A DNA stretch of 64,000 bases, from positions 1,116,001-1,180,000 of the forward strand of contig NZ_CP083666.1 of NCBI RefSeq assembly GCF_020097835.1. The letters are read 5' to 3'. The notes under the pieces are model-generated. The model was given only the letters and a program-made list of their open reading frames with translations. It had not been told where the DNA came from and did not search any database. Below are positions 1 to 64,000 of this stretch, one piece after another. Each line of letters opens with the position of its first letter. The stretch's first letter is position 1. The translations under genes and the position numbers were made by a program. The DNA is from Haloprofundus halobius (GTDB taxonomy: Archaea; Halobacteriota; Halobacteria; Halobacteriales; Haloferacaceae).

Positions 1-1
1 C

Positions 2-721
2 CAACCGTCCGAAGGGCACGCGAAGTTCCTCCGCGAGACCGAGGAAGTCTCGATCCGCCTCGCCGACGACGTCGCGGCGGCGCTCGCCGACGACGTGACG
101 CCGCTGGTTCTCGGCGGCGACCACTCCGTCGCCATCGGGTCGCTGGCCGGCTCCGCACGCGATGCCGACATCGGCGCTATCTGGTTCGACGCCCACGGCG
201 ACCTCAACACGCCGACGACGTCGCCGAGCGGCAACGTCCACGGGATGCCGCTGGCGGCCGGACTCGGCGTCGCCGACTTCGGCGGCATGGAGTGGGCCAA
301 CGCCCCCGGACTCCGGCCCGAGAACGTCGCGCTCGTCGGTCTCCGAAGCCTCGACGACGCCGAGCGAGAACTCATCCGCAACAGCGACCTCACCGCCTTC
401 AGCATGTCCGACATCGACGAACGCGGCATCACCGACGTCGTCGACGACGCGCTCGACGTGGTGACCGAGGGCACCGACGGCGTTCACGTGAGCCTCGATT
501 TGGACTGGCTCGACCCCAAGGAAGCCCCCGGCGTCGGGACGCCCGTCCGCGGCGGTGTCAGCTACCGCGAGGCGCACTCGGCGCTGGAGACGGTCGCCCA
601 GTCGGGGGCGCTTCGGTCGCTCGAAGTCGTCGAGGTGAATCCCATTCTCGACGAACACAACGAGACGGCGGCGCTGGCGACGGAACTGGCCGCGAGTGCG
701 CTCGGCAAGACGATTCTGTAG
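2..721 (+). CDS. rocF: Arginase (5' end cut by the window edge)
   Basis: Arginase hydrolyses arginine to ornithine and urea in the cytoplasm, using a binuclear manganese centre. The frame is open from base 2, so the true start lies left of the window. A GTG at 95 is internal because coding sequence continues upstream of it. The metal-binding signatures are all visible: GGDHS at 113-127, DAHGDLN from 188 and DLDWLDP from 497. The stretch HGMPLA after DAHGD and the late EVNPILDEHNETA favour arginase over agmatinase. This is a family-level inference, because agmatinase and other ureohydrolases share the metal motifs. Nothing is known here about upstream partners. Confidence 0.85.
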   Translation, partial: QPSEGHAKFLRETEEVSIRLADDVAAALADDVTPLVLGGDHSVAIGSLAGSARDADIGAIWFDAHGDLNTPTTSPSGNVHGMPLAAGLGVADFGGMEWANAPGLRPENVALVGLRSLDDAERELIRNSDLTAFSMSDIDERGITDVVDDALDVVTEGTDGVHVSLDLDWLDPKEAPGVGTPVRGGVSYREAHSALETVAQSGALRSLEVVEVNPILDEHNETAALATELAASALGKTIL

Positions 722-830
722 GCGGCGGAGTCACCCGACAACGGCGCGACGAGTCCCTCTGCGCGGTCGAGCGGAACTGGCTTGGAAGTACAAGGTCTGC
801 GCTTTTTCGTATACTTCCTGTACGTCTCCC

Positions 831-2204
831 GTGCGCGTCATTCATCTGTTCGTCTCGGCGGACGAACGAGAGCAAGTCAGCGAGACGCTGTCCGAGCTGG
901 ACGTCGACTACGCTGTAACCAGCGACGGCGGAGCGGACAGCCACGCGATGTACCAGTTTCCGATCCCCGCCGACGGTGTCCGCGACATCCTCGCCCGCCT
1001 TCACGATTCGGGAGTCCACGAAGAGAACTACACCGTCATCAGCGACGCGGAGGCCGCCCTGACGCCGAACGTCGATAAACTGCAGGAGCGCTACGCGCAG
1101 GACTTCACCCCTCTCTCGTCGTTCAGCCTCCGCGCGAAGGCACGGTCGCTCAGCCGTGACACGTACTCGTTCGTCTGGATGATTTTCCTCAGCGCCGTCA
1201 TCGCCACCGCCGGTCTGCTCATCGACTCGCCGGCCGTCGTCGTCGGCGCGATGGTCATCGCGCCGTTCGTCGGTCCCATCCTCACCACCGGCGTCGGGGC
1301 GACGACCGAGGACTGGCGGATGGCCATCGACGGCCTCTGGCTGCAGGTGCTCGGAATCGTGGTGAGCGTGGTCGGTTCGGCGGTCACGGCGTACACGTTC
1401 AAATCACTCGCTCTCGTCCCGGCGACGCTCGCGCCGGCGAGCATCGAACTCATCACCCTCCGACTCGCGCCGAGCGCCGTCGCCGTCGTCGTCGGACTGG
1501 CCGCCGGAGCCGCGGCGACGTTCGGCATCACCACCGAGGGACCACTATCGCTCATCGGCGTGATGATCGCGGCGGCGCTCATCCCCGCCGCGGGCGTCGT
1601 GGGCATCGGTATCGCCTGGGCGACTCCCGTCATCGCCGTCGGGACGCTGTTGCTCCTCGCCGTCACGGTGCTCGCCATCAACGTCGCAATGTTCGTCACG
1701 CTGTGGGTGATGGACTACCGCCCGACCCGCTCGGGACTCGCCGATTACGTTTCCGGCGACCGGATGAACACCCTCGTCGTCACAGTCGCGGCGATCGCCC
1801 TCGTCGTCTCCGTCGGCGTCGTCACCGCCGCCACCGCCCAGCAGGTCGGCTACCAGCGGACGGTGAACGAGCAGGTCCAGGAGGTGCTCGGGCAGGACCG
1901 GTACAGCGATCTGCAGGCGACGAGCGTCACCGTGCAGTACGCCTACCCCGTCGGCTTCACCGACCGCGAGACGGTGACGGTCACGGTCTCGCGAACGGCC
2001 GACCGCTCCTACCCGTCGCTGCCGAGTGATCTACAGCAACAGATACGCGCGGCGACGGACCAAAATCCCGTCGTCCGCGTCCGGTTCGTCGACTACGCGC
2101 AGACGAACTACTCGTCGTCGACGTCGCCCGCTAACTCGTCGGCCACCGCTTCCACGTCGTCACCGACGCTCGTGGCCGGAATCACGTCGACGGCGGCGAC
2201 GTAG
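831..2204 (+). CDS. DUF389 (TIGR00341 family) membrane protein
   Basis: This is a 457-residue membrane protein of the DUF389 family, whose biochemical role is unknown to me. The N-terminal 110 or so residues are soluble and resemble a small sensory or ferredoxin-like domain starting [14 protein letters not shown]. Hydrophobic helices follow from about residue 115 to 365, including the [18 protein letters not shown] segment typical of DUF389. The GTG at 831 is chosen because a T-rich TATA-like element at 802-813 lies about 25 bases upstream, and the family starts there. A longer upstream frame reaches 696 but looks non-coding. The tail is low-complexity and rich in Ser, Thr and Ala. The last 97 bases are antisense to the end of gyrA, so the two convergent genes overlap. 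Confidence 0.8.
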
Positions 2205-4609
2205 TCGCCGTCGGTCAAGTCCATCACGATGACGCCCATCGTGTTGCGGCCGTACTTCGAGATGTCGTCGACGCGGGTGCGCATTATCTGGCCGTCCTCG
2301 CTCATGACGAGCAGGTGGTCGCCGGAGGCGACGGCGTCGATCGCGCAGACGGTCCCGTTGCGGTCGTTGGTCTTGATGTCGATGAGACCCTTGCCATTTC
2401 TCGACTGCTTGCGGTAGTCTTCGAGGTCGCTGCGCTTGCCGTAGCCGTTCTGCGTCACCGTCAGGAGCCAGTCGTGTTGGCCCGGGTCGACGGCGGCGAC
2501 GCCCGCGACGACGTCGCCGTCGGTCAGTTGGATGCCGCGGACACCGCGGGCGCTGCGGCCCATCGCGCGGACCTCGTCCTCGTCGAAGCGGATGCTCATG
2601 CCGCCCTCGGTGGCGATGACCAAATCCCGCTCGCCGTCCGTCACCTCGACGTCGGTGAGTTCGTCGCCGTCTTCGAGGCGAATCGCCCGGATGCCCGTCG
2701 AGAGGATGTTCGCGAAGTCGTCGACGGCGGTCCGCTTGGCGTAGCCGTCGCGGGTGACCATCGTGAGGAACTCGTCGTCGTCCATCTCGTCGGTGTTGAC
2801 GACGGCCGTGATCTCCTCGTTCTCGTCGAGGTCGAGGAGATTGACCGCCGACTTCCCGCGGGCGGTCCGGCTCATCTCCGGTATCTGGTAGGTCTTCAGC
2901 TGATAGACCTGCCCGTGGGTGGTGAAGACGAGCAGGTAGTCGTGGGTGTTCGCGAAGAAAACGGAGGAAACGCGGTCTCCCTCCTTGAGGTCTGTCCCGA
3001 TGACACCCTTCCCGCCGCGGCCCTGCGCGCGGAACTCGGCGGCGGGCATCCGCTTGATGTAGTCGCCCTCGGAGACGACGACGACCATGTCCTCCTGCGG
3101 GATGAGGTCCTCGCGGGTGACGCTGCCGGTGTCCTCGATGAAGCTCGTCCGGCGCTCGTCGCCGTACTCCTCTTTCACCTCGCGGAGCTCGTCCTTGATG
3201 ACGCCGAGCAGTTCGGACTCGTTGTCGAGAATCTCGTTGAGGCGGGCGATGGTCGCCTGCACCTCCTCGTACTCGTCTTCGATGGCCTCGGCCTCCATCG
3301 AGGTCAGCGAACCGAGTTGCATCGAGACGATGTGGTCGACCTGCGCCTCGGAGAAGTCGTAGACTTCCATCAGCGCTTCCTTCGCGTCGTCGCGGCTCTC
3401 GGAGTCGCGGATGAGGTCGACGACCTCCTCGACGTGTTCGAGCGCGGTCAGTCGCCCTTCGAGGATGTGCGCGCGGTCCTCGGCCTCTTCGAGGTCGTAC
3501 TCGCTGCGGCGACGCACGACCTCGCGGCGGTGTCTGATGTACTCTTCGAGCGTCTCCTTGAGGGTGAGAACCCCTGGTTCGCCGTCGACCAGCGCGAGGT
3601 TGATGACGCCGAACGTCGTTTCGAGGTGGTGTTCGAGCAGTTGGTTTTTGACGACTTCCGGGATGGCGTCGCGCTTCAGTTCGACGACGACGCGAATCCC
3701 GTCGCGGTCGGACTCGTCGCGCAGGTCGCGGACGCCCTCTATCTTCCCCTCGTTGACGTTGTCGGCGATGCGCTCGACGAGCCGCGCCTTGTTCTGCTGG
3801 AACGGCAGTTCCGTGATGACGATGCGCTCGTCGTCTTCGACCTCGAACTCCGCGCGGACGCGGATGCGGCCGCGACCCGTCTTGTACGCCTGGTGAACCG
3901 TGTTCCGGCCGACGATGTTCGCGCCCGTCGGGAAATCCGGCCCCTTCACGAACTCCATGAGGTCTTCGACGGTGCAGTCGGGGTTGTCGATGAGGTGGAC
4001 CGTCGCGTCGATGACCTCGCCGAGGTTGTGCGGCGGGATGTTGGTGGACATCCCGACGGCGATACCCGACGATCCGTTCACGAGCAGGTTCGGGAACGCC
4101 GACGGGAGGACGTCGGGCTCCTGCAGGCGGTCGTCGTAGTTCGCGCGGTAGTCGACGGTGTCCTTCTCAATGTCGGCGAGCAGTTCCTCGGCGATGGCGG
4201 ACATGCGCGCCTCCGTGTACCGCATCGCCGCCGGCGGGTCGCCGTCGACGGAGCCGAAGTTGCCCTGGCCGTCGACGAGCGGGTAGCGCATCGAGAAGTC
4301 CTGTGCCATCCGCGCGAGCGCGTCGTAGATCGCCGAGTCGCCGTGGGGATGGTAGTCACCCATCGTCTCGCCGACGATGGAGGAGCTCTTTCGATGGCTG
4401 GAGCGCGAGGTGACGCCCGCCTCGTGCATCGCGTAGAGGATGCGGCGGTGGACGGGTTTGAGTCCGTCGCGGACGTCCGGGAGCGCGCGTCCGGCGATGA
4501 CCGACATCGCGTAGTCGATGTACGACTGCTCCATCTCGTCTTCGATGCGTGCGGTCTGGACGCTCGCGGCCTCCGCGTTCACGTCCGGGTCGGGGAATTC
4601 TGAACTCAT
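2108..4609 (-). CDS. gyrA: DNA gyrase subunit A
   Basis: GyrA (833 residues) is the cleavage and religation subunit of the A2B2 gyrase that introduces negative supercoils with ATP. The sequence runs from the breakage-reunion domain ([20 protein letters not shown] near residue 30) to the C-terminal DNA-wrapping beta-pinwheel. The catalytic tyrosine is Y131 in AAMRYTEA. A GyrA-box-like QGRGGKG begins the C-terminal domain. The tail is acidic. It follows gyrB on the same strand after only 22 bases, so the two should be co-transcribed. The end overlaps the convergent DUF389 gene by 97 bases. Length and motifs are typical of a haloarchaeal GyrA of bacterial type. Confidence 0.97.
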
Positions 4610-4631
4610 ATGTTAGAGTAGATGTGTTTGT

Positions 4632-6896
<2,265 letters not shown>

Positions 6897-6972
6897 TTAC
6901 GAGAGCAACATTTGTGTGTGTGTGAACGCCTCCCTCACCGCGCTTTTCACTTTCACCCCGGTCCCGAACACG

Positions 6973-6979
6973 TTTTAAG
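6973..6979 (+). promoter_or_regulatory. TATA-like box of top6BA
   Basis: TTTTAAG-type sequence about 28-34 bases upstream of the top6B ATG at 7007 fits a leaderless archaeal promoter. Confidence 0.55.
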
Positions 6980-7006
6980 CGTCCCGTTGATATCAGCGTT
7001 CACAGA

Positions 7007-9427
7007 ATGACCTCGTTTCAGTCGACACTCGGCGACGAGGCGGGAATCGCCGACGAGCTGGCCGAGAACCAGCGGGCGATCTCCATCGCCGAGTTCTTCG
7101 AGAAGAACAAACACATGCTCGGCTTCGACAGCGGGGCCAGAGGGCTGGTCACCGCCGTCAAGGAGGCCGTCGACAACGCCCTCGACGCCACCGAAGAAGC
7201 CGAAATCGCCCCCGATATCTACGTCGAAATCGCCGAAGCCGGCGACTACTACCGCCTCGTCGTCGAGGACAACGGCCCGGGCATCACCAAAGAGCAGGTC
7301 CCGAAGGTGTTCGGGAAACTGCTCTACGGCTCTCGGTTCCACGCCCGCGAACAGTCGCGCGGGCAGCAGGGTATCGGTATCTCCGCGGCCGTCCTCTACT
7401 CGCAGTTGACGAGCGGGAAACCCGCCAAAATCACCTCCAGAACCCAAGGCAACGCCGAGGCGCAGTACTTCGAACTCGTCGTCGACACCGACAAGAACGA
7501 CCCCGAGATTCGCGAATCCCGCGAGACGTCGTGGGACCGCCCGCACGGCACGCGCATCGAACTGGAGATGGAGGCGAACATGCGCGCGCGCCAGCAACTG
7601 CACGACTACATCAAGCACACGGCGGTCGTCAACCCCCACGCGCGCTTCGAACTCCGTGAACCGGGACTCGACGCGCCCCTCAAATTCGAGCGCGCGACCG
7701 ACCAACTGCCCGCCAAGACCGAGGAGATTCGTCCGCACCCCCACGGCGTCGAACTCGGGACGCTCCTGAAGATGCTCGGTGCGACGGACTCGTACTCGAT
7801 TTCGGGCTTCCTCCAGGAGGAGTTCACCCGCGTCGGGCAGAAAACGGCGAGGAAAGTGCTGGACAACTTCCGTGACAACCACTTCGGCCGCGAGATGTCG
7901 TGGCCCGCCGTCGCCGACGCCGACGAACTCGAAGCCGCCATCGCCGACGCCGTCTCCGGAAAGGGTCCGGAGGCGACGGCGCAGTTCGCCGGCGGCGTCG
8001 CCGACGTGCTGACCTCCCGCGAGCGGACGAGTCACCACGAACTCGTCGGTATCGTCGACAACGTCGCCGAGACGGTGGCGGAGGAGACCGGTAAGACGTT
8101 CGGGAAGACGGTGCGAGAGAACGCCGTCGACGCCGCGTGGGCCGAACTGAGGCGCCACGAGGAGACCGAGGAGGGCACCGAGTCGGCGCTGACACCCACC
8201 CTCCACGCCGCCGTCGACTCCGCGACGAGCACCCAGAAGGACGACGCGACGGTCCACGGCCTCGCCGAACGCCTCGCCCGCAAGTTCGCCGCACTCGACG
8301 ACGACAGACACCGCCTCTCGCTGAAAGAACTTCGAACGCTCGTCGACGGCGCGGCCGACGCCACCGTCGAGTACGACGACGCGACTATCGGCGCGAAGGC
8401 CCGCGAAAACATTACTGAGGCGCTCTGGTCGTCGATGCGAACCGTCCCCGACGACGCGCCGCCGGTGCGCGAGGTCGCCGACGACCGCGACGCCGCGAGC
8501 GACCTGCTCGAAGCGATGCGCGTCACCGACATCCTCGCGCCGCCGACGGAGTGTCTCTCACCCATCACCGCCGAACTCGTCGAAGCCGGGCTCCGAAAGG
8601 AGTACGACGCCGACTTCTACGCGGCGGCGACGCGCGACGCGGAGGTCCACGGCGGCGACCCGTTCATCGTCGAGGCCGGTATCGCCTACGGCGGCGAACT
8701 CGCCGCCGAGGGACGCGTCGACCTGCTGCGCTTCGCCAACCGCGTCCCGCTGGTCTACCAGCGGGGAGCGTGCGCGACGACGGACGTGGTCAAGGGTATC
8801 GGCTGGCGTAACTACGGACTGGACCAGCCCGGCGGCAGCGGGATGCCGAACGGCCCCGCGGTCATCATGGTCCACGTCGCGTCGACGAACGTCCCCTTCA
8901 CGAGCGAGTCGAAGGACGCGCTGGCGAACATCCCGGCCATCGAAGACGAGATAGAACTCGCCATCCGCGAGGCCGCCCGCGAACTGAAATCGTACCTGAA
9001 GAAACGCCGCTCGATGCAGCAGCGCCGGCAGAAACAGAACGTCCTCGGGAAGATTCTGCCCGAGATGGCCGACAAAGTGTCGGAGGTGACGGGACGAGAA
9101 CGCCCGAACATCGACGGCGCGATGGCTCGAATCATGAACAACGTGAGCGTCGAACGCCGCGTCGACGGCGACGAGGTGACGCTCAGCGTCCGCAACTACT
9201 CCGACCGAAGCGAAGAGTTGGATATCACCGACATCGTCTCGGTCGAACCGGAGGGGCTCAACGGCGAGGCGAGCGTCGTCGACTTGGACGACGAGTGGTT
9301 CGTCCAGTGGAAGCCGTCCGTCCCCTCGGGCGAGACGGCGACGCTCACGTACACGGTCGGTTCGGATGCATCGTTCGAGATCAACGTCGACGGCGTCGAA
9401 GCGGAACGACTCACGGTGAACGCATAA
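7007..9427 (+). CDS. top6B: DNA topoisomerase VI subunit B
   Basis: Top6B (806 residues) is the GHKL-ATPase subunit of the A2B2 type IIB topoisomerase that relaxes and decatenates DNA. Visible features are [14 protein letters not shown] (N box), VEDNGPGI, and [18 protein letters not shown] (the ATP lid). The later transducer segment contains the conserved [10 protein letters not shown] region near residue 665. A roughly 80-residue C-terminal immunoglobulin-like extension ([15 protein letters not shown]) follows. Several hundred residues in the middle (about 300-520) are acidic, alanine-rich and repeat-like, and make this protein longer than crenarchaeal Top6B. This is usual in haloarchaea. 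The ATG at 7007 has a TATA-like box 28-34 bases upstream. top6A follows after one base. Confidence 0.96.
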
Positions 9428-9428
9428 T

Positions 9429-10529
9429 ATGAGTTCAGACACGGAGATACAAGACGAGAAAGCCCGCGAGCGTCTCATCGACCTCGCGGCGGAGTTCTAC
9501 GACCAGTTCGCCGGCGGGCAGATTCCGGAGATGCAACTGCCCACCCGGACGAAGAGCAACATCGAGTACGACGAGGACAGCCACGTCTGGGTGTACGGCG
9601 ACCGAACCAGCACCCGCAGCGCCAACAGCGTCCGCGGCGCGCGGAAACTGCTCAAAGCCGTCTACACCATCGACTTCCTCGCCCAGCAGTTGGCGGAAGA
9701 CCGCTCGTCGACCCTGCGTGAGTTGTACTACCTCTCGGAGTCGTGGGATTCGGAGGAAGCGGGCTTCAACGACCAGGACGAGTCGAACCAGCTGGTCGAG
9801 GACCTCGAGATCGTCTCGAAGGTCACCCGCGAGGACTTCCACATGCGCCCCGAGGAGTCGGGGGCGACGCTGATGGGGCCGCTGCGCATCCGCGAGCAGA
9901 CGCGGAGAGGAGAGCGCGAGATCCACTGTCAGGAGGACGTCGGTGAAGGCGGCTACCAGATTCCGAACAACCCCGACACCATCGAGTTTCTCGACCACGA
10001 CATCGAGTTCGTCCTCTGCGTGGAGACCGGTGGGATGCGCGACCGACTCGTCGAGAATGGCTTCGACGAGGACCACGGCGCGATGGTCGTCCACCTCAAA
10101 GGTCAACCCGCCCGCGCGACGCGGCGCATCACGAAGCGGCTGCACGACGAACTCGACTTGCCCGTCGTGGTGTTTACTGACGGCGACCCGTGGTCGTACC
10201 GCATCTACGGCTCCGTCGCCTACGGCTCGATCAAGTCCGCGCACCTCTCGGAGTATCTGGCGACACCCGAAGCCGACTTCGTCGGCATCCAACCGCAGGA
10301 CATCGTCGACTACGACCTGCCGACGGACCCGCTCTCGGACTCGGACACCAACGCGCTCGAAAGCGAGTTGGACGACCCGCGGTTCCAGACGGAGTACTGG
10401 ACCGAGCAGATAGAACTCCAACTCGACATCGGCAAGAAGGCCGAACAGCAGGCGCTCGCGTCGCGGGGGCTGGACTTCGTCACCGACACCTACCTCCCCG
10501 AGCGACTCGGCGAGATGGGCGTCCTGTGA
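9429..10529 (+). CDS. top6A: DNA topoisomerase VI subunit A (Spo11 homologue)
   Basis: Top6A (366 residues) is the Spo11-like DNA-cleaving subunit that pairs with Top6B. The winged-helix CAP domain carries the active-site tyrosine in [12 protein letters not shown] (Y100/Y101; by comparison with Spo11 the second Tyr is the likely nucleophile). The TOPRIM domain is represented by VLCVETGGM and by [20 protein letters not shown], which holds the metal-binding acidic residues. The ATG begins one base after the top6B stop, so translation is probably coupled. Length is normal for the family. Confidence 0.96.
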
Positions 10530-10645
10530 GCGGGTAGTGCCGGGGCGAAACGTCAGTTCGCCCCAGTACGAAAACGTATCGAGAAAGCGACACACCGACG
10601 CTGTATCGGTAGACGCTTCTGTCGACTCACACGAACTGTGAACCG

Positions 10646-11554
10646 ATGCGTTCACGCAGCGACCGGGACCGACGCGCCGAAACCGTCGGCGTGGGGCTGG
10701 TGCTCTTCTCCGCGTTCGGGTTCGGCACGCTGGCGGTTCTCGGGGAGTTCGCCTTCGCCGCCGGGCTGAACGTCCCGTCGGTGCTCGCGCTGCGCTTCGC
10801 GCTGGCGACGCTTCTCGTCTGGGTCGTCCTCGCCGCGCGTCGCCGTCGAACCGACGCCCCCGGCCGACTCCGACTCCGCGGTCGACTCCTCGTCGTCGCG
10901 ATTGCGCTCGGCCTCGTGGGGTACACGGGCCAGAGCGCGCTGTTCTTCTGGGGGCTCGAATATCTCACCGCGGGCGTGACGACGCTCGTGCTCTACACGT
11001 ACCCGGCGTTCGTGCTCGTCCTCTCGGCGCTGTTTCTCGGCGAACCGCTGACGCGGCGACGACTCGTCGCCCTCCCGCTCGTGCTCGGCGGGGTGACGCT
11101 CGTCGCGGGCGTCGACCCGGCCGGTGTCTCGACAGTCGGGGTCGCCATCGTCCTCGGGTCGGCGGTGGTCTACTCGGGCTACATCGTCGTCAGTCGAGTC
11201 GCGCTCGACGACACCGACGGCCTCCTGCTTGCGGGCTACGTCCTCCCGGCGGCCGCGGTGTCCTTCGTCACCTACGGAACGGTCACCGACACGCTGGCGC
11301 TGCCCGCGACGACGGCCGGGTGGCTGACGGTCGTCGGCATCGCCGTGCTCGCGACCGTCGTCCCGGTCGTGACGTTCTTCGGCGGGATCCGGCGCATCGG
11401 AGCCTCCCGTGCCGGCCTCGTGAGCACGGTCGAACCCATCGTCGCCGTCGTCCTCGGAGTGCTGTTGCTAAACGAACCGCTCCCGCCGGCGACGTTCGTC
11501 GGTGGCGCGCTCGTCCTCGTCGGCGTCTGGCTCATCCACGCGGAGTCGAGGTGA
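10646..11554 (+). CDS. EamA/DMT-superfamily transporter
   Basis: This 302-residue polytopic protein has two tandem EamA repeats, about ten hydrophobic helices in all. The first begins LVLFSAFGFGTLAVLGEFAFAAG. The second starts near residue 150, and RIGASRAGLVSTVEPIVAVVLGVLLLNE is the conserved end of the second repeat. Family members export amino acids, nucleosides or other metabolites, or take up solutes. The substrate cannot be read from the sequence. The basic N-terminus (MRSRSDRDRRAE) is cytoplasmic. It stands alone, 116 bases after top6A and convergent with the next gene. Confidence 0.85.
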   Translation: MRSRSDRDRRAETVGVGLVLFSAFGFGTLAVLGEFAFAAGLNVPSVLALRFALATLLVWVVLAARRRRTDAPGRLRLRGRLLVVAIALGLVGYTGQSALFFWGLEYLTAGVTTLVLYTYPAFVLVLSALFLGEPLTRRRLVALPLVLGGVTLVAGVDPAGVSTVGVAIVLGSAVVYSGYIVVSRVALDDTDGLLLAGYVLPAAAVSFVTYGTVTDTLALPATTAGWLTVVGIAVLATVVPVVTFFGGIRRIGASRAGLVSTVEPIVAVVLGVLLLNEPLPPATFVGGALVLVGVWLIHAESR

Positions 11555-11606
11555 GGGAACGATAGCGTCGAAAAGCAGTCACAGCGCGTCGAGGCGGAGT
11601 GACCGT

Positions 11607-12425
11607 TCAGGTCGCCTCGCGAAGTTCGTCCAGTTCGCGCTCGACGCTCTCGGGGGCGGAGTCGTCGACCGCACACCGGCGACAGTAGCTGTTCGACCCC
11701 TCTTCGTGGGTTTTCACCGGAAACCCGGCGAGGTAGGTCTTCTCGGCGAACGTCCGCGTCACGCCGTCGCGGGCGCTCCGGCCGCAGACGACACAGCGCT
11801 CGCTCCCGTCGGCGGCTTCGGTGTCGATGCGTCGTTCCCGACCGAACGTCGTCAGCGACTGCTCTTTGTTCAACCGGCGCTGTACCGGGGGGAACAGGAG
11901 GAGTCCGGCGAGGAGAAACATCACGCCGACCACGAGCGTGCCGACGCTGAACGTGCCGCTCGCGAACACCGCGAACGAGAGGAACACGAGGAGTACACCC
12001 GCGACGACGCCGCCCACCGTCGCGAGGTCGGCGCCGTCATTCGAGCGACTCTTCGACCGGCCGTCGACCCATCGCTCGGTGCCGTCGGCTCGCAGCTCCG
12101 CCCGCGACGCCCCGGGCGAGTAGCGGTACCACGCGTAGACGGCGTTGCCGACGCCGCCGGTGACGAGAAACAGGAGCACGTGGACCGGAATCGACCCGAA
12201 TCCGCGTTTCTTGACGACCACGCGGTCGCCGTAATCCTGTTCGATCTCCCAGCCGTGGACGGTGTACTCGCGGACTCGCTCGCGGAACGGCGAGAGCGTC
12301 GAGCCTGCGTCCGACGCGGCCGAGGAGGAGACTGCCGTGCCGCACTGTGAGCAGAACGACGCCCTCGCGGAGAGGGAGGCTCCGCAGTCCGAACAGAAGT
12401 TCGGGGTCGACGATTCGAGGACCAT
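11607..12425 (-). CDS. Zinc-ribbon membrane protein, haloarchaeal hypothetical
   Basis: This 272-residue protein of unknown function has two separate zinc-binding modules. The N-terminus holds FCSDCGASLSARASFCSQCG, a classical double-CxxC zinc ribbon. A linker and two clusters of hydrophobic helices follow (around VHVLLFLVTGGVGNAVYAWY and VGGVVAGVLLVFLSFAVFASG). The C-terminal module has CVVCG and, about 30 residues later, CRRC. The middle segment EIEQDYGDRVVVKKRG resembles the small domains found in other zinc-ribbon membrane proteins of haloarchaea. The ATG at 12425 is preferred because it starts directly before the zinc ribbon. An in-frame upstream start at 12461 adds 12 atypical residues. 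Confidence 0.65.
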   Translation of the reverse strand: MVLESSTPNFCSDCGASLSARASFCSQCGTAVSSSAASDAGSTLSPFRERVREYTVHGWEIEQDYGDRVVVKKRGFGSIPVHVLLFLVTGGVGNAVYAWYRYSPGASRAELRADGTERWVDGRSKSRSNDGADLATVGGVVAGVLLVFLSFAVFASGTFSVGTLVVGVMFLLAGLLLFPPVQRRLNKEQSLTTFGRERRIDTEAADGSERCVVCGRSARDGVTRTFAEKTYLAGFPVKTHEEGSNSYCRRCAVDDSAPESVERELDELREAT

Positions 12426-12476
12426 ACGCGAAATTCGACGCTCACACGACAAGTAACTCACGTGAAGGGGGCCGCC

Positions 12477-13313
12477 TCAGTCGAGTCTCGCCATCGGTTC
12501 AGTCCGACCGCCGAGAAACGCTCGCACCGTCGCGTCGACCGAGGCCCTCCGCTCTTCGAACGCGCCGTGGCCGACGCCGCCGAGTACCGCGACGCGCGCG
12601 TTCGGGATTCCGGCCGCGGTTTCCCGCAGTATCTCCTCCGGGTAGAAGTGGTCGTGCGCGCCGCCGAGGACGAGTGTCGGGGCTTCGATGTCGACGAGTC
12701 GCCGCCGCGCGTCGTGTTCCAGAGCCGCCCGACAGGAGACGACCACGTCGGACCCGACGACGGGTTGGGGGCGCACCGTCCGGTCGAGTACGCCCAGGAT
12801 GGGCGGGTAGAGCATCGACCGGTAACCGGAGTACGTCACGGCGACGGCGTCGAACTGTATCTCGCGCCACTCGTCCCGCTCGCCCCACGAGAGCCACCGG
12901 CCGAGCGTCTCGGCTCCCGATTGCCCGACGTAGCAGCCACAGGACCCGAGGACGAGCCGTCGCGTCAACTCCGGGGAGTCGGCGGCGAACTGCTGGGCGA
13001 CGAGTCCACCGAGCGAGCGACCCAGGATAGAGGCGGAACCGATCTCTCGGAGCGCCTCCGCGTAGTCGGCGGCCATGTCGCGCGTCGTGTGCCCCGCCGG
13101 GAGTCCGCGCGGGCGACTGAGCACCCAGACGGTGTACTCGTCGGTGAACTCGCGGAAGCGCCGCGCGAGATACTCACCGACGAGACGCGAGGAGTCACGT
13201 CCCCAGAGCGCGTCGCGAAATCCCGGAAAGACGACGAGCCGTCGCGGACCGTCGCCGACTCGGTAGTACGGCAGACGCCCGTCGAGATGGCCGTAGTCGA
13301 TGCGCGTTCTCAT
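12477..13313 (-). CDS. Alpha/beta hydrolase
   Basis: A 278-residue alpha/beta-hydrolase fold enzyme, probably cytoplasmic. The oxyanion region is VVFPGFRDALWG, the nucleophile is S100 in the elbow ILGRSLGGLVAQ, the acid is in VLGGAHDHFYP, and the histidine is in GGVGHGAFEER. The catalytic triad is therefore complete. Substrate specificity (ester, lactone or peptide) is not predictable. It starts 6 bases after the metallo-hydrolase gene and is probably co-transcribed with it. Confidence 0.8.
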   Translation of the reverse strand: MRTRIDYGHLDGRLPYYRVGDGPRRLVVFPGFRDALWGRDSSRLVGEYLARRFREFTDEYTVWVLSRPRGLPAGHTTRDMAADYAEALREIGSASILGRSLGGLVAQQFAADSPELTRRLVLGSCGCYVGQSGAETLGRWLSWGERDEWREIQFDAVAVTYSGYRSMLYPPILGVLDRTVRPQPVVGSDVVVSCRAALEHDARRRLVDIEAPTLVLGGAHDHFYPEEILRETAAGIPNARVAVLGGVGHGAFEERRASVDATVRAFLGGRTEPMARLD

Positions 13314-13319
13314 CCGCGG

Positions 13320-14021
13320 TCACCGCTCGTCGAGGACGACCGGAACGCCGCGCGAGGCGACGTTGGCGGCGAAGGCGCGCGAGTCGGTCTCCAGCGCCTC
13401 GAACGTGTCGTAGTGAATCGGGAGGACGAGGTCCGGGTCGAGCGTCTCCGCGAGTTCGGCCGCCTCCTCGCGGTCCATCGTGAACGCCCCGCCGATGGGC
13501 GGCAGGAACAAAGACACCTCCAGTTGTTCGTGCCCCTCCAGCACGTCGGAGTCGCCCGGCCAGAACACCGTCCGGCCGCCGACCGAGAGCAGGTAGCCGA
13601 CACCGAACCCCTCCGGATGGTAGGGTTCGCCGTTCTCGCGGGTGTGGGGACCGCCGGGTTCGTTGTACGCCGGGAGCGTCCACACGTCCGCGCCGTCGGC
13701 CGAGAAGCGGTCCTCCTGTCCGAGCGTCACCACCTCGTAGTCGAGTCGGTCGAGCGGCGTCACGTCGCGGTCGGTGTCGTCGACGTCGATGCCGCCGTAG
13801 GCGACGACCGTCGCGTCCGGTTTGGCGACGCGTTCGATGCCGTCGGAGTCGTAATGGTGGATGTGCGTGACGCAGACGAGGTCCCCGTCCTTCGCATCGT
13901 ACTCGTCGAGGACGCCGTACCGTCCGGGGTCGAGATAGGCGACGAACCCTTCGGGCGTCTCGATTCTGACCGTCGCGTAACCGAACCAGTCGACGGAGAG
14001 TCCGTCGTGTCGAATCGTCAT
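13320..14021 (-). CDS. MBL-fold metal-dependent hydrolase (UPF0173-like)
   Basis: A 233-residue metallo-beta-lactamase-fold protein. The metal motif is THIHHYDSDG (HxHxD-type), with further ligands in FWPGDSD and VLPIHYDTFE near the C-terminus. Proteins of this type are single-domain hydrolases of unknown substrate, often compared with UlaG and UPF0173. A TATA-like TTTTATCT on the minus strand around 14046-14053 lies about 28 bases upstream of the ATG. It is first in a probable two-gene unit with the alpha/beta hydrolase. Confidence 0.82.
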   Translation of the reverse strand: MTIRHDGLSVDWFGYATVRIETPEGFVAYLDPGRYGVLDEYDAKDGDLVCVTHIHHYDSDGIERVAKPDATVVAYGGIDVDDTDRDVTPLDRLDYEVVTLGQEDRFSADGADVWTLPAYNEPGGPHTRENGEPYHPEGFGVGYLLSVGGRTVFWPGDSDVLEGHEQLEVSLFLPPIGGAFTMDREEAAELAETLDPDLVLPIHYDTFEALETDSRAFAANVASRGVPVVLDER

Positions 14022-14162
14022 ACGCTGAGGTTGCGGGCTAGTGAGATAAAATTCAGCCGTCCTCGCAGGCGCTGTGAACGGTCGCCCGTTCTCCGCTCCC
14101 GGTTGAGACAGCGTCCAGCGCAGTCCGCCGTCCAGTCGTCCTCGAGTCGGCGGCTGCGACCG

Positions 14163-15860
14163 CTACGGCGACTCGGCCAATCGCTCGACTCGGGAGAGCG
14201 AGTCCGCGCTCTCCGGCGTCTTGTCCTCACGAACCGAGAGAAACCGCGGGAACCGAAGCGCGTAGCCGGAGGAGTACGTCGGCGAGGTCTGAATCTCCTC
14301 GTAACCGACCTCGAACACCGTCGAGGGCCGAAGGTCCACTTCCCGACCCTCTTGGGAGAGGATTTCCGGTTCGAGTCGATCGGTCAACTCGGCGAGTTTC
14401 TCGTCGGTGATTCCCGTCGCGACTTTGCCGATGGTCCGAAACCGCCCGTCTCCGCCGCCTTCGACGCGCGCCGAGAGCAGAAACGTCCCGAGGAACTGCG
14501 CGCGCCGACCCTCGCCCCACTCCGCGCCCGTGACGACCAGGTCCAGCGTCTCCACGTCGGGCTTTCGCTTCAGCCAGTGCTTTCCGCGTCGTCCCGGCGA
14601 GTACGTCGACTCGGGGTCCTTCAGCATGATTCCCTCGTGACCCGCGTCGAGGGCGTCGGCCTCGAAGGCCGCTATCTCGTCGGCGTCGTCCGAGCGAAGC
14701 AGCGTCGAGACGGCCGACTCGGTCGGTCCGTCCAACTCGTCGACCTCGTCGGCGTCGTCGACGAGGTCGGCGAGTCGCGCGTGCCGGTCGACGAGCGGTT
14801 CTTCGAGCAGGTCGTCGCCGTCGGCGTGCAGACAGTCGAACGCGTGGAGGCAGAGCGTCACCTCCTCGCGCATCCGCGCCACGTCGTGTTTACGCCGGAA
14901 CCTGCGGAGCACTTCCTGAAACGGTAAGGGCTCACCCTCGTCGTCGACGGCGACGACCTCGCCGTCGAGAATCGCGGGGGCGGCGACCGACCGTTCGACG
15001 AACTCGACGATTTCGGGGAGCGCGTCGGTCACGTCCTCCATATTGCGCGAGAACACCGACACGCCGTCGGAATCGCGGTGTATCTGCACCCGCGCGCCGT
15101 CGTACTTCGTCTCGACGGCGGCCGTCTCCCACTCGTCGAGCGCGTCGGTGACGGTGCCCGCCTGCGCGAGCATCGCCTGCACGGGCCGGCCGACTTCGAG
15201 TCCCATCGCGTCCAAGCCGCCGACGCCGTCGCGGGCGATCTCCGCGACGTGACCGTAGTCGTTCGACACCTGTAGCGCGCGCTCGACGGCCTCGGTGGGT
15301 ACCTCGAACGCCTCCGAGATGGCGTCTCTGACCGCGCCCTCGCCGACGCCGATGCGCATCTCCGAGAGGACGATGCGCGCGAGGTAGCGCGCCTCTCGCT
15401 GGCTCGTGCGGTTGAACAGGCCGAACAGCGTGTCGAGTTTCCGGTCTCGGCTGCCCGACCCTTCCGCCGCCGCGAGGATCCGCAGCGTCTCGTCCACCTC
15501 GGTGACGGTCAGGGCGGCGGTGCCGTCGGACCCGAACGCCGCCAACCCCCGTTGGCTGCCGAACTCGTAACTGGCGGCGACGGCCCCGATTTCGCCCACC
15601 TCCGCGAGTTTCGCCTCCACGTCCGCGGCGTCGACGTTCGGATCGGCGGCGCGGGCGATGGCCTCGTAACAAAGGTTCGGGCCGACGTCGAGCGTCGCCG
15701 AGCGCCACGCCGGAAACACGCGACCCTGGACGAACCGCACGACGACCGGCAGTTCGGACTCCGCCTCGCGGAACGTTTCAGCCAGAAGCGAGACAATTTC
15801 GAGGTCCGCCGACTCCGCCTCGATCGCTTCCATCCGGTCTGCGAACGCCGCAAACTCCAT
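14163..15860 (-). CDS. lig: ATP-dependent DNA ligase
   Basis: A 565-residue archaeal/eukaryotic-type DNA ligase I that seals nicks during replication and repair. The N-terminal DNA-binding domain spans about 1-200. The adenylation domain carries motif I, TKYDGARVQIH, with K252 as the AMP-accepting lysine. DGEVVAVD, LCLHAFDCLH, GIMLKDPESTY (motif IV) and HWLKRKPD (motif V) follow. The OB-fold ends at about 545. Length and order match haloarchaeal LigA. A TATA-like TTAAGCC on the minus strand near 15885-15892 fits a leaderless start. Confidence 0.95.
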   Translation of the reverse strand: MEFAAFADRMEAIEAESADLEIVSLLAETFREAESELPVVVRFVQGRVFPAWRSATLDVGPNLCYEAIARAADPNVDAADVEAKLAEVGEIGAVAASYEFGSQRGLAAFGSDGTAALTVTEVDETLRILAAAEGSGSRDRKLDTLFGLFNRTSQREARYLARIVLSEMRIGVGEGAVRDAISEAFEVPTEAVERALQVSNDYGHVAEIARDGVGGLDAMGLEVGRPVQAMLAQAGTVTDALDEWETAAVETKYDGARVQIHRDSDGVSVFSRNMEDVTDALPEIVEFVERSVAAPAILDGEVVAVDDEGEPLPFQEVLRRFRRKHDVARMREEVTLCLHAFDCLHADGDDLLEEPLVDRHARLADLVDDADEVDELDGPTESAVSTLLRSDDADEIAAFEADALDAGHEGIMLKDPESTYSPGRRGKHWLKRKPDVETLDLVVTGAEWGEGRRAQFLGTFLLSARVEGGGDGRFRTIGKVATGITDEKLAELTDRLEPEILSQEGREVDLRPSTVFEVGYEEIQTSPTYSSGYALRFPRFLSVREDKTPESADSLSRVERLAESP

Positions 15861-15940
15861 CGTGAAGCGGTACTCGCGTTCTCGGCTTAACTACCTCGTC
15901 TCGTCGGCTGTGGTGGCGAGGAGGGCGACGGGTCGCGAAC

Positions 15941-15968
15941 GGAGTTTTATAATCCTCGATAAAATTCC
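15941..15968. repeat. Inverted repeat between lig and the lipoprotein gene
   Basis: GGAGTTTTAT and ATAAAATTCC are 10-base arms with one mismatch, separated by 8 bases. Because the arms are TATA-like, this could be a bidirectional promoter core or an operator. Confidence 0.5.
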
Positions 15969-15985
15969 GCCTCGAATGAAAGTAG

Positions 15986-16008
15986 GAGCGTTCTTATGCT
16001 GAACGCTC
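15986..16008. promoter_or_regulatory. Perfect 8-bp inverted repeat at the lipoprotein promoter
   Basis: GAGCGTTC and GAACGCTC flank the 7-base spacer TTATGCT, 12 bases before the ATG at 16021. The spacer is itself the best TATA-like sequence at the right distance, so a protein bound here would block or recruit the basal machinery. If transcribed, it would instead form a leader hairpin. Confidence 0.5.
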
Positions 16009-16020
16009 TTTACCTCACGT

Positions 16021-16794
16021 ATGCATCGGAGGCGGTTCCTCGCGCTTTCGAGCGGTGCGCTCGTGGGAATCTGCGGCTGTGCGACGCAGGACACCCGGCC
16101 GGTCGACACGACCAGCGACGAGCCGACGGAGACCGAAGAGGGCGTCATCGACGTCCTCTCGGGCAACGATAGCGGCGGGACTGACGACGACGATGTCGAC
16201 GACGACGACGACGCCCCCGACATCATTGTCTCCTCGCACGAGATCGTCACGACGGAGGAGCAATACCGAAAATCCGCGGCCGTACTGGCGGAGTTGAAGA
16301 ACGTCGGTGCCTCCCCGTCGGGCGGCATTCGCGTGACCGCCCGCTTCTTCGACGACGAGGAGAATCCGCTCGACGTCGCCACCGAGTACCTCATCGGCCT
16401 CAATCCCGACGAGACGTGGAAGGCGTACATTCCGTACTACGACGACGGGTCGCACGTGGACTCACACGAACTCGAAGCGGCGTTCCAGGTCGAACCGCTC
16501 CCGCGCGTCCCGGATGGAATCGAGATACTGGAGAGCAGCCTCGACGCCGACGACGAGGAAGCGGAACTCAACGGGAGGGTGCGAAACGTCGGCGAGGAGC
16601 CGTTCGACTATCTCAAGGCCGAAGCGAAGTTCTACGCCGACGAGACGACGGTGCTCACCTCCAACTACGCGAGCACGAGCAACCTCGACGCGGAGTCCTC
16701 GTGGCCCTTCACCGTCACGTACCTCCCGTACGACGAAGAGTGGGCCAGCCCCATCACCGACTACGAGTTGCACGTCGTCGACAGCCCCTACTAA
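16021..16794 (+). CDS. Tat-type lipoprotein with two FxLYD-like domains
   Basis: A 257-residue secreted lipoprotein of unknown function. The N-terminus MHRRRFLALSSG is a twin-arginine-type signal and LVGICGC holds the lipobox, with C20 the likely lipidated cysteine. An acidic linker with DDDDVDDDDD separates the anchor from the outer domain. Two FxLYD-like beta-sandwich repeats follow. The first is around AVLAELKNVGASPSG and the second around LNGRVRNVGEEPFDYLKAEAKFY. Such proteins sit on the outer face of the membrane, and no ligand is known to me. Two inverted repeats lie just upstream. Confidence 0.75.
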   Translation: MHRRRFLALSSGALVGICGCATQDTRPVDTTSDEPTETEEGVIDVLSGNDSGGTDDDDVDDDDDAPDIIVSSHEIVTTEEQYRKSAAVLAELKNVGASPSGGIRVTARFFDDEENPLDVATEYLIGLNPDETWKAYIPYYDDGSHVDSHELEAAFQVEPLPRVPDGIEILESSLDADDEEAELNGRVRNVGEEPFDYLKAEAKFYADETTVLTSNYASTSNLDAESSWPFTVTYLPYDEEWASPITDYELHVVDSPY

Positions 16795-16842
16795 TCGACC
16801 GAGGCCGTCGCACTTTTAGACGCGCCTCGCGCATGAGGCGGT

Positions 16843-18375
16843 ATGGAGAAGACGTTCGCGGAACGCGTGTCGGAGGTACTCGACGTCGACACCGACGAGT
16901 TCCGTGCGCAGGCCGCGGCCGACGGCGAAGTCGTCAAAGAGGAGTTGGCGGCCGGGACGTTCGACAACCACCAGTCCATCGTCGGCTTCGAATACGAGTT
17001 CTACGCCGTCGCCGACGGTCGATGGGCGGAGTCGACCGACGACGTGAACGCCCTGATGCGCGTCCCGCGGCGATTGCTCGAACTGATGGGCTTCGAGAAG
17101 GAACTCGGCTTGCACAACGCCGAGATGTCGACGAGTCCCCAACCGCTCGGGCCGTACGGTATCCGCGCACAGGAGTCGGAGGTGCAGGCGCGACTCGCGG
17201 CGGCGCTCGACTGTACCGCCGCCGAGGGGATGCGCCTCGTCAGCGACGCGATGTGGACGATACCGCCCACCGGCGAGACGGCCCGAAGCTACCTCGCCGA
17301 CAGCGTCGTCGACGACGACGTCCGCATCGCCACGAACATGAGCGACTCGCCTCGGTATCACGCGATGGCGAACACGGAGGAGTCCGCCGACTTCTTCGCC
17401 GTCGACGCGCCGAACGTCGACCTTCGCGCCGACACCGCGATGCCCGAGAGCCTCATCACCTCCATCCAACCGCACTACCAGGTCGCCCACGCCGACGACC
17501 TCCCCGTCTACCACAACTACGCGCTCCGCGTCGCCGGACCGCTTCTGGCGCTGGGCGTCAACTCGCCCTTTTTCCCGCCGGACCTCTACGAGGAGGGCGT
17601 CGACGCCGAGACGATTCTCGCCGACGCGTGGGACGAACACCGCATCGCCGTCTTCGAGTCCGTGCTGAACGACGACGGCGACGACAAGGTAGCGTTCCCC
17701 GAGGACCTCGACTCGGTCGAGGAGGCCGTCGACAGAGTCGTCGTCGACTCGACGCTCGTGCCGATGCCCGTCGAACCGGGTGGGCGATTCGACGACGCGT
17801 TCGCGACGCTGCGGACGAAACACGGCACCTACTGGCGCTGGGTTCGCCCGGTGTTCGACGGCCCGACGCGGTCGGCGGCGAACGCCCGCATCGAGTTCCG
17901 TCCGATTCCCGCCCAGCCCACAGTAAGAGATTCCATCGCCTTCCAGGCCGCCTTCGCTGGCCTGATGGAGGCGCTCCCGCGCCGGGAACACCCCGTCATC
18001 TCGCTCGACTGGGAGCTGGCGCGCGAGAACTTCACCGCGGCGACCCGGATGGGCCTCGACAGCGGACAGCGCTGGATTACGAACGACGGTCAGGAGACGA
18101 CGAACCCCATCGAACTGTACGATGACTTGCTGGCGCACGCCCGCCACGGCCTCGAAGTCTCGGGCTTCTCGGAGACGGAGGCCGAGCGCTACATCGTGCC
18201 GCTTCGCTGGCGCGTCGACGCGATGGAGACGCCCGCGACGTGGAAGCGCCGCGAGGTCAGAAAGCGACTCGACGACGGCGCGTCGCTGGCGGAGGCGATC
18301 ACGGGGATGCAGCGGGCGTACATCGAGGCACAGGAAGAGACGCTGCTGGAGGGAACGTTCGCCGACTGGGCGTAG
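16843..18375 (+). CDS. Glutamate-cysteine ligase family 2 (GCS2)-like carboxylate-amine ligase
   Basis: A 510-residue cytoplasmic protein with the carboxylate-amine ligase fold. GFEYEFYAV near residue 48 resembles the GxExE metal-binding start of the family. LGLHNAEMSTSPQPLG matches its inhibitor/substrate loop, and NARIEFRPIPAQPTVRDSI matches the late conserved block. It would join a glutamate-like carboxylate to an amine with ATP. Whether it makes gamma-glutamylcysteine (used by haloarchaea as a thiol) or another compound is not decided by the sequence. The length exceeds the usual 360-400 residues. A TATA-like CTTTTAGA lies about 30 bases upstream. Confidence 0.6.
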   Translation: MEKTFAERVSEVLDVDTDEFRAQAAADGEVVKEELAAGTFDNHQSIVGFEYEFYAVADGRWAESTDDVNALMRVPRRLLELMGFEKELGLHNAEMSTSPQPLGPYGIRAQESEVQARLAAALDCTAAEGMRLVSDAMWTIPPTGETARSYLADSVVDDDVRIATNMSDSPRYHAMANTEESADFFAVDAPNVDLRADTAMPESLITSIQPHYQVAHADDLPVYHNYALRVAGPLLALGVNSPFFPPDLYEEGVDAETILADAWDEHRIAVFESVLNDDGDDKVAFPEDLDSVEEAVDRVVVDSTLVPMPVEPGGRFDDAFATLRTKHGTYWRWVRPVFDGPTRSAANARIEFRPIPAQPTVRDSIAFQAAFAGLMEALPRREHPVISLDWELARENFTAATRMGLDSGQRWITNDGQETTNPIELYDDLLAHARHGLEVSGFSETEAERYIVPLRWRVDAMETPATWKRREVRKRLDDGASLAEAITGMQRAYIEAQEETLLEGTFADWA

Positions 18376-18427
18376 AGCACCCCGAACCGAGCGGAACCGT
18401 GATTATCGGTCGACCCAACTGCGTGGT

Positions 18428-18929
18428 ATGGTCGACATCGGAGACGAAGCCCCTGATTTCACCGTACCGAAAGCCGGCGGTGAGACGTACAACGATTTCG
18501 AGGAGTTCACGTTCTCCGACGCCGTCGCGGACGGACCGACCGTTCTCCGCGTTCTACCCGGCGGCGTTCACGAGTGGCTGTACCGAGGAGATGTGCGCTT
18601 TCCGGGACTCGATGGGACTGTTCGACGACCTCGACGCGCAGGTGTACGGCGTCAGCGTCGACCTCCCGTTCTCGCAGAACATCTGGATACAGCAGGAAGA
18701 ACTGAACTTCCCGATGCTGTCGGACTGGCGTCACGCCGTCATCCGCGCCTACGACGTGGTACTCGACGACATGTACGGGATGATAGAGGCGGCCCAGCGC
18801 AGCGTGTTCGTCGTCGACACCGACGGCGTCGTGACGTACAGGTGGGTTCGTGACGGCGAGAACCCCGACTTCGACGAACTCGTCGCGGAGACGGGGAAGG
18901 CGGTCGAAAACGCTGCGTCGAACGAGTAA
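18428..18929 (+). pseudogene. Peroxiredoxin with a frameshift
   Basis: A thioredoxin-fold peroxiredoxin that would reduce peroxides. The ATG at 18428 opens VDIGDEAPDFTVPKAGGETY and reads to DGPTVL. The rest of the protein, AFYPAAFTSGCTEEMCAF onward, is in the next frame and ends at 18929. The simplest explanation is one extra base within CTCCGCG at about 18545-18549. Removing one C restores VLAFYPAAF and a protein of about 166 residues with both the peroxidatic Cys (SGC) and a second Cys three residues further on. As written, the first frame runs to a nonsense tail ending at 18853. The promoter region (TGATTATC near 18402) is intact. It may be a recent pseudogene or a sequencing error. Codon use past the shift is still coding-like. 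Confidence 0.85.
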
Positions 18930-18940
18930 CGTCCCGACGC

Positions 18941-19666
18941 TTACAGCAGCGCGTCGATGTCCTTGTGACGCTCGATGTCGACGCCCTCCTCGGTGACGAC
19001 GGCGATGTTGATACCGTTGCCGGAGGCGAGGTCGCGTTCGACGGCGCTCTTGATGGCCCGCGTCGCGACGTTCTTCGCGTCGTCGAGCGAGAGGCTGTCG
19101 TCGTACTCCTGTTCGAGCACACCGAGGGCGTACTGCGAACCGGAACCGCTGACGGTGTACTCCTCTTCGGTGGTGCCGCCCGCGGGGTCGATGCTGTAGA
19201 TGTGCGACCCGTCGGAGTCGACGCCGCCGAGGATGGGGCTGACGATGATGAAACCGCCAGAGCGCAGGAAGTTGCCGACGAGCGTCGACAGCGCGGTCAT
19301 GCTCATCTCCTCGCCGCGGCGGGCCTCGTAGAGGCGCGTCTCCGCGCGCAGCGAGCGGATGAGCGACTGCGCGGCCGAGACGGACCCGGCGATGGTGAGC
19401 GCGCCCGTCGGGTGGATCTCCTCGACCTTCTGGACGTCCTTGCTCGCCACCATGTAGCCGGCGCTGGCGCGCATGTCGGTCGCGAGAACGACGCCCTCGT
19501 CGGTCTTGATGCCGACGGTCGTCGTTCCGGTTTTCATCTCTCCCTCTCGCGGTTCCGACGACTGCCCGGCGTTGGGAAACTCGCCGAGTTCCGGCCCGAA
19601 CACGTTCGAACGGTCACCGTCGAGGGGACTGTCGCTCCCGGAGAAATCCGATGTCGGTGGTCGCAT
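18941..19666 (-). CDS. psmB: 20S proteasome beta subunit
   Basis: A 241-residue proteolytic subunit of the archaeal 20S proteasome. The mature enzyme begins at T48 after removal of a 47-residue propeptide ending GEMKTG. TTTVGIKTDEGVVLATD follows, and GSGSQYALG and later conserved blocks are present. The ATG at 19666 is chosen over a GTG at 19675 because a TATA-like TTTATC (minus strand, about 19691-19697) is 25-30 bases upstream, and Haloferax PsmB begins MRTPTHDEF-like, matching MRPPTSDF. The alpha subunit is not in this window. It is convergent with the frameshifted peroxiredoxin, leaving 11 bases. Confidence 0.95.
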   Translation of the reverse strand: MRPPTSDFSGSDSPLDGDRSNVFGPELGEFPNAGQSSEPREGEMKTGTTTVGIKTDEGVVLATDMRASAGYMVASKDVQKVEEIHPTGALTIAGSVSAAQSLIRSLRAETRLYEARRGEEMSMTALSTLVGNFLRSGGFIIVSPILGGVDSDGSHIYSIDPAGGTTEEEYTVSGSGSQYALGVLEQEYDDSLSLDDAKNVATRAIKSAVERDLASGNGINIAVVTEEGVDIERHKDIDALL

Positions 19667-19818
19667 TACCTCCACTTGCGCGGCCGCGCAGATAAATGCA
19701 CCTCTTCACTCGCTCGTTGCCGCCGTCGCGGCGGTCGATTTTCGCCCCCGAGAGAGTGCCGCCGCTGGGCGTGTGAGCGCGGAGAAACGGCGGCGTTCTC
19801 GGGGGATGGACTCGGGGA

Positions 19819-19995
19819 TTACTCCGTCGCGGCGGCGTTCTCGTAGGCGGTGCCGACGGTTTCGACGAGGCGGCCGACCGGGAGACGGACGCCGAACTGC
19901 CGAACCACGAGCGTGAGTGGCAAGAGCGCGATGCCTAGCGCGAGCGTCAAGTGGTACAGGGCGAACAGGCTGATGCGGGACAGCGATTCGAACAT
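19819..19995 (-). CDS. Small membrane protein (58 residues), hypothetical
   Basis: A short frame encoding MFESLSRISLFALYHLTLA and ending AYENAAATE. One long hydrophobic segment spans about residues 8-31 and is followed by a positive, amphipathic region. It is supported as a gene by its coding-like third-position GC and by a clear TATA-like TTTATATA (minus strand, about 20022-20030), 28-35 bases upstream of the ATG. It is too short for family assignment, but I consider it likely to be a conserved haloarchaeal single-helix protein. Confidence 0.65.
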   Translation of the reverse strand: MFESLSRISLFALYHLTLALGIALLPLTLVVRQFGVRLPVGRLVETVGTAYENAAATE

Positions 19996-20021
19996 TGCCT
20001 ACTCCGGGCTCCACCATGGCC

Positions 20022-20030
20022 GTATATAAA
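20022..20030 (-). promoter_or_regulatory. TATA-like box of the 58-residue membrane protein
   Basis: GTTTATATACGG on the minus strand is the strongest TATA match in the neighbourhood and fits a leaderless start at 19995. Confidence 0.6.
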
Positions 20031-20278
20031 CTTTCTCGGTTCTCTCAGCCGCTGAAGTCGACGCCCGCTTGCGATTAATCTGTAGTTGTGTTCTCTGCAA
20101 CCTCGGTGGATTAATTGGCAACCACGACTGAATCTGTGGGTGAGCAATTGCTGTCCCACACGTAACTTATGGAGATAATCCGCCGAGATGTTTCCCCCGA
20201 TTTCGACCGCTCTCCTCGCCGAACGTTCGGTCACGAACGAATCACAAGACACGAATCCCCCTACCCCTACCTACGGGT

Positions 20279-20635
20279 ATGAGCAACTACCTCGTAGCGA
20301 TGGAGGCGGCCTGGCTCGTACGTGACGTGAAAGATATCGACGACGCCATCGGCGTCGCCGTCAGCGAAGCGGGCAAGCGCCTCAACCAGCAGAACAAGGA
20401 GTACGTCGAAGTCGAAGTCGGTGCGACGCCGTGTCCGGCTTGCGGCGAGCCGTTCGACTCCGCGTTCATCGCGGCCAACACGGCGCTCGTCGGACTCCTC
20501 CTCGAAATCGACGTGTTCAACGCCGACGGCGAGAAGCACGCCGCCCGCATCGCCAAGAGCGAGGTCGGCGGCGCACTCCGCGACGTGCCGCTGTCGGTCA
20601 TCGAGATCGTCGAAACCGAAGAAGAAGACGAGTAA
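20279..20635 (+). CDS. DUF555 (UPF0212) family protein
   Basis: A 118-residue conserved archaeal protein of unknown function. It starts MSNYLVAMEAAWLVRDVKDI, carries a CPACG zinc-knuckle-like pair near residue 52 and ends in an acidic EEEDE tail. Family members occur widely in euryarchaea. The 283 bases upstream (19996-20278) hold the promoter of the opposite small gene and AT-rich patches but no other feature I can support. Confidence 0.85.
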   Translation: MSNYLVAMEAAWLVRDVKDIDDAIGVAVSEAGKRLNQQNKEYVEVEVGATPCPACGEPFDSAFIAANTALVGLLLEIDVFNADGEKHAARIAKSEVGGALRDVPLSVIEIVETEEEDE

Positions 20636-20731
20636 CACGGCGACAGATCCGACTTTTCGCTCGTTCGACGCACCGTGCGCCGCAGCGCGGATAGCCGAAA
20701 CCTTTTCAATAACCGCTGGTTATCGGCGGAT

Positions 20732-21271
20732 ATGGAACTTCCGACGCCGCAGGACCTGCGCGAACGCAGGAACACGCTCGGGTTGACCCAGAGCGCGCTG
20801 GCGGACGCCGCCGGCGTCTCGCAGCCGCTCATCGCTCGTATCGAGGGCGGCGACGTCGACCCGCGTCTGTCGACGCTCCGCCGCATCGTCGAGGCGCTCG
20901 ACGAGGCCGAAGGCGACGTGCTCCGTGCCGGCGACATCATGAACGAGACGGTCATCCACGTCGAACCGGACTCCTCGGTCCGGGAGGCCGTCGACGCGAT
21001 GGAAGAGGAGGCCTACTCACAACTTCCCGTCCTCCAGTCGGGGATTCCGGTCGGCTCTATCAGCCAGTCGGACGTCATCCACGGCGGCGACAACGTCGGC
21101 GACAAACCGGTGAGCGAACTGATGAGCGAGTCGTTCCCGACGGTCGCCCGCGACGCCACCGTCGACGAAGTTCGAAACCTCCTGGATCACTACAAGGCCG
21201 TGATGGTGACCGAGGGCGGCGAGACGGTCGGTATCATCACCGAAGCCGACGTGGCCGCACAGCTCTCGTAG
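20732..21271 (+). CDS. XRE-type HTH regulator with two CBS domains
   Basis: A 179-residue transcription regulator. The N-terminal helix-turn-helix is LRERRNTLGLTQSALADAAGVSQ followed by IARIEGGDVDPRLSTLRRIVEAL. Two CBS domains occupy about 70-125 (DIMNETVIHVEPDSSVREAV) and 130-179, and usually bind adenosine nucleotides. The family is widespread in euryarchaea and its targets are unknown. The ATG at 20732 follows an AT-rich stretch (TTTCAATAAC). It is convergent with purM across 202 bases. Confidence 0.88.
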   Translation: MELPTPQDLRERRNTLGLTQSALADAAGVSQPLIARIEGGDVDPRLSTLRRIVEALDEAEGDVLRAGDIMNETVIHVEPDSSVREAVDAMEEEAYSQLPVLQSGIPVGSISQSDVIHGGDNVGDKPVSELMSESFPTVARDATVDEVRNLLDHYKAVMVTEGGETVGIITEADVAAQLS

Positions 21272-21473
21272 TCGCTTCTCTCACCTTCTCTTCCTGTTCG
21301 CCGTTCCGGACGTTTTTGTACGAAGACGGGACCACCTCGCCGCGTGATCTGACGAGTCGGCGCAGCGTGGCCGAGGCGGGAGCACGGTGAACCCGCTGCG
21401 CTTTCGAAACCTTCCATCGCCGTCTGTCCGCCATTCGCACTCGCCTTCGAGCGTCGGCTCTACGACCGAGCGT

Positions 21474-22442
21474 CTACAGCTCCAACCCGCGAATCGAGAC
21501 GCCCTCACCGTCCTCGACGCGGCCGATTACGTGCCCGTCCGCCGCGTCAGCCAACGCTTCAGCATCCTCGGGTTCGAGCGCCGCGACGAAGCCGGTTCCC
21601 ATGTTGAACGTCCGGTGCATCTCCTCGTCGGAGACGTTGCCCGCCGACTGCACGAACTCGAACACCGGCTGGGGGTCGAACGCGTCGTCGACGACGTACC
21701 GGTTGTCGCCGAGGCGGTCGAGGTTCGTCCACCCGCCGCCGGTGACGTGTGCCGCGCCGCGGACGCCGTGGTCGCGCATCGGGTCGAGCAGGTCGGTGTA
21801 CAGTTGCGTCGGCTCCAGCAGCGCCTCGCCGACCGTCTCGTAGCCGTCGCCGGGGAACGGGTCGTCGTAGCCGTGATCTCTCGTTGCCGCCTTCCGCGCG
21901 AGCGTCAGGCCGTTCGAGTGGATGCCGGAGGATCGAAAGCCGACGAGCGCGTCGCCCGGTTCGGCGCGTCCGTCGAAGATGTCGTCTTTCGCCGCGAGCC
22001 CAGCGCACGTGCCCGCGAGGTCGAGTCCGTTGATGACCTCGGGCATCACCGCCGTCTCGCCGCCGACGAGTTCGATTTCCGCTTCGTCGGCACCCGCGGC
22101 GAGCCCCTCGCCCACCTGTTCGGCGAACGTCTCGTCGGGTTCGTCGACGGCGAGGTAGTCGACGAACGCGACCGGTCGAACGCCGGCGGCGACGAGGTCG
22201 TTCGCGTTCATCGCGATGCAGTCGATACCGACCGTCGAGTAGTCCGACAGCGCCTCGGCGACGAGCAGTTTCGTCCCGACGCCGTCGGTCGCCAGCGCGA
22301 GGTAGCGGTCGCCAATGTCCAGTAGCCCGGCGTAATCGCCCTCGCTGTCGCCGACGGCCGACACCAGCGCGGCCGTCGCCGCTTCGCTCGCCCCGATGTC
22401 GACGCCCGCCTCCGAGTACGTGAGTTCCTCGTCGTCTCCCAT
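21474..22442 (-). CDS. purM: Phosphoribosylformylglycinamidine cyclo-ligase
   Basis: PurM (322 residues) makes 5-aminoimidazole ribonucleotide from FGAM with ATP in de novo purine synthesis. LTYSEAGVDIGA, LATDGVGTKLLVA, GIDCIAMNANDLVAAG, VGGETAVMPEV, GFRSSGIHSNGLTLAR, HVTGGGWTNL and FNMGTGFVA are the expected blocks. The ATG at 22442 is supported by a TATA-like TTTTAGAC (minus strand, about 22465-22472). An upstream in-frame extension to 22688 has no family support. Confidence 0.95.
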   Translation of the reverse strand: MGDDEELTYSEAGVDIGASEAATAALVSAVGDSEGDYAGLLDIGDRYLALATDGVGTKLLVAEALSDYSTVGIDCIAMNANDLVAAGVRPVAFVDYLAVDEPDETFAEQVGEGLAAGADEAEIELVGGETAVMPEVINGLDLAGTCAGLAAKDDIFDGRAEPGDALVGFRSSGIHSNGLTLARKAATRDHGYDDPFPGDGYETVGEALLEPTQLYTDLLDPMRDHGVRGAAHVTGGGWTNLDRLGDNRYVVDDAFDPQPVFEFVQSAGNVSDEEMHRTFNMGTGFVAALEPEDAEALADAADGHVIGRVEDGEGVSIRGLEL

Positions 22443-22787
22443 GGGCGAACCCGCGGGGTGACCGTCTAAAAGCCCACCGCTCGCGGGTCGTCGTCCGCCG
22501 GCGACCGGTAACTCGTGCGTAACGGAGCCACACCCTATCACGATTTCTGATAAGACAGCCCGCTCGGACGGTTGTCGAGGCCTACTGCCGACCGCAGCGG
22601 GGTTGGCACCGCCTAAACACCGATTCGGGCCGTGAACCGCCGAATCCGGCCCAGTACGGGGAGAGACGCCCGAATTCGAGCGTGACAATAAGTATCATGA
22701 TCCGGTAGGGACGGACAACTTTCGAGAACGATTCAGAACTAACTGTCTCTTATATACGTATCGATGTGGTCGAATAGAACGCAGTCC
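22443..22787. other. 345-base divergent intergenic region
   Basis: It holds the purM promoter at one end and a strong TATA-like TTATATACG (22750-22758) for the small membrane protein at the other. In between is one inverted repeat, GATTCGG (22622-22628) and CCGAATC (22640-22646). I see no gene here. Confidence 0.6.
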
Positions 22788-23057
22788 ATGGCAAGTGCGC
22801 CTTCAACTGCCGACCACCGTATCACTCGCCCCGCAGACGTTCCGCTCGGCCCCACGGTTCGCACCGTCGTCGCTTCGGCGACACGTCTCGTCGCTTCGAC
22901 GATACGTTTCGTCGCCTTCTGGCTGGCGGTCGCACTACCGTTCTGTCAGTTCGCGCTCGTCGTCGATGGACTCGCCGGCGACCGCTCGCTGGTGCTCGTC
23001 GCCCTCCTCGGTGTGAACGTGCTCGCGCTCGTCGTCGGGCACGACTACAGACGGTGA
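22788..23057 (+). CDS. Small membrane protein (89 residues), hypothetical
   Basis: The protein starts MASAPSTADHRITRPADV and has two hydrophobic helices, roughly residues 38-60 (FWLAVALPFCQFALVV) and 66-84 (LVLVALLGVNVLALVVG), and a basic C-terminus. The ATG at 22788 is preferred over the one at 22764 because the TATA-like element at 22750-22758 would start transcription near 22780. Function is unknown. It is convergent with the ThDP enzyme. Confidence 0.6.
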   Translation: MASAPSTADHRITRPADVPLGPTVRTVVASATRLVASTIRFVAFWLAVALPFCQFALVVDGLAGDRSLVLVALLGVNVLALVVGHDYRR

Positions 23058-23070
23058 CGCACCGACTGCG

Positions 23071-24648
23071 TCACCCTCCTAACGGAACCTCGACGAGAGC
23101 CATCTCGTCGCTGTCGACCACCGAGTCGAGCACGTTCTCCAGCTCCGCCCACGAGTCGGGTCGGTACCCGTCGACGCCGAAACTCTCGGCGAACGCGACG
23201 AAGTCGGGGTTCGTGAGGCCGGTCCCGAACGCCTCGCCGGTGTGTTCGCGCTGCTTCTCCGAGATGAGTCCGTAGTCGTTGTCGTTGAACACCAGCACGG
23301 TGAAGCCGAGTCCCAGACGCGTCGCCGTCTCCAGTTCCGCGGCGTTCATCAGAAAGCCCCCGTCGCCGGTGCCGACGACGACGTTCGATTCGAGCGTCAG
23401 GTCGGCGGCGACGCCGCCGGGGACCCCGATACCCATGCTCGCGAGGCCGTTCGAGATGAGACAGGTGTTCGGTTCGAACGTGGGAAACTCCGTCGCGATG
23501 GCCATCTTGTGGCTCCCGACGTCGGAGATGAGTACGTCCTCGTCGGCCATCGCGTCCCGCAGGTACGGAAGCACGCCCGCGACGGAGAACGAGTCGGAGT
23601 CTGCGGGCGTCTCCAGCGCGTGCGTGAGTACGTCCTCGTGCACGTCGGCGCACCACGTTCCCCACGTCTCCTCTATCGTCTCTTCGAGTCGCTTCAGCGC
23701 CATCGAGATGTCGGCGACGATCTCCACGTCCGGATTGTAGTGCTGGTACACCTCGGCGGGTTCGTGGTCGACGTGGACGACTCGCGTGTCCGCGTTCGGG
23801 TTCCAGCGCTTCGGATCGTGTTCGGCGATGTCGTAGCCGACGGCGACGACACAGTCCGCGCGCTCCATCGCCGCCTCCGCCTCGCCGTCGGGCCCGGAGT
23901 CGAGCGTCATCAGCGAGTGAGCGCTGCGGTCCGACACCGCGCCTTTCCCCATGTACGTCGAGACGACGGGGACGTCGGTCGATTCGACGAACGAGCGGAG
24001 ACGGTCGGCGGCGTTCGCCCGCACCGCGCCGTTGCCTGCAAGCACGATGGGTCGTTCGGCGGCGGCGAGGAGCTCCACCGCCCGTTCGACGGACTCGCGG
24101 TCCGGGTCGGGGCGTCGCACTTCGTCGCGGACCGCCATCGGTTCGTATCCGACGGCCTCGGCGGCGACGTCCTCGGGGATTTCGAGGTGCGTCGCGCCGG
24201 GCTTCTCGTACTCGGCGAGTTTGAACGCCTTTCGAACGGATTCGTTGATTATCTCGGCGTCGTTCAGTTGCGTGTTCCACTTCACGACGGCCTCGAACGT
24301 GTGGACGACGTCGAGCGCCTGGTGGCTCTCCTTGTGCAGTCGCTCGCGGCCGCCCTGTCCGGTGATGGCGACCAGCGGCGACTTGTCGAGGTGAGCGTCG
24401 GCGACGCCCGTGATGAGGTTCGTCGCCCCCGGGCCGAGCGTGGCGAGACAGACGCCCGCGTCGCCGGTCAAGCGCCCGTGGACGTCGGCCATGAACGCCG
24501 CACCCTGTTCGTGGCGGGTCGGGATGTACCGTATCGACGAGTCCCGGAGCGCGAACAGCACGTCCTCAAGTTCCTCGCCCGGGACGCCGAAGACGTAGTC
24601 GACGCCTTCCGCCTCCAGACAGCGCACGAGGAGGTCGGCGGCCTTCAT
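23071..24648 (-). CDS. ThDP-dependent enzyme, acetolactate synthase large-subunit type (possibly a 2-oxoacid decarboxylase)
   Basis: A 525-residue thiamine-diphosphate enzyme with the three-domain layout of the acetolactate synthase family. Visible are catalytic E47 in TRHEQGAAFMADVHGR, LATLGPGATNL, and the ThDP-metal motif GTGDGGFL at about 426-433 with NDNDYG after it. No regulatory small subunit is nearby, which argues against a biosynthetic IlvB. It overlaps the upstream aldehyde dehydrogenase by 4 bases (ATGA), so the two are translated together. That pairing recalls cyanobacteria, where an enzyme annotated as acetolactate synthase decarboxylates 2-oxoglutarate to succinate semialdehyde next to SSADH. 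The substrate here is inferred and unproven. Confidence 0.8.
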   Translation of the reverse strand: MKAADLLVRCLEAEGVDYVFGVPGEELEDVLFALRDSSIRYIPTRHEQGAAFMADVHGRLTGDAGVCLATLGPGATNLITGVADAHLDKSPLVAITGQGGRERLHKESHQALDVVHTFEAVVKWNTQLNDAEIINESVRKAFKLAEYEKPGATHLEIPEDVAAEAVGYEPMAVRDEVRRPDPDRESVERAVELLAAAERPIVLAGNGAVRANAADRLRSFVESTDVPVVSTYMGKGAVSDRSAHSLMTLDSGPDGEAEAAMERADCVVAVGYDIAEHDPKRWNPNADTRVVHVDHEPAEVYQHYNPDVEIVADISMALKRLEETIEETWGTWCADVHEDVLTHALETPADSDSFSVAGVLPYLRDAMADEDVLISDVGSHKMAIATEFPTFEPNTCLISNGLASMGIGVPGGVAADLTLESNVVVGTGDGGFLMNAAELETATRLGLGFTVLVFNDNDYGLISEKQREHTGEAFGTGLTNPDFVAFAESFGVDGYRPDSWAELENVLDSVVDSDEMALVEVPLGG

Positions 24649-26045
24649 TCCGAGAGCGAGCCGAGGCCGGTGCTCGACTCGCCGTGCTGGACCCAGACCG
24701 TCTTACGGTTGACGAACTCGTGGATGCCGTGTTCGGAGAGTTCGCGGCCGTATCCGGAATCTTTGACGCCGCCGAACGGCACCCGCGGGTCGGATTTGAC
24801 GATTTCGTTGACGAAACAACAACCGGCGTCGAACTCCCTCGCGAACCGCTCGCCCCGCTCGGGGTCGCCGGTCCAGACGCTCGCGCCGAGACCGAACGGC
24901 GTGTCGTTCGCCCGCTCGATGGCCTCCCGCTCGCTGTCGACGCGCCACAGCGACGCGACGGGACCGAATATCTCGTCGTGGGACGCGGGCGTCCCGTCCG
25001 GAATGTCGGCCAGAACCGTCGCCGGGTAGTACGCGCCCTCGCGGTTCATCGGCTCGCCGCCGGTGAGCACCGTCGCCCCGGCGTCGGCCGTCTCCTCGAC
25101 CTGTTCGTGGAGGCTCTCCATCAGGCTCTCCTGGGCCTGCGGGCCGAGCTCCGTGCTCTCGTCTTTCGGGTCGCCGACGGTGAGCGCCTCCATCTCCTCG
25201 ACGAACCGTTCCTCGAACTCGTCGTACACCTCGTCCATCACGACGAACCGTTTGGCGGCGATGCAGGACTGGCCGTTGTTCTGCACCCGGCCGTAGACGG
25301 CGCTTCTCACCGCGCGCTCCACGTCGGCGTCGTCGAGGACGACGAACGGGTCACTCCCGCCGAGTTCCAGTACGGATTTCTTCAGGTTCTCGCCCGCCGC
25401 CGATCCGACAGCGCTTCCGGCGGGACCGCTGCCGGTGAGCGTCACGCCCGCCAGTCGGTCGTCTTCGATGATGCCGTCGACGAGGTCCGAGCCGACGAGA
25501 AGCGACTGGAACGCGCCGTCGGGGAACCCCGCCTCCGAGAACACCTCCTCGATGGCCTCCGCACAGCCCGGAACGTTCGAGGCGTGCTTCAGGAGGCCGA
25601 CGTTGCCCGCCGCGAGGCCCGGCGCGGCGAAGCGGAACACCTGCCAGAAGGGGAAGTTCCACGGCATGATAGCCAGCACCGGTCCGAGCGGTTCGTAGCT
25701 CACGAACGCGTGCGCGTCCGCCTCGGTGCCGATAATCTCGTCCTGCAGATGTTCCTCGGCGGTCTCGGCGTAGTAGTCACAGACCCACGCGCACTTTTCG
25801 ACCTCCGAGCGCGCCTGCGCGATGGGTTTGCCCATCTCCTCGGTCATCAGTTCAGCGTACTCGTCGGCGTTCTCGCGGAGTATTTCGCCCGCCTTCTTCA
25901 ACAGCGAACAGCGGTGCGCGAAACTCGTGTCGCACCACTCCGCGAACGTTTCGGTCGCTCGGTCGAGGGCGTCGTCGACGGTCGCCTCGTCGTCGTCGTC
26001 GTAGGTAGCGAGTTGCTCGCCAGTCGCCGGGTTGATACTCTCCAT
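24645..26045 (-). CDS. NAD(P)-dependent succinate-semialdehyde dehydrogenase family protein
   Basis: A 466-residue aldehyde dehydrogenase, closest in pattern to the short GabD/YneI group. It oxidises an aldehyde, typically succinate semialdehyde, to the acid. PWNFPFWQV (nucleotide binding), GSGPAGSAVG, E227 in LELGGSDPF and catalytic C261 in NNGQSCIAAKRF are present. The ATG at 26045 begins MESINPATGEQLATY, the family start. The upstream in-frame extension comes from antisense-like sequence. It is the first gene of a two-gene unit with the ThDP enzyme. Confidence 0.88.
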   Translation of the reverse strand: MESINPATGEQLATYDDDDEATVDDALDRATETFAEWCDTSFAHRCSLLKKAGEILRENADEYAELMTEEMGKPIAQARSEVEKCAWVCDYYAETAEEHLQDEIIGTEADAHAFVSYEPLGPVLAIMPWNFPFWQVFRFAAPGLAAGNVGLLKHASNVPGCAEAIEEVFSEAGFPDGAFQSLLVGSDLVDGIIEDDRLAGVTLTGSGPAGSAVGSAAGENLKKSVLELGGSDPFVVLDDADVERAVRSAVYGRVQNNGQSCIAAKRFVVMDEVYDEFEERFVEEMEALTVGDPKDESTELGPQAQESLMESLHEQVEETADAGATVLTGGEPMNREGAYYPATVLADIPDGTPASHDEIFGPVASLWRVDSEREAIERANDTPFGLGASVWTGDPERGERFAREFDAGCCFVNEIVKSDPRVPFGGVKDSGYGRELSEHGIHEFVNRKTVWVQHGESSTGLGSLSE

Positions 26046-26104
26046 AGCTTCGAAGACGGACGCGAGTCGCTTAGTCGTTCGCCGGAGGCGGTACCGCGGT
26101 CTGC

Positions 26105-26704
26105 TCACCCGAAGAGCAGCAGCGCCGTCACGCCCGCCGTCGGCACGGTGAAGACGACGTAGACGATCTTGCTCCAGCCGAACACCTTCCGGCCGTCGAG
26201 CGGCCCGAACGGAATCATGTTGAACGCGGCCAAGAAGAGGTTGATGATGACGCCGAGGTTCGCCATTTCGGCGAGGAAGCCGCCGGCGGGAACGACGAGC
26301 GCCAACGGCAGAAACACCAGCGCCAGCACGACGTTGACGGCCGGTCCCGCGAGCGCGATGAGGCCGTGCTGTCGCTCGGTCAGCATCCCGCGGTGATGGA
26401 CCGCGCCGGGCGCGGCGAAGATGAACCCGAGGAACGCGCTCAAAAGCGCCAGAAACAGCATGCTGTAGTCGGCGCGGAACTCCGCAATCTGTCCGTAGTG
26501 GACCGCGACGACCTTGTGACCCAGTTCGTGCAGGAGGAAGCCGACGCCCGCGGTCAGGAGGCTGACGACGAGTCCGGAGACGAGTCCCTGTTCGAGGAGC
26601 CTGAACGGGTCGCCCTGAGCGAAAAACAGCGCGAAGGCGACACCGAGAACGAGCCACGCGACGACCAAATCGCGCACTTCGCGGCCGCTGAAGGTGAGGT
26701 TCAC
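26105..26704 (-). CDS. Site-2-protease-type membrane metalloprotease (M50)
   Basis: A 199-residue polytopic zinc protease that cuts within membranes. The zinc motif is HELGH (H59, E60, H63), and the second conserved block is NMIPFGPLDGRKV near residue 170. About five or six hydrophobic helices are visible. There is no PDZ domain, as in compact archaeal members. The GTG at 26704 overlaps the stop of the TraB gene (GTGA), so the two are translationally coupled. The substrate is unknown. Confidence 0.88.
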   Translation of the reverse strand: MNLTFSGREVRDLVVAWLVLGVAFALFFAQGDPFRLLEQGLVSGLVVSLLTAGVGFLLHELGHKVVAVHYGQIAEFRADYSMLFLALLSAFLGFIFAAPGAVHHRGMLTERQHGLIALAGPAVNVVLALVFLPLALVVPAGGFLAEMANLGVIINLFLAAFNMIPFGPLDGRKVFGWSKIVYVVFTVPTAGVTALLLFG

Positions 26705-28377
26705 GCGACCATCCCCCAGAGTATCTCCGCGCTGTTGCGCGCGCCCTGGACCATCAGCCGCGTGACGGCCTCCGCGCCGCCGAGTTCCGCGCCGAACAGC
26801 GGCAGGATGTACGTCACGAACAGCAGGCTGGCGACGATGCTGCCGATATTCGTCATGGCGACGACCATGATGAGCCGAAACAGCGGCACGTCGAACATCT
26901 GGCCCATCAGTTCGCCGAGCGGCGTCTCCTCGTCGGTCAGCAACTCGTTCAGACGACCGATGTCGGCGACGTTGACCGCCGTGTGGCGCAGTTCCATGTA
27001 GCCGGTGAACCACCCCGGCGCGAGAAGCGGGTTGACCGAGGTCATCCACGCCACGAGGCCGCCGACGGTCGCCGACGACCAGCGCGCGCCCGCCAGTTTG
27101 GCGAACCCCCCGGCGAAGATGCCGTTGACGAGGAACCACGCGCCGAACAGCCGAAGCAGGAAGCCGTCTCTGACGCCCGCCATCGCCAGCAGAACGAAGA
27201 AGGCGACGAAGCCGACGGAGACGAGCGCGCCGACGATCTTCGCCCACGGGACGCCGCGCTTCTTGGCGACGCCCGTTAGTGACTCCATCGGCGGCAGCGT
27301 CTCCGGGTGTTCGAGGTAGTTCTCGATACCCGCTCTGTGGCCCGCGCCGACGACGGCGACGACGCTTTTGCCCCGGCTGCGGAGCGCGACGATGTTGTGC
27401 GCGAGGTAGGCGTCACGCTCGTCGATGAGCGCCTCGGCCCCGCCGGGGCTGAACGCCCGAAACTCCTCCATCATCACGCTCACCACGTCGGTGTCGGTGA
27501 GTTCAGCCATGTCGAGTTCCTCGATATCCTCGCCGCGGTCCATCCCCGTCGCAGCCATGACGAAGCCGGCGAGCAGGCCGACCACGACGCCGCCGGAGAT
27601 GCCGAGCGCGAGGCTCCCGCCCACCTGAATCATGAACCCCGTGAACGTCGACTGGACGAACGGATCCGTCAGGCCGAGCGTCGCGCCGCCGAGCAGCGCG
27701 AGCGCGAGGCCGCCGGCGAGACCCGCCACGATGCTGTCGCCGTCGCCGACGACGAAGGAGGCGACCCACGAGATAGCGAGACCGGAGCCGACACCCAGCG
27801 CGGCCGACCCCAGCGCCCGGACGAACACGGCCTCGGTGACGCCGAGAAAGCCGCCGAACACGGCGATGAACGGTCCAGCGACCAGACCGACCAGGAGGCC
27901 GAGCATGAGGCCGACGACGCGGGCGTCGGTGACGCCGAAGACGAGGCCGCCCGCCATACGGAGTTTCTCGACGAACCCCATCCGCGCCCAGAACCGCTGG
28001 ATGGTCGTCTGGATGTCGCGGTCGACGAGCGCCACGTCGATGCCGAGTTCCTCGGCCGTCTCCACGGCCGCGAGCATGTCCGCGCCCGGTTTCACGTCGA
28101 ATCGGTCGCCCATCTGTGCCTGCACGTACGAGAGCATCCAGTAGGCGATGAACTGAAAGACCGTGTTCCCCTGCAGCAGTTCGCTGGGGTCGAGGTCGTC
28201 GGGCGTCTCGCCCTGCATCTGCCGGTAGCGTCCCTCGTCGAGTTCGACGGCGACCACGTCGGGTCGCTCGGCCTCGATGGTCTCTTCGACCTCGCGGACG
28301 CTGTCGGCGGAGACGTGCGCGGTACCGACGACGCGCACGCGTCCCTCGTCGGGGGCGGACTCCGCTCTGTTACTCAT
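26701..28377 (-). CDS. TraB/PrgY family membrane protein
   Basis: A 558-residue protein of the TraB family, named for bacterial pheromone-shutdown proteins. The N-terminal domain carries VVGTAHVSADS and VVAVELDEGRYRQM, the GxxH and ExxR-type signatures thought to be catalytic in TIKI/TraB proteins. A long region of hydrophobic helices follows from about residue 150 onward. Conserved FRAFSPGGAEALIDERDAYLA and VAVVGAGHRAG lie within it. Archaeal members are probably membrane peptidases, but this is inference. It overlaps the M50 protease gene, suggesting a joint role. Confidence 0.8.
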   Translation of the reverse strand: MSNRAESAPDEGRVRVVGTAHVSADSVREVEETIEAERPDVVAVELDEGRYRQMQGETPDDLDPSELLQGNTVFQFIAYWMLSYVQAQMGDRFDVKPGADMLAAVETAEELGIDVALVDRDIQTTIQRFWARMGFVEKLRMAGGLVFGVTDARVVGLMLGLLVGLVAGPFIAVFGGFLGVTEAVFVRALGSAALGVGSGLAISWVASFVVGDGDSIVAGLAGGLALALLGGATLGLTDPFVQSTFTGFMIQVGGSLALGISGGVVVGLLAGFVMAATGMDRGEDIEELDMAELTDTDVVSVMMEEFRAFSPGGAEALIDERDAYLAHNIVALRSRGKSVVAVVGAGHRAGIENYLEHPETLPPMESLTGVAKKRGVPWAKIVGALVSVGFVAFFVLLAMAGVRDGFLLRLFGAWFLVNGIFAGGFAKLAGARWSSATVGGLVAWMTSVNPLLAPGWFTGYMELRHTAVNVADIGRLNELLTDEETPLGELMGQMFDVPLFRLIMVVAMTNIGSIVASLLFVTYILPLFGAELGGAEAVTRLMVQGARNSAEILWGMVA

Positions 28378-28503
28378 CGACCACCGCTACAAGTTCACCC
28401 CTGTTATCATTGTCGGAGTCCTGAACGAAGCCCCCGCTCGATTCGACGTGTAAAGTGGCCCACCGTCATCCACGCTTTTGTCACCCCCGCGCGACGCTCC
28501 GGT

Positions 28504-29856
28504 ATGACTCTCGTCCGCAACGCCGCCGACCTCGGCGGCAGCGAGGCCCGCGAGACGGCGCTCGCCTGTCTCGACGCCGGTATCGACGCTGCGAACCCCG
28601 AACGCGCCGTCGCCGACGCGGTGACGCTCGACGGCCAGTCGCTGAAAATCGCCGACGACAGCTACGACCTCCGCGAGTTCGACGACGTGTTCGTCCTCGG
28701 CGGCGGCAAGGCGGGCGTCGGCGTCGCCCGCGCGCTCGAAAACCGCCTCGGCGACCGACTCACCGAGGGGGTCGTCGTGGTCCCCGACCCCGCCGAACTC
28801 TCCCGGGTCGAGGTCGCCGTCGGCGACCACCCGGTCCCGAGCGAGCGGGGCGTCGAGGGGACGAGACGGCTGCTCGACCTCGCCGAGGCGGCCGACGACC
28901 GGACGCTCGTGCTCGCCGTCGTCACCGGCGGCGGGAGCGCGCTCCTCGCCGCTCCCGCCGAGGGAGTGAGTCTCGAAGACCTCAAGGAGACGACGGACGC
29001 GCTGCTCGACAGCGGCGCGGAAATACACGAGATGAACGCCGTCCGCAAGCATCTCTCGGCCATCAAGGGCGGCCGTCTCGCCCGCGCCGCCGCGCCCGCG
29101 ACGGTAGTCGGACTCGTGCTCAGCGACGTCGTCGGCGACGACCTGAGCGTCATCGCCAGCGGCCCCACCGCGCCCGACGAGACGACGTACGCCGACGCGC
29201 TCGACGTGCTGGAGCGATACGACATCGACGCGCCCGAAGCCGTCAGGACCCGACTCGAACGCGGCGCAGCGGCCGAACTCGACGAGACTCCCCGACCGGA
29301 CGATCCCGTCTTCGACCGCGTCCGCAACGTCGTGCTCGCGGGCAACTTCACTTCTCTCGACGCCGCCAGAAACGAAGCGGAAGCGAGAGGGTACGACGCG
29401 TGTATCCTCTCATCTCGGGTTCGAGGCGAATCGCGCGAAGCCGCGAAGACACACGTAGCAGTCGCCGAAGAAGCAAATTTCACCGGAAATCCGGTGTCCC
29501 CGCCGGCAGTAGTGCTCTCGGGCGGCGAGACGACAGTAACGGTCCGCGGCGACGGCACCGGCGGGCCGAACCAGGAGTTCGCGCTCTCGGCCGCGATCGA
29601 GTTCGCGACGGCGTGGCGAGCGTCCCGTGAGGTCGTTCTCGGGAGCGTCGACACGGACGGCCGAGACGGGGGGACCGACGTCGCAGGGGCCGTCGTCGAC
29701 GCCGGGACGGTCGACGACGTGGCCGCCGCCCGCGACGCCCTCGCGGACAACGACGCGTTCACGTACCTTGACGCCCGCGACGCTATCGTCGAGACGGGTC
29801 CGACCGGAACGAACGTCAACGACCTGCGTGTTCTCGTCGTCGGCGACGGCGAGTAG
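28504..29856 (+). CDS. gck: Glycerate 2-kinase (class II, GCK/DUF4147)
   Basis: A 450-residue glycerate kinase that phosphorylates glycerate, generally to 2-phosphoglycerate in archaea. FVLGGGKAGVGVARAL (nucleotide site), GDHPVPSERGVEGT, VTGGGSALL, MNAVRKHLSAIKGGRLA and GGPNQEFALS are family blocks. The ATG at 28504 is the family start and follows a T-rich element around 28476-28482. A 1.2-kb upstream open frame is antisense to the TraB gene and is not coding. Confidence 0.9.
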   Translation: MTLVRNAADLGGSEARETALACLDAGIDAANPERAVADAVTLDGQSLKIADDSYDLREFDDVFVLGGGKAGVGVARALENRLGDRLTEGVVVVPDPAELSRVEVAVGDHPVPSERGVEGTRRLLDLAEAADDRTLVLAVVTGGGSALLAAPAEGVSLEDLKETTDALLDSGAEIHEMNAVRKHLSAIKGGRLARAAAPATVVGLVLSDVVGDDLSVIASGPTAPDETTYADALDVLERYDIDAPEAVRTRLERGAAAELDETPRPDDPVFDRVRNVVLAGNFTSLDAARNEAEARGYDACILSSRVRGESREAAKTHVAVAEEANFTGNPVSPPAVVLSGGETTVTVRGDGTGGPNQEFALSAAIEFATAWRASREVVLGSVDTDGRDGGTDVAGAVVDAGTVDDVAAARDALADNDAFTYLDARDAIVETGPTGTNVNDLRVLVVGDGE

Positions 29857-29879
29857 CGGCAGGTAGCGGCGATTCCTTG

Positions 29880-29894
29880 ACAAAACGGTTTTGT
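29880..29894. promoter_or_regulatory. Perfect palindrome ahead of the winged-helix regulator
   Basis: ACAAAACGGTTTTGT is a 7+1+7 perfect inverted repeat, 25-39 bases before the ATG at 29919. It covers the place where TBP/TFB should bind, so it is a good candidate autoregulatory operator for the adjacent DNA-binding protein. Confidence 0.6.
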
Positions 29895-29918
29895 TCACCG
29901 GTGAGATACTCTCTCGAC

Positions 29919-30542
29919 ATGGCGCGATTGTTGCCCTCCACGCCCGACACCGCCGCCGCCGACGAGGCGGAACCGCGGGTCATCGGCGTCGACAGCGAGG
30001 ACGCCGACGACCTGCTGTCGGCGCTCTCCTCCGACACCGCTCGAACGCTGCTCTCGAAACTCCACGACGAACCCGACACGCCGTCGGGACTCGCCTCGCG
30101 CGTCGACTCCTCGCTGCAGAACGTCCAGTACCACCTCCGGAAACTGGAGGACGCCGGCCTCGTCGGCGTCGTCGACACCGTCTACTCCGAGAAGGGCCGC
30201 GAGATGAACGTGTACGCGCCGTCGGATAGGCCGCTGGTGGTGTTCGCCGGACGCGAGTCCGAGAGTGCCGGTCTGAAGGCGGCGCTCAAGCGCCTGCTGG
30301 CGAGCGTCGGCATCCTCGCGGCCGTCAGCTTCGTTGTCCAGATCGTCGCGACGGGAGAGATACCGTTCGTCGCGCAGTCGGCCTCCGGCGACGGCGGAAG
30401 CACCGAGCTCGCGACCTCCGCCGCGGAGACGACCGCGGCAGCGTCGTCGACGACACCCGCGTTCCCGCCGGGACTGGCCTTTTTCCTCGGCGGCCTCGTC
30501 GTCCTTGCGCTCGGGTTCGCGCTCTGGTACGCCCGCCGCTGA
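29919..30542 (+). CDS. Winged-helix DNA-binding protein with C-terminal membrane anchor
   Basis: A 207-residue ArsR-like regulator. The winged helix spans about residues 25-90 (LSALSSDTARTLLSKLHDE, then SLQNVQYHLRKLEDAGLVGVV). A hydrophobic segment follows at 127-143 (LASVGILAAVSFVVQIV), then a Ser/Thr/Ala-rich loop, and a final transmembrane helix FFLGGLVVLALGFALWY with a basic end. The N-terminal DNA-binding domain would be cytoplasmic and the loop outside, so this may sense an envelope signal. The ATG at 29919 is favoured by spacing to the palindrome. Targets are unknown. Confidence 0.8.
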   Translation: MARLLPSTPDTAAADEAEPRVIGVDSEDADDLLSALSSDTARTLLSKLHDEPDTPSGLASRVDSSLQNVQYHLRKLEDAGLVGVVDTVYSEKGREMNVYAPSDRPLVVFAGRESESAGLKAALKRLLASVGILAAVSFVVQIVATGEIPFVAQSASGDGGSTELATSAAETTAAASSTTPAFPPGLAFFLGGLVVLALGFALWYARR

Positions 30543-30669
30543 GCGCGCGACCCGACGATATCTCATATTTCGAGATTGTATCGCTTACGCCTCTCTCCGT
30601 GTCACGCGTCTGTTCGCGAGATTTGCGGGTCGCAGGTAGCTATTTACCCTCGACGACGAACATGTGAAC

Positions 30670-31125
30670 ATGGAGCATACTGCCGAAGTGGAGGGCATCG
30701 GCGTCGGCGTCGGCTCCGACGGGACGAACGTGCCCGCCGTCGTCCTCCGCGCCCGCGAAGAGGTCCTTCCGATATTCGTCACCGCCGACCAAGCACAGAC
30801 TATCCGCCTCGGCCTCGCCGGGGAACCGTTCGATCGCCCGCTGACGCACGATCTCCTCGTGGAGATGGTGACCGAGTTCGGCGGCGCTATCGATGGCGTC
30901 CGCATCGACGACCTCTCCGACGGGACGTTCTACGCGAAACTCGACGCCGAACGCTACGAGGACGGTGAACCCGTGAGCTACGTCTTCGACACCCGCCCGA
31001 GCGACGCGATCGCCCTCGCCGTTCGCGTCGACTGCCCGATTCTCGTCTCCGACGAGATTCTCGACACCGCCGGACGTCCGCCTTCCGCTATCGACCTCTC
31101 GCCGGACGACGACGACCCCTTCTAA
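30670..31125 (+). CDS. Bifunctional nuclease family protein (DUF151)
   Basis: A 151-residue protein of the DUF151 family, named for plant and bacterial members with reported RNase/DNase activity. The core reads LRAREEVLPIFVTADQAQTI, FYAKLD and DTRPSDAIALAVRVDCPI. The C-terminal tail is acidic (SPDDDDPF). The ATG at 30670 is preferred. A GTG two codons upstream (30664) is possible. Archaeal function has not been established to my knowledge. Confidence 0.85.
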   Translation: MEHTAEVEGIGVGVGSDGTNVPAVVLRAREEVLPIFVTADQAQTIRLGLAGEPFDRPLTHDLLVEMVTEFGGAIDGVRIDDLSDGTFYAKLDAERYEDGEPVSYVFDTRPSDAIALAVRVDCPILVSDEILDTAGRPPSAIDLSPDDDDPF

Positions 31126-31262
31126 CGCACCTTGTTACTGCGGAGGGTGCGCTTCGCGTACCGCCGCTTGCACAAATTTGCACCAAAAGACCGCGACCGC
31201 TACAGACGTTCCGGTTCTCGGTTCGCTCGAAGTAGAACCGTACGAGAGGCGGTACGACGTGT

Positions 31263-31718
31263 CTACCGCCCGTTCGCCAACTCCGCTTCCGCCTCCAGCG
31301 CCTGTTCGCGAAGTCGCTCGCCTTCGTCGCTCTCGACTGTCAGTTCCGGGACCGGCGACGGCTTGTGGTCCTCGTCGATGGCGACGTAGACGAACAGCGA
31401 CTCCGTGGTTAACTCCGTCTCGCCCGTCTGGGGGTTCTCTCGGAACGCCTTGATACGGACGCGAATGCTCGTCTCGCCGGCCTTGTAGACGTACGCCTGT
31501 ATCAGCGCCGTGTCGCCGCGCGGGATCGGTTGGACGAAGTTCACCTGCTCCATCCGGGCGGTCACGCAGGTCTGCCCCGCGAAACGCATCGCCGACAGCG
31601 CGCCGTCGGTGTCCATCCACTTCAGCACGTTGCCCCCGTGGGCCATGTCGTAGTTGTTCGTGTCGTTCGGTTGGATGAGGTGGCGGTTCTCGATGTACGT
31701 CTCCATCAGGTCGGTCAT
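31263..31718 (-). CDS. Acyl-CoA thioesterase (hotdog fold, YciA/BFIT type)
   Basis: A 151-residue hotdog-fold thioesterase that hydrolyses acyl-CoA in the cytoplasm. The helix NDTNNYDMAHGGNVLKWMD carries the usual Asn and Asp, and later blocks include FVQPIPRGDTALIQAYV and ESLFVYVAIDED. The ATG at 31718 (MTDLMETYIEN) is the family-like start. An upstream extension to 31964 is out of family. The physiological acyl group is unknown. Confidence 0.85.
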   Translation of the reverse strand: MTDLMETYIENRHLIQPNDTNNYDMAHGGNVLKWMDTDGALSAMRFAGQTCVTARMEQVNFVQPIPRGDTALIQAYVYKAGETSIRVRIKAFRENPQTGETELTTESLFVYVAIDEDHKPSPVPELTVESDEGERLREQALEAEAELANGR

Positions 31719-31819
31719 GGGTCCCGTTTCGAGAGGCCGCCCGAAGAACGTGGCGTCGAATCGTTCGTGACAGTTGCGGGGCGCAGGGTTCGTCTGGCGG
31801 CCCGGACTCGTCTGCAGGC

Positions 31820-32374
31820 TCAGAGTTCCTTCAGCACGCGCGCCGGATTGCCGCCGACGACGACGTCCGACGGAACGTCCTTCGTCACCACCGCTCCGGA
31901 GGCGACGACGGCGCAGTCGCCAACCGAGACGCCGGGGGTGAGCACCGATTGGCCGCCGATCCACACGTCGTCGCCGACGGTGACCGGGTCGCCGAACTCG
32001 ACGCCCTCGCGTCGCGTCTCGGCGTCGAGCGGGTGCGTCGCCGTGTAGACGTGGACGCCCGGTCCGAGCAGGCAGTGTGAGCCGAAGCGTATCTCACAGA
32101 CATCGAGCATCACACAGTCGAAGTTGGCGAAGAAGTCGTCGCCGACGTGGATGCGTGAGCCGTAGTCGCAGCGAAACGGCGGTTCGACGAACGCGTTCTC
32201 GCCGACGGTGCCGAACAGTTCCGCCAACAGCGCCTGCCGGGTCTCCGCGTCGGTCTCTTCGGTGTCGTTGTACCAGCGGGTGAGCGAGCGCGCCTGGTTC
32301 CGTTCCTCGACGAGTTGCGGGTCGAACGGGTCGTAGGCGTCGCCACGAAGCATCTTCTCCTTCTCGGTGGTCAC
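31820..32374 (-). CDS. Sugar O-acetyltransferase (maltose acetyltransferase/NodL type)
   Basis: A 184-residue left-handed beta-helix acetyltransferase. The N-terminal Mac domain starts TTEKEKMLRGDAYDP. The hexapeptide repeats follow, with the catalytic histidine H114 in YTATHPLDAETR and the acetyl-CoA end GGNPARVLKEL. It uses a GTG start at 32374, which matches the family N-terminus. The acceptor is probably a sugar or sugar derivative. The 264 bases to the next gene hold a TATA-like TTTATC at 32443-32448 but no gene I can support. Confidence 0.88.
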   Translation of the reverse strand: MTTEKEKMLRGDAYDPFDPQLVEERNQARSLTRWYNDTEETDAETRQALLAELFGTVGENAFVEPPFRCDYGSRIHVGDDFFANFDCVMLDVCEIRFGSHCLLGPGVHVYTATHPLDAETRREGVEFGDPVTVGDDVWIGGQSVLTPGVSVGDCAVVASGAVVTKDVPSDVVVGGNPARVLKEL

Positions 32375-32638
32375 GGTCGCTTGACGACTCGCGGGACGGC
32401 CGAAAGTAAGTTCGGGTCGCCGTCTTCGGGCGAAACTGCGGTGTTTATCTCCTCAGCGACCGATCTCCCCTATGGCTCCCCTCCCACGTGAAACGATGGA
32501 GAGTCCGCTCGCGCGAGCGCGGGCAGCGAAGCGAGTCCGAGCGCCTGACCGAGACCGTCGCACGCTGAACGGCCCCGTTGCGGCCGACGAGCGACCGGCG
32601 TCGCGGTACTTTTCTCTCTCGCCTACGACGCTCGAACC

Positions 32639-33097
32639 ATGGCACTCGACGTTCCCACGCCCGACCCGCCGGAACTGTCCGCCGTCGACCCGAGCGAGTA
32701 CGACGACGCCGACGTCGTCGCCGACGACGACTACCGACGCGACGAACTCGGGGAGTTTCTTCGTTCGGGTGCGTGGGCGGAGTCGTTCGAGCAGTGGGCC
32801 GAGACGACCGCGGTCAGCGACTCCGAGTGGGCCATCGTCGAAGACCTCGGTCTCGTCTCGCAGTTCGACTTCTTCTGGGACGACTTCGCCGACCGGGTGG
32901 GCTACCACGCGCCGGGCATCCCCGAGGACTGGAAGGAGCGAAGCGTCCACCCGGACCTCGACAGTTGGTCGGAGGTGTCCTCCATCAACGCCGGACTGAC
33001 GGAGCTAGGCCAGGTCGTCTGCGACGTGCTGAAAGAAGAGTACGTAGACTGGGAGGCGGAGTTCGACGCGCCCGACGACCTTCCGGATTTCGGGTGA
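32639..33097 (+). CDS. Conserved haloarchaeal hypothetical protein
   Basis: A 152-residue, very acidic soluble protein that I do not recognise. It begins MALDVPTPDPPELSAVDP and contains aromatic-rich patches (WAESFEQWAETTAVSDSEW, FDFFWDDFADRVGYHAPG) and a C-terminus with EEYVDWEAEF. It has no membrane segment or cofactor motif. The start is the only plausible ATG and third-position GC is high throughout. Confidence 0.65.
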   Translation: MALDVPTPDPPELSAVDPSEYDDADVVADDDYRRDELGEFLRSGAWAESFEQWAETTAVSDSEWAIVEDLGLVSQFDFFWDDFADRVGYHAPGIPEDWKERSVHPDLDSWSEVSSINAGLTELGQVVCDVLKEEYVDWEAEFDAPDDLPDFG

Positions 33098-33178
33098 CGG
33101 CGCTACTCGCTCGCCGCGACGGAGACGCCCCCCGGATTCATCACCTCTCCGCGTGACTCACACGACGGGTGACTCGTC

Positions 33179-33619
33179 ATCTACTCCAAACACCATCTCG
33201 TCATCTCGCTGGCGCTCGGTGCGCTGTTCGTCCTCGTTGCCGACTCCTCGCTTCCGGTGTGGTTCGTCCTCGCGTACTCGGCGGTCGTCGGCGTCGGGAT
33301 CGACTTCGACCACTTCCTCGTCGCCCGCATCAACACGGGGGGTTGGCGCGCCGCCCGCGAGTGTCTCCGGAACCCGATGCGCGTCTTCGCCGGACAGGAC
33401 GACATCTTCGAGCACGGCGAGGTCGGAACGCTCCGACGACTGCTCAGTCACGTCGTCATCGTCGGCGTCGCGGTTCCGCTGCTCGCGCTCGCGAGTCCGC
33501 CGCTCGCGCTGTTGACGGCCGTCGTCCTCTACGGTCACCTCCTCTCGGACCTCGTCTGGGACGTGTATCTGGAGCTGGAGAACGGGAGTCCGGAAGTCCC
33601 GAACGCCGCCCAGCGGTGA
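33179..33619 (+). CDS. Small polytopic membrane protein with an uncertain start codon
   Basis: The frame reads IYSKHHLVISLALGALFVL, then SLPVWFVLAYSAVVGVGID and FDHFLVARINTGGW, and ends in two further hydrophobic segments. Coding-like, hydrophobic sequence runs up to the codon at 33179 (ATC), but no ATG, GTG or TTG lies between the stop at 33170 and a GTG at 33257. Starting at 33257 would remove the first helix. A single change of GTC to GTG at 33176 would give a normal start. HH and DFDH are suggestive of a metal-binding membrane hydrolase, but I do not assign one. Confidence 0.5.
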   Translation: MYSKHHLVISLALGALFVLVADSSLPVWFVLAYSAVVGVGIDFDHFLVARINTGGWRAARECLRNPMRVFAGQDDIFEHGEVGTLRRLLSHVVIVGVAVPLLALASPPLALLTAVVLYGHLLSDLVWDVYLELENGSPEVPNAAQR

Positions 33620-33710
33620 TGTCGCCGTCGGACGCCTGCGCACCTGAGTCGTCTCGCAACCGTACACACGGGACCACCGTTTTGATATACGCCGGGCGAC
33701 AGCACCCTGT

Positions 33711-36700
33711 ATGGAAGACGTCGCAGACCAGTACGCCCCCGAGGACGTGGAGTCCTCGGCGGGGGCGTACTGGGACGACACGGACGCCTACGAGGCGACG
33801 AAGGAGGCGCACGCCGACGACCCCTCGTACTTCTTCGTCGACGGCCCGCCGTACACTTCGGGGCAGATGCACCTCGGGACGGCGTGGAACAAGACCCTCA
33901 AGGACGCCATCATCCGCCGCAAGCGGATGGAGGGCCACCGCGTCACCGACCGGCCGGGCTACGACATGCACGGCCTGCCCATCGAGGTGAAAGTCGAACA
34001 GGAACTCGGCTTCGACTCCAAGCGCGACATCGAGGAGTACGGGATGGAGGCGTTCATCGAGGAGTGCAAGGAGTTCGCCGAGCGCAACAGAGAGAACATG
34101 GACGAGGACTTCCAGTCCATCGGCGTCTGGATGGACTGGGAGAACCCGTACAAGACGCTCTCGCCGGAGTACATGGAGGCCGGATGGTGGGCGTTCAAGC
34201 AGGTCCACGAGAACGGGCTGCTCAGTCAGGGCAAGCGCTCCATCAACCAGTGTCCGCGCTGTGAGACGGCCATCGCCGACAACGAGGTCGAGTACCACGA
34301 GATCGAGTCCCCGAGCATCTACGTCAAGTTCCCGCTGAAGGGGCGAGAAGGCAATCTCGTCATCTGGACGACGACACCGTGGACCATCCCCGCGAACACG
34401 TTCGTCGCCGTCGACGGCGAGATGACCTATCAGGCCGTCCGCGCCGAGAAAGAGGGAGACAGCGAGGTGCTCTACCTCGCCGAACCCGTCGTCGAAGAGG
34501 CCCTGAAGAAGGGTCGCTACGAGGACTACGAGGTCGTCGACGAAGTGACGGGCGAAGAGATGGTCGGCTGGGAGTACGAGCACCCGCTCGCCGACGAGGT
34601 GCCGGACCACGCCGACTTCGAGGGTGCGAGAGAGGTGTACACCGCCGACTACGTCGAAGCCGACCGAACGGGCCTCGTCCACTCCGCGCCCGGCCACGGG
34701 CAGGAGGACTTCGAGCGCGGCCAGGAGTTGGGACTCGACGCGTTCTCGCCGGTCCGCGGCAACGGCGACTTCACCGAGGCGGCGGGCAAGTACGAGGGAA
34801 CGTTCGTCCGCGACGCCAACGACCAGATCATCGAGGACCTCGACTCGCACGGCCTGCTGTTCGCCTCGGGCCGCCACCGCCACCGCTACGGGCAGTGTTG
34901 GCGCTGCGACACGGACATCATCTTCCTCGCCACCGACCAGTGGTTCATCACCATCACCGACGTCAAAGACGAACTCCTCGACAACATCGAGGACTCCGAG
35001 TGGCATCCGCAGTGGGCGCGCGACAGTCGCTTCCGAAACTTCGTCGAGGACGCCCCCGACTGGAACATCTCTAGGCAGCGCTACTGGGGGATTCCGCTTC
35101 CCATCTGGGTACCGCAGGGTAACGCGACGCCGGACCCCGACGAGTTGATCGTCGTCGGCACGCGCGAGGAACTCGCCGAGCGCGTCGACCAGGACGTAAA
35201 TCCGGAAGAAGTCGACCTCCACCGACCTTCGGTCGATCCGCTGACCATCACCGAGGACGGGACGACGTACGAGCGCGTCCCCGACGTGTTCGACGTCTGG
35301 ATCGACTCTTCCGTGGCTTCGTGGGGGACGCTCGACTTCCCCGGCAACGAAGAAGACTACGAGGAACTGTGGCCCGCCGACTTCATCGTCGAGGCGCACG
35401 ACCAGACCCGCGGCTGGTTCTGGTCGCAACTCGGGATGGGCACCGCCGCGGTCGGCGAGGTGCCGTACAAGGAGGTGCTGATGCACGGCTTCGCCAACGA
35501 CAAGGACGGCCGAAAGATGTCGAAATCCGTCGGTAACATCGTCACGCCGGAGGAGGCCATCGAACGCGCGGGTCGCGACCCGCTCCGTGCGTACCTGTTG
35601 AGCCACGACCAGCAGGGCGTCGATCTCTCGTTCGAGTGGGATGGCCTCGGCGACATGCAGTCGACGCTCAACATCCTCTGGAACGTGTTCCGCTTCCCGC
35701 TGCCGTACATGCGCCTCGACGGCTACGACCCCGCCGAGGCCGACCTGAGCGACGGCGAACTCACCGTCGTCGACGAGTGGGTGCTCTCGCGGCTGCAGTC
35801 CGTGAAGGCGAACGTCGACGAGGCGTGGGCCGACTTCCGCGTCCACGACGCGCTCAACGAGGTGCTCGACTTCGTCGTCGACGACGTCTCGCGGTTCTAC
35901 GTGAAGGCCATCCGCGAGCGGATGTGGGAGGAGGAGGACTCCGACTCCAAGCGCGGCGCGTACGCCACGCTCTCGACGGTACTGCTCGAAACCGTGCGCC
36001 TCATCGCGCCGTTTACTCCCTACCTGGCCGAGGAGATGTACCAGCATCTCGACGGCAGCGAGACGACGGTGCACATGCTGTCGGCTCCTGCGGTCGACGA
36101 GGACCGCCACAAACCGAAACTGGAGGCGGACATGGACGTCCTCCGCAGGGTCGAGGAGGCGGCGGCGAACGCCCGCCAGCAGGGCGGCCGCAAACTCCGC
36201 TGGCCCGTCCAGCGCGTCGTCGTCGAGACGACCGCCGACGAGGTAGCCGACTCGGTCCGCTCGCTCGAATCCTTGCTCCTCGAACGGGTCAACAGCCGGT
36301 CGCTCGAAGTCGTCGACGGCTTCGACGAACTGGTCGAGCGCGCCGACCCGCAGATGAGCGTCATCGGCCCCGCCTTCGGCGGTGACGCCCAGAACGTCAT
36401 GGAAGCGGTCCAGGGCGCGTCTCGGGACGAACTCACGCAGGACGGAACGCTCGTCGCCGAGGTCGACGGCGAGACGTACGAACTCGACGAGGAGATGGTC
36501 GAGTTCCACGCCGAGCCTCCCGAGTACCTCTCGGCCGCCGAGTTCGAGAGCGGGACGGTGTACGTCGACACTCGACTGACCGACGACATCGAGTCGGAGG
36601 GGTACGCCCGCGACGTCGTCCGCCGGATGCAGGAGATGCGCAAACAGCTCGACCTCGACGTCGAGGAGACCATCCGCGCGTACGTCGACGTCGCCGACGA

Positions 36701-36881
36701 CCGCGTCGCCGAGTTCGTCGACGAGAACCGCGAGTTCATCGCCGAGGAGACGCGAACCAGCGAGTTCGTCGACGACGACGAACAGTTCGACCTCCGCGAG
36801 GAATGGGACGTCGAGGGCGTCGAGGTGACCATCGGCATCGCCCGCGTCGCCGAGCGGTCGGCGTCGGCGCAGGACGACTGA
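33711..36881 (+). CDS. ileS: Isoleucyl-tRNA synthetase
   Basis: IleRS (1056 residues) charges tRNA-Ile. It has the class I signatures: GPPYTSGQMHLGTAWN (HIGH-equivalent HLGT at 54-57) and KMSKS at about 602-606 in GRKMSKSVGNI. The CP1 editing domain lies between them, with VIWTTTPWTIPANTFVAVD as the typical editing-site block. The anticodon-binding domain follows KMSKS. The protein is of the archaeal/eukaryotic type. A TATA-like TTTGATATAC lies 25-32 bases upstream of the ATG, indicating a leaderless mRNA. Codons 7-20 form a strong inverted repeat. Confidence 0.97.
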   Translation: MEDVADQYAPEDVESSAGAYWDDTDAYEATKEAHADDPSYFFVDGPPYTSGQMHLGTAWNKTLKDAIIRRKRMEGHRVTDRPGYDMHGLPIEVKVEQELGFDSKRDIEEYGMEAFIEECKEFAERNRENMDEDFQSIGVWMDWENPYKTLSPEYMEAGWWAFKQVHENGLLSQGKRSINQCPRCETAIADNEVEYHEIESPSIYVKFPLKGREGNLVIWTTTPWTIPANTFVAVDGEMTYQAVRAEKEGDSEVLYLAEPVVEEALKKGRYEDYEVVDEVTGEEMVGWEYEHPLADEVPDHADFEGAREVYTADYVEADRTGLVHSAPGHGQEDFERGQELGLDAFSPVRGNGDFTEAAGKYEGTFVRDANDQIIEDLDSHGLLFASGRHRHRYGQCWRCDTDIIFLATDQWFITITDVKDELLDNIEDSEWHPQWARDSRFRNFVEDAPDWNISRQRYWGIPLPIWVPQGNATPDPDELIVVGTREELAERVDQDVNPEEVDLHRPSVDPLTITEDGTTYERVPDVFDVWIDSSVASWGTLDFPGNEEDYEELWPADFIVEAHDQTRGWFWSQLGMGTAAVGEVPYKEVLMHGFANDKDGRKMSKSVGNIVTPEEAIERAGRDPLRAYLLSHDQQGVDLSFEWDGLGDMQSTLNILWNVFRFPLPYMRLDGYDPAEADLSDGELTVVDEWVLSRLQSVKANVDEAWADFRVHDALNEVLDFVVDDVSRFYVKAIRERMWEEEDSDSKRGAYATLSTVLLETVRLIAPFTPYLAEEMYQHLDGSETTVHMLSAPAVDEDRHKPKLEADMDVLRRVEEAAANARQQGGRKLRWPVQRVVVETTADEVADSVRSLESLLLERVNSRSLEVVDGFDELVERADPQMSVIGPAFGGDAQNVMEAVQGASRDELTQDGTLVAEVDGETYELDEEMVEFHAEPPEYLSAAEFESGTVYVDTRLTDDIESEGYARDVVRRMQEMRKQLDLDVEETIRAYVDVADDRVAEFVDENREFIAEETRTSEFVDDDEQFDLREEWDVEGVEVTIGIARVAERSASAQDD
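33731..33770 (+). repeat. Inverted repeat within the first codons of ileS
   Basis: GTACGCCCCCGAGGAC and GTCCTCGGCGGGGGCGTAC are complementary apart from a 3-base bulge, with only five bases between them. In the mRNA this gives a very stable hairpin starting about 20 bases after the predicted leaderless start. Confidence 0.7.
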
Positions 36882-36959
36882 GCGGCGCGCACCGACCTCG
36901 TGCATTCAGCCGATTGACCGTTCCAGAACTGTTTTACACCCTATCTGTTATCTCGTTGT

Positions 36960-37463
36960 ATGGTTGGACGCCCGCCCGAGCAGTCGACCCTCCGTCAGTC
37001 GCACCGCCTCGTCGAACACTACACGCCCGACGGGACGCTCGGCCGCGTCCTCCTCGCGTCGGCGACGGGCTCCCTCTCCGGCGGCGCGTTCCTGCTCGCG
37101 ATCTTCGGACTGGCTTCCTTCGGCTTCGTCTGGTTTCTCACGGGACTGCTCGCGGCGGGTGTCGGCGTCGTCGCCGCGCTGCTGACGGTACTGACGCTCT
37201 GGCCGGTGTACCTCTCGCTCATCGGCAACGTCGAGTCGCCGGAGGAGTACGGTCGGGCCGACTCACCGTCGACGCCGGCGGCCAAGCGCGTCGCCGACAC
37301 CGATCCGTCGGAGGTGCTGAAGCGCAAGTACGCGGCCGGAGAGCTCTCCGACGAGGAGTTCGAGCGCCGGTTGGACAGGCTGTTGAACGCCGACGAAGCC
37401 ACTCGCCGCGGAAGCGACGGCGAAGACGCGGCCTCGAAGCGCGCGCTTCGAGAACAGAACTGA
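36960..37463 (+). CDS. SHOCT-domain membrane protein
   Basis: A 167-residue protein with two hydrophobic helices (about residues 36-61 and 64-86) and a C-terminal SHOCT domain, VLKRKYAAGELSDEEFERRLDRLL. SHOCT is a short oligomerisation or nucleic-acid-related module found at the ends of many membrane proteins. Function is unknown. A TATA-like TTTTACA lies about 25-31 bases upstream. The gene is convergent with the gpdA paralogue, with only 17 bases between the stops, and a short GACGC-AATC-GCGTC repeat lies in that gap. Confidence 0.75.
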   Translation: MVGRPPEQSTLRQSHRLVEHYTPDGTLGRVLLASATGSLSGGAFLLAIFGLASFGFVWFLTGLLAAGVGVVAALLTVLTLWPVYLSLIGNVESPEEYGRADSPSTPAAKRVADTDPSEVLKRKYAAGELSDEEFERRLDRLLNADEATRRGSDGEDAASKRALREQN

Positions 37464-37466
37464 ACT

Positions 37467-37480
37467 GACGCAATCGCGTC
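37467..37480. terminator. Possible convergent terminator hairpin
   Basis: GACGC and GCGTC separated by AATC sit exactly between the stops of the SHOCT gene and the gpdA paralogue. Short arms and no T-run, so weak. Confidence 0.3.
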
Positions 37481-38728
37481 TCAGTCCGCCGTCAGCACGT
37501 CCTCGTCCGACGGCGAGCGCGCGTCGTACTCGGCGACGAAGTGATCTAATTCGCGCTCGTCGTCGACTCCAGGTAACTTCTCCTCGGCGGTGCGACACGG
37601 TTCGTCGACGCCGAGCGCCTCGCAGACGTGGTCGGCCGTCTCCTCGGCCATCATCCGGTACGTCGTCAGTTTGCCGCCGACGATGCTCGCAAAGTTCGCG
37701 ACGCCGTAGCCCTCGTGGTCGAGCAGGAAGAAGCCGCGCGAGATGCCGCGGGCGTCGCCCTCGCCGCCGTCCATCGTCTCGCGCTCGGCCTCGTCGGGCG
37801 CGTACAGCGGACGGACGCCCCACCACGTGCGCAGAATCTCGCTCGTCGCCACGTCGGGGAGCATCTTCGAGCACTCCTCGACCATCTTCTGGACCTCCCA
37901 GTGCTCCTCGTCGAACTCGTCGGGGTCGTCGACCTCGATGCTCGTCGTCCCCAGCACCGCCTGCGTCTCGTGCGGGACGACGATGTCGCCGTCTGCGGGC
38001 GGGCGACAGCGGTTGAGTACCGGTCCGAGTCCCGGATAGTCGACCGAGACCATCACCCCCTTCGTCGGTCGCATCTCCACGTCGACGCCCGCGAGTGCCG
38101 CACACTCGCCGGCCCACGTCCCGGCGGCGTTGACGACGTACTCGGCTTCGACGTCGTCGTCGACCTCACCGCCGAGCGTCGCACCGGTTGCCCGGCCCGC
38201 TTCGACATGTACGTCGGTGACGGGCGCGTGTACGAGTATCTCCGCACCGTGGTCGGCGGCGCTGGCGGCGTTGACGGCGACGAGACGCGACGGGTAGACG
38301 ACGCCGTCGGGGACTCGCATCACCCGCTCGGCGTCGGGAGCGAGTCCCGGTACCTCTTCCTGCGCCTCCTCGCCGCTGAGCACTTCCGTGTCGATGCCGA
38401 TTCGCTCGCAGGCGGCCACCTTCTCGTCGAAGAACTCGGGGTCGTCCTCGGGTAACTGGACGAAGAAACCGCCGGTGTCGCGGATACAGTAGCCCGCGAT
38501 GTCTCTGAGGATTCGGTTCTCCCGGATGCACTCCTCCGCGCCGAGTTCGTCGGCTTCGGCGTACCGCGCGCCGCTGTGGAGGAGTCCGTGCGACCGTCCG
38601 GAGGTACCGCTGGCGAGGCCGCCGCGTTCGGCGACGACGACGTCGAGGCCGCGCATCGCGAGATCGCGCGCGATTCCCACACCCGTTGCTCCACCGCCGA
38701 TGACGAACACTTCAGTTTGGATAGTCAT
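37481..38728 (-). CDS. FAD-dependent glycerol-3-phosphate dehydrogenase paralogue lacking the [2Fe-2S] domain
   Basis: A 415-residue FAD oxidoreductase. The dinucleotide site is [21 protein letters not shown], and SGTSGRSHGLLHSGARYA, NAAGTWAGE, MRPTKGVMVSVDYP and [22 protein letters not shown] match GlpA/GpdA. It stops after the catalytic part and has no cysteine-rich BFD-like domain, unlike the complete GpdA encoded further up the same strand. It lies 108 bases after gpdC in the same direction. It may act on glycerol 3-phosphate or another 2-hydroxy substrate. The activity is inferred by homology only. Confidence 0.85.
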   Translation of the reverse strand: MTIQTEVFVIGGGATGVGIARDLAMRGLDVVVAERGGLASGTSGRSHGLLHSGARYAEADELGAEECIRENRILRDIAGYCIRDTGGFFVQLPEDDPEFFDEKVAACERIGIDTEVLSGEEAQEEVPGLAPDAERVMRVPDGVVYPSRLVAVNAASAADHGAEILVHAPVTDVHVEAGRATGATLGGEVDDDVEAEYVVNAAGTWAGECAALAGVDVEMRPTKGVMVSVDYPGLGPVLNRCRPPADGDIVVPHETQAVLGTTSIEVDDPDEFDEEHWEVQKMVEECSKMLPDVATSEILRTWWGVRPLYAPDEAERETMDGGEGDARGISRGFFLLDHEGYGVANFASIVGGKLTTYRMMAEETADHVCEALGVDEPCRTAEEKLPGVDDERELDHFVAEYDARSPSDEDVLTAD

Positions 38729-38836
38729 AGTCGTCGGGCGATTCTCTCGCCCACAATCTCCACTCGGGGGTTAGGACCCGACGAGGAAAAGCCCTGCGTG
38801 AGTCGCCGCTGTCGGGCGAAAAATCGTGTACGTCGG

Positions 38837-40144
38837 CTACGCGAGCGCCTCTTCGAGCACCTGCAGGGGATGTCGAATCTCGTAGCCCGTTCCGTGTTCC
38901 ATCTGCATCGAACACGTCGGGCACTCGGTCATGCCCACGTTCCCGGAAGCGTGGTGCATGTGCTCGAACATCTCCTCGCCGATCTTCATCGACGTCTCGT
39001 ACTTCTCGGACTTCCAGCCGTACGTCCCCGAGATACCCGAACAGGAGGGGCCGACGTCCTCGATTTCGACGCCATCCACGTCTCTGAAGAGTTCGACGGC
39101 CTGCCGGTCGAGGCCCTGGTTTCGGGCGTGACACGGCGCGTGATACGCATACGTCTGTCCGGCCACCTCGCTGTCGGCGAGTGCGCCCTGCAAATCTTCG
39201 TGGATGCGGAGATACTCCATCGCCTCGTAGGTGTGCGCCGAGACGTCCTCGATGCCCTCTAAGTCGAACAGTTCCGGGTACTCCTGTTTCAGAGACATCG
39301 AACACGAGGTACAGGAGGCGATGACGTCGTAGCCGTCGGCGATGAGGCCCGAAAAAGTATCGACGTTGATGCCCGCGGCGCGTTTCGCGTCGTCGAGCAT
39401 CCCGTTGGCGAACATCGGGGTACCCGAACAGCGCTGTTTCGGCACGACGACCTCGTATTCGAACTCCTCGAAGACGCGGACCATCGCTTTACCCACCTCG
39501 GGCGTGTTGTAGTTCGAGTAACAGCCGTGGAAGTACGCCACGCGCTTGTCTTCCGACCGAACTTGTGGGCCGCCGCGTTCGTTCCACCACCCTCTGAAGG
39601 TCTGCTCGGCGAACTCGGGGAACTCCCGCTCGGAGGTGACGCCCAACACCTTCTCGTTGAACAGTTTGGTGGCGCCGAGACCCATCACGAAGTTCGTCAA
39701 CCGCGGCGCCTTGCTCCCGAGTTCGGCCATCGTCCGGTAGTTCGCCAAGAGACGGTTACGGATGTACTCGCGCGACAGTTTCTCCATCTGTTCGTCGACG
39801 AACTCGCCGCGGGCGGTGTTGTGCATCTGACTCAGCGGCACCGAGGAGGGACACGCATTATCGCAACGCATGCAGTTCGAGCAGTCCATCACCGACGCGT
39901 CGATGTCCTCGTCTTCTTTGCGCTTGAGTCGCCACTGCTCGGGACCCTGGAACTTCGGACCCGGGAACTCGTCGTCGACTTCGGCGACCGGACACGCCGA
40001 GTCGCAGGTCGTGCACTTGTAACAGTTGTCCGCGCCGGGTCTGAGGTCCATCTCCTCTGCTTCCGGGAAGACCTGTACGGGTTCGAAGTCGTCCTGTGCC
40101 ACGTTCGGGTTCGTCGTGTCGGCTGGGGTTTCTGCGTCGCTCAT
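38837..40144 (-). CDS. gpdC: Anaerobic glycerol-3-phosphate dehydrogenase subunit C (Fe-S)
   Basis: GpdC (435 residues) passes electrons from the GpdAB flavoprotein to the membrane quinone pool. Two [4Fe-4S] motifs are visible, CYKCTTCDSACP at 41-52 and CSNCMRCDNACP at 88-99. Two CCG-type domains follow, with HGCYSNYN, CSGTPMF, CTSCS, YHAPCHARNQG, SCSGISG and TECPTCSMQMEHGTG. It follows gpdB by 8 bases in the same operon. Confidence 0.93.
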   Translation of the reverse strand: MSDAETPADTTNPNVAQDDFEPVQVFPEAEEMDLRPGADNCYKCTTCDSACPVAEVDDEFPGPKFQGPEQWRLKRKEDEDIDASVMDCSNCMRCDNACPSSVPLSQMHNTARGEFVDEQMEKLSREYIRNRLLANYRTMAELGSKAPRLTNFVMGLGATKLFNEKVLGVTSEREFPEFAEQTFRGWWNERGGPQVRSEDKRVAYFHGCYSNYNTPEVGKAMVRVFEEFEYEVVVPKQRCSGTPMFANGMLDDAKRAAGINVDTFSGLIADGYDVIASCTSCSMSLKQEYPELFDLEGIEDVSAHTYEAMEYLRIHEDLQGALADSEVAGQTYAYHAPCHARNQGLDRQAVELFRDVDGVEIEDVGPSCSGISGTYGWKSEKYETSMKIGEEMFEHMHHASGNVGMTECPTCSMQMEHGTGYEIRHPLQVLEEALA

Positions 40145-40152
40145 GGGTGCTA

Positions 40153-41427
40153 TTAGATACTCGCTCCTGCGCCTCGTCCGGCGACGACGCCGGTCGCGAG
40201 GGAGATTCCACTGCTCGATTTCTCGGCCGCGCCGTCGGCACCGCCGACGACCGCACCCGCCGCCCGTAAGTTCGAAAACCGCGGGGAATTCTCGACGCCC
40301 ACGACGCGCATTTCGTCGTCGACGACGACGCCGAACTTTGCGAACGGGTGGTCGCCGAAGGCGTCGGTGTCGAACCAGTCGTAGCGGTCGGACGGGTGGG
40401 GAACGTACGAACCGAAAATCGGTTCTCGGACGCGCGATCGATCGGAGTCGATGCCTTTGCCGACTAACCCCCCGGTCGCGAGCACGAACTCGTCGGCGTG
40501 ATACGGCACTCTCGTGCGCTTGCGGTCGACGTACACCGCTTGCAACCGGTCGCCGTCGGCTTCGTAGTCGACGACCGGGTTTCCAGAACTAATCCTCACG
40601 CCAGCGTCGTCGAGCGCCGCAAACAGCGCGTCTTCGAGTCGCAGTCCGGGGAAACTCGGCGGTCCCATCGGAATCTCGAACACCTCCGCACCGAGCTGTG
40701 ATTCGAGGTCCGTACGAACCTCTGACGCGTGTTCGTCGCCCAAGAACGAGGGAAAGCCGACGCGTTCGGCCCCTTTGAGCCGCGGTTTCACGGTCTCGGC
40801 GACCGCTTCGCGCATGCCCACCGAGCGTCCCGCGAAACGGATCTCCTCGTCTGTATCGAGCGCTTTGGCGAATCTCGTCACCTTCGCATCCGCGCGGTAC
40901 TCTTTGGGGAACGACAACTCGGCACCGCGAACGTCGAAGGGGACGCCCGCCGCTTCGAGGTGGTCGGAGACGAGTCGAGCGTCGAAATCAGTCAGGGAGC
41001 GAAAGCCGACGACGAGCATCGACCGAGCGTCGCTGGCGAGGCCCGCTGCCGACGCCGTCGGATACCGAGCGGTCGGTTTGACCGTGCCGCCGTAGGTGGG
41101 AACCAACGCGTTCGCGTCGGTGTGACTCCCGCGATAACCGTCGCCGGTCACCTCGTCGAACAGCGAGAGACCGTCGCGAATCGCTCCCTCGCCGACGAGC
41201 GAATACGGATGGTCGTCGGGGAGCGACGAAAGCGCGGCGAATGGGTCCGAAACGGGGCCGTCGCCGTTCGGATAGCCGAGCACGTCGACGAGGCCGCTGG
41301 CGAAGCGCAAGGTACTCTTCTTGTAGGAGACGAGGCGGACGCTCGCCCCCGTCTCGGCGGCCGAGAGTGCGGCTATCGACCCGGTCAACCCACCGCCGAC
41401 GACGATCACGTTTTCTCGAATCGGCAT
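40153..41427 (-). CDS. gpdB: Anaerobic glycerol-3-phosphate dehydrogenase subunit B
   Basis: GpdB (424 residues) is the second flavoprotein subunit of the GpdABC enzyme oxidising glycerol 3-phosphate to DHAP. The FAD-binding start is VIVVGGGLTGSIAALSAAE, and FASGLVDVLGYP, PTARYPTASAAGL, EIPMGPPSFPGLRLEDAL and FVLATGGLVGKGI are the expected blocks. The ATG at 41427 shares a base with the gpdA stop (TGATG), so translation is coupled. Confidence 0.92.
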   Translation of the reverse strand: MPIRENVIVVGGGLTGSIAALSAAETGASVRLVSYKKSTLRFASGLVDVLGYPNGDGPVSDPFAALSSLPDDHPYSLVGEGAIRDGLSLFDEVTGDGYRGSHTDANALVPTYGGTVKPTARYPTASAAGLASDARSMLVVGFRSLTDFDARLVSDHLEAAGVPFDVRGAELSFPKEYRADAKVTRFAKALDTDEEIRFAGRSVGMREAVAETVKPRLKGAERVGFPSFLGDEHASEVRTDLESQLGAEVFEIPMGPPSFPGLRLEDALFAALDDAGVRISSGNPVVDYEADGDRLQAVYVDRKRTRVPYHADEFVLATGGLVGKGIDSDRSRVREPIFGSYVPHPSDRYDWFDTDAFGDHPFAKFGVVVDDEMRVVGVENSPRFSNLRAAGAVVGGADGAAEKSSSGISLATGVVAGRGAGASI

Positions 41428-43238
41428 CAGTACTCACCTCGGTCGTCGCGTCGGCGACTACCGTCGCTGCGCCTCGCTTGCGACGAGGTTCCGCTCGTTT
41501 CGCTCGCGGAACCCCCGTCGGCGGCTGTCGCGCCCGACTGACCGGTTTCACCGTCACTCGCGTCGACGCCGACCCCGCCGTCGAAGGCGGCGAAGTCGAC
41601 GGCTCCGTCCAGTGCCGCGGGGTCGCCGTCGCGGTTCATCGTCGTCGCGTGGAGCGCGTAGTTCAACATCGCTTGCGAGAGCTGTTCGCCCCACAGCGCG
41701 TGTCGCTCGCCCTTCCAGCGCTCCTGGAACAGTTCGTCGAGCGCGTCTCGTGCCGTTGGCTCGTCGTATTCCGGCGAGAGTTCGGCGGCCATGCGATGAC
41801 AGCAGAAGCCGCCCTGACAGTTACCCATCGACGCGCGCGTGCGGATGCGCACGGCGTTGAGGTCAGACCCGGACTGGCTGATAGCGTCCTGAATCTCGGC
41901 GCGAGTAACCGCCTCACAGTCGCAAACTACTGGATTCGGTTCGCCGGTCTTGAGCACTTCGTCGGCGCGCGAGCCGAGGCGTTGGACGCTGCGGCGGCCG
42001 ATTGGCGAGCGGAGGCCGAACTCGTCCATGTAGTCTCGAAGGACCGAGAAATCCTCGCTACCCGGGAGCGGTTCGTCGGCGGTGCGGCAGACCGCGTCGA
42101 TGCCGAACTGCTCGCAGACGTGGTCGGAGATCTTCTCGGCCATCATCCGATACGTGGTGAACTTCCCGCCGACGATGCTGGTCATGCCGGGCAGATCGTC
42201 GCGTTCCTCGTGGTCGAGCAGGAAGAAGTCGCGCGTGATGTCGGTGGGGTCCGTAGTACCCGTCCCCGGCGGTTCGTACAGCGGACGGACACCCCAGAAG
42301 GAGCGAATCGTCCGGGCTTCCTTGAGTATCGGGACCAGCTCGGAGAGGGTGTCGATCATCAGATCCACTTCCCACTGTTCTTCGGGGTAGTCGTCGGGGT
42401 CCTCGACTTCCTCGTCGGTCGTGCCGAGAATCGCAGTCGTCTCGTGGGGGACGACGATGTCGGCGTCGCCTTTGGGCCGACAGCGGTTGACGACGGTGTC
42501 GACCTGGCGAGTGTTCATGATGGTCATGACGCCTTTCGAGGGCCGGACGGCCACCTCGACGCCGGCCATCTCGCCGAGTTGGCCGGCCCACGCGCCCGTC
42601 GCGTTCACCACGTAGTCGGCGCGAATCTCCTCGGTCGTCCCGGGCGTGCGGTGGACGCGCTTTCCCGGCCCGGAATCGTGTTTCACTTCGACGCCGACGA
42701 CCGCTCCCGATTCGACGAGGACGTCGATGACTTCGGCGTGGGTTTCGATGCGCGCGCCGTACTCCTGAGCGCTGGCGGCGTTGGCGACGCAGAGACGGAA
42801 GGGGTCGATGGCCCCGTCGGGGACCTTAATCGCTCGTTCGATGTCTTTCGCGAGGAAGGGTTCGATCTCTCGGGCTTCCTCGGCGGTGAGCTCTTCGGCG
42901 GGGATGTCGCACTCGCGACAGCCCTCCAACTTTTCCTGGAAGTAGTCGTCGGGGTCGTCGGGTTTCTGGACGAAGAGGCCGCCGGTCATCTCGACGCAGT
43001 GGGAGGCGATATCCCGAAGAACGCGGTTCTCCTCGATACACTCTTTCGCACTTGCTTGGTCGGAGACGGCGTAGCGCCCGCCGCTGTGAAGCAGGCCGTG
43101 CATCCGACCGGTGGTGCCGTGGGTCAAGTTACCTCGTTCGACGAGGGTGACGTCGAGGCCGCGCATCGCGAGGTCGCGCGCGATACCGCAACCGGTCGAC
43201 CCGCCCCCGACGACGAGCACGTGGGGTGAGTCAGTCAT
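41427..43238 (-). CDS. gpdA: Anaerobic glycerol-3-phosphate dehydrogenase subunit A
   Basis: GpdA (603 residues) carries FAD and the active site. [21 protein letters not shown] is the nucleotide fold, [19 protein letters not shown] follows, and [23 protein letters not shown] lies near residue 380. The C-terminal part has the BFD-like [2Fe-2S] motif with CDCEAV and CQGGFCC. The tail is low-complexity ([16 protein letters not shown]). It is first in gpdA-gpdB-gpdC. A TATA-like CTTTATC on the minus strand (43307-43313) lies about 70 bases upstream, so this mRNA may have a leader. Confidence 0.94.
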
Positions 43239-43524
43239 TGGTTCACAGTGACGAGGGTTCGTGGAGACTTCACTCTACCTCCGTCGAATCGGACTGTTCT
43301 GCCTTCGATAAAGTACTAACGCAGCGATTTAGCCAGAAAGTAGAAACTACTGGAGTAGTGACTGTACACGAAATAATTGCTTTTGCGCCACTCCGTCCGG
43401 CTATACGGTTGAAAAGTGAGCAACGTTTATCATCTTCTTTCGCGGTTTTCCATTGTGGTGTAGGACGCTAGCACGCCAGCGTGACGTGCGGACAACGTCC
43501 GACACACGAGAGGGTGAACACAAT
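43239..43524. promoter_or_regulatory. Divergent gpdA/glpK control region
   Basis: The 286 bases hold TATA-like boxes for both directions (CTTTATC, minus strand 43307-43313; GTTTATC, plus strand 43425-43431), each about 70-100 bases from its ATG. An overlapping inverted-repeat cluster occupies 43339-43359. A short CGGAC-AAC-GTCCG repeat (43489-43501) lies in the glpK leader. The region is richer in A+T than its surroundings. It most likely binds a glycerol- or sugar-responsive regulator. Confidence 0.65.
43339..43359. promoter_or_regulatory. Tandem inverted repeats, candidate operator
   Basis: AGTAG-AAA-CTACT (43339-43351) overlaps ACTACT-GG-AGTAGT (43346-43359). The three alternating AGTAG/CTACT half sites lie between the two divergent TATA-like boxes. 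The half sites are short, so the regulator is open. Confidence 0.55.
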
Positions 43525-45063
43525 ATGGCAACAGAGACGTACGTTGGCGCTATCGACCAAGGAACGACGGGCACGCGATTCATGGTCTTCGACCATAGCG
43601 GACGCGTCGTCACCAGCGCGTACGAGAAACACGAACAGATATATCCGGAACCGGGATGGGTCGAACACGACCCGGCCGAGATCTGGGAGAAGACGCAGTC
43701 TGTGATAACGACCGCGCTTCAGGACGCCGACCTGTCGGCCGACCAGTTGGAGGCTATCGGCATCACGAACCAGCGTGAGACGACGCTGCTGTGGGATGCC
43801 GACTCCGGAACGCCGGTCCACAACGCCATCGTCTGGCAGGACCGCCGGACGACCGATCGCGTCGAACAGTTGCAGGAGGAGGACAAAGTCGAGTGGATTC
43901 GCGGCAAAACCGGACTCGAAGCCGACGCGTACTTCTCGGCGACGAAAGCCGAGTGGTTGCTCGACAACGCCGACCCGATGAAGATGCAACGGGCGCGACC
44001 CGCGGACGTCCGCGAGCGCGCCGAGGACGGCGAGGTGCTGTTCGGCACCATCGACACGTGGCTCATCTACAAACTGACGGGCAACCACATCACCGACGTG
44101 ACGAACGCATCGCGGACGATGCTGTTCGACATCCACGAGATGGACTGGGACGACGAACTCTGCGAGGAGTTCGACGTCCCGATGGCGATGCTCCCGGAGG
44201 TCCGTCCCTCCTCCGACGACAACTACTACGGGACGACCGACTCCGAGGGGTTCCTCGACACCGAGGTACCCGTCGCAGGTGCACTCGGCGACCAGCAGGC
44301 GGCGCTGTTCGGCCAGACGTGTTTCGACGAGGGCGACGCGAAGAACACCTACGGCACCGGGTCGTTCATGCTGATGAACACCGGCGAGGAGGCCGTCGAG
44401 AGCGAACACGGCCTGCTGACGACCGTCGGCTTCCAGCGCTCGGGCCAACCGGTGCAGTACGCCCTCGAAGGCGCTATCTTCGTCACCGGCGCGGCCATCG
44501 AGTGGCTCGAAGACATGACGCTCATCTCGGACGCCTCCGAGAGCGAGACGCTCGCGCGGAGCGTGGACTCGACCGACGGCGTCTACTTCGTTCCGGCGTT
44601 CACGGGCCTCGGCGCGCCGCACTGGGACGGCCGCGCCCGCGGCACCATCGTCGGGATGACCCGCGGAACACGCCGCGAGCACGTCGTCCGCGCGGCGCTC
44701 GAATCTATCGCCTTCCAGACGAGGGACGTCGCCGACGCGATGGAGGCCGACTCCGGCATCGACATGACCGACCTCCGCGTCGACGGCGGCGCGGTGAAGA
44801 ACAACTTCCTCTGCCAACTCCAGGCGAACATCGTCGGGTCGACCATCGTTCGCCCGCAGGTCGACGAGACGACGGCGTTGGGCTCTGCCTACGCAGCGGG
44901 ACTGGCTGTCGGGTACTGGGAGACGGTCGACGAACTGCGTGACAACTGGCAGGTCGACCGCGAGTTCGAATCGGAGGAGAAAGACGACGTCGAGGCCCGC
45001 CACGAGCGCTGGCAGGAGGCGGTCAAACGCTCGCTCGACTGGGCGCGCGACGGGAGTGACTGA
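43525..45063 (+). CDS. glpK: Glycerol kinase
   Basis: GlpK (512 residues) phosphorylates glycerol to sn-glycerol 3-phosphate with ATP, the committed step of glycerol use in haloarchaea. The FGGY kinase motifs are GAIDQGTTGTRFMVFD, GITNQRETTLLWD, VWQDRRTTDRV, GALGDQQAALFGQ and NTYGTGSFMLMNTG, plus the second signature around LRVDGGAVKNNFLCQLQANI. The ATG at 43525 begins MATETYVGAIDQG. An in-frame upstream extension is not supported. It is followed two bases later by a candidate transporter gene. Confidence 0.97.
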   Translation: MATETYVGAIDQGTTGTRFMVFDHSGRVVTSAYEKHEQIYPEPGWVEHDPAEIWEKTQSVITTALQDADLSADQLEAIGITNQRETTLLWDADSGTPVHNAIVWQDRRTTDRVEQLQEEDKVEWIRGKTGLEADAYFSATKAEWLLDNADPMKMQRARPADVRERAEDGEVLFGTIDTWLIYKLTGNHITDVTNASRTMLFDIHEMDWDDELCEEFDVPMAMLPEVRPSSDDNYYGTTDSEGFLDTEVPVAGALGDQQAALFGQTCFDEGDAKNTYGTGSFMLMNTGEEAVESEHGLLTTVGFQRSGQPVQYALEGAIFVTGAAIEWLEDMTLISDASESETLARSVDSTDGVYFVPAFTGLGAPHWDGRARGTIVGMTRGTRREHVVRAALESIAFQTRDVADAMEADSGIDMTDLRVDGGAVKNNFLCQLQANIVGSTIVRPQVDETTALGSAYAAGLAVGYWETVDELRDNWQVDREFESEEKDDVEARHERWQEAVKRSLDWARDGSD

Positions 45064-45065
45064 CG

Positions 45066-46193
45066 ATGCTGAAACTCGGATCGTTGACCGCAGTCGGTCT
45101 CGCCGGTTTCGTTCCGGTGATGCAGACCAGTTTCGGCGTCTTCGTCGACCCGGTGATGATTCTGGCGGCGCTCGCAGGTGGCGCGTTCGGCGCGGCGCTG
45201 GGCGCGCTCCCGGCGTTCATCTTCACCGGCTTCATGGTCATCGCCGGGCAGGTCGCCGAGTACGTGAATCCGGAGGCGGCCGGTATCACGGGCGCTATCG
45301 CCTTCGGGCCGCCGTTCTCGCCGGCCATCAGTTTCGCCGGCGGCGCGGCCGCGGCGGCGTACGCCGCCAAACAGGGCTACATGGACACCGGCTTCGACTA
45401 CCACGAGGCGAAGAACATCGCCTTCGCGCAGGGGACGAAGCCCGACGTGCTTCTCGTGGGCGCGGTGTTCGGCGTCGTCGGCTACTGGCTGACTCAGCTT
45501 TCGGCCGTCTTCCTCCTGCCGTGGGACGCCATCGCGATGGGCGTCGTCCTCTCGGCGCTCATCCACCGACTCGCCTTCGGCTACTCGCTCATCGGCGACG
45601 TTCGGGGCGGCAGCCTCCTCGACATGTCTCCGTTCGAGCGCGAGGAGATGCGCGCGGGCGGCGGCGGCGGCGAAGCCGCAGTCGACGGTGGAACGGACCA
45701 ACTGCGTTCCGACGGCGGAATGGCGACGAAGTCGCGCTTCGCAGTCGAGCCGTGGCTCCCCCACCAGTACAAGTGGGTGAACGTCGCCACGCTCAGTATC
45801 TTCGGCGGTCTGCTCGGCGCGTTCATCGCGCTCGAAACCGGACTCGTCTTCCTCGGGTTCGGCATCAGCGCGGCGACGCTGGTGTTCCTAAACTGCGGCG
45901 TCGAACAGATTCCGGTCACCCACCACATCACGCTCATCGGGAGCGCGGGTGCGGTCGCCGCCGTCGGCGGTGACCCGGCCGGAGCGACGGTCGTCGGCCT
46001 CCTCGCGGGGGCGTTCTTCGGCCTCATCTCGGGACTGTTCGGCGAAGCGTTCCAGCGCGTCTTCTACGCGCATGGCGACACCCACTGGGACCCGCCGGCG
46101 GCGGCCATCGTCTTCGGGTCGCTCGTCATCGCGCTTCTGGCAATCGTGGGTATTCTCCCCGACTCGTCGTACGTGCCGACGCTCGGGCTCTAA
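45066..46193 (+). CDS. Polytopic membrane protein, candidate glycerol transporter
   Basis: A 375-residue membrane protein with roughly ten hydrophobic helices arranged in two halves, about residues 1-185 and 230-375. A polar linker rich in glycine (RAGGGGGEAAVDGG) joins them. It has no NPA motifs, so it is not an aquaglyceroporin. The ATG lies two bases after the glpK stop, and the gene is almost certainly co-transcribed with it. Glycerol uptake is an inference from context only. Conserved-looking polar spots include EQIPVTHHITLIGS and FYAHGDTHWDPP. I do not recognise a named family. Confidence 0.65.
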   Translation: MLKLGSLTAVGLAGFVPVMQTSFGVFVDPVMILAALAGGAFGAALGALPAFIFTGFMVIAGQVAEYVNPEAAGITGAIAFGPPFSPAISFAGGAAAAAYAAKQGYMDTGFDYHEAKNIAFAQGTKPDVLLVGAVFGVVGYWLTQLSAVFLLPWDAIAMGVVLSALIHRLAFGYSLIGDVRGGSLLDMSPFEREEMRAGGGGGEAAVDGGTDQLRSDGGMATKSRFAVEPWLPHQYKWVNVATLSIFGGLLGAFIALETGLVFLGFGISAATLVFLNCGVEQIPVTHHITLIGSAGAVAAVGGDPAGATVVGLLAGAFFGLISGLFGEAFQRVFYAHGDTHWDPPAAAIVFGSLVIALLAIVGILPDSSYVPTLGL

Positions 46194-46379
46194 CCAACCT
46201 CTCGTCCTCTTCGTCGGTCGGACGCAGTCGCTCGCGCTCGGCGCGAACTCCTCCTAAATCTGTGGCGTCCGCGACACGTCGAGGGCAGTCGTCGAACGGT
46301 GGGTTCTCGAACACCCGACGTACTGACGTTTCGGCGCGACACTTCTCCTCTTACCCTCCGACAGTCGCGTCTCGGTCGG

Positions 46380-47054
46380 TCACCCCAACGGTTTGGTCTC
46401 GTCTTCGGTGATTTCGGCGAGGTGGAGCGTGCTCTCGGCCAGCGAGTTGTGTGCCCGTCGGAGTCGTTCCGAGAGCGCCTGCTGTGTGATGCCGATCTCG
46501 TCGGCGAGTTCGGTGAGCGTCACGTCCCGCGGCACTTTAAAGTAGCCCCGCTGGTGGGCGACGACGAACGCCTCCCGCTGTTCGTCGGTGAGCGCGAACT
46601 CGCTGCGCCCGAACGTCTCGTCGAGTTCCGAGATTCGCTCGACGGTTATCGGGAATCCGTTCGACTCCCACTTTTCGTGCGCCGACGCGAGCTGCTCGTG
46701 ACGCGGAAACAGCGTCCGGAAGCGCCACGTACCCTCCTCCGCGGAGGCTCCGAGCAGCGTCGCCTCACCGAGTAGCGTCGCGAGCGCATCTCTAACCGGC
46801 CGCTTCCACTCCACCTGGTAGAGCCACTTTCCGTTCAGATCCGCGAGAAGGGTCGCCGCCTCCACCGACGGGTCCGCGGCGAGGGCGGTTCCGACGTCCG
46901 CGGACTCGCCATCGAACCACAGGAGAGAAGCCGGGGACGCCGCGCCGTGCGCCGCCGTTCGGAGCACGTCGATAGAGACACTCGGACATCTCTCGAAGAG
47001 TTCTCCGAGGGCGAACTGTTCGGCCGGGGTACGTAGCTCTGCGATCGTTGTCAT
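46380..47054 (-). CDS. Bat-type (HTH_10) transcription regulator
   Basis: A 224-residue haloarchaeal regulator. The N-terminal 150 or so residues form a sensory-type domain, beginning MTTIAELRTPAEQFALG. The C-terminal HTH_10 is FALTDEQREAFVVAHQRGYF followed by VTLTELADEIGITQQALSERLRRA. It is encoded between the glycerol transporter candidate and dhaM, on the dha strand but 188 bases from dhaM. A role in regulating this island is plausible but not shown. The 186 bases between it and the transporter hold nothing I recognise. Confidence 0.85.
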   Translation of the reverse strand: MTTIAELRTPAEQFALGELFERCPSVSIDVLRTAAHGAASPASLLWFDGESADVGTALAADPSVEAATLLADLNGKWLYQVEWKRPVRDALATLLGEATLLGASAEEGTWRFRTLFPRHEQLASAHEKWESNGFPITVERISELDETFGRSEFALTDEQREAFVVAHQRGYFKVPRDVTLTELADEIGITQQALSERLRRAHNSLAESTLHLAEITEDETKPLG

Positions 47055-47216
47055 TTATTCTGGTTCCTCTCTGAGCTGTCGCGATGACTGCTCTCCGGAT
47101 GCCCGTCTTCCTTGAACTGTGGTCGACGAGTAGTGAGATAAGCGGTTTCCCGACTCAGGGAGACATACATTCACACTAACCGAACCGATCGACGACCGCG
47201 GCGACGGGTCGCGACC

Positions 47217-47235
47217 GTCGGGAGGGTCTCCCGAC
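47217..47235 (-). terminator. Hairpin after dhaM
   Basis: GTCGGGAG and CTCCCGAC pair perfectly over a 3-base loop, seven bases after the dhaM stop. No T-run follows on the minus strand, so it may be a 3'-end stabiliser more than an intrinsic terminator. Confidence 0.45.
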
Positions 47236-47242
47236 TGATCGT

Positions 47243-47629
47243 TCAGTCCAGCTTTCGGTACTCTCGTGCCTCCTCAGCGGCGTTGACGACCGATTCCAGC
47301 GTCGCCTTCGACCCGCTCGCCTCGACGGCGGCGTTGAGCGCCCCTTCCAGTATCGGTGCGTCGGCGATTCGGACGGTCGCGTCGCCCATCTCCACCGCGA
47401 GCTCGGCGTTCATCACCGCGCTCCCGAGGTCGACGAGGACGACGACCCCGTCGCCGTCGTCGGCGTCGGCGATGGCGGCCTCGATTCGGTCGACGCTCGT
47501 GCCGATCCCGCCGTCCGAGTCGCCGCCGGCGGGTTCGATACGAGCGTCGCTGCCGCCCATCTGTGCGGCGATGTCACAGATCCCCTCCGCGGCCTTCTCG
47601 CTGTGAGAGACGACGGCGAGGCCGACCAT
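47243..47629 (-). CDS. dhaM: PTS-dependent dihydroxyacetone kinase phosphotransferase subunit DhaM
   Basis: DhaM (128 residues) is an EIIA-mannose-type domain that passes phosphate to DhaL-ADP. H9 in LAVVSHS is the phosphorylation site. VVLVDLGSAVMNAELAVEM and ADAPILEGALNAAVEAS are the conserved blocks. Unlike the E. coli protein it has no fused HPr or EI domain, so those must come from elsewhere in the genome. The ATG directly abuts the dhaL stop. Confidence 0.92.
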   Translation of the reverse strand: MVGLAVVSHSEKAAEGICDIAAQMGGSDARIEPAGGDSDGGIGTSVDRIEAAIADADDGDGVVVLVDLGSAVMNAELAVEMGDATVRIADAPILEGALNAAVEASGSKATLESVVNAAEEAREYRKLD

Positions 47630-48373
47630 CTACTCGTCCCCCTCGCCGAGCGGTTCGTCGGCTACCTCCTCGGGCGGCTCGTCCGGGACGTCCGGCGACC
47701 GGGCGTCGCGCACCACTTCGCCGTCGAGATACTCCTCGGCGGTTTCGAGCAGTTCCTCCAGGATGTACAGCGTGCTCGTCGCGCCGGGGTCCTGGTGGCC
47801 GACGGAGCGCCAGTCGAGGTAGGAGGCGCGACCCTTCCGCGCCCGCAGCGGCACGGTGTATCGGACGCCGCGCTCGCAAGCGTCGACTGCCTTCGAGAGC
47901 GCGGTCAGCGGCGGCAGGTCGTCCTGTTCGATGGACTTCTTGTAGGTGTGGACCACCGGGACGAGCGCGTCGACCATCGTCTTCGCACCGATCTCGGCTT
48001 TCCCGCGGTCTTGGACTTTCTGGAGATACGCCTCCGCGAACGCGACGCTCGTCTCGGCGGTGATGCCGCCTTCGAGTTCCTTGCTGGCGAGCATCGTCGA
48101 CCCGCCGTACAGCGGTCCCGCAGCGCCGCCGACGTTCGAGATGATGGTCTTCCCAACCAACTTGACGAGTTCGTCGGCCTCCATCCCGTCGGTGTCGTCG
48201 TCCTCGACAGCTTCGACGACGGCCCGAAAGCCGCGGTCCATGTTCGCCCCGTGGTCGGCGTCGCCGATGGCCGAGTCGAGTTCCGTGAGGTACGCTTTCT
48301 CCTCAGCGATGCGCGCGGCGACGTTGTCGACGGCCGCCAAGATAGCCTCCCGCTGAATCTCCGCGTCTGCCAT
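47630..48373 (-). CDS. dhaL: Dihydroxyacetone kinase subunit DhaL
   Basis: DhaL (247 residues) holds the ADP/ATP cofactor that is rephosphorylated by DhaM and donates phosphate to DHA on DhaK. The metal-phosphate site is IGDADHGANMDRG (about 36-48), and NVGGAAGPLYGGSTM is the second conserved block. It is longer than bacterial DhaL (about 210) by an acidic C-terminal tail (DVPDEPPEEVADEPLGEGDE). The ATG at 48373 is the family start. An upstream in-frame extension of nine residues is less likely. Confidence 0.93.
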   Translation of the reverse strand: MADAEIQREAILAAVDNVAARIAEEKAYLTELDSAIGDADHGANMDRGFRAVVEAVEDDDTDGMEADELVKLVGKTIISNVGGAAGPLYGGSTMLASKELEGGITAETSVAFAEAYLQKVQDRGKAEIGAKTMVDALVPVVHTYKKSIEQDDLPPLTALSKAVDACERGVRYTVPLRARKGRASYLDWRSVGHQDPGATSTLYILEELLETAEEYLDGEVVRDARSPDVPDEPPEEVADEPLGEGDE

Positions 48374-48574
48374 GTCTGGTACACGGACGGCGCGGCGCAA
48401 AGTGTTTGCGTCGCTCGGCAGTCACGACAACGTAGTCGATAGCGGACAGACGACACGACCGGTGACTTCGCTCGCGCGACGCGGTGTCGTACTCCCGCGA
48501 AGCGTCGCGCGGCGTTCGTCAGGACACGAGCGATCTGGCCGCCCCATCACTCAAAAACAGTAGGGTGGACGCAC

Positions 48575-49576
48575 TCAGTCGCGCTGCTTGAGCGCGGGCG
48601 TGTCGGCGGGCGCACCGAGCAGCTCTTTCAGTTCGTCGTCTAATCGCAGGACGGTGACCGAACAGCCCATCATGTCGAGCGACGTCATGTAGTCGCCGAC
48701 CCACGCGTCCCACGTGTCGAGGCCGTGGTCGTCGAGCACCTTCTGGACGCGCCGGTTGACGATGTACAGTTCCGACAGCGGCGTGCCGCCCATCCCGTTG
48801 ACGATGGTGGCGACTTCGTCGCCGTCGTCGAGGTCGAGGTCGTCGAGCACCTGCTCGGTGAGGTGGTCGGCGACCTCGTCGGCGCTCATCACCTCGGTCC
48901 GTTTGACGCCCGGTTCGCCGTGGATGCCGATGCCGAGTTCTATCTCGTCGTCGCCGAGGTCGAACGTCGGTTCGCCCTTCTCGGGCGTGATACAGGAGGT
49001 GAGCGCCATCCCCATCGTGCCGACGTTGTCGACGACTTTCTCGGCGACCGTCCGGACCTCCTCCAAGTCGGCACCCTCGGCGGCTTTCGCGCCGGCAATC
49101 TTGTGCACGAAGATGGTGCCGCAGACGCCGCGGCGACCGCTCGTGTACAGCGAGTCCTCGACGGCGACGTCGTCGTCGACGACGACTTCGGCCACCTCGA
49201 CGTCCTCTATCTCGGCCATCTCGCCGGCCGTCTCGAAGTTCATCACGTCGCCCTCGTAGTTCTTGACGACGCAGAGCACGCCCTCGCCGGCGTCGCAGGC
49301 GCGGACCATCTCCTCCAGTTGGTCGGCCGTCGGCGACGTGAACACCTCGCCCGCCGCCGCGCCGTCGAGCATTCCGTCGCCGATGTAGCCGGCGTGCGTC
49401 GGTTCGTGACCGCTCCCGCCGCCGGAGACGACGCCCACCTTGCCGTCGATGGGTGCGTCGGCGCGAACGAGTACGTTCGTCCCGTCGAGTCGACGAAGGC
49501 GGTCCGGATGCGCGGCGACCATCCCGTCGAGCATCTCGTCTACGTAATTCTCCGGGTCGTTGATGAGTTTCTTCAT
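48575..49576 (-). CDS. dhaK: Dihydroxyacetone kinase subunit DhaK
   Basis: DhaK (333 residues) binds dihydroxyacetone covalently and yields DHAP. SGGGSGHEPTHAGYIG is the substrate-site loop, and H219 in GIGIHGEPGV forms the hemiaminal with DHA. VNGMGGTPLSELYIV is also conserved. The ATG at 49576 starts MKKLINDPENYVDEM, as in the family. dhaL follows after 201 bases that contain nothing I recognise, an unusually wide gap for this operon. Confidence 0.94.
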   Translation of the reverse strand: MKKLINDPENYVDEMLDGMVAAHPDRLRRLDGTNVLVRADAPIDGKVGVVSGGGSGHEPTHAGYIGDGMLDGAAAGEVFTSPTADQLEEMVRACDAGEGVLCVVKNYEGDVMNFETAGEMAEIEDVEVAEVVVDDDVAVEDSLYTSGRRGVCGTIFVHKIAGAKAAEGADLEEVRTVAEKVVDNVGTMGMALTSCITPEKGEPTFDLGDDEIELGIGIHGEPGVKRTEVMSADEVADHLTEQVLDDLDLDDGDEVATIVNGMGGTPLSELYIVNRRVQKVLDDHGLDTWDAWVGDYMTSLDMMGCSVTVLRLDDELKELLGAPADTPALKQRD

Positions 49577-49776
49577 GGTGCGTGGTATCAATAGTGAAAA
49601 CGGGGCAAAAGCTTTCCTCGCTGAGAGATCCGTCTTCGGACCCGTCGAACCGAGATTTCGGTATACTGGCATCTCTGTGGTCTTCGTCGTCTACCAGCGG
49701 GACGACAGACGCGTCTCGAATATCCGACCCGCTCGCGAGAAGGCGACGTTTATCGGCTCGACGACGAACACCCGGT

Positions 49777-50442
49777 ATGGCTCCGCCTCTCGCGCTCGAC
49801 ATCGACGGAACGCTCACCCGCGCCGACGGGTCGGTCGACCCGCGACTCTTCGACGTGCTTCGGAACTGGAATGCACCCGTGGTTCTCGCCACCGGCAAGT
49901 CGTTTCCCTACCCGGTCGCGCTCTGTCACTTCGTCGGCATTCCTGAAACAGTAGTCGCCGAGAACGGCGGCGTCGTCTACGCGGCCGACGAGGTGACGTT
50001 CACCGGCGACCGCGAGCGAGCACAGGCGGTCGCGGCGGAGTTCGTCGAACGCGGTGGCGACCTCGGATGGGGCGAAGCGGACACGGCGAACCGCTGGCGC
50101 GAGACCGAAATCGCCGTCAACGTCGACGCCGACGAGGCGCTCCTGCGAGCGGTCGCCGACGAGTACGGGATGGAGGTCGTCGACACCGGTTACGCCTACC
50201 ACGTCAAGTCGCCGGGCGTCTCGAAGGGGAAGGGACTGAGAGCGGTCTGCGAGACGCTCTCTCTGGACCCGGCGACGTTCGTCGCCGTCGGCGACAGCGA
50301 GAACGACGTCTCGACGTTCGAGGTGGTCGACGAATCGTACGCCGTCGCCAACGCGGACGCCCGCGCCCGCGGCGCCGCCGGCACGGTCCTCGACGAGGGC
50401 TACAGCGACGGGACGCTCTCGGTGCTGGAGTCGCTGCGGTAG
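49777..50442 (+). CDS. pgp: Phosphoglycolate phosphatase (archaeal HAD type)
   Basis: A 221-residue HAD-superfamily phosphatase of the archaeal phosphoglycolate phosphatase group. Motif I is LALDIDGTLTRAD, motif II VVLATGKS, motif III lysine in PGVSKGKGLRAV, and motif IV VAVGDSENDVSTF, with a Cof-type cap between. It may act on 2-phosphoglycolate or on other sugar phosphates. TATA-like TTTATC at about 49749-49754 lies 23-28 bases upstream of the ATG. Confidence 0.88.
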   Translation: MAPPLALDIDGTLTRADGSVDPRLFDVLRNWNAPVVLATGKSFPYPVALCHFVGIPETVVAENGGVVYAADEVTFTGDRERAQAVAAEFVERGGDLGWGEADTANRWRETEIAVNVDADEALLRAVADEYGMEVVDTGYAYHVKSPGVSKGKGLRAVCETLSLDPATFVAVGDSENDVSTFEVVDESYAVANADARARGAAGTVLDEGYSDGTLSVLESLR

Positions 50443-50458
50443 CGTGGCGAGTCGCCGG

Positions 50459-50773
50459 TCACTCCTCGCCGGACTCGACCGCTCCGGCCCGCCACGCCGC
50501 GAACGAGTCGAGCACGTCGTCCTCGTCGAACCGCTCGATACAGGGCGTCTCGTGCGGGTGGCGTTCGAGCACCCGGTCGCGGAGGGCGTCGTAGGCGTCG
50601 TCGGTCGTCTTCGCCAGCAGCACGACTTCGTTCTCGTCGACGACTTCCCCCTCCCAGCGGTACGTCGAGGAACAATCGAGCCGGTTCACGCAGGCGGCCA
50701 GTCGCTCGTCGACCAGCGCTCGCGCGAGCGTCGCCGCGTCGCTCTCGGGGGCGGTGATGTAGGCGGTGGGCAT
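50459..50773 (-). CDS. cutA: CutA divalent-cation tolerance family protein
   Basis: CutA (104 residues) is a small trimeric ferredoxin-like-fold protein. MPTAYITAPESDAATLARAL, ERLAACVNR, STYRWEGEVVDENEVVLLAKT and HPHETPCI are the family blocks. The name comes from copper tolerance in bacteria, but the molecular role is uncertain. It follows the HEWD gene on the same strand after 21 bases. Confidence 0.93.
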   Translation of the reverse strand: MPTAYITAPESDAATLARALVDERLAACVNRLDCSSTYRWEGEVVDENEVVLLAKTTDDAYDALRDRVLERHPHETPCIERFDEDDVLDSFAAWRAGAVESGEE

Positions 50774-50794
50774 GAATGCGGTGGAGACCGTCGG

Positions 50795-50986
50795 CTATCC
50801 CTCGATGGGCAGGAAGTTCCCGTTGATGTCCCACTCGTGGATACAGTGGACGCTCCCGGCCTGTGGTCCGTCGGCGTCGTCGACGACGACGCGCCACGAC
50901 TCGCTCTCGTCGCTCCACGCCTCGCGGCGGCCGCAGCGCTCACAGATTCTGTCTGTCGGTCGGCGGAGTCGGACACCACTACTCAT
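50795..50986 (-). CDS. HEWD-family small zinc-finger-like protein
   Basis: A 63-residue haloarchaeal protein. It has one CxxC (ICERCGRREAW), a later VHCIHEWDINGNFLPIEG, and charged residues between. The HEWD sequence names the haloarchaeal family. Cys and His residues may bind zinc. The ATG at 50986 begins MSSGVRLRRPTDR. Function is unknown. It is probably co-transcribed with cutA. Confidence 0.75.
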   Translation of the reverse strand: MSSGVRLRRPTDRICERCGRREAWSDESESWRVVVDDADGPQAGSVHCIHEWDINGNFLPIEG

Positions 50987-51142
50987 ACCTCTCAGAAGCG
51001 TGCCGAGCGAGTTAAACGTATTCCCGTAGCGTACAAGCGAACCTCGACTCGTCGGGGCCAACAGGTCCTCACACCGGTCAAACGCCCGAGCGCCGACGAC
51101 TGTAACCGATAGAGGCAAGTCGTCTCTCGCAGCGGGTTCTGT

Positions 51143-51466
51143 ATGATCAAACTGGTAGAACTGCTGGTGCGTCGCGACGGGATGAGTCACGAGGAGTTCG
51201 TCGACTACTGGTTGAACGAACACAGCCCCATCGCCGAGGAGATGCCCGGACTGCAGAAGTACGTCACGTCGGTTCCGAAGGACCCCGAACGCACCGAGTA
51301 CGACGGCGTGCTCGAACTGTACTTCGAAGACAACGAGGCGATGCGCGCCGCGTTCGACTCCGAGGCGGGCGAGCGAACCCTCGTCGACGCCGAACAGTTC
51401 GTAGAGACCGGCGCGGGGCCGCGTCTCGTCCTCGACGAGACGGTGCAACTGGACGAACTGTACTGA
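51143..51466 (+). CDS. EthD-domain protein
   Basis: A 107-residue protein of the EthD dimeric alpha/beta-barrel family. IKLVELLVRRDGMSHEEFVDYW, NEHSPIAEEMPGLQKYV and the LYFEDNEAMRAAFDS stretch are typical. EthD was named in a bacterial ether-degradation cluster. Most members are of unknown role. A TATA-like element is not obvious. The ATG follows a TGT-rich leader. Confidence 0.85.
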   Translation: MIKLVELLVRRDGMSHEEFVDYWLNEHSPIAEEMPGLQKYVTSVPKDPERTEYDGVLELYFEDNEAMRAAFDSEAGERTLVDAEQFVETGAGPRLVLDETVQLDELY

Positions 51467-51479
51467 CCCGGCGGCGGGT

Positions 51480-51605
51480 CTACTCGTCTCGAAGGTCGGA
51501 GACGGCGGCGACGACGACGAGTTCGTCGTACGCGGCGTGCCACGACTCCCGCGCGATATCGGCGACCGCCGAAGCGTCGTCCGGTGTCGCTACTCTGACG
51601 TTCAC
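51480..51605 (-). pseudogene. N-terminal remnant of a GNAT acetyltransferase
   Basis: From a GTG at 51605 the sequence reads VNVRVATPDDASAVADIA and then RESWHAAYDEL, a clear start of a GNAT acetyltransferase of the kind common in haloarchaea. After about 31 such residues it turns into VVVAAVSDLRDE and stops. The remaining ~120 residues expected (including the acetyl-CoA motif) are absent in the neighbouring sequence, which is already the EthD gene. It is best seen as a truncated relic. A very short functional protein is unlikely. Confidence 0.6.
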
Positions 51606-51704
51606 GGGTTCGACTCTCGGGCGAGACAGTCCGGTGTTTCGCTCGTCCGTCGAGGCCACAGATCCGCCCGATACTTTCCTAACCTCACCGTGCGAACGCC
51701 CGCC

Positions 51705-52259
51705 ATGGGATTCCATACGTACGACGTCGACCGCGCCGACGCCCTCGAAGACGAGAGTCGCTACCGCTACTGCTCCCGGGAGGAACTGCTCGCGGCGCTC
51801 CGTCCCCACGCCGAGATGACCGTCGCGGACCTCGGCAGCGGCACCGGGTTCTACACCGACGACGTGGCCCCGCACGTCGGCCATCTCTACGCGGTCGACG
51901 TACAGGAGGCGATGCACGACATCTACCGCGAGAAGGGCCTCCCCAAGTCAGTCGAGACTGTCGTCGCCGACGTGGTTTCGCTCCCGTTCGACGACGACGC
52001 GCTCGACGCGGCGTTCTCGACGAACACCTACCACGAGTTCGCCAGCGCGGAGTCGCTCGCGGAACTCGCACGCGTCCTCCGACCCGGCGGCCGTCTCGTC
52101 GTCGTCGACTGGAGCGCGACCGGCGAGGGGGGAGACGGTCCGCCGACCGACGAACGATACAGCCTCGGCGACGCGGTGTCGGCGCTCGAAGACGCCGGCT
52201 TCACAGTCGACCGCGCCGAGTCGCGACCGGAGACGTTCCTCTTCGTCGCGTCACGCTGA
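51705..52259 (+). CDS. Class I SAM-dependent methyltransferase
   Basis: A 184-residue Rossmann-fold methyltransferase. Motif I is ADLGSGTGFYTDD (about 41-53), motif II the acidic LYAVDVQEAM, and post I contains VADVVSLPFDDDALDAAF. RVLRPGGRLVVVDW follows. Methyl acceptor unknown. The ATG at 51705 is the family-like start. A longer upstream frame includes the GNAT remnant in antisense. Confidence 0.85.
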   Translation: MGFHTYDVDRADALEDESRYRYCSREELLAALRPHAEMTVADLGSGTGFYTDDVAPHVGHLYAVDVQEAMHDIYREKGLPKSVETVVADVVSLPFDDDALDAAFSTNTYHEFASAESLAELARVLRPGGRLVVVDWSATGEGGDGPPTDERYSLGDAVSALEDAGFTVDRAESRPETFLFVASR

Positions 52260-52371
52260 GTCCGTCCAACGGACCGTTCGGCGGAATCGGATCGGTGACA
52301 GCGTGCGCCGACTGCGGCGGTGACGTCCGAAATCTCGCCGTTCAGCGGGGGTAACGCGAACAATCCGGTTC

Positions 52372-53355
52372 TCAGTCGAGGTCGATACCAGCGATGCGGT
52401 CGATGGCGACGACGAGTACGCCGCCGACGAGCGCCGCGGCGACGAAGACGCCCAGTACCTCCGTCGTCCACGACCCGCCGTGTTCGGCGAGGCTCGTCGA
52501 TAGCTGCGTGACGGGTGCACGGAGTGCACCGAGAATGAGCGCGATGAGGAACGCGAACGTCGCCTCGCGGTAGTGTTCGAGCGCCCAGTCGACGGCGTGA
52601 GCGACGGTGAACAGCCCGACGAGCGCCCCCGAGCAGAACGTGACGATGGTGACGAACGGGCCGGCGAGCGCGTCGAGGCTGCCGCCGCCGAGCAGGCCGA
52701 CCACGCCGTCTCTGAACGTCGAGAGGGCGTCGGTCATGAAGAAGTACTGCCCGAGGATAAGAAGCAGGAGCGACCCCGAGATTCCCGGGAGAATCATCGC
52801 GCTGATGGCGATGGCTCCGGCGACGAACGTCACGACCGGGCTGTGTCCGATCGCCGACTGCGCCTCGCCGGAGACGACGAACGCGAGCGCGAACCCGACG
52901 ACGGACGCGGCGATTCGGCCGGGCGTGTCGACCGACACCTCCGTGATGAGCACGAGCGCCGACGCCGCGATGAGTCCGAAGAAGAAGCCGAACGTCGACG
53001 CGGGAACCGTCTCGACGGCGACTTCGACGAGGCTCGTGATGGTGACGATGGCGGTCATGATGCCGAACCCGAGCGTCACCAGAAACGCCGTGTCCATCTC
53101 CTGAAGCGCCCCGAACGCGTCCCCGGTGTCGCCGGTGACGCCGCGGAGCACACGGAGCACGTTGTCGGCGTCGATAGCCGTCACCGCGTCGATGAGCCGA
53201 CCGTAGATGCCGGTGATGAGCGCGATGGTTCCGCCGGAGACGCCGGGAACTGCGTCCGCAGCGCCCATACAGACGCCTCTGAGGTAGATGCCCAGCCAGC
53301 CGCGGATGCCGCCGGACACCGTGTTCACGTCCGAGAGCGTCTCTCCGTCGGCCAT
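52372..53355 (-). CDS. DUF368 membrane protein, candidate polyprenyl-phosphate translocase
   Basis: A 327-residue polytopic protein with eight to ten hydrophobic helices. The signature RGVCMGAADAVPGVSGGT (about 26-43) is diagnostic of DUF368. ILPGISGSLLLLILGQYFFM is a second, related motif, suggesting two inverted repeats. Bacterial DUF368 proteins (PopT) were reported in 2023 as undecaprenyl-phosphate translocases that return the lipid carrier to the cytoplasmic side. The gene starts four bases after the aglB stop, so the two are almost certainly one transcript. By analogy it could recycle dolichyl phosphate released during N-glycosylation. That function in archaea is inference. Confidence 0.88.
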   Translation of the reverse strand: MADGETLSDVNTVSGGIRGWLGIYLRGVCMGAADAVPGVSGGTIALITGIYGRLIDAVTAIDADNVLRVLRGVTGDTGDAFGALQEMDTAFLVTLGFGIMTAIVTITSLVEVAVETVPASTFGFFFGLIAASALVLITEVSVDTPGRIAASVVGFALAFVVSGEAQSAIGHSPVVTFVAGAIAISAMILPGISGSLLLLILGQYFFMTDALSTFRDGVVGLLGGGSLDALAGPFVTIVTFCSGALVGLFTVAHAVDWALEHYREATFAFLIALILGALRAPVTQLSTSLAEHGGSWTTEVLGVFVAAALVGGVLVVAIDRIAGIDLD

Positions 53356-53359
53356 CGAG

Positions 53360-56300
53360 TTAGCTCCACACCGCCGTCGGCGCGGTCACCAGCGCGGCCG
53401 TCACATCGCGAGCGGTCGTCGCGTCGGGTGCGGCGAGCGCGCTGTCGTTGTCGGTCTCGTTGCCGGTGTCGTTCGCGGAGGTCGACGACTCGTTCGCCGA
53501 CGAGTTGTCGGTCGCGTCGCCGGAGTCGCCCTCGGCGCTGTCGTTGCCGAACGGGTCGTCGGCCGTCTCGTTTCCGGTCGTCTCGTTACCCGACTCCTCG
53601 TCGGTCTCGACCTGTAGCGGCGACTCGGTCAGTTCGACCTGCGTCGAACTGTCGTCCTCGCCGACGACCTGTGCGTCGGAGACGTTCACCGTCTCGTCGT
53701 AGATGACCTGCTCGCCCGAGTCGTTCTCGGTCGGCTGCGTGCTGACGTAGTACGGCCCCGTCGCGCGGACGCTGACGTTCGTGTACTCGTCGCCCGTCTC
53801 GTCGTAGCCGGTCGTCGAGTACGGCAGCGTCAGCTCGAAGTCGCCGTTCTCGTCGGTGTCGGCGTACTGGACGTAGGTGAACGTCTCGTTGGACGTGCCC
53901 ATCCGCATCTCGACCGCCGCGCGGACCTCGCTGTCGGCGGGCGCACCGCTACCCTCGACCGTCGCGCCGGGGACGCGCTCGAACGTCTTCACCCACTTCG
54001 GCGGCGTCTGCGTCAGGTACTGCGAGTCGAGCCCGGTCATCTGCGAGGTGCTGAACAGCTCCTGCAGGTACGACCGCGACTGCGTCGCCGACGACTCGCT
54101 CACCTTCACGAGGCGGTAGTGCTCCATCGCCTCGACGCGTTCTTCGGGGTACGGACCGACGCCACCGACCTGCGCGGTGCCGTCCTCCTCGACGTAGTCG
54201 CGGGCGGCGCTCATGTTGTCGAACGTCCGCAGCAACGTCGCGTTCTCACCCTCACCGGCGGCCGTCGAGACGGTGACCTCCTCGCCGGTCTGCTGGTTCA
54301 TCGCCTGCGTCTGCTCCCAGTCGACGACGAACGGCTGCGGGTCCATCGCGCTGCCGTGGTACTCGTAGAGGCGGACCATCGTGCTGTCGTAGTATCGCTG
54401 GTCCTTCAGGAGGAAGCTCGTGGTGAACTCCTCCCCGTAGATGCGCTGGTAGAAGTCGTCGTTCGAGAGGCTCTCGTCCTCGTCGTAGAACACCACCGGC
54501 GCGCTGAACTTCTGACTCGTCGAGACCATCTCCCAGTCGACCATCACGTACCGGGTCTGGTTGCCCTCGGTGCTCTGGTTGGCGAGGACGGCTTCGGACT
54601 GCTCCTCGCTCGGTGCGAGCAGGAAGTTCGCTGCGGAGGTCGCCCCCTGCTGGAACGGGTTCGCGTTCGGAATCCGCTCGCTGCCGAGCGTTATCCAGTG
54701 ACCGTAGTCCCACCACGACATGACGCCGTACGCCCCTTCGGGGTAGTCGTAGTCGCCGTCGGCGGGTTTCTCGAAGCGGTCGTAGTACCCCAGCCCGTCG
54801 GCGTTGCCCGCGCCGCCGTAGTTCCCTTCCTCGGGCGTGTTGTTCGACAGCCAGTCGAGGCTGTCGTCCCACTGGGTGTACGCGCCGGGACCGTTGGCGG
54901 CGCCGACCTGCTGGGCCGTCGCCGTCTGGCCGCCGAGCGAGACGAGAAGCACCGGCGTCGTGATGAGCATGATCACCGTCGCGACGGTGAGCACCTGATA
55001 GAGCTCGATGTCGTCGGTGACGCGGGTGACGGATCTCCGGAGACCGAGGTAGCCCAACAGTTCGCCGAGGAGGAACGCGTTCATCGTGACGACGACGAGC
55101 GCGAGGTAGTAGTTAAAGCGCAGTTGCGTGAACGCCGCCGCGGTCATGAACGCCGCCCAGACGACGACGAGCAGGTGTTCGGACCGGTAGCTCGTCAGCA
55201 TCGTCGCGCCGACGATGAGCCCGAAGACGACGATGAGCCCCAGCAGCGCGTGGTCGATGCCGAGCGCGCCGCCGATGGCTTTCGGTACCGACGGGGCGAG
55301 ATACAGCAGGCCGACGACGGCCACCGAGCCGGCGACGTAGCCGACCTCGCGCGTATCGCCGCCGCGCAGCAGCGGCTTCGCGAGCATCCACGTCGCCGCG
55401 GCGACGCCCGTGAAGATGGCGAGGCCGTACTCGCCGAGTAGCTGCATCGTCGCCGTCGTTCCGAACTGCGAGAGCGTGTTCGGGTCGAGGAACGGCTGCG
55501 CCTCGCTGATGGTCCGGGTCCGTGCGCCGGCGCTGAACCCGAGAATCCGGTTGAAGTTGTTGGTCAGCTGCTGGAACGCGTCGGGGAGGACGACGGCCAT
55601 CAGGCCGAGCGAGACGGCGATCGCGCCGCCGACCGCGGCGGGGTACAGAGAGACCGAGAGGTCGCGGGACTCGAACTCGCGGGCGAGCCACGCGAGGAAC
55701 ACACAGCCCGCGCCGACGCCGAACGCCAGCACCGGCTGGATGAGCGAGAACTGCGTCGCGCTGAACTCGAACGCGTCGATACGGAGGGTCATCAGGAGGG
55801 TCGTGACGCCCATCGACACCGCGCCCGCGAAGGCGATCGGTTCGGGCGACTCGCCGTTGACGGTGTCGCTTACGATCTTCAGCGCGAGGAACAGGCCGAC
55901 GACGCCGACGAGGAGGACGCCGGGGGGCCAGACCCACATGTACAGAGAGAGGGCGACGCCGGCGAGCGCGGCCCACTTCACCGGCGAACGGAGCGCGTCG
56001 CGGTCGCGGTCGGCGACGAGTTCCCAGATGGGCTTCTCGCGCTCGGCGACGGCGAACGCGACCATGAACGCCAGAATCGCGACCGCCATGAAGAACGGCT
56101 CGACGCCGTTGTGGTCGGAGACGCCGACGAGCGACCGCTGGAGGAACGACCCCGGCAGCAGCATCAGGATGACCGCGCCGAACAGCCCGCCGAGGCGGCC
56201 GCCGAGGCGCTTGCCGATGTAGTACACCGGAATCGCGGTCAGTGCGCCGAAGACGGCGGGCGCGACGAGCAGCGTCTGGGCGACGAGTTGGTCGCTGGGA

Positions 56301-56641
56301 CTGCCGAGACCGAGTATCAGGGCGACGGTCGCGACGAGCTGGTCGTACAGCGTCCCGAACTGTCCCTGCGTCGTCCCGTACGGGAAGTAGGTCCACGGGT
56401 CGAACGGCATGGTGAAGGGCCAGTTCCGGACGGTGTACTCGACTTCGCGGAGGTGGTACCAGGCGTCGTTGCCCGAGAAGACGACGGTACCGTCGTCGGT
56501 GACGTAGTTGCCGTAGCCCTGCATCCGTATGTAGAGCATGACGGCAACGATCCCGAGGAGGGCGGGAACGTGGTACCAGTCTTCGAGACGGTCGAGGTAG
56601 GAGTCCTCTGTCTCCTCGACGCTCTCGGTTCGATGACTCAT
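53360..56641 (-). CDS. aglB: Oligosaccharyltransferase AglB
   Basis: AglB (1093 residues) transfers the dolichol-linked glycan to Asn in N-X-S/T sequons on the outer face of the membrane. About 13 hydrophobic helices occupy the first half. The first external loop holds FSGNDAWYHLREVEY, with the catalytic acidic residues, and SLVGVSDHNGVEPFFMA follows. The WWDYG motif is at about 643-647 in VMSWWDYGHWITLG. The C-terminal half is soluble and extracellular. Near the end (about 1019-1068) there are eight N-X-S/T sequons. The TATA-like GCTTATG on the minus strand (about 56668-56674) is 27-33 bases upstream. DUF368 follows directly, and the flippase precedes. Confidence 0.96.
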   Translation of the reverse strand: MSHRTESVEETEDSYLDRLEDWYHVPALLGIVAVMLYIRMQGYGNYVTDDGTVVFSGNDAWYHLREVEYTVRNWPFTMPFDPWTYFPYGTTQGQFGTLYDQLVATVALILGLGSPSDQLVAQTLLVAPAVFGALTAIPVYYIGKRLGGRLGGLFGAVILMLLPGSFLQRSLVGVSDHNGVEPFFMAVAILAFMVAFAVAEREKPIWELVADRDRDALRSPVKWAALAGVALSLYMWVWPPGVLLVGVVGLFLALKIVSDTVNGESPEPIAFAGAVSMGVTTLLMTLRIDAFEFSATQFSLIQPVLAFGVGAGCVFLAWLAREFESRDLSVSLYPAAVGGAIAVSLGLMAVVLPDAFQQLTNNFNRILGFSAGARTRTISEAQPFLDPNTLSQFGTTATMQLLGEYGLAIFTGVAAATWMLAKPLLRGGDTREVGYVAGSVAVVGLLYLAPSVPKAIGGALGIDHALLGLIVVFGLIVGATMLTSYRSEHLLVVVWAAFMTAAAFTQLRFNYYLALVVVTMNAFLLGELLGYLGLRRSVTRVTDDIELYQVLTVATVIMLITTPVLLVSLGGQTATAQQVGAANGPGAYTQWDDSLDWLSNNTPEEGNYGGAGNADGLGYYDRFEKPADGDYDYPEGAYGVMSWWDYGHWITLGSERIPNANPFQQGATSAANFLLAPSEEQSEAVLANQSTEGNQTRYVMVDWEMVSTSQKFSAPVVFYDEDESLSNDDFYQRIYGEEFTTSFLLKDQRYYDSTMVRLYEYHGSAMDPQPFVVDWEQTQAMNQQTGEEVTVSTAAGEGENATLLRTFDNMSAARDYVEEDGTAQVGGVGPYPEERVEAMEHYRLVKVSESSATQSRSYLQELFSTSQMTGLDSQYLTQTPPKWVKTFERVPGATVEGSGAPADSEVRAAVEMRMGTSNETFTYVQYADTDENGDFELTLPYSTTGYDETGDEYTNVSVRATGPYYVSTQPTENDSGEQVIYDETVNVSDAQVVGEDDSSTQVELTESPLQVETDEESGNETTGNETADDPFGNDSAEGDSGDATDNSSANESSTSANDTGNETDNDSALAAPDATTARDVTAALVTAPTAVWS

Positions 56642-56831
56642 TGGCCGAAAGGACTGGGAAAACCCGCATAAGCCTTGCCATCTCTCTACGGCCGAGGCTG
56701 CCGCACCGTACGTCGTATTCTCCGTCTACAGCCCTCGATGCGCCGTCGAAGCGACGATCGCCGTTCCGATTCGGCGTTCCGTTTTCGACGGCGAAACAAC
56801 TGTCAGAGTCCGGCGAAATTCCCTGTGTGAT

Positions 56832-56854
56832 TCGGTGGGGCGGCGTCCCACCGA
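56832..56854 (-). terminator. Hairpin after the flippase gene
   Basis: TCGGTGGG and CCCACCGA pair perfectly over seven bases, five bases past the flippase stop. No T-run follows. As aglB has its own TATA-like box downstream, transcription may end or be attenuated here. Confidence 0.45.
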
Positions 56855-56859
56855 CCGCC

Positions 56860-58320
56860 CTAGCGCATCTCGCCCGTCAGGTCGCGAACGACCCACCACG
56901 CGTCGTTTCTGAGGCGACCGTTCGCCGCGAGCAGCGACGCGAAGTAGGCGAGGCCGCCGACACAGAGCACGAGAGCGAGCGAGAGTACCCCGGAGACGCC
57001 GCCGAGAAGCACGTACACGGCGGCGACGACGAGCATCATCGACAGCGTCGCCGCCGCCTGACTCCCGACGTCGGCGGCCACTTCCCGCGTCGGTCTGTAT
57101 TCGAGATTCCGCCACAGCAGCAGGCAGCTGCCGCCGAAACTCAGCGTGGTCACGAGACCGAGGCCGATGGTCCCGGCCAGCTCGGCCAGCGGGAGGACGA
57201 AGATCGCGTACGTCACGATGAGCACGACCGAACTCGACGCGCTGATGCGCGGCCGATTCGTCCCGAGGAAGTACGATTCGAGGACGCTCCGGTAACCGTT
57301 TGCGAGGTTCGCCAGCGCGAGCACGGCGATGAGCAGGTTGCCGACGCCGAGGACGACACCGCCGAACGAGACGGTTCCGGGGTCGGTGCCGTAGACGACG
57401 CGGAGCAGGTCGTTGCCGACGACGAGGCCGCCGCCGAGCGCCGGAATCGCGAACAGCCCGGTGTACGTCAGCGACTTGGCGAGCAGTTCGCGTATCCGGT
57501 CGCCACGGTCGTTCGCTTTCAGTCGGGAGAACTCAGGCAACGAGACGTCCGACAGCGCCGACGAGAACAGCATCGCCGCCTCCGTCAGCGTGAACGAGAT
57601 CTTGTACAGCCCGGCCGCGCTCGTCCCGAACAGCTGTCCGAGGACGAGGTAGTCCGCCTGCTTGAACAACTGCGACCCGAGCGACTGGAGGTAGGTGTAC
57701 TTCGAGAAGGAGACGAAGTCGCCGACGAGTTCGCGCGACGGGAGCGCCGGAATCACCCGCGCGTAGCCGAGATACGCGACGAGAAACGTCGCGAACTGCC
57801 CGAGGACGAGCCCCCACAACAGCGCGTAGACGCCCTGACCGGCCACCAGAAGCGCGGTCTGAATCCCGACGATGACGACGTACCGACCGTTCTCCAGAAA
57901 GCCCGCGAGTGCGACCTGTCCTTTGCCTTCGAGAAACGCGCCGGTCAATCGCATCAGACTCCACGAGAGGATGCCGAGCGGAACCAGTAGCGCCGCCTCG
58001 GCGTCGAGGATGTCGTTGACGAGTGGGGCGGCCGCCGCAAAGGCAACCGCCGACAGCGCCGTCCCGACGAGGACGATGAGGGCGCCGCTGGTGAAGTGTT
58101 TCGCCTGATTTTCGCCCTCGCTCACCCGCTTGGTGACGGCGCTGAACAGTCCGAAGGTGACCATCGTCGCCGCGGCCATCTGGAAACTCGTGAAGATGGC
58201 GTAGACGCCGAGCCCCGTCGTTCCCAGTAGCTGCGTGAAGTACACCGTCCCGGCGAACCCGGCGACGGTGCCGAGGACGTTCGCGACGAACCGCTTCGAC
58301 ACCTCCGCGCCGACGTTCAT
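56860..58320 (-). CDS. Oligosaccharide flippase (Wzx/RfbX family), AglR-like
   Basis: A 486-residue MOP-superfamily protein with about 14 hydrophobic helices. It starts MNVGAEVSKRFVANVLGT, a typical flippase N-terminus. Members translocate lipid-linked glycans across the membrane. In Haloferax volcanii AglR fills this role near AglB. Here it is upstream of aglB on the same strand, so flipping of the dolichol-linked glycan is a reasonable inference. The ATG shares one base with the stop of the preceding phosphoesterase gene (TAATG), so they are translationally coupled. The last helices and the C-terminus are intact. Confidence 0.85.
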   Translation of the reverse strand: MNVGAEVSKRFVANVLGTVAGFAGTVYFTQLLGTTGLGVYAIFTSFQMAAATMVTFGLFSAVTKRVSEGENQAKHFTSGALIVLVGTALSAVAFAAAAPLVNDILDAEAALLVPLGILSWSLMRLTGAFLEGKGQVALAGFLENGRYVVIVGIQTALLVAGQGVYALLWGLVLGQFATFLVAYLGYARVIPALPSRELVGDFVSFSKYTYLQSLGSQLFKQADYLVLGQLFGTSAAGLYKISFTLTEAAMLFSSALSDVSLPEFSRLKANDRGDRIRELLAKSLTYTGLFAIPALGGGLVVGNDLLRVVYGTDPGTVSFGGVVLGVGNLLIAVLALANLANGYRSVLESYFLGTNRPRISASSSVVLIVTYAIFVLPLAELAGTIGLGLVTTLSFGGSCLLLWRNLEYRPTREVAADVGSQAAATLSMMLVVAAVYVLLGGVSGVLSLALVLCVGGLAYFASLLAANGRLRNDAWWVVRDLTGEMR

Positions 58321-59867
58321 TATTCGAGGTATCCGAGTTCGCGCAGGCGGGATTTGACCTCCGTCTCGCGCTCGTCGTCGCCGGAGACGCCGCCCTCGCT
58401 CACCGCGCCCCCGCCGACGAAGTCGTAGTAGTCGGGGTCGCGCTCCGCGGCGTCGCTACCGGACGCGAACACGTCTAGCACGTCGCCATCTATCGACTCG
58501 GGGAGGCGACGGCCGAGCGCGTGCAATACTGTCGGCGCGATGTCGGTGATGTGAGCACTCTCGACGGTGCCGGTACGGAACGACGGGCCGCGCGCGAAGA
58601 AGATGCCGTTGCGGGCGTGGCCGCTCGTCGAGACGTCGAACAGCGGCGACTCCGCGTCGAACCGCGAGGAGGCGTGGACCTCGGGCGTCTCGATTATCAT
58701 GGCGAGGTCCGGCGTGTGCGGGCCGCCGCGGTCGAGTTCGACGAAGCGTACGTCGAGTCCCACGTCCTCGGCTGAAGCGGCGAGTGCTTCGCGGGCCTCC
58801 GCGACGATTTCGGCGCGCTCGTCGGCGTTGTCGGTGAGCGCGTACACCATCGTCGTCTTCTGGCCGATGTCGGCCAGCGCACGAGTCCGCTCCCAGTCGA
58901 TGCGACCGAGGCTGATGGCGTTGTCGAGACCGAGCGTCGACCCGCTCGGGAGGTCGGCCACGTAGCTCTCGGGGACGACGTTGCGCGCGAGCGTCAGCAG
59001 GCCGACTCGACCCAGCACGTCGCTGGCGGCGTCGCGGAGTTTCCCGAGCGCCTGTTTCCTGCCGTCGCCGCTCTCGTTGAGGTGGACGAGACCCGCCCGC
59101 GACAGCGCGTAGTTCGGTGCGAACTTCTTCGACACGGCCTCGAAGCCGTGGTCGCTCATCACGACCACGTCCTCGTCCTCGTGGGCGTCGAGAAACTCGC
59201 CGAGTCGTTCATCGACGCGGTGGTACACCTCGAACAATGGATTGGAGTCGTCGGGGTCGGTCGACCAGTAGTGGTGGGCGACGCGGTCGGTGGCGCGGAT
59301 GAGTCCGACCGCCAGTTCGGGGTCTTCCTTCTCGATGAAGTGCTCGAAGCCGTCGAAGCGCTTGTCGACGAGCGAGAGACTCTGGTCGACGTACTTTCGG
59401 CTTCCAGGCGTCGCGTCGTTGCGGAGTTTGTACTCGCCGACGACCGACTCCAGCTCGTCCCAGCGCTCCTCTGGGTAGCTGTAACTCTCCTTGTACTCGG
59501 GGGCGGCGGCGACGATGGTGCCGTCGATGGCCTGCCACGGGTACGACCCGGGGATGTTGAACACGACGCAGCGACCCCCTTGGTCGTCGACGACGTCCCA
59601 CATCTTCCCGGGGATGAACTCGTCGTGGCTCAAATCTAGCTCGCGCGTCTCGCGGTTGAAGTGCGTGAAGCCGTATACGTCGAGTCGCTCGGGGTTTCTG
59701 CCGGTGGCGAAGGCGGGCCACGCCGGAACCGTGATCTCCGGGATGGTGCTCTCTAAGTCGCCGTGGACGCTCTCCTCGTAGAGGCGGGCGAACGTCGGGA
59801 GGTGGCCCGCGTCGACCCACGGACGAAGCAGCGAGTGGGTCGCGCCGTCCAAGCCGAGGACAATCAT
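58320..59867 (-). CDS. Alkaline-phosphatase-superfamily phosphoesterase (LGYLE tail)
   Basis: A 515-residue enzyme of the type I phosphodiesterase/nucleotide pyrophosphatase group. The metal site is D7 in IVLGLDGATH. The nucleophile is probably T46 in PEITVPAWPAFATG, and the second metal-binding segment is VVMSDHGFEAVS. No signal peptide is seen, so it is probably cytoplasmic. It ends LRELGYLE. A TATA-like CTTTTAC on the minus strand (about 59891-59897) is 25-30 bases upstream of the ATG. The flippase start overlaps its stop, linking it to glycan or lipid-carrier metabolism. The substrate is unknown. Confidence 0.85.
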   Translation of the reverse strand: MIVLGLDGATHSLLRPWVDAGHLPTFARLYEESVHGDLESTIPEITVPAWPAFATGRNPERLDVYGFTHFNRETRELDLSHDEFIPGKMWDVVDDQGGRCVVFNIPGSYPWQAIDGTIVAAAPEYKESYSYPEERWDELESVVGEYKLRNDATPGSRKYVDQSLSLVDKRFDGFEHFIEKEDPELAVGLIRATDRVAHHYWSTDPDDSNPLFEVYHRVDERLGEFLDAHEDEDVVVMSDHGFEAVSKKFAPNYALSRAGLVHLNESGDGRKQALGKLRDAASDVLGRVGLLTLARNVVPESYVADLPSGSTLGLDNAISLGRIDWERTRALADIGQKTTMVYALTDNADERAEIVAEAREALAASAEDVGLDVRFVELDRGGPHTPDLAMIIETPEVHASSRFDAESPLFDVSTSGHARNGIFFARGPSFRTGTVESAHITDIAPTVLHALGRRLPESIDGDVLDVFASGSDAAERDPDYYDFVGGGAVSEGGVSGDDERETEVKSRLRELGYLE

Positions 59868-60088
59868 GCCGGAAGCGATGTGGGTTCCGAGTAAAAGCCG
59901 TTCGGTCTCTGAAGCAAAGGGCGTCGTTTCCAGCTATTTCCGCAGGAGGCATAGAGTAGAGAGCAGAAACGAACGGTCTCCGCGGAAGCCCCCGGCCTCT
60001 TCCGAAGTCCCACCCGGAGTGAACGGTCAGTCGGTCATCGCTCCCGGTTTGTTCGACTCCCACTCGCCAAATAGTGGCCTGCGTTCAA

Positions 60089-61726
60089 CTACTCCAGATA
60101 CCCCAAATCGGCGAGTCGACTCGCCACCTCGTCGTCGTCGGTCCGCGCGCGCCCGCCCACGTCGAACTCGGGGTACGTCTCCGGGTCGGGTCCCGAAACA
60201 CAGCCGAGCACCGACCCGTCCATCTCGACGTCAGGCGCGATACCGAGGGTCGCCAACACGGTCGGCGCGACGTCGAACAGGTGCGCGCCCGAAAGGTCGG
60301 CGTCCGCGTCGACGCCCGCGCCCGACACCGAGACGACGCCGTCGAGCTTGTGGTTCCACGGTTCGGGGTCGCTGAACTGCTCGCCGACGAGCGCCGACAG
60401 CGAGTGCTCGAACTCAGTAGGGACGGTGACGATATCGACCGCTTCTTCGGCGTACGGTCCCTCGAACACCTCCTCTCGCGGAGCTACCCGCTCGAACACC
60501 GGCTCTCCGTCGGGCGTCTCCGCTGCGCGCAGTTCGTCCATCAGCGCATCACGGACGGCGTCGTACTCGTTCTCCGGAACCGCTCCCTCGGGCTCTCTCC
60601 CCACGACGTTCAGCCGAATTCCTAACTCCGAGGGCGAGCGGAGGTACGCCTCAGATGCCGCGAAGTCGACGGACTCGCTGGCGGCGAAGACGACGGAGAC
60701 GGGAACGTGGCGGCCGACGAACTCCGCGAGGCCGACTCGGTCGAGAATCGCCTTGCCGCGCTGGTAGGTCAGCCCTGCGCGCGCTGCTGCGGCGGCGACG
60801 GTCGAGAGTAGCCGTGTCCCACTATCGCCGCCGTCGCGGCCGCGTTCTCCGGTGTCGCCCGACCCCGATTCGTCGGTCAGTTCGTCGTCCTTTATCTGGA
60901 ACCACGAGGGGACGTCCTGCCCGCCGCGGGCGGTGACGACTCGGCCCTGTTCTTTCAGGAACTGGTTGACGCGGAACTCGTAGCCGTCGTACTCGCCCAT
61001 GCCGTGGTCGCTGGCGACGACGACGACGTCGGGGTCACAGACCTCCAAAATATCGGTGAGTTCCTCGTCGACGGCGCGGTAGATGTCTCGGACTTTCGCC
61101 TCGTCGCCGGGGAAGTCGTGGAAGACGGCGTCGGTCTTCTGGAACTGGACGAAGCCGAACTCGGGGTCGAAGCGGTCGGCGAGATAGCGGAACGCCCCGC
61201 CGCGGAGGTGCGTCAGTTCGACGTAGTCGCGGAACTTCGCCTCGTCGCTGCGGCGTTCGTCGGTCTCCCGTTCGGCGTAGACGCGGTAGGGGCCGACCGC
61301 CTCCTCGATCTCGTCGAGCAGTCCCTCGGGATGACAGCGCGGGCTCTCCGCGGCCAGATAGCCGGGCACGAGCGCGCCGTCGAACTCCCGCGGCGGGGCG
61401 GTGACCGGCGCGTTGACGACGACGCTCGTCATCCCCGCCTCGTCGGCGTACTCCCACATCGTCCGCGCCTTCACGTCCGTCGAGTTGACGATGTCCCACT
61501 CGTAGCCGTCGAAGGAGAGGAAGTCGAAGACGCCGTGTTTTCCGGGGTTCTTGCCCGTGTACAGCGAGGGCCACGCGCTCGCGGTCCACGGCGGAATCTG
61601 CGATTCGAGCGGCGCAGTCGCGCCCGCCTCGAACAGCGAGCGGAGCGTCGGCAGGTCCCCGTCGTCGAACAGCGGTCGAAGGACGGGCAGACAGGCGGCG
61701 TCGAGTCCGACCAACAGGGTTCGCAT
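60089..61726 (-). CDS. Alkaline-phosphatase-superfamily phosphoesterase (LGYLE tail)
   Basis: A 545-residue relative of the neighbouring phosphoesterase. D9 in LLVGLDAACLP and probable nucleophile T48 in IPPWTASAWPSLYTG are visible. VVVASDHGMGEYDGYEF holds the second metal set. It ends LADLGYLE. The ATG at 61726 is preferred over 61738 because the TATA-like GTTTTA (61751-61756, minus strand) then lies 25-30 bases upstream. Its own promoter suggests separate expression. The substrate is unknown. The 221 bases after it (59868-60088) contain nothing further that I recognise. Confidence 0.83.
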   Translation of the reverse strand: MRTLLVGLDAACLPVLRPLFDDGDLPTLRSLFEAGATAPLESQIPPWTASAWPSLYTGKNPGKHGVFDFLSFDGYEWDIVNSTDVKARTMWEYADEAGMTSVVVNAPVTAPPREFDGALVPGYLAAESPRCHPEGLLDEIEEAVGPYRVYAERETDERRSDEAKFRDYVELTHLRGGAFRYLADRFDPEFGFVQFQKTDAVFHDFPGDEAKVRDIYRAVDEELTDILEVCDPDVVVVASDHGMGEYDGYEFRVNQFLKEQGRVVTARGGQDVPSWFQIKDDELTDESGSGDTGERGRDGGDSGTRLLSTVAAAAARAGLTYQRGKAILDRVGLAEFVGRHVPVSVVFAASESVDFAASEAYLRSPSELGIRLNVVGREPEGAVPENEYDAVRDALMDELRAAETPDGEPVFERVAPREEVFEGPYAEEAVDIVTVPTEFEHSLSALVGEQFSDPEPWNHKLDGVVSVSGAGVDADADLSGAHLFDVAPTVLATLGIAPDVEMDGSVLGCVSGPDPETYPEFDVGGRARTDDDEVASRLADLGYLE

Positions 61727-61804
61727 GGTTTCCCGCACAGGCTTGGCGGGTAAAACGTTCCCTATCTGTTCGTTCGAGGTACGACTCGGGGCGGGCCGGG
61801 CGAG

Positions 61805-63286
61805 CTATTCGAGGTATCCCAGTTCCCGCAGGTTCCGCTCGACGCCTGCGCTGTACTCTTCGTCCCCGCTTCCGTCGACGACGTACTCCTCGCCGAGCGT
61901 CTGGGTCAACTGCTCGCGCAGCGAGTCGGCGAGTTCCGGGTCGTCGACTTCCTCGCCGGTTCGTACGTCGCACAGTCGTTCGCTGCCGTCCGAGCGGCGC
62001 TCGAACCGATGCGTCGCCGTCCGAATCGACTTCTTCCCCGTCTCGAACGCGGCGAGCGTCTCCCTCGACACCTCGGCGGCCGCCTCCCGGTCGCGCTCGT
62101 CCATAATCGCCGTCTCGGCGAACACGGCGTCGTGCTCGTTGCCCGAATCGACTCCGTTGTCCGCGTCGTCACCGAACAACGCCCGCCCGCTCGTCGCCTC
62201 CGGGGCCTCGACGCCCGAGAGGTCGCACAGCGTGTCGAACAGGTCGACGAGCGAGACGAGGTCCGAGCGTCGCTCCCCGGCGGGAACCTCGGGGCCGCTC
62301 ACGACGAGCGGGACGTGCAGCAGTTCGTCGTACAGGAAGTAGCCGTGGTACATCGTTCCGTGCTCGCCGAAACACTCGCCGTGGTCGGAGGTGAGCACGA
62401 CGTGCGTCTGCTCGCGCCGCCCCGTCTCGTCGAGCCAGTCGAACAGCGCGCCGAGTCGGTCGTCCAGATAGCGGACGCAGGCGCGGTACCACGCTCGAAG
62501 GACCGAGAGTTCCGCGTCGGTGAGATAGTCGCCGGTCTCGTACTGGCGCATCGCGATGCTCGTCGCCGACGCGCCGTCGGCCGCCGCGAACAGCCGTTCG
62601 GGTCGCACGTCGTCGCGGTCGAGGCGCACCGTCGAGGGGAGAAACTCCTCCAGTAGTGGAAGCAGGGGTCGGTGGAGTTCGGGCGTCTCCTCGCGCATGT
62701 ACGGCTTCGGCACCCGGTACGGCGCGTGGACCGTCGTGAGATTCGCCATCGCGAACCACGGCGCGTCGGCCTCGGCGACGAACCGGCGGAGTTTCTCCAG
62801 TTTGATCTCGGTGTAGTAGTCGTTGCCGCGGGTGGCGATTCGGAACAGGTCACGGCGGACGAACCCGTCGGTGAGCAGTTGCCGGAGGTACGGCAGCGAC
62901 GGTCGCTTGGCCATCTCCTCGTACACCTCGTAGTACTCGTCGAAGCCGCGGTCGAGACCGACCGGCGACCCCATCTTCGACGGCCCCGGAATCCCGATTG
63001 TGTCGTACCCCGCGTCGCGGAACCGCTCGGCCATCGTCGTCTCGTCGGCCGACAGCGTCGGCCACGCGCCGGCGAACCCCGTCTCGGAGGGGTAGCGCCC
63101 GGTGAACAGCGCGCCGTGCGACGGCGGCGTCCACGACCCGGCGGCGAACGCGTTCTCGAACGTCGTCCCCTCGGCGGCGAGGCGGTCGAGGTTCGGCGTC
63201 GGTGGTGCGTCGTCGTCGTAGCAGGAGAGCGCGTCGACGCGGAGGGTGTCGCAGACGACGAGGAGGACGTTAGGTGGAGGGCCCAT
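61805..63286 (-). CDS. Sulfatase-like alkaline-phosphatase-superfamily hydrolase with Thr nucleophile
   Basis: A 493-residue enzyme with the sulfatase fold. D13 in VLLVVCDTLRVDALS and VVLTSDHGECFGEHGTMYHG are metal-binding. The nucleophile position reads SWTPPSHGALFTGRYP with T53. Formylglycine sulfatases need Cys or Ser there (C/S-x-P-S-R), so this is more likely a phosphoester or phosphoglycerol-type hydrolase or transferase than a sulfatase. It ends LRELGYLE. The ATG at 63286 is supported by a TATA-like CGATATTA on the minus strand (about 63308-63315). An upstream frame to 63877 is antisense to the glycosyltransferase and is not coding. No signal peptide is seen. Confidence 0.85.
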   Translation of the reverse strand: MGPPPNVLLVVCDTLRVDALSCYDDDAPPTPNLDRLAAEGTTFENAFAAGSWTPPSHGALFTGRYPSETGFAGAWPTLSADETTMAERFRDAGYDTIGIPGPSKMGSPVGLDRGFDEYYEVYEEMAKRPSLPYLRQLLTDGFVRRDLFRIATRGNDYYTEIKLEKLRRFVAEADAPWFAMANLTTVHAPYRVPKPYMREETPELHRPLLPLLEEFLPSTVRLDRDDVRPERLFAAADGASATSIAMRQYETGDYLTDAELSVLRAWYRACVRYLDDRLGALFDWLDETGRREQTHVVLTSDHGECFGEHGTMYHGYFLYDELLHVPLVVSGPEVPAGERRSDLVSLVDLFDTLCDLSGVEAPEATSGRALFGDDADNGVDSGNEHDAVFAETAIMDERDREAAAEVSRETLAAFETGKKSIRTATHRFERRSDGSERLCDVRTGEEVDDPELADSLREQLTQTLGEEYVVDGSGDEEYSAGVERNLRELGYLE

Positions 63287-63403
63287 GGCGGCCGTTTCGA
63301 TGGAACGGTAATATCGTTTGTGTGTCAGAACCCGCCGTCGACGGGGTGACGGCGTCAGACGGAGTCCAGCGGATTTATACGCCTCTCGCCCGCCGCTTCG
63401 CCC

Positions 63404-64000
63404 GTGAACCGACCGAGCGCGCGGGTCGCGATGCTGTATCAGGACCCCCATCCCGCACACCGCGGCTTCGCCGAGGCCGTCGACGCCGACCTCGTCGACT
63501 TCCAGCGACACTCGTTGGGCCCGCTCTCCGACAGCGTCGTCGGCGACGTGTACAACGGGCTTCGGTATCCCTCGTACGACGTGTATCTCGTCGAGGGCTC
63601 GCGACCGCTGTACGCCGCGCTCGCGCACCGCGCGGTCCGGCGCTCGAAACTCGTTTACCTCTGCGCGGACCACGGCCTCTACAGCCTCGGCCGCGCCGAC
63701 TTCGAGGGGAGTTCGGGGTTCAAATCGCTCGTCGGCCGCTTCGGGAGACCGGCCGTCAGGGAGATCGGGTCGCGCTTCGTCGACGGCGTCGTCGCCGTCT
63801 CGGCGTTCGCCGCCGACTTCACGCGCCCCGTCGTCGGCCCCGACACGCCCATCGAAGTCGCTCATCCCTTCATTCAACCGGACGTGTACGACGCGCTCGG
63901 CGGCGTCTCCCCCGCGCTGGACGCGAACGTCGCCGTCACCGTCGGTCGGCCGTGGCGCTACAAGGGTGTCGACATGCTCGTCGAGGCGTGGCCGACGGTC
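63404..64000 (+). CDS. Glycosyltransferase family 4 protein (3' end cut by the window edge)
   Basis: Open to the right edge (199 codons in the window). It reads VNRPSARVAMLYQDPHPAHRG from a GTG at 63404, and continues with VEGSRPLYAAL, LVYLCADHGLYSLGRADF and GVVAVSAFAADFTRP. Near the edge VAVTVGRPWRYKGVDMLVEAW is the typical start of the GT-B C-terminal domain (substrate and donor binding). It transfers a sugar onto an unknown acceptor, plausibly in the glycan pathway next door. The TATA-like GATTTATAC (63372-63380) is about 25-32 bases upstream of the GTG, which supports that start. An ATG at 63431 is the alternative. It is divergent from the sulfatase-like gene. Confidence 0.8.
   Translation, partial: MNRPSARVAMLYQDPHPAHRGFAEAVDADLVDFQRHSLGPLSDSVVGDVYNGLRYPSYDVYLVEGSRPLYAALAHRAVRRSKLVYLCADHGLYSLGRADFEGSSGFKSLVGRFGRPAVREIGSRFVDGVVAVSAFAADFTRPVVGPDTPIEVAHPFIQPDVYDALGGVSPALDANVAVTVGRPWRYKGVDMLVEAWPTV

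Follow-up and report, generated by a model that had tools for sequence, protein, structure and literature searches.

In most Halobacteria the gene for the archaeal oligosaccharyltransferase AglB is followed closely by a gene of the DUF368 family, and the encoded membrane protein is probably a PopT-type translocase that brings dolichyl phosphate back to the inner leaflet once AglB has acted. The arrangement was analyzed in a window of 64,000 nucleotides from Haloprofundus halobius, with the following features:

52372..53355, minus strand: DUF368 (PopT/VCA0040-like) polytopic membrane protein of 327 aa; intact ORF, PF04018 E=1.5e-64
53356..53359, minus strand: spacer CTCG of 4 nt, separating the aglB stop TAA from the DUF368 ATG; read from the DNA
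53360..56641, minus strand: aglB, archaeal oligosaccharyltransferase of 1093 aa; intact ORF, TIGR04154, PF02516, PF22627, PF18079
56642..56859, minus strand: gap of 218 nt 5' of aglB, with space for a promoter of its own
56860..58320, minus strand: neighbouring Wzx/MOP-type flippase-like gene; PF13440 E=1.3e-22, PF01943
58320..59867, minus strand: type I phosphodiesterase/nucleotide pyrophosphatase-like gene, as context; PF01663 E=1.1e-37

A sequence-only reading of this locus had assigned the downstream gene to DUF368 and had described it as fused to aglB with near-zero spacing. The assignment was confirmed by a score of 218 bits against PF04018 (cutoff 26, model positions 1-229 of 246), and a profile search found this to be the sole PF04018 gene of the Haloprofundus genome. 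The upstream protein scored 926.8 bits against TIGR04154 (cutoff 450, model positions 1-830 of 831) and carries the Pfam domains STT3, AglB_core and AglB_L1. The close spacing also held, as the junction reads TGG AGC TAA CTCG ATG; a GGAG located 8 nt 5' of the DUF368 ATG, inside the end of aglB, is a possible ribosome-binding site. The word "fused" was wrong in the strict sense: the 4-nt spacer separates two distinct ORFs and a gene fusion was rejected. A sigma-70 promoter scan upstream of aglB gave no matches, the sigma-70 consensus not being applicable to archaea. The closest named genome found, Haloprofundus marisrubri, is 93% identical and has the same gene order. Two type I phosphodiesterase-like genes and one sulfatase-like gene stand ahead of the Wzx-like gene (58320-63259, minus strand), the nearest of them sharing one base with the start of the latter, and these genes may belong to a cluster for surface glycans. 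Elsewhere in the window, the genes at 43525-49672 are, judging from sequence features, presumably glycerol kinase and dihydroxyacetone kinase-like genes, and by appearance they belong to ordinary glycerol/DHA metabolism.

To determine how widely the pair is conserved, 242 Halobacteria genomes were searched with profiles for DUF368 and for AglB-type STT3, and each was detected in 239 of them; one fragmented genome (G021) has AglB and no DUF368. The genes were scored as linked when DUF368 lay at most 3 kb downstream of aglB. Coordinates of both were available for 228 genomes, 161 of which were linked, every one on the same strand and with DUF368 downstream; less than 700 nt separated the two profile matches in 152 of the 161, an additional distant copy was present in 15, and the other 67 genomes carried only a distant copy. 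Inspection added nine linked genomes, raising the count to 170/237 (72%), so that the claim of a linkage shared by related genomes was not refuted. The linked genomes span 9 of the 11 Halobacteria families, while the remaining two families contribute a single genome each, of which one lacks DUF368 and the other is unlinked. Random placement would yield well under one linked genome, by a hand estimate that takes about 3 kb in 3.5 Mb for each genome. These genomes share ancestry and are not independent samples, yet with nine families represented the link is far beyond chance. Among 26 directly adjacent named loci, for which DUF368 start sites are candidate starts, a possible start lies between -11 and +7 nt from the aglB stop in 18.

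The sequence-only reading had further proposed that, together with the upstream flippase, the locus would form a block for outward flipping, transfer and carrier return. The surroundings of 30 linked loci were compared, of which 20 came from outside the window's family; as these loci were chosen for the link, the linkage within them is no evidence. In three of the 30, the DUF368 ORF located by the profile search was overlooked by a simple gene caller. Other synteny with the window was lost in the compared loci while the aglB-DUF368 pair was kept. A Wzx-like gene is found 5' of aglB in few relatives (Haloprofundus, Halobium, Haloferax mucosum and one genome of another family). The flippase was consequently rejected as part of a conserved module and the three-part block is not a conserved unit, whereas the transfer-return pair is. 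Directly upstream of aglB, a divergent glycosyltransferase gene occurs in 15 of the 30 loci (L259, L266-L271, L274-L277 and others), and the three that were tested are AglG, above the NCBIfam cutoff; an older aglG-aglB-DUF368 core has perhaps been changed in the window.

Outside Halobacteria, DUF368 was detected in about 60 of about 303 genomes of the same phylum. Of the 54 non-halobacterial genomes checked, none had DUF368 and an STT3 gene less than 5 kb apart, and eight had them within 25 kb. In the sampled genomes the linkage is limited to Halobacteria. As most non-halobacterial genomes are without DUF368 and adjacency was seen in 0/54, AglB has no general requirement for DUF368.

In bacteria, proteins of the DUF368 and DedA families carry undecaprenyl phosphate (Und-P) back to the inner leaflet (PMC9876793; PMC12826051), and Und-P builds up outside in bacterial DedA/DUF368 mutants (PMC12826051). 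The window protein belongs to the same Pfam family as PopT and VCA0040, PF04018, which it matches strongly, and it has the motifs of that family. A Haloferax volcanii homologue, HVO_RS12060, partly complements a Vibrio cholerae delta-vca0040 mutant, and the idea that DUF368 may move dolichol phosphate was raised in the same work (PMC9876793). The window protein differs in falling below both NCBIfam equivalog cutoffs, for the PopT and VCA0040 types (NF052563/NF052564; 89.1 and 186 against 400 bits). Its gene, unlike theirs, adjoins that of an archaeal oligosaccharyltransferase, and the expected carrier is dolichyl phosphate and not Und-P, in a setting without peptidoglycan. HVO_RS12060 belongs to the same halobacterial clade as the window protein and to the same aglB neighbourhood: H. 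volcanii aglB is HVO_RS12050 (PMC5131992), two locus tags away, so the protein with reported activity in V. cholerae is encoded near aglB. Tag order and the arrangement in sister species suggest that HVO_RS12055 is aglM, the gene at which the Haloferax glycosylation-gene cluster ends in PMC5867893. The window protein shares 57-62% identity with the DUF368 copies of Haloferax. In several genomes of Haloferax, Halogeometricum and Haloquadratum, aglB and DUF368 are separated by a UDP-glucose dehydrogenase gene, which the first two genera carry on the opposite strand. In several Haloferax, unlike in the window, it is convergent, which makes co-transcription of aglB and DUF368 unlikely there.

In the mechanism that we propose, the pair would act as a co-expressed, putatively co-transcribed terminal unit of N-glycosylation. 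AglB, at the outer face, would take the glycan off dolichyl-phosphate-glycan and attach it to Asn, leaving dolichyl phosphate in the outer leaflet. Since dolichol monophosphate is the carrier of most archaeal N-glycans characterised (PMC4476749), the lipid released by AglB would be dolichyl phosphate itself and a pyrophosphatase would not be required. DUF368 would then bring the carrier to the inner leaflet, where sugar can be reloaded, both substrate and direction being predicted; the pool served is probably the general one of dolichyl phosphate, of which AglB is a main source in haloarchaea. The recycling role put forward by the sequence-only reading thereby remains the likeliest explanation, resting on the bacterial family function, the complementation by HVO_RS12060 and the monophosphate carriers, and we infer that DUF368 is needed for N-glycosylation.

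Two other assignments of the transport step were weighed. A place beside aglB suits either direction of transport, and no DolP-tetrasaccharide flippase is named in PMC3871713, so DUF368 could flip dolichyl-phosphate-glycan outward, as the unnamed haloarchaeal tetrasaccharide flippase, in place of recycling the carrier. This is most improbable given that bacterial DUF368 acts on bare Und-P, that the H. volcanii copy works there (PMC9876793) and that the proposed glycolipid flippases are MOP-type proteins such as AglR and Agl15. The UptA/DedA translocases of Und-P (PF09335) have the same proposed task as DUF368 but belong to a different family and do not stand beside aglB in the window. DedA proteins were present in all 116 Halobacteria tested, in 1-6 copies, so redundancy is possible. 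With bacterial DedA and DUF368 proteins sharing the task (PMC9876793; PMC12826051), DedA might be the main recycler in haloarchaea and DUF368 a minor or conditional back-up; this we hold to be very unlikely, and against it stand the link of DUF368 to aglB and its retention in nearly every genome surveyed.

To trace the history of the linkage, a tree of 185 DUF368 proteins was computed (quick IQ-TREE, LG+G4, SH-aLRT only). Halobacterial DUF368 is monophyletic (SH-aLRT 100) and every deep branch of this clade holds linked copies, from which the linkage is probably ancestral to the class. Most unlinked copies, 60 in number, fall in one nested clade (SH-aLRT 99), which takes in Haloarcula, Natrialbaceae-type genera and others and groups with the linked copies of the window's family (SH-aLRT 94). 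The simplest reading is an ancestral pair followed by the spread of one free-standing derivative, probably in part by transfer, that took the place of the linked copy in many genera. Some of the unlinked cases are of another kind: Halobellus has kept DUF368 adjoining an aglM-like UDP-glucose dehydrogenase gene, and its aglB has moved away. No common partner gene was found for the unlinked copies, whose neighbours include MutS-like, chaperonin, glycosyltransferase, peptidase and other genes.

The protein itself was examined by alignment of 64 homologues, which revealed 21 invariant columns, and by an AlphaFold2 model built from the 64-row alignment (mean pLDDT 91.7, pTM 0.87, all helical). Two similar PG(V/I)SG motifs and a polytopic helical fold, the marks of the DUF368 family, were found. 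Alignment and model together delimit the motifs as follows:

53227..53268, minus strand: first repeat-like motif MGAADAVPGVSGGT, residues 30-43
52771..52812, minus strand: second repeat-like motif around MILPGISGSL, residues 182-195

Invariant residues are M30, D34, P37, G38, S40, G41 and T43 in the first motif and M187, P190, G191, S193 and G194 in the second. In the model, helices break at residues 36-40 and 189-193, which correspond to the invariant motifs PGVSGG and PGISGS, and such breaks are consistent with re-entrant hairpins. A search for relatives of solved structure gave none that were convincing by sequence and none by fold at E<=0.001. The invariant residues are identical in linked, free and non-halobacterial copies, and the free clade thus shows no sign of lost function. 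The only residue separating linked from free copies, position 244 (A versus G), was rejected as uninformative.

How closely DUF368 is tied to AglB was assessed from genomes in which the two are parted. DUF368 is kept in G225 (97% complete) and G117 (100% complete), in which no STT3/AglB was detected; at the G225 locus DUF368 is followed by the same genes as in a linked relative, and aglB is missing upstream. Either DUF368 is useful without AglB, or aglB was lost recently, or the assemblies have gaps. Recycling for the general pool is made likelier than strict dedication to AglB by these two genomes, and an exclusive dedication is weakened by them together with the 67 genomes that have only an unlinked copy. 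The same observations, along with the absence of a conserved partner in the free clade, the reported ties of DUF368 to alkaline and high-salt fitness and its association with halophiles (PMC9876793), could be accommodated by a broader explanation: DUF368 would be a general salt/pH-stress polyprenyl-phosphate translocase for all carrier-dependent pathways, such as exopolysaccharide and other glycans, and its adjacency to aglB would be an ancient layout retained through operon inertia, with no special meaning for N-glycosylation. We regard this as rather unlikely, because the two-gene link has lasted in nine families while other synteny is gone and the genes overlap or nearly touch at many loci. 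A stronger form of the coupling, in which AglB and DUF368 would be a physical unit handing released dolichyl phosphate directly to the translocase, is unlikely too; such a coupled transfer-and-return machine would be ancestral to Halobacteria and would later have been replaced in many genera by a free-standing translocase of single origin.

With carrier return after AglB as the preferred role, DUF368 directly after aglB in most haloarchaea is a concrete candidate for archaeal carrier-lipid recycling, and the link turns a general guess about the family into a specific gene for deletion in a tractable archaeon. No paper on the DUF368-aglB link, and no transport or deletion data for DUF368 in any archaeon, were found in a literature search of incomplete coverage; the gene belongs to a known family, and its genetic setting was not found described there.

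Two further genes of the genome, both outside the window, were noted. A BacA/UppP-type undecaprenyl pyrophosphate phosphatase gene lies at G000:C1:34211-34963 (PF02673 E=6.9e-46), and none was found in the Haloferax volcanii control. A second, divergent STT3/AglB-like gene at G000:C1:111805-113847, with an open frame of about 1016 aa, scored 143 bits against TIGR04154, under the cutoff. Low-scoring second STT3-like genes likewise occur in many Halobacteria, and the one reported here could be relevant to the unidentified second oligosaccharyltransferase mentioned in PMC3871713.
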